Assembly: GCF_037975245.1 (NCBI RefSeq)
Contig: NC_092574.1
Location: 6,130,713 to 6,194,712 of the forward strand
Direction of reading: 5' to 3'
DNA: 64,000 nt
Origin: Apostichopus japonicus
Lineage: Eukaryota > Echinodermata > Holothuroidea > Aspidochirotida > Stichopodidae
This document shows, piece after piece, positions 1 through 64,000 of this stretch; the first letter of the stretch is position 1, and each line of letters starts with the position of its first letter. The notes under the pieces are model-generated. The model was given only the letters and a program-made list of their open reading frames with translations. It was not told the origin of the DNA and did not search any database. Both the position numbers and the translations under genes were made by a program.

Positions 1-129
1 CGTACACTTCCACGTAAACAATGACAGATGTATCGTGATTGGGTTTGATCGAACGCAATGAACGATGATCATACAGTGGCGTCTATCATTATACAGTGGC
101 TGACAAATTCCTCAGGTATTAGTACTTAC

Positions 130-357
130 CTTTAATGCTTCTTCCATACCGCAACCAATACATGTTCCACCGTTAGCGTCCACAGGGACAAGGTTGGCAA
201 GAGTTCTTCTGACAGTGTCTGACGTCATTTCCGTTAAGGCGCTGATGGTTGTCGCATCGCTATCAAAGTCCACAATGCCGATGAAGGTTCCTTGAGCGGC
301 CATTGTTAAGATATAGGTCCTAGCAGCATCGACAAGTTTCAAGTACCTGGCACTTGT
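130..357 (-). CDS. CLCA: CLCA gene A exon 7 (vWA domain)
   Basis: 228 bp, phase 0 in and out. Acceptor TATTTAG|ACAAGT, donor TTAAAG|GTAAGT. Encodes the vWA core: KLVDAARTYILT, then GTFIGIVDFDSDA and GGTCIGCGMEEALK. Last gene A exon in the window. Confidence 0.87.
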
Positions 358-3300
358 CTAAATATATATAAAAATATACTTTTTGCGAATATTATACTTA
401 AAACTATTTTTGTGTTAGTTGAGGAGGGGCTATCTTGTGCAACCGTAGACTACAGCATTTCAAGCGTGCCTCGGTCTGGGACAACTCCCATTCAGAAAGT
501 TCTAATCCCAACCCTCTTTACTTTGCTGTCAACAATCGTTTTTTCCCCTTCTCTATATAGTGCTTCAAATCGTGTTAAACATGTTCATTGAACTGTGTCA
601 CTGTCCCAAACTATGCCCTCGCAGGAGGAGCTGGGTAGGTCGAAAGGGTTTTTACCTTCTCTTACAAAATAAGGGACTTCCAATTCCAGGTGTTGTTTCT
701 TAGATAGCACGAAAAACAGTTGCTTCACAAAGAGTGAGCTTTTTTATTATATCTAGGGAAGGGATGGGAGGGGATGAGGACGGGAAGGTGTAGGGGATCT
801 AGGTGTGGGTCACGTAGTACACAAGACGTACTTCCACTTCCACTTACACTCATACTGCCTGAGGTGTCCAGTACCAAAACGATTCGCATAATCTTGGATC
901 TCACCACGAAGAATGTCGGTGTGACGTCATGCACCTCTCTTGGTGGATTATTCGTGTAACCTTCAAAGGAAACAAGACGGTTTACCGGTGGCATACTTTT
1001 ACAATCATATCACACACCATTTCAACAACGAAAGTATGGCCGTCGGTTCAAATCTGGGGAGGAAGGGCAGTCACAATTGTAGAATGCATAACAATGGCAT
1101 TTTATGAATTGTTCTTATTTCCAGATCGTCTGCATAAAATAAATTCCTTACAAAAAGATGACGCACCATTAAAATCTGGATGCTCTCGCATCACCTCCCA
1201 ACAGCTTCTGCCGTCGCACCGTTCGTTTTGTTTAGTTGGCGCTTCACTGTTATGGAGATGACCATGATCATTCGTGTTGTTATCACAGAAATTCACGATC
1301 TGCATAAGATGTATCAGATAAGTCATTTGAAATAAAGTATAGTTCATAGTATGTTCACAGTTTTTTTGATAAACTTGCTTTGCCCGATTGACGAGCTGAG
1401 AGAAACTATAGCTTTGAAGTTTAAGCCCTCAAAATAGTTAATCTATATATTGATATACAATGATATGCTGATAGACAATGAACAGAGGAAGAAGTGGGGG
1501 AAAGAAACCGTCCATTCACAAACGTAAAATGAAACACTTTAATTTTAGTCAAACTAATACATATAAAGAACTTAGTGTCAGTTTACCTGGTTAAAGTTCA
1601 AGTAAGAATGCATAACAGATCCAGTGATGTACGAAGGTTGTCTTGGTCTTGGCATCATTATACACCCATTCTCGTAGCCATTTGTCTGATCTCCAAGACA
1701 ACGTCTATAAGGTTCATCTGATCTGCCTGTATACTTCAGAGGCGTGAAAAGCCAATCACTTGTGCACCTACACGTAATATTATATACTATATTAGGTAAC
1801 GTATATTATCAATTATAACACACATATATATATATTTATATATATATATATATAAGTTTACACGGGTCCAAAATTCGGGAACCGGGTACCGGGGAGCCGT
1901 TACCCGTCGGGTATCCGGGTACCCGGAAAAAAAATTGTTTACCCTCGTGTATCACGATTTTCAAGAAATTACATATTGGATGCTATAATAAATGAATTAT
2001 ATTCTCTACTGACAATGTTTTCATGTTCAAAAACGTATGTGTAAGGTAAGGTATAAAACCTTCCTCAATAATTTCTATTTGCTTTTTTACTGTCATTAAC
2101 TTGTTAATTACTTAATATAATTAATATTACTCCATGCTACTAATTATTAGTAATGTTGTTAACATCGCACTGCCGCAGCTGCTTATGCTTGCTCTCCACG
2201 TCTATTGGATCAGACCACAAAATATCCCTTGAGCTCAGTTGTTACTACTACTATCTATTATGCAGGCCCAGGGTTCGCATTAGCCGAGAGATTACGCGAT
2301 TCGCGCAATTTGATCGCATTTGGAATACACGATTAGTAAAAAGCCACTTTCGATTATTATTTTTTAGTTATCCCGTCTATAATCCATAAACATGTCGTAA
2401 AATTCCTTGTCAGCCTTTCCTTCAATGCAATAAACGAATGAATAAATAATAATTTCTTCCACATGGTAGCCTAACACCACACTAAGTCAATGGGGTAATC
2501 TAGCATAGCCATTTTTTATTAGCTGAAATTGTGACGCAGTTATAAGATATCCATAGAATACTTTCGTTATTGCTGTTATCTTCAACCACATGGTAGCATA
2601 ACACCACACTAAGTCAATGGGAAATCTACCTAACCATCGGTTTGCATTTTTTTTTAAATCACACTTTGCGTAGGATTCGAGTTGTAAATTAGGAACCGGG
2701 TGGTATCGTGTCGGGCGGGTACCTTCGTTATTGCTGTTATCTTCGACCACATATATTAGCCTAACACCACACTAAGTCAATGGGAAATCTGCCTTACCGT
2801 AGGTGTGCATTTTTTTTTTTTAAATCACACTTTGCGTAGGATTCGGGTAATAAATTAGGAACCGGGTAGTATTGCGTCGGGCGGTTACCCGGGTACCCGG
2901 ATAACCCGTGCAAACAATTATACATTATATATATATATATATATATATGTAACTAGCAATAGCGGGAACATATGTCACATTTGATATGATAATATCAATA
3001 CATAAAGGTAAAACTCCATCGAAAGATGGACTATTAATACTATAATTATAATCCGATACTCACGAGACTGGTTCCCATATTTGATTCCTTTCTGAATAGT
3101 AAACATCCTTTGCTCGATCTTGATCCGTTATATGATCCGGGTATTCGTTGAAGAGACCCCATCGGTAATGACCCCACTCATGTACCAACACCCTTCCTAT
3201 CAATTAGAGAAAGTTTTGTTTTCAGTTTTATGGGGTTTTTTTTTTGGTATTTTTGTGTGATGATCAGAAGAAAGCTTCTATTTTTTTTTAAAGTGGCTAA

Positions 3301-6300
3301 ACCTCAACTGCGTCTGTCTGTTTACAGTGTTTCGGTGGAAGTTTAATTGAAACATTGGTTAAGAACATCATCATTGGTTAAGACGTGAACATAAGTTTAG
3401 AACGTCATCATTAGTTAAGACGCCATCATTGGTTTAGACGCCATCATTGGTTTAGACGTCATCATTAGTTTAGACGCCATCATTGGTTTAGACGTCATCA
3501 TTGGTTTAGCCTTAAAGGAGTTTATCATAAAATATTCTGAGACTGGAATACACATAGAAATATTTCTTGCCCTCAAACTTTTACACAAAATGTCTACTTC
3601 TCACCGTAATCGCCCACAATGGAGGACCAACGATCTGAGTTCAATAAGAATGACGACGTCATATGGACGTAGAGTGACTGCTCCCCACAACCAGCAAATT
3701 GCTTTGTATACGGAAATGCGCCTTCGGCGCCACCGGGCGAAAATCTGGGATTATAAGCTCCAACAATGACGTCAGCCCCTTCGAAACGTGCATTTCCCGG
3801 GGCTGTGTAGGATGGGCTGTCAGACCAGGACAGCGGAATGAGAATCGTGACTTCTTTGAAATATGTCCTCTTTTTGGTTGCATTGTAGAGGTAGGCCGAT
3901 CCGTTAATGAACATTTCCTGGTAAGAAAAGTTTATCTACTGTCTGTTTCATCATCTTAAATGAAAAGTAAAACTTAATTTCAATACGACAAATGAAACAA
4001 AATAATAGTAATGTTACCAGTTTGCGTACAGCAGAAATTTTTTGACTACTTTCACATATGAAAATACAGAACAGTTTCCGCTCAGCGCATTAGGCTATGC
4101 AATTAACTCTCTATATGGAGTTGCATAGCCTAAACGAATTGACCCAAATGATTTGCGACAACCAATCATATTGATATTTGACCATGATAATGATCAATGC
4201 AAAGAATAATGTGTTAAAGAAGGTTTTGGTCGTCGAGTGCCGGGTTATTTACATCCAGTCGGAACAATTTTCTAATACTTATAGAGCAAGCACAAAATAT
4301 AATTAATACGAATGCAACCGGAACAAATTTACTATTAAATTATTACATATTCATCAACAATCGATTAATAGCGTAAACTTTCAGAAAGAAGTGTACTTTG
4401 AGTAAGGGAACACTAAGCTAACTCAATTGTCCCACACCCCTCCCGACCGCGATATATAAATATTTGTTTTCGTAGTACAGCGAGAGGAAAGTCATGATTT
4501 ATACATTTTCATAAATATTCAGATTACTTGTTTCTCAGCCACGAGAAGCATTACCGAACAATGTTATCAGCGTGGGCTACTACTTCTGCATGATATGTTA
4601 GAAAGTTTATACTGCATGGTGTGACGACATGATTGGTAAGTACTGTGTGTAAGTTTGTGGTTGCGTTGTATGGTAAAGCGAGTATCCAGTGAACGAGCAG
4701 ATTTTTGAGGCTCATAATTCCCCATGACCAGTCACAGTGAAGAATATCTGGGCCTTTGGATCAATTTGTATAATGCATTGAAAGTACACAAAGAAAAGCG
4801 TAGTTGAGATGATGAGAGTTCCCAATAGTTTTGGTGTGAATGATTGAAAGGTAGGTGTGTAAAGAGGCATTATTAGCCAACTGACTTGTAGTTGTGACGA
4901 TAACCAGCACTCTCTGTTGTGGTTATTAATGTGATCCATTTTTGCCCGCCGAGTCAGTGGTTGTCACGAAATATTCACTACACTGTGGGACCTTCCGTGA
5001 GAAGAGTCATCTAAAGGTTCTGTTGCCCACGCATATAAGATATAAGGGATTGGACATATTGAATTTGACTGCTCGTCTAAAAGTGACAAAGGCAGCTAAA
5101 TCATATCTAAAAGTCGTATAGGGTATTTACTAATAACTTAAACTAATCCTGTTTTAGCATGAAATGCAGTACTTTGCAAACCGATGTATACCAGATAAAA
5201 GAAAAATGATTATTTTACCAAAACGTCACTCATGTCAATTGAAAAATGGCTTTTGTTTTAACATTACAAAGTGAATTATCTATCAAACATACAGCGACAA
5301 ATGGCAGAATCCCTACATCTTATATGGGAAGCTTAATTGCAATAGGTGCTGCCAAAATGCGAATTTCTCTCAAATCTAAAGCAAAACCAATATTCTTTAT
5401 AAATTGTTTTGTGCCTTAACCAGAGAAAAAGTAGTGAGCCCCTGACATTTGAATGACAAAAAAATGCAAAGTAAACTTGTGCTTTCAGGGATCACGTCAA
5501 ATGAAATGAACCAGTCAACTGGGGCAACCACGGTGGGGTGATAATAACTTGGGAAACATAAACGGACTACAAGCTAACATTAGGTACATAAAATCATACC
5601 AAACTGCAGGCTCCCACTTCATAAATTGTTCACGTCTCTTTTATGTATACTGTATGTGATGATATCATTTTGGGGGAGGAAAACATATTCTTTCAAAATC
5701 CTGCCCAAATTTTACACACACACACCAAGATGATCAGAACATGAACCATGCATTTTGAATGTAAGTTTATTGAAATAATATGGACGAGGGGACAGGGGTG
5801 GTAGGGCCACCCTGCCAGAGTCAAGGCAAGGGGGATAAAACATTTAAGCGGCAGTTCTCCAATTGTTACCTCAGACTTATCCCAATTGATGTGGTGTTCA
5901 CAAAAACAATTACATGCTTTGGTATTTTCAGGACAGAAATTTACAATTTAAGGACTGCATAATTATATGCAGGAACTGTATAGATATAGTAGATCGTGTA
6001 GAAAATAACTTTTACCAAAATTCTGACCAATTTCTTTTCTAGGGCATGTGCACCTGTAATGTATAAAATGCCTTGAAGGCCTTAATAGATTGAATATACA
6101 CAGCGTCAGCCGAGTATAGCTTCAACACCTTTGATTTCAAAAAAACTTCCTTCAAGTACCTTAAAATTTGCTAAAGCTTTCCCAAAATCTTTGAGTCATC
6201 CAAACAATTGGTGTTGAGGAGTACATATCCTGCCATCTCAATATGCCTATGCTACCCTTGCATGAAAAGAAGCCATTATGGGCAAATCAAATTTTTGAAT

Positions 6301-6789
6301 TGGGTGGAACATATATTTTAGGATGTAATTAATTGACTCAAAGTATCATCCAAAACTATTCTAGTTATATGGGGCCTTACTCAAACTGGGTCGTGATGGT
6401 GCTTGTATGATGGAGGGATCGGGGTGAGGAGAGTCATACGTGTAACGCCCGGCACCCCCCCCCCCCCTCGTTGTTACGCGTCACTGCGTGCATGTAAGCT
6501 GTATACACTGTCAAATATAAATCGCTGGGAAACCATATAATAAGACAACTACACATATGGAACAGAATAAATAATAAATGGACAAGTAGATCTAAAATAT
6601 AATATTTACCTTAATAATCTCGATTAGTTCCAGGTTTTCTTGCTCGTCTTCGTGGATTGCGACCACAATTCCCGTGTATTCGTTGTTTTCAAGTTTAACA
6701 CCAGACGGCTTGCAAGACCCTGTTACAGGAGACGTGACTAAAGAAAGGATCACAGAAACCAAACACAGTGATAAAGATAACAGTGCCAT
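130..6789 (-). CDS. CLCA: CLCA gene A (5' part; exons 1-7, gene continues left of the window)
   Basis: Calcium-activated chloride channel regulator family. Family members are secretory-pathway proteins with an N-terminal zinc-metalloprotease-like domain and a vWA domain; in vertebrates they modulate calcium-activated chloride current and mucus biology. Coding exons read 5'->3' on the minus strand: 6789-6610, 3917-3605, 3196-3064, 1767-1587, 1299-1167, 960-848, 357-130. All junctions are GT-AG and the phases chain without a stop for 427 codons. Visible in order: signal peptide (MALLSLSLCLVSVILSL), the CLCA N-terminal domain, HEWGH zinc-site motif, a Cys-rich segment, and the vWA start with DTSGS (MIDAS). 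The last donor in the window (GTAAGT just left of 130) leads out of the window, so the rest of the vWA and the C-terminal half are unseen. Exon lengths equal those of gene B. Family assignment is firm; exon 5 donor is the least certain edge. Confidence 0.88.
848..960 (-). CDS. CLCA: CLCA gene A exon 6 (start of vWA domain)
   Basis: 113 bp. Acceptor with a strong pyrimidine tract (TTGTTTCCTTTGAAG|GTTACA), donor ATGAGT|GTAAGT. Encodes the first vWA strand and the MIDAS DxSxS as VLVLDTSGSMS. Confidence 0.85.
1167..1299 (-). CDS. CLCA: CLCA gene A exon 5
   Basis: 133 bp. Acceptor TCTTATGCAG|ATCGTG; encodes IVNFCDN, then EAPTKQNERCDGRSCWEVMR, a well-conserved CLCA block just before the vWA domain. 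I chose donor AATG|GTGCGT because gene B keeps it. A second donor 15 bp further (TTTTT|GTAAGG) is also in phase 1 and would add five residues. Confidence 0.78.
1587..1767 (-). CDS. CLCA: CLCA gene A exon 4
   Basis: 181 bp, acceptor ACGTGTAG|GTGCAC, donor AACCAG|GTAAAC, ends in phase 0. Encodes a Cys-containing segment (CTSDWLFTPLKYTGRSDEP, RRCLGDQTNGYENGC, then VMHSYLNFNQ), matching the position of the Cys-rich region after the HExxH in CLCA proteins. Confidence 0.85.
1861..2910. mobile_element. inverted-repeat element in gene A intron 3
   Basis: Starts CACGGGT and ends ACCCGTG; both ends are rich in GGGTACCCGG-type sequence, forming imperfect terminal inverted repeats over roughly 60 bp. 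The interior has three diverged direct repeats (near 2465, 2590 and 2755) sharing CACCACACTAAGTCAATGGG. No target duplication was recognised. Gene B intron 3 lacks it, so it arrived after the gene duplication or was lost from B. Confidence 0.6.
3064..3196 (-). CDS. CLCA: CLCA gene A exon 3 (HEWGH zinc-site exon)
   Basis: 133 bp, acceptor TTGATAG|GAAGGG, donor GTCTC|GTGAGT. Encodes GRVLVHEWGHYRWGLFNEYP, the CLCA metalloprotease signature HExxH with the trailing G-x-x-[DN]-E. The acidic residue usually seen before the last Glu is Asn here. The exon is shorter than the usual ORF cut-off and lies outside any long ORF. Confidence 0.88.
3341..3515. repeat. 18-bp minisatellite in gene A intron 2
   Basis: Degenerate tandem units close to GACGTCATCATTGGTTTA. 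The same array occurs at the same place in gene B intron 2 (28198-28355), so it predates the duplication. Confidence 0.8.
3605..3917 (-). CDS. CLCA: CLCA gene A exon 2
   Basis: 313 bp. Acceptor CTTACCAG|GAAATG, donor TACG|GTGAGA. Encodes the conserved N-terminal block (FINGSAYLYNATKKRTYFKE, then VTILIP, and a C-G-E motif near FAGCGEQ). Enters in phase 0 and leaves in phase 1. Same length as gene B exon 2. Confidence 0.88.
4446..6360. other. gene A intron 1, non-duplicated part
   Basis: Similarity to gene B stops near 4445 (gene B 29275) and resumes near 6360 (gene B about 61330). In between I see AT-rich sequence and short spurious ORFs, with no recognisable gene or element. Confidence 0.5.
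6610..6789 (-). CDS. CLCA: CLCA gene A exon 1 (start codon and signal peptide)
   Basis: Sixty codons starting at ATG 6789. Begins with a hydrophobic signal peptide, then a GIVVAIHEDE segment typical of the first strand of CLCA proteins. Donor AAG|GTAAAT, phase 0. Almost identical to gene B exon 1 at 61541-61720, including about 80 bp of flanking intron. Confidence 0.85.
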
Positions 6790-7894
6790 TTTATACTGAC
6801 TGGTAGCTAAATGCGCTTAGCCAACCAATTTCCAAATAGGAAACGACTAACACCAAATATGCTCTCTGTCAGTTCAGTAAAATTGTGTTTACTGTGTTGA
6901 CGACATCAAACAACAACACTGACAAGTTCTTCATCGGTGTGTTGACTGACTGTCTGTGCAAAAGTGATCATAGTCTTGTTAAGACCCTAGTACATAAACA
7001 GCCTAGTGTACCTTTCTCATTCACAAGCTATCTTATGTTTTCCTTTGATTTTGGCAGATTTGTTACGGAAAAGCGAAGAAGCCAATCAGGCGGGTTTGCC
7101 AATGCCCAAAATGTTTATTCATGTCCTCCCTCCCGCAGCGAACTTTCACGTGACATTACATAGGTTGTACACTGCGAGACGGTCGCTTATTGCTGTGGAA
7201 GAAGCATGATCTCACATGACCTGCAATTTCGTAACTTAGTATAAGTAAAGATTAGTCTGGGCCTATCTAGGCACCATGCCGTCGAGACTTCATAGCAATG
7301 GCGGGAAAACCCCCTTGACGTGTTTGCTGATAAATTTCGGAAAACAAACTTTCGAAGCAGATTCAATGTTTCTTGATCTGAACGCCATCTGGCCAGCTGG
7401 TTTTATTGGAGGAAAGCTGTCGCAATCGAAAGAAAGAAATTTATTTTCTGTTGCCCTTATGGTGCAAACGATTTACCGTCAAATCACTGCGACCGCCCAT
7501 ATCAGCATGTTCATTTCACAAATGTAACCTATATATACTCGTATCGTTCACTCGTAAGTCGATCCTACGCCTAACGGTCGTAAACAAAACGGAGAGATTT
7601 GATTGGCGAATGATATGTTGGGCGGGGCTTGAGCTTTGAGTGAAGTTTGTAGAATCTACGGACTCGTCAAAAAATCTGACGAATTTGATTAAGCTCAAAA
7701 AGTGGTACAAAATTAAAAGCAAACCCAGCGACCACAGAATAAACAAACTGTTATCGTTGTGGGTAGGCCGTGCACCAAATGTATCACGAATATTCTTCAG
7801 ATATGCACAGTCAAATGAACAGAACTGTACCGAGTTTGATTATTTGAGAGAAAGAAAGATAAGTGTAACAACCACTTAGTGTTAAAGTCAAAAT
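6790..7894. other. 5' flank of gene A; no feature recognised
   Basis: Sequence upstream of the gene A start. The first about 60 bp resemble the flank of gene B exon 1, and a short GGCGGGAAAACCCCC stretch is shared near 7300 and 62046. No clear TATA box or other gene seen. Confidence 0.4.
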
Positions 7895-8199
7895 TAATCC
7901 TAAAATTAAATGAAACTTCGCAGAAGTTGAAATTTGATTAAGATTATCTCGTCGTAACATACAGGGAGAGGGATCACATGAGATCGTCTAATTCAGCACT
8001 TAGTGTCAGTCTTTTAAAGATGAGGGTTCACTTCGAAACCAAATCCGACCAAAACGGATTGGGCTGAGGGAGGGCATGTCATCCCTCTTTCTTTATTTTA
8101 CGACGAGATAATCTTAATCAAATTTCAACTTCTGCGAAGTGTCATTTAATTTTAGGATTATCTCTTACGTAACATACAGAGGTCGGTCTCCCATGAGAC
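7895..8199. repeat. palindromic terminal region of the DIRS element
   Basis: Arms 7895-7957 and 8097-8163 are inverted copies of about 64 bp (shared CTTCGCAGAAGTTGAAATTT) enclosing about 140 bp. Two copies of the GTAACATACAG terminal motif (7954 and 8168) lie in the same strand orientation around this structure. Confidence 0.7.
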
Positions 8200-8563
8200 T
8201 TTAATGCTTGAAGTGAACACGAAGCAAGGAGAATAACTCGTAGATCAACACATTTTCTGTGTCTTCTTTGTTTTATTTTGTACTTGACTAGAGTGATTCA
8301 CTCTGCTCAATGACTACTTACTTGTAAACACAATAAAGCATATGGTTAACAACAAATATCATGAATTTCTTTTAGTTATATGAGAACGTTATTAACAATA
8401 TACTTCTTTCCTTTTGCACAAATGAAGGGACTCATTTCTGTTCTGTCATTTTGTGAACAGAAGCTAACGAACAGAATGACAACATTGCTTTACTAACTGA
8501 ATCTTAGTGTTCAATGCACGCAAAATCAAATCTGCCTCTTCGATAGCAGGCGTAATAATAATA

Positions 8564-9675
8564 TTAACTTAACAGAATGTTTGTAAATGTCTCGTTTTGA
8601 TGGAGAACCTCCTTATTGTAAAACTTCGCAAACGTTGTTTCTGACTTCCATCCAGCAACTTTTAATATTTCTTCGATCGGCACACTCCTAGAGTAGGCGG
8701 CTGAAATTGATGCGACCCTTGTACTATGAGCGGAAAATGTTTTAGTATCAACTCCTGACAAATCCAAAACCAGCTTGATCCATCTTGCAAGCGTGTCACG
8801 AGAAACTGCAGCATGCGGTTTTACATAACTAATAAATAGTTTTGAGCAACTACCTCTTTGGTTCTTTGTTTGTTTGAGATAGAACTCCAATACTTTCACA
8901 ACACTAATCGTTTGATCTTCTGGAAAGTGTCTCAGTACAACTTTTATCGGACCAGATCCAGGTCGTGATTGTTTCATCTGTTCGGAGATCGTAAAGACAA
9001 CAGTACTGCCATCCCATGCACTGTGGAGATATCTAATAGCTGCAAGGTTTGTAATCTTTGAGCGGAAGCTAGTGCCACTAAAGTAACCAGATTCAGTGTT
9101 AGCATCTTCATAGAAAGTGAACTTAAAGGATGCCGGCCTCTTAAATACCTTAACCCTATTGAAACATCCCAAATGTTATCGTACCGACATGAAGGCGGTC
9201 TTAGATGGTAAACTCCCTTTATAAATCTTGATACCAAATGATGGTTGCCTATGGTATTATCAGAATCCCTCATAATTATTGATGAAAGAGCACACCGTGC
9301 GGTGTTCAATGAACTATAACCGAGTCCGGAATTGAATAGGTGGGTAAGGAATGTTACTACAGCCGTCAGAGACGGTCGAAACATATCCACCTCCCTTTGA
9401 ACACAAACCTGTCCCCACTTTCTGTGGAAACCTGCATACTGTTTTTGTGTTTCTTTTCGCCATGATGAAATGATAATTTTGCTAGATTCTTGTGAAAATC
9501 CTTGCATTCGGAGTGCCTCCCCGACAAGCGGCAAGCCAGAAGCCGCAGTTTGGGGCAAAGCGGATGTCGAATCGTATCCCCCGGAAGTACCAGCATGTCC
9601 AACCTCTGTGGAATAATAATTGGATTTGCGGTAAGAAGAGAAACCAAAGTTGTATTCCAAGGTTGGGAAGGCCAA
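8564..9675 (-). pseudogene. tyrosine recombinase of the DIRS element, frameshifted
   Basis: The N-terminal half (9675 down to about 9000) has a SAM-like core-binding region and the first catalytic Arg in LASAQRLQTLQLLD. The C-terminal half, in another frame, has AHSTRVAS (HxxR) and GWKSETTFAKFY (catalytic Tyr). The frame change lies near 9000-9030. The R-H-R-Y tetrad is therefore present but split. Confidence 0.78.
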
Positions 9676-9780
9676 TCTGGCACAATAACAATTCCATATG
9701 CTTCATCTATTTTTATATTTTGTATCATTTTGTCAATGAGACTAAAAGGGATAAGGAAAGGCATAAAAATAAAAGTCTTT

Positions 9781-10320
9781 CTAATTTACCGAAAAGGCGT
9801 CCAAAAAACATGCCTTTGAATCTGGCTTCCATGATGCATATTTATCTATTTGTTTGTTAAATTTTGATGCGAATAAATCTATGCTGGGATATCCAAACCT
9901 AGCTACAATATCGCCAAACAACTTTGGTTGCAACATCCACTCGGTATGATGTTTCTGTGGACGTGATAATTTGTCCGCTACTATTGTCTTTCCCTGGTAA
10001 AAAGGCAGGAGAAATCCAAATATTCCGTTCAGTTGCCCATACCCAGATAGCCTTAGCAACCGAATTAGACTGCATGGAATGCGAGCCTCCCATGTTATTA
10101 ACATATGCTACAGCTGTTGTATTATCTGACTGGACACGAATGTAGATATCCTTGGAGCCTAAACACAGCTTTTTCAACGCTTGTAGAATAGCTTTTAATT
10201 CCAGTACATTTATATGTAAACTCTGCTCTTGTGGGTTCCACACGCCCGACGCTTACCCATGCGGCCTAAGTGTAACAGCACCCCACCCAAATAGGGATGC
10301 ATCAGTTTGAATGATTAGAA
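9781..10320 (-). pseudogene. DIRS RNase H and adjacent domain, broken
   Basis: Contains TDAS...GWGA, then INVLELKAILQAL and QSDNTTAVAYVNNMGG, the RNase H pattern of DIRS and Ty3-like elements. It is followed in another frame by a FARFGYPSIDLFASKFN-like stretch (VARFGYPSIDLFASKFNKQ) typical between RNase H and recombinase in this order. Frameshifts separate the pieces. Confidence 0.65.
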
Positions 10321-11330
10321 GTGGGTCCGGAGTCAAAATATCCCGGTAGTTCCCTTTCAAATGCTCCTTCCACCAAGATAACTCTTTTAATGCTTGGGAT
10401 GAGAGTAACATAGCACTGTCAAAGTTACCAAAATTACGTTGGAGAGCTGAAGTTTTTTCCCTCTCTAAAAACCTATAAAAGAGGGGGCCATGTCGCACCC
10501 ATGGGAAGAGAGACACAATGTAGCCAATAACAGCTGCTACCTCTCTCACCGAAGGTGTGAATTTCTGTTTTAACCTTGAAATATGACCCAGAACCTCAAT
10601 AATCTTGTTTGATGTTGGCCGAACTGTCATTTCTGTTGAATTCAACATGAACCCTAAATAAAATAGTTCTCTGAATGGTTTCAAAATTGATTTCTTAGTG
10701 TGAACAATGAAACCTAGCTCTTGAAATAAGCTGTCAGTCTTCATAACTATTCGCTATTAAAAATGAATCGTCAATATACCCCATACAATCAACTCCTTGT
10801 TTCCGCAAATAGGCAAATAAGGGTTTCAGCAATTTCGTAAAAACCCTTGGGGCTGACGTAATGCCCATTGGCAAGCAAGTAAACTGAAACAGCTCATTTT
10901 TCCATCGAAAACGCAAAAATTTTCTGAAGCAATTACATACTGGAACCGAATAGTATGCATCTTTTAAACCCACAGAAGCCATACAGCAGTTTTTATGCAT
11001 TAACTTTGAAGCTGATGCCAAGGAATCCATTTTGAAATGGTGATACCGGATATGCAAATTTAATTCTCTGAGATTAAATATAACTCTATTTGACCCCTCT
11101 TTTTTGGGAATAACAAAAATGTATAAAACATATTCCCCCTGGGTATGTGTCACACGTTCTATTACACATTTGGAGAGTAACTTTTCTATTTCATCTTGAA
11201 TAATACTCATTTCGGCTATTGTACGTTTTGGTTGTAACGGTGGTCTCAACTGAAATGGCACTTTTTTATATCCTGTTACCCACTCAAGGATAGTTTTATC
11301 AGATGTTAACTCCCGCCACCTTGGCAGCAG
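10253..11330 (-). pseudogene. DIRS reverse transcriptase, broken
   Basis: RT fingers and palm are readable: IPKKEGSNRVIFNLRELN, then LKDAYYSVPV, LPMGITSAPRVFTK and YIDD. Motif A reads SVGLKDAY, so the catalytic Asp expected at 10970-10968 is Gly. After NSYED a stop at about 10734 and a frame change lead into KTDSLFQELGF and on to the connection with RNase H (TDASLFGWGA). Confidence 0.75.
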
Positions 11331-11579
11331 TTTTTTATTCTGCCACCTATGTCTGTTGATATTAACTGAAAATCATTAACAACATATTCCTTACCTCGAC
11401 AATCTAATGTCTTGGTTGTTTCGGGGGTCGGTAGTGGGTCATTTGTCCTCTGGCACGTTTGTTGCCCATCATGCCACGGTCTAAAAAATGACCAGACCCT
11501 CTCGAGAATCCTCTGCCAGGAAATGTACCACGTGTGTAAGGTGGCCTTGAACCTCTGCCTCTCCCCCGATTTGCCGTAC

Positions 11580-12493
11580 TTATCGTGCGGACACTCGGTT
11601 AGCCTCTGCTATGTCTCTTAATTTTGGGGAAATATCATCACCCATCAACGTTGTAGTAACTGGATTTGACCGGTTACACAGATTTCTATACTCAAGTCTC
11701 AAATCTGGTCTGAGTAACTCACGCCGAAAATGGTTGAGTTCCATGTCCGCACTGCCCAATAGTGCCAGCGCATCTGTGATCTTAATAAGCGTTGCTTGAG
11801 TGCCCATTTTTTCTCTCGTTGATAAAATGTCATCCATTAAGGTTGTTAATGCTGTAATTGCCTTAATATTACAAGCTTGCATTTTTTTGAGCTTCACATC
11901 TGACGCTCTTGTATTTTTACGAAGGCCATTCCAAATTACCTCATTTATCTGAGTTGTCTGCAGTATTTCTAAATTAGCTGACATATCATATTTGACCAAT
12001 AACCCTTTGAGCTTGGACTCTGCCAGGCGTTGTTTTTCATACAGTATCCACTAATGTTTTAACTCTGTCATCGACAGATTTTCCTGGTTTCTTTTCTAGT
12101 TTTAAGAACGCCACAAGGTCCTGAAACAATGCATCGTTATCTGTAGTAACTGGGTTTGCCCCTTCCGGAGAAAAGGGTGAATTGTTGACCTCATATATTG
12201 AGTCCTCAGGCAACAAATCATACACTGCTTCAAGGTATAAATTACTGCAGCTGGAGCTGCTCTCATTTTGTGACCAAGTAGCTTTGAATTTGTGTCTTTC
12301 CCTAACACCTTGTTACTCAATACTTGAATTTGGTTCTGCATTGCTAAAATTGCATCTTTCATATCAAAACTTTGAGTAGTTTCAGATGAAGAAGTAATTG
12401 GAATGTACCTGAGCCACATGGCGCATCCAAAAACCCAGACATCTCATCCTCATCAATAAGGGACATAATATCATCCTCACGAGTATTAGCCAT
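11580..12493 (-). pseudogene. DIRS gag-like ORF, frameshifted
   Basis: Starts at ATG 12493 with an acidic N-terminus (MANTREDDIMSLIDEDEMSG). Coding continues through pieces in different frames, ending with the block around NEVIWNGLRKNTRASDVKLK near 11900. At least two frame changes (about 12240 and 12040) break it. Identity as gag rests on its position upstream of RT and on composition, so this is moderately sure. Confidence 0.6.
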
Positions 12494-13163
12494 GAATTTG
12501 AATGTTAAACCATTCAAGAGGGGTAGATAGTCTAAATATAACTTGCACGTTAAATTCCCTATTCACCCGGAACAGGAGAACACGTTTGCAATCTCACCCG
12601 GAGATTAAAATGCACGTTTTATTGTATTAGCTACAGCCTCAGGTAGTCTAAATCTTAACGTTAACTTTCTGCTGCAATCTCACCCGGAAATTGCTTAGGC
12701 TAAGCGTAGAGCCTATAGCCTCTAATCTGTTATCGCACCCGGCGATTTAACCAACGCTTGACTGAAAGTAATGGGCAACACAACAAGAACTTACCAAGTT
12801 CAACTGCACGAATTCAAAGTCAGTGTGCCACACACTGACGTTAATAGCCCAGACAATTCCCGAGACGAATTGTAGCGAGGCGTTTACCTTCAGAGGCAGA
12901 GGTTAAAAGAACTACAGTGTACCAACTTTCCAACAGTATACACTACTAGTACTACACTGCCGTGCAGAACAAAACAACAATTCTTTTCTTTTTCTTTCGA
13001 TACTCAATAGCGCACCACGAAGTACGCCAGGATTGCGTAACAGTATATAAACATATAGATAATCTGCATTCCAGGAAGGAAAGCACCGAATTATCTAACA
13101 GTAACACTAAGCCTATATAGAAGCCGTGAGAACCGCTGTGAACGGTTCTTCCACGGCAAGGTG

Positions 13164-13932
13164 TATGGCGGGCCATCAGTCTCAAATCATGGGAGATCGA
13201 CTTATACCGATTTAAATCGACATATACCAGTTTCCTTTCGATTTAAATCGATGATAAGTAAAATAATTCGATGATATGTCGAAGTAAACTGGTATTTAAA
13301 TCGATGATATGTAAAATGAAACTGGTATATGTCAATTTAAATCGACATATACCAGTTTCGTATACATATCATCGATTTATTTTACTTATCATCGATTTAA
13401 ATCGATGATATGTAAAGTAAATCGATGATATGTCCATTTAAATCGACATCTACCAGTTTAAATCGATGATATGTCGAATTAAATCGGTAGAAGTCAATTT
13501 CCGTGGACTTGTACCAGTTTCTAGCGTCTCAAATTGACATATACCTATTTAAATCGACATATCATCGATTTAGCTCATTAACATATTCCAAATCCCGATT
13601 TCGGTGATGATTGACATGTGGAGATACATCACGTGTAGTCACCTGACAATGATGACATATCGATGATATGTAGAATGAAACTGGTATATGTCGATTTAAA
13701 TTGACATATACCAGTTTCGTTCTACATATCATCGATTTAAATCGACATATACCAGTTTACTTCGACATATCATCGATTTATTTTACATATCATCGATTTA
13801 AAATAAATCGATGATATGTAGAATGAAACTGGTATATGTCGATTTAAATTGACATGTACAAGTTTCACTTTACATATCATCGATAATCGACATAGTCGAT
13901 CTCCCATGATTTGAGACTGATGGCCCGCCATA
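13164..13932. mobile_element. 769-bp foldback/MITE element inside the DIRS 5' end
   Basis: Perfect terminal inverted repeats of about 36 bp (TATGGCGGGCCATCAGTCTC at the left, its complement at the right). Target duplication AAGGTG at 13158-13163 and 13933-13938. The interior is built of many short inverted units based on ATCGATGATATGT and ACTGGTATATGTCGATTTAA, so almost the whole element can fold on itself. No ORF of its own. Superfamily unassigned. Confidence 0.85.
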
Positions 13933-14454
13933 AAGGTGAATTTAAACACTGACACTAAGTGGTGAATTAGACGATCTCATGGGAGACCGACCACTGTATG
14001 TTACATAAGAGATAATGGTATTTACCTCTCGATGGAAGTAAACACTGGGGCTACAAAGTACATCATACCTGAAAATTTTATTCGAGGAAAATATTGGTGT
14101 TGGGTCATTGGACCGAGCGATGCAAAGAAACACGAAGGATTGTTTTTATATATTTTTTTATTTTATTATTTATTGATGATTCTCAATTTGGTAAATATGA
14201 TAACATGTAATAAATTTTAAGAGGGCAAGCATACAGAATATGATTCAGGTATTTTCTAGGTAGGTTCGAATACTTTTCAATATTTGTACAAATAAATCCA
14301 CTACTTTTTACATCCTCCCAATGAATTATTGAAATCTTCCAAACATTGGGGTTTTTCAGAGGAAATGAAAAAGCTTTTGTAGACGGAGGCTAATAGCAAA
14401 ATTGTATTCAGTCGATGTTTCAACTCATTACAATGTCAAATTAGACCAATTTAG

Positions 14455-15690
14455 CTAGCATGTGATGCATCTGCATATGGTATTGGATGTTTAATTTCTC
14501 ATATGTTACCTACTGGTAACGAGAGACCTGTAACATTTGCTTCACGTACATTATCAATAAGTGTACAGACTAATGCCCAAATTGAAAAGGAAGCGTTTCC
14601 TCTCATATGTATGATCGAAAGTTCACTTTTGCTACCAATCAAAGGGTTAAGGTTAAGGTGGTAACACTTGGTAAAGCGCATATTACTGTAAAAAACACTC
14701 AATGGCGCTGAACAAACAAAACAATTATAAAAACGATTTCTTAAATAAATGAGTCTTTAAAGCAGCTTTAAAAGTTCTGATGGTCTTCGAAATTCTTGTG
14801 TCGACGGGGAGAGCGTTCCAAAGTCTAGGGCCAGCGACGCAATCACAAACCAATGAAGACTATATGCTCGGACCTAAAACAGGCCTGTACCGATCTTAAC
14901 AAGCCGCGAGCTTATAAAGGCAGGCTCTCATATCTATGCAACAATATGACATAGAAATTTAGAAAGACAGTTATACTAAAGGGCGGTTTGAGGAATGTAC
15001 TAGCAAAGGAAAGACCCAATCTTGTCAAAAGCGTGGCGTTTCACCGGCCCTAAATGAATGGCCAAATACAATTGATGCTGACAAATAGAACCCATGCCAA
15101 TAGGCGAACGTAACTGTCAGTAGAACAGGATTGTTTCTTGTGGGGATGAAGAGTAATATATAATACCAAGCAGTCTACGTCATAGCGTTTTGCCAACATT
15201 GCATGAAGAGTATTTAGGAATGTGCAAAATTAAAGAGTTAGATAAAAGTTTTTTTGGGTGGCCAGGACGAGACAAAGACATTGTATTAACTGTAATAATC
15301 ATGTCAAATTTGTTAATCTGTTAGGAATCAGTTACCAGAAGCACCAATATGAAGTTATGGCCTTCAAGACCATGACAACGTATATTCATATAAAGTTTGC
15401 AGAAAGGCCTCAAGGTACATATTTTCTTGTAATTGTTATATGCACATTCTAAATAGCCAGAAATATACCCAAATGTCAAGAATTACAACATCTCAGTTAA
15501 TTGAGATTGTTCGTTTTTAAATTGTCACCATATGGTCTACCGGAAAAAGTTGTTTCCGATAATGGACCACAGCTTGTATCAAGTGAGTTTACTGAATTCA
15601 CGAAGCTAAATTGAGTTAGACATATTAAAATTTCTCTATATCAGAGCGGAGAGATTTTTAACAGGTTTTGTAGCAAGCTCTCAAAAGTAG
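14455..15690 (+). pseudogene. Ty3/Gypsy retrotransposon remnant (RNase H and integrase fragments)
   Basis: On the plus strand 14455-14610 reads LACDASAYGIGCLISHM, then PVTFASRTLS and AQIEKEAFPLI, the Gypsy RNase H pattern. At 15530-15690 it reads PYGLPEKVVSDNGPQLVSSE, an integrase core fragment holding the second Asp, followed by stops. The stretch between is not recognisable. No LTRs found. Confidence 0.72.
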
Positions 15691-16912
15691 CAATGAAACC
15701 AAAGTGTAAGATGACAATACATCATCATCGTATTGCCAACTTCAAATTCCTTATCGTTGTCAGTACACAACACACTGTTACTATAGTCGTTCACCAGCAG
15801 AATTATTCATAAAACGTCAAATTCTTAATACCTTTAGTTTCAAGTTGTTAAGACCAAATTTTAAATCCAAAGTTCACGCAAAACAGGATTCAAAAGAAGC
15901 ATGACAAATTACCTTTTCAAACTTCGCATAAACTTGCAAAGAAGATCATAATGATCGCACGATACAATATCTATAGCCTAACTAACAAAACATCCCAAGT
16001 ACGTGCAAGTAAGGTATCGAGTTGACATCTGTTTAAACTGTGAGGCTTAGTGATAAAAATAAAACGACTTTAAAAGAACAAGTAAACAGGAAGAAGACAA
16101 CACAGAGAGCACGAAAAGCATTCACCTTCCTATAACAAGTAAAATAATGTCAACACGTCAAAAGCATAACAAACTATATAAATATTGAACAAATTAATCA
16201 TTTGTGAACTTTCATCATTATAGGCTGTAAGCCTGTTACAAATAAATTTACGTTTTGCGATTCGTGGTACACACTCGCTATATTCCGCATTACTGTAACG
16301 AGCTGTAGTATCAATTCCTCGACATAATACTTAAACATAATACACAAGTAACTAAACATGTCAGTTATTTTCTCTCTGGTCCCACATACAATTTTTGATT
16401 GCGAAAGAAAGTAATAATTTACTAAAGTCTTAATGAAATAAGTAATAAACACGATATTTCTTGTAATTTTCATCTCCTCTTAACTATCGTGACCGTGGCG
16501 TAGCAAGGATCAAACTGTCGATCGGGGTGCAGCAATAGATATGGTCCCCCTCTCCTCACCCACCCGGCCAAGGATAGTCCACATTCACCCTAGCCCAACC
16601 ATAGTTTCAGCTTAGGTGACAGTTCTTTGATGACCGGAATATGGCACTCTTAGGCTTTCCCTGTTGAGGAAAGCTTTTCGTTTGAATTCGCCATGTTGGT
16701 GGGTTTTGGGAGATAACTTTTAAGAACTGCACTGAACAAAATATCAGACATAAACAAATGAATAAAATCTTCTTACTTTTAATTCTTGTCTTAAGTCGAT
16801 TGGTGGTGATATTTTTCGGTCCTTAACATCAGGCCCATGGGCCCCGGGAGCCCGCACCGGCTGATAGTTATGTCACTGTCTCTTAAAACCCTTCATGATG
16901 AATAACATAAAA
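15691..16912. other. 3' flank of gene B; no feature recognised
   Basis: AT-rich sequence with decayed Gypsy-like text fading out by about 15960. A variant polyadenylation hexamer ATTAAA (minus strand, 16783-16778) lies 130 bp after the gene B stop, but this motif is common by chance. Confidence 0.35.
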
Positions 16913-61720
<44,808 letters not shown>

Positions 61721-61740
61721 TTTATAATGACTCGTAGCTT

Positions 61741-62380
61741 AGTGTACTAAACCAACCAACTTCCAAATAGGAACAGACCAACGCCAAATTTGTACTCTGT
61801 CAGTTGAAATTATGCCTCCTGTGTTGACGACATCAAACGGCAACTTCACAGCAAGAAACGTCTTCACCTGTATAGTGACATGTGAACGGGAAACTCATAC
61901 TATTCAACGTATGATCGTGTGACTCTGACTGTCTGTGCCAAAATGATCAGAGCGTTACGATAGATAGCATACCAGAAGTACGATGAAGGTCATAGGTCAT
62001 GAAATTCTATCTTGGCACCAAATGCCCTCGAAAATTCATAACAATGGCGGGAAAACCCCCTTTACGGCACTTCACTTACGACTGTTGACGCTTTCATAGT
62101 TTTTATTATTAAAGGGTTAACTGGCCCAGCATACAGAATTGACGATACCACACACCTCATATGGATTCTGTATGTTAAGTCGTAAGCCTAATGACACGGT
62201 AACAGTTGACAGAATGCTAATACTTGGAGAGAATATGAGAATTCACTGTTTTTCAGTTATCACAATTTATTGTGAGCAATATTCAGAATGATAACAAAGT
62301 TAATTAAAGGTCATAATTATTTTCACCGAACAAGTTAAAATTGCTTGACAGATAGGAAATGGTGGTATTTTCTTAGTTTT
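61741..62380. other. 5' flank of gene B; no feature recognised
   Basis: The first 60-100 bp resemble the gene A flank. A GGCGGGAAAACCCCC piece near 62046 matches 7301. No clear promoter motif. Confidence 0.4.
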
Positions 62381-62426
62381 AAACCCCTTTCCTTACCTTC
62401 AAGAATATATTACTCCTGGCTCGGAG

Positions 62427-62453
62427 CAGGGAGTTGTTCCATAACAAGTCCCT
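62427..62453. mobile_element. 27-bp palindromic mini-insertion, copy 1
   Basis: Begins CAGGGAGTTGTT and ends ACAAGTCCCT; flanked by exact GCTCGGAG at 62419-62426 and 62454-62461. Confidence 0.65.
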
Positions 62454-62545
62454 GCTCGGAGTAATATTCAGAATGATAACAAAGTTAATTAAAGGTTTTA
62501 AACCCCTTTCCTTTCCTTCAAGAATATATTACTCCTGGCTCGGAG

Positions 62546-62572
62546 CAGGGAGTTCTTCCATAACAAGTCCCT
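62546..62572. mobile_element. 27-bp palindromic mini-insertion, copy 2
   Basis: One base different from copy 1 (GTTCTT for GTTGTT), same GCTCGGAG flanks at 62538-62545 and 62573-62580. Probably spread by tandem duplication of the surrounding 119 bp. Confidence 0.65.
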
Positions 62573-63060
62573 GCTCGGAGTAATTTCATTATCCCATGCT
62601 GCACCCTCCTCAATATCGGTGGCTAGTTTCAAGTTATATACTGAATATATACTGGTTTATACTGAGAAAAGTACTCTTGAAACCATTAACGTGGTAAAAT
62701 TTGTAAATTTGTAGGAAACATTATATATTAATTAGTTCAAAAAGAACTGAACATTCAGTAAAAACCAGTGAAATGAAGGGAATTTCTCCACCGTTGTTTT
62801 TTTCTGAGGGCTTAATTCCTCAACTTGAACTATAACGTCACATAAACTTTCCTCAACTAATAGGAAGAACAGACAATCACGGTTCAGATAATGAACCCTT
62901 TTCCTTACCTTCAAGAATATATTACTCCTGGCTCGGAGTAATTTCATTATCCCATATGCTGCACCCTCCTCAATATCTGTGGCTAGTTTCAAGTTATATA
63001 CTGAATATATACTGGTTTATTCTGAGAAAAGGACTCGTGAAACCATTAACGTAGTAAAAA

Positions 63061-63811
63061 AGCGAAAATTCGACAGCAATTGTTAGGGCCTATTTTTTCT
63101 CGAGTAGCCAACTTACTAATATTTTATCTAAGTCACGCAAAGCGTCACAAATGTAACATAAACCGTACTTTACGGCACCATGTATTAAGCAGTTCCACTG
63201 TACGGAAGGCTTGCATACCAAGTAACAAAATGATAAAATGAAAAATTGCATAATTATGCAAATCACTTCCTGTGAAGCTCGGATTTGCGTATACCTGCAA
63301 TGAGCATGCAAATATATGATATGGGCAGCCATAGAGTGAATGGCGGATGTGAAACATCTGCGCTTGATCAGATCAGGCTGCCTATAATGTAGCTACTCAG
63401 AACACACGCCAAGTTGTACCTTGGGCGACTTTATTCTTAAACAGTATATCAGTAAACATTATCTACACAAAACTTACCCAGAATTTCATTTTCGTTTTCG
63501 TGTACTGAAGTGACAACAACGTTATACCCGGTGAGCGTGTTTCGCTTTTAAACAAAACCTGATTTAGAACAGCACCCCCCCCCCCCGCCCTTGTTAGTCC
63601 CAGTCCCCCACATATTTCGATATTAAAAATCGCCGTCTTACAAAGATACGCTATGAGCGCACCATTACACAACAATAGCCTGCCGACACTACAGTTATTC
63701 CCATAGCAAATACCCCGCCCCCCCCCCCCCACCACAATTTTAATCCTTCAGCGAGAGTCCGGAATAGAATATAAAAAGTTCTTTTCAGTTCATCAGTATA
63801 GATATTATTTA
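63061..63811. other. intergenic sequence / gene C 3' flank
   Basis: No other gene recognised; poly-C runs near 63577 and 63717. May hold the gene C 3' untranslated region. Confidence 0.4.
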
Positions 63812-64000
63812 TCAATCGTCGCAGTCTGAGAAGAAACCAAGTAACGGATGATACCAATGTCGACAGTTGCGGTCTTCAGTCTCCGTTGTTGGTTTCCGTG
63901 TGGTGAATACCGCATCAGTACGTGCAGTAGTTTGAGGCGGTTCCGGGGTTGGTATCACCTTTCTAAAGGTCACTGTGGCAATATTTGACATGTTTCCCTC
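63812..64000 (-). CDS. CLCA: CLCA gene C, partial last exon
   Basis: Minus-strand frame from the window edge: EGNMSNIATVTFRKVIPTPE, then a Thr-rich stretch, matching gene B exon 15 (EGDMSNTAKMTFRQEIPTPE). After the Thr-rich part it diverges and stops at 63814-63812 with no hydrophobic anchor. Either the protein is secreted, the anchor is in another spliced exon, or the end is frameshifted. The rest of the gene is to the right of the window. Confidence 0.75.
   Translation of the reverse strand, partial: EGNMSNIATVTFRKVIPTPEPPQTTARTDAVFTTRKPTTETEDRNCRHWYHPLLGFFSDCDD

What the first reader, a model, noticed from the sequence alone, without database searches (positions are those of the whole stretch)
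62390..63060. A 27-bp palindrome that looks like an ultra-short transposed element, with an empty site beside it
Seen: at 62427-62453 and 62546-62572 a 27-bp near-perfect palindrome starting CAGGG sits between exact 8-bp direct repeats GCTCGGAG. A third copy of the surrounding repeat has one GCTCGGAG and no palindrome (62931-62938). The same 27-bp unit occurs at 37331-37357 with a different 8-bp flank pair (GCACAAAC/GCACGAAC), and a diverged reverse copy is near 37381-37409. Known: hAT elements often start CAGGG and make 8-bp duplications. Inference: this is a mobile unit consisting of little more than two fused termini, or the scar of one. The third site could instead be a precise deletion between the direct repeats.
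Basis: partly seen in the sequence, partly recalled or inferred. Interest (0 to 1): 0.8.

Follow-up and report, generated by a model that had tools for sequence, protein, structure and literature searches.

The report
Exit scars of a P-type transposon
The short palindrome looks like the healed wound left when a P-type jumping gene cut itself out, and this genome holds well over a thousand such scar-like sites but only about twenty surviving ends of the jumping gene, so past jumps and the repair of each break can be read from the DNA.

Summary
The host genome (671.6 Mb) holds 1,059 places like the 28-mer (<=3 mismatches; control 0), and with perfect ends 1,050 sites of 22-27 bp, 528 of 28 bp and 308 of 29-58 bp. 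In 58 of 71 distinct contexts the flanking 7-mers match at 6-7 of 7 positions (slid control 1 of 355). The hAT reading is wrong. Four full elements (4.5-13.1 kb) have the same ends as a 33-bp inverted repeat, each with perfect 7-bp duplications. Two span a P-transposase domain, and one frame matches Drosophila P transposase (E=1.4e-9). Scars keep up to 18 nt of an end: 36 of 50 listed keep the first 18, none goes on like the parent, and no site keeps 21 and closes within 57 bp. Drosophila P transposase leaves 17-nt 3' tails. With 18-nt tails, both 3' ends pair only in joins of 25 or 28 bp, the two commonest lengths, and the 28-bp join explains the lopsided ATGG/CCAT centre. Best reading: P-element excision scars sealed by end joining. 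The third site is the empty target. No relative was available to see a filled site.

The parts
62427..62454 (+). 28-bp excision scar, copy A (one base off the genome consensus)
   Evidence: 1,059 similar places in the genome
62420..62426 (+). left 7-bp target-site duplication CTCGGAG of copy A
62455..62461 (+). right 7-bp target-site duplication CTCGGAG of copy A
62546..62573 (+). 28-bp scar, copy B: same event as copy A, duplicated with its surroundings
62539..62545 (+). left 7-bp duplication of copy B
62574..62580 (+). right 7-bp duplication of copy B
62932..62938 (+). single CTCGGAG in the paralogous copy without a palindrome: the empty target (inference)
37331..37358 (+). 28-bp scar within a dispersed repeat
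37324..37330 (+). left duplication CACAAAC
37359..37365 (+). right duplication CACGAAC (6 of 7)
37379..37410 (-). older, diverged 32-bp scar in reverse orientation, flanked by TTATGAT (37372-37378) and GTATGAT (37411-37417), 6 of 7

Best explanation
Each palindrome is the donor-site footprint of a P-superfamily DNA transposon. The element inserts and duplicates a 7-bp target. Later its transposase cuts one strand at the element boundary and the other 18 nt inside the 33-bp terminal repeat, leaving two identical 18-nt 3' tails, CAGGGAGTTGTTATGGAA-3', on the broken chromosome. The tails are joined to each other. When the 3' AA of each tail pairs with T11-T12 of the other, the product is 28 bp; pairing with T8-T9 gives 25 bp. 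The middle, ATGG facing ATGG, becomes ATGG or CCAT after fill-in and replication, which explains the asymmetric centre. Other joins, with 0-1 paired base or small inserts, give the remaining lengths. Shown here: the ends, the duplications, full elements with a linked P-type transposase domain, the 18-nt limit, and the length and junction spectrum. Inferred: the staggered cut and the pairing of tails in this organism, from Drosophila work; the 18-nt offset, from where the scars stop.
For: 28-mer (<=3 mismatches) 524+535 places, control 0. Perfect-ended sites: 22-27 bp 1,050, 28 bp 528, 29-58 bp 308, controls 0. Duplications: 7/7 in 42 and 6/7 in 16 of 71 distinct contexts from 90 copies; slid control 1 of 355; 14 of 16 units of other lengths; 9 of 11 contexts among 19 units of 25-27 bp, 11 of 19 counted as copies. 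Full elements: 20 places of the 33-bp end (<=3 mismatches), 8 of them in four inverted pairs with perfect 7-bp duplications; two pairs span a PF21787 match; the C3 frame matches 6p5a at 1.4e-9, PF21787 at 1.8e-29 and PF12017 at 2.1e-5. 18-nt limit: 36 of 50 listed units of 29 bp or more keep the first 18 nt, 0 of 36 go on TG like the parent, 9 of 36 agree for one more base; 0 sites keep 21 nt and close within 57 bp. Only 25 and 28 bp let both 3' dinucleotides pair; of 50 listed units of 22-27 bp, 37 are 25 bp and 22 have exactly the predicted sequence. Drosophila precedent: 17-nt tails and junctions of the same build between duplications, 14 and 5 isolates.
Against: No individual or relative was available in which a scarred site is still filled. 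13 of 71 contexts lack a 6/7 match. 4 of 12 sampled places and 7 of 20 show one end without a closing partner, unexplained. L180 keeps 58 nt of one end in a 68-bp unit, beyond the 18-nt limit; it needs a second process such as interrupted gap repair. The predicted DNA duplex of the two tails in the 25- and 28-bp registers is weak (about -1 kcal/mol) and not the best one (-1.5), so pairing must be assisted. In flies the equally common junction (14 isolates) uses an 8-nt imperfect match with the duplication and leaves no palindrome, a class not looked for here. The cut offset is 18, not 17. Site counts are inflated by repeats that carry a scar: 90 copies are 71 contexts and 9 of 19 sampled 25-27-mers are one repeat family.
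Confidence: 0.92

Rival explanations
1. The 28-bp (and 25-bp) unit is itself a mobile ultra-short element, moved in trans by the P-type transposase.
For: Many copies with matching, differing 7-bp flanks; few full elements (20 ends).
Against: Units come in many lengths, each with duplications, and share an 18-nt limit instead of a common sequence. They lack the inner half of the 33-bp repeat. For Drosophila P, 138 and 216 bp of the ends are given as the minimum (statement in PMC1562414, passages), though the same paper argues for under 100 bp in Anopheles.
Confidence: 0.04
2. Resident full-length or miniature elements collapsed by replication slippage or internal deletion between their inverted ends, without a transposase cut.
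For: Also leaves fused ends between duplications; the 28-mer could arise by deletion between AACAAC repeats in the two ends.
Against: Slippage has no reason to stop at 18 nt of a 33-bp repeat, yet 0 sites keep 21 nt and close within 57 bp. Intermediate sizes are scarce: one 68-bp unit (L180) was seen.
Confidence: 0.03
3. hAT miniature element or hAT footprint.
For: CAGGG start; hAT-type domains are common in the genome (150 matches from 150 scored of 633 candidates).
Against: Duplications are 7 bp; the two full elements with a transposase domain have a P-type one; none of the 150 listed hAT matches lies in the four paired elements (483 candidates were not scored).
Confidence: 0.01

Closest known systems
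Drosophila P-element excision junctions healed by end joining (Chan et al. 2010, PMC2895639; passages and tables seen)
   Same: Two partial transposon ends joined through 1-3 shared bases between intact target duplications; e.g. CATGATGAAATAAC(AT)GTTATTTCATCATG in 14 isolates and CATGATGAAATAACA(TA)TGTTATTTCATCATG in 5, all from 17-nt 3' tails.
   Different: Those are induced events at one engineered locus in spn-A mutants. Here they are natural, fixed in an assembly, at well over a thousand sites; tails inferred as 18 nt, duplications 7 bp, different end sequence.
Galileo, P superfamily (PMC2775673; passages seen)
   Same: 7-bp target duplications with palindromic-looking consensus GTAGTAC; here G-T-N-N-N-A-C-like.
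   Different: Galileo has terminal repeats of hundreds of bp; this element has 33 bp. No comparable scars are described in the passages seen.
P elements and P-MITEs of Anopheles gambiae (PMC1562414; passages seen)
   Same: P-type elements of 4.2-7.5 kb with 27-31-bp terminal repeats.
   Different: 8-bp duplications; the MITEs have non-P internal sequence, and the words palindrome, footprint and scar do not occur in the text.
Double-hairpin and GC-cluster elements of mitochondrial genomes (search listing only)
   Same: Very short palindromic repeats scattered through a genome.
   Different: Organellar, unrelated sequence, no P ends or linked transposase (contrast recalled, not tested).

Membership tests
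P superfamily transposon (parent element) | P-type transposase inside the element | tested here: met
   Two of four paired elements span a PF21787 match; C3 frame of 628 aa matches 6p5a and PF12017. The two 4.5-kb pairs hold none of the 45 listed matches.
P superfamily transposon (parent element) | Short terminal inverted repeats of about 30 bp | tested here: met
   33-bp repeat at both ends of four elements
P superfamily transposon (parent element) | 7-8-bp target-site duplication | tested here: met
   GTTTAAC, GTCTGAC, GGTAATG, CTGAAAC, all perfect; Galileo 7 bp, Drosophila P 8 bp
P superfamily transposon (parent element) | N-terminal THAP DNA-binding domain and GTP dependence | not tested
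   Pfam reported no THAP domain in the 628-aa frame, but other exons were not examined; GTP use is not testable here
P-element excision footprint | Both target duplications retained around partial ends | tested here: met
   58 of 71 contexts at 6-7 of 7
P-element excision footprint | At most the length of the single-stranded tail kept from each end (17 nt in Drosophila) | tested here: met
   Limit at 18 nt; one exception, L180
P-element excision footprint | Junctions at 1-3 shared bases, blunt, or with small inserts | tested here: met
   Drosophila table
P-element excision footprint | Site known to have held the element | not testable with these tools
   No second individual or relative of this genome is held
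hAT MITE or footprint | 8-bp target-site duplication | tested here: not met
   7 bp; base before it unconstrained
hAT MITE or footprint | hAT transposase between the same ends | tested here: not met
   None of 150 listed matches lies in the four paired elements (483 of 633 candidates unscored)

The most novel reading that the evidence does not exclude
This transposon persists in a handful of copies by true cut-and-paste, with its donor breaks sealed mostly by joining its own two tails instead of being refilled from the sister chromatid. The genome is then a ledger of hundreds to more than a thousand germline jumps and of how each break was repaired, with roughly 65-95 scar sites per surviving end. 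A stronger form, that the end sequence was selected to close its own wound, is not excluded but not favoured: 67% of random 18-mers also have a register that pairs both 3' dinucleotides.
Probability: 0.5. Interest if true: 0.85.

Novelty: new variant of a known kind. Interest (0 to 1): 0.74.

Why it matters
P-element footprints are known from engineered Drosophila loci. Here one natural genome holds many hundreds, with target duplications intact and all starting from the same kind of break. That is a large natural record of germline end joining, it gives the likely cut offset of a P-type transposase outside flies from sequence alone, and it shows that a repeat family can consist of repair scars instead of copies of an element. 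Repeat annotation would probably file such units as unknown short repeats or MITEs (inference). My literature searches listed no report of such a genome-wide set; I saw listings and the passages named, not whole texts.

Tried and rejected
Led nowhere: viral contigs (18 contigs for one arm plus ACAA, none palindromic; 0 for a fuller pattern); prokaryote genomes (0 and 0); phage records (no match); window scan for other units bounded by exact 8- or 7-bp repeats (5 and 16 hits against 0-2 and 2-8 in five simulated windows each); search for this end within about 1.5 kb of 30 P-transposase loci (no pair), because the ends lie further out; 3 kb beyond one one-sided end (L172) without a partner end.

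Considered and rejected: hAT origin; a 27-bp unit with 8-bp duplication; a mobile 28-mer; slippage collapse. A recurrent 25-bp centre (GTTATGC) looked like heteroduplex repair, but 5 of the 6 copies fetched sit in one repeat family and only L224 is independent, so no claim is made. Working notes contain two slips mended here: 37 of 50 units (note) is 36, and the 70-bp unit L180 (note) is 68 bp. A first attempt to file this report was returned; it was rechecked.

Full report
What is in the window. At 62427-62454 and 62546-62573 lies a 28-bp near-palindrome, each between exact copies of CTCGGAG. The two are one event carried along by a local duplication, spaced 119 bases. A paralogous copy of the surrounding repeat has one CTCGGAG at 62932-62938 and no palindrome. 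A third copy at 37331-37358 lies between CACAAAC and CACGAAC, and an older reversed 32-bp copy at 37379-37410 between TTATGAT and GTATGAT. The empty copy is itself a weak hairpin (9 of 200 shuffles fold as well), which may or may not matter.

The genome. The window is C14:6130713-6194712 of an assembly of 671,581,487 bases in 35 contigs. It is eukaryotic by content: a BEL/Pao retrotransposon frame and a DIRS-like recombinase. The first 21 bases of the unit (<=2 mismatches) have 524+544 places against 7 for the pattern read backwards. The full 28-mer (<=3 mismatches) has 524+535 places against 0; copies with altered centres may count on both strands. Exact 10-bp ends 28 bp apart: 528 sites; the same ends 29-58 bp apart: 308 sites; exact 8-bp ends giving 22-27 bp: 1,050 sites; controls 0 in all three. 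These three counts use different stringency and should not be compared to the last digit.

Target duplications. I fetched 90 of the 100 places listed (30, 60); the last ten listed were left. They fall in 71 distinct contexts. The flanking 7-mers match 7/7 in 42, 6/7 in 16 and fewer in 13; the same flanks slid outward by 10-30 bases give 1 of 355 at 6 or more. The eighth base is unconstrained, so the duplication is 7 bp. Symmetrised over the 42 perfect ones, the target is G 54%, T 88%, three open positions, A 88%, C 54%. Of 16 units of 30-35 bp, picked from the 50 sites listed, 14 match at 6 or 7. Of 20 stretches picked from the 50 sites listed, one (L214, two abutting scars) was left out; of the other 19 copies 11 match at 6 or 7, and by best member 9 of 11 contexts do.

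The parent. Places where the 18-nt end is followed by a G within six bases (104+115 matches, some overlapping) led to full elements. The 33-bp end CAGGGAGTTGTTATGGAATGGAGTTNTGTCTTC (<=3 mismatches) has 20 places, 15 without mismatch. Eight form four inverted pairs: C2 4,560 bp, C3 12,042 bp, C12 4,480 bp, C17 13,118 bp, with perfect duplications GTTTAAC, GTCTGAC, GGTAATG and CTGAAAC. The other 12 ends were not paired; one is L180, a 68-bp unit. The C3 and C17 elements span two of the 45 matches to the P-transposase domain PF21787. The C3 frame, 628 aa read as it stands, matches PF21787 at 1.8e-29 and PF12017 at 2.1e-5 and Drosophila P transposase, PDB 6p5a, at 1.4e-9. hAT domains exist in the genome, but none of the 150 listed matches lies in these four elements (483 candidates unscored).

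The 18-nt limit. Of the 50 listed units of 29 bp or more, 36 keep the first 18 nt of the end on one side; none of the 36 goes on TG as the parents do, 9 agree for one further base, and 3 more keep 17. No exact site keeps 21 nt and closes within 57 bp. Drosophila P transposase cuts one strand 17 bp inside a 31-bp repeat and leaves 17-nt 3' tails (PMC7776569 and PMC2895639, passages). An 18-nt offset in a 33-bp repeat is the same arrangement, inferred here.

Why 28, and why a lopsided centre. Two identical tails CAGGGAGTTGTTATGGAA-3' can pair with both 3' dinucleotides matched in only two registers, giving 25 and 28 bp. In the 28-bp register ATGG faces ATGG, so the product carries ATGG or CCAT in an otherwise perfect palindrome, as seen. 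Of the 50 listed units of 22-27 bp, 37 are 25 bp and 22 have exactly the predicted sequence. Two 25-mers had been seen before the calculation, so their dominance was predicted, not their existence. Among the 50 listed units of 29 bp or more, 29 and 31 bp are the commonest (10 each), mostly single A:T joins (8 and 7). Against the simple picture, the computed duplex in these registers is weak, about -1 kcal/mol, and a different register scores -1.5, so repair proteins must set the register. In flies the comparable junctions are CATGATGAAATAAC(AT)GTTATTTCATCATG, 14 isolates, and CATGATGAAATAACA(TA)TGTTATTTCATCATG, 5 isolates, in spn-A mutants; a third class of 14 isolates leaves no palindrome (PMC2895639 Table 1) and was not looked for here.

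Alternatives and loose ends. A mobile 28-mer would have to be mobile at many lengths without the inner half of the repeat; slippage has no reason to respect an 18-nt limit. L180 keeps 58 nt of the left end joined to the last bases of the right end between GTTCGAC duplications, as interrupted gap repair plus end joining would give (inference). Of 12 places sampled, 8 are closed scars with a changed base and 4 are one-sided ends; of 20 sampled, 12 are closed units, 7 show no unit and 1 is unclear. The one-sided ends are unexplained.

Limits. Sites are not events. Scaling by the sampled contexts takes 1,886 perfect-ended sites to about 1,330, or 94 and 67 per surviving end. The sample of 90 was chosen by matching the first 21 bases and leans to young copies. 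The tool calls its counts lower bounds. No second individual or relative is held, so no site was seen both filled and scarred.

Verdict. The units are best read as excision scars of a P-superfamily transposon. The kind of event is known from Drosophila; the scale, the survival of scars far beyond the element, and the readable junction spectrum are what I did not find described.

Noticed in passing
L025:1890-1924 and L025:2742-2777; L106:213-238; L212 (C4:15263700-15263731): Other short palindromes between 7-bp repeats with different ends (CAGGGAGCTGCT.., CATGGAGGT..ACCTCCATG, CAGGGAGTTGCC..), possibly scars of sister P families.
   Followed up: partly
L171 (C7:21193880-21194100): A scar-like unit amplified inside a satellite of about 56-bp period.
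   Followed up: no
L087, L093, L170, L184, L180, L214; window 37331 and 37379: Two scars within about 100 bp of each other, far closer than chance for their density; hotspots or local re-insertion. In one search, 3 of 78 loci had a second unit within 160 bp, one of them of another sequence.
   Followed up: partly
L028:1472, L057:1501, L118: Compound units with a partial second end or an extra piece of duplication, like templated inserts.
   Followed up: no
C1 and C2 places such as L216, L222, L223, L232: A repeat family carrying a 25-bp scar; in 5 of 9 sampled members the right-hand 7-mer is inverted (GTACAAC for GTTGTAC) and the centre is TTGCAT.
   Followed up: no
own genome, contigs C16 and C17: Matches to the P-transposase domain are concentrated on two contigs, several with open frames of 600-790 aa in different lineages.
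   Followed up: no
window 54223-59733 (+); 8564-12050 (-); 29518-29592 (-): A long open BEL/Pao frame (1,836 aa stop to stop), a DIRS-like stretch with a tyrosine recombinase match, and a tRNA-like sequence that may belong to a SINE.
   Followed up: partly
window 44137-44703: A 551-bp stretch with near-matching 10-bp inverted ends CAGTGGCGTA/CAGTGACGTA between exact 8-bp repeats CATGTACC, a candidate ordinary MITE.
   Followed up: no
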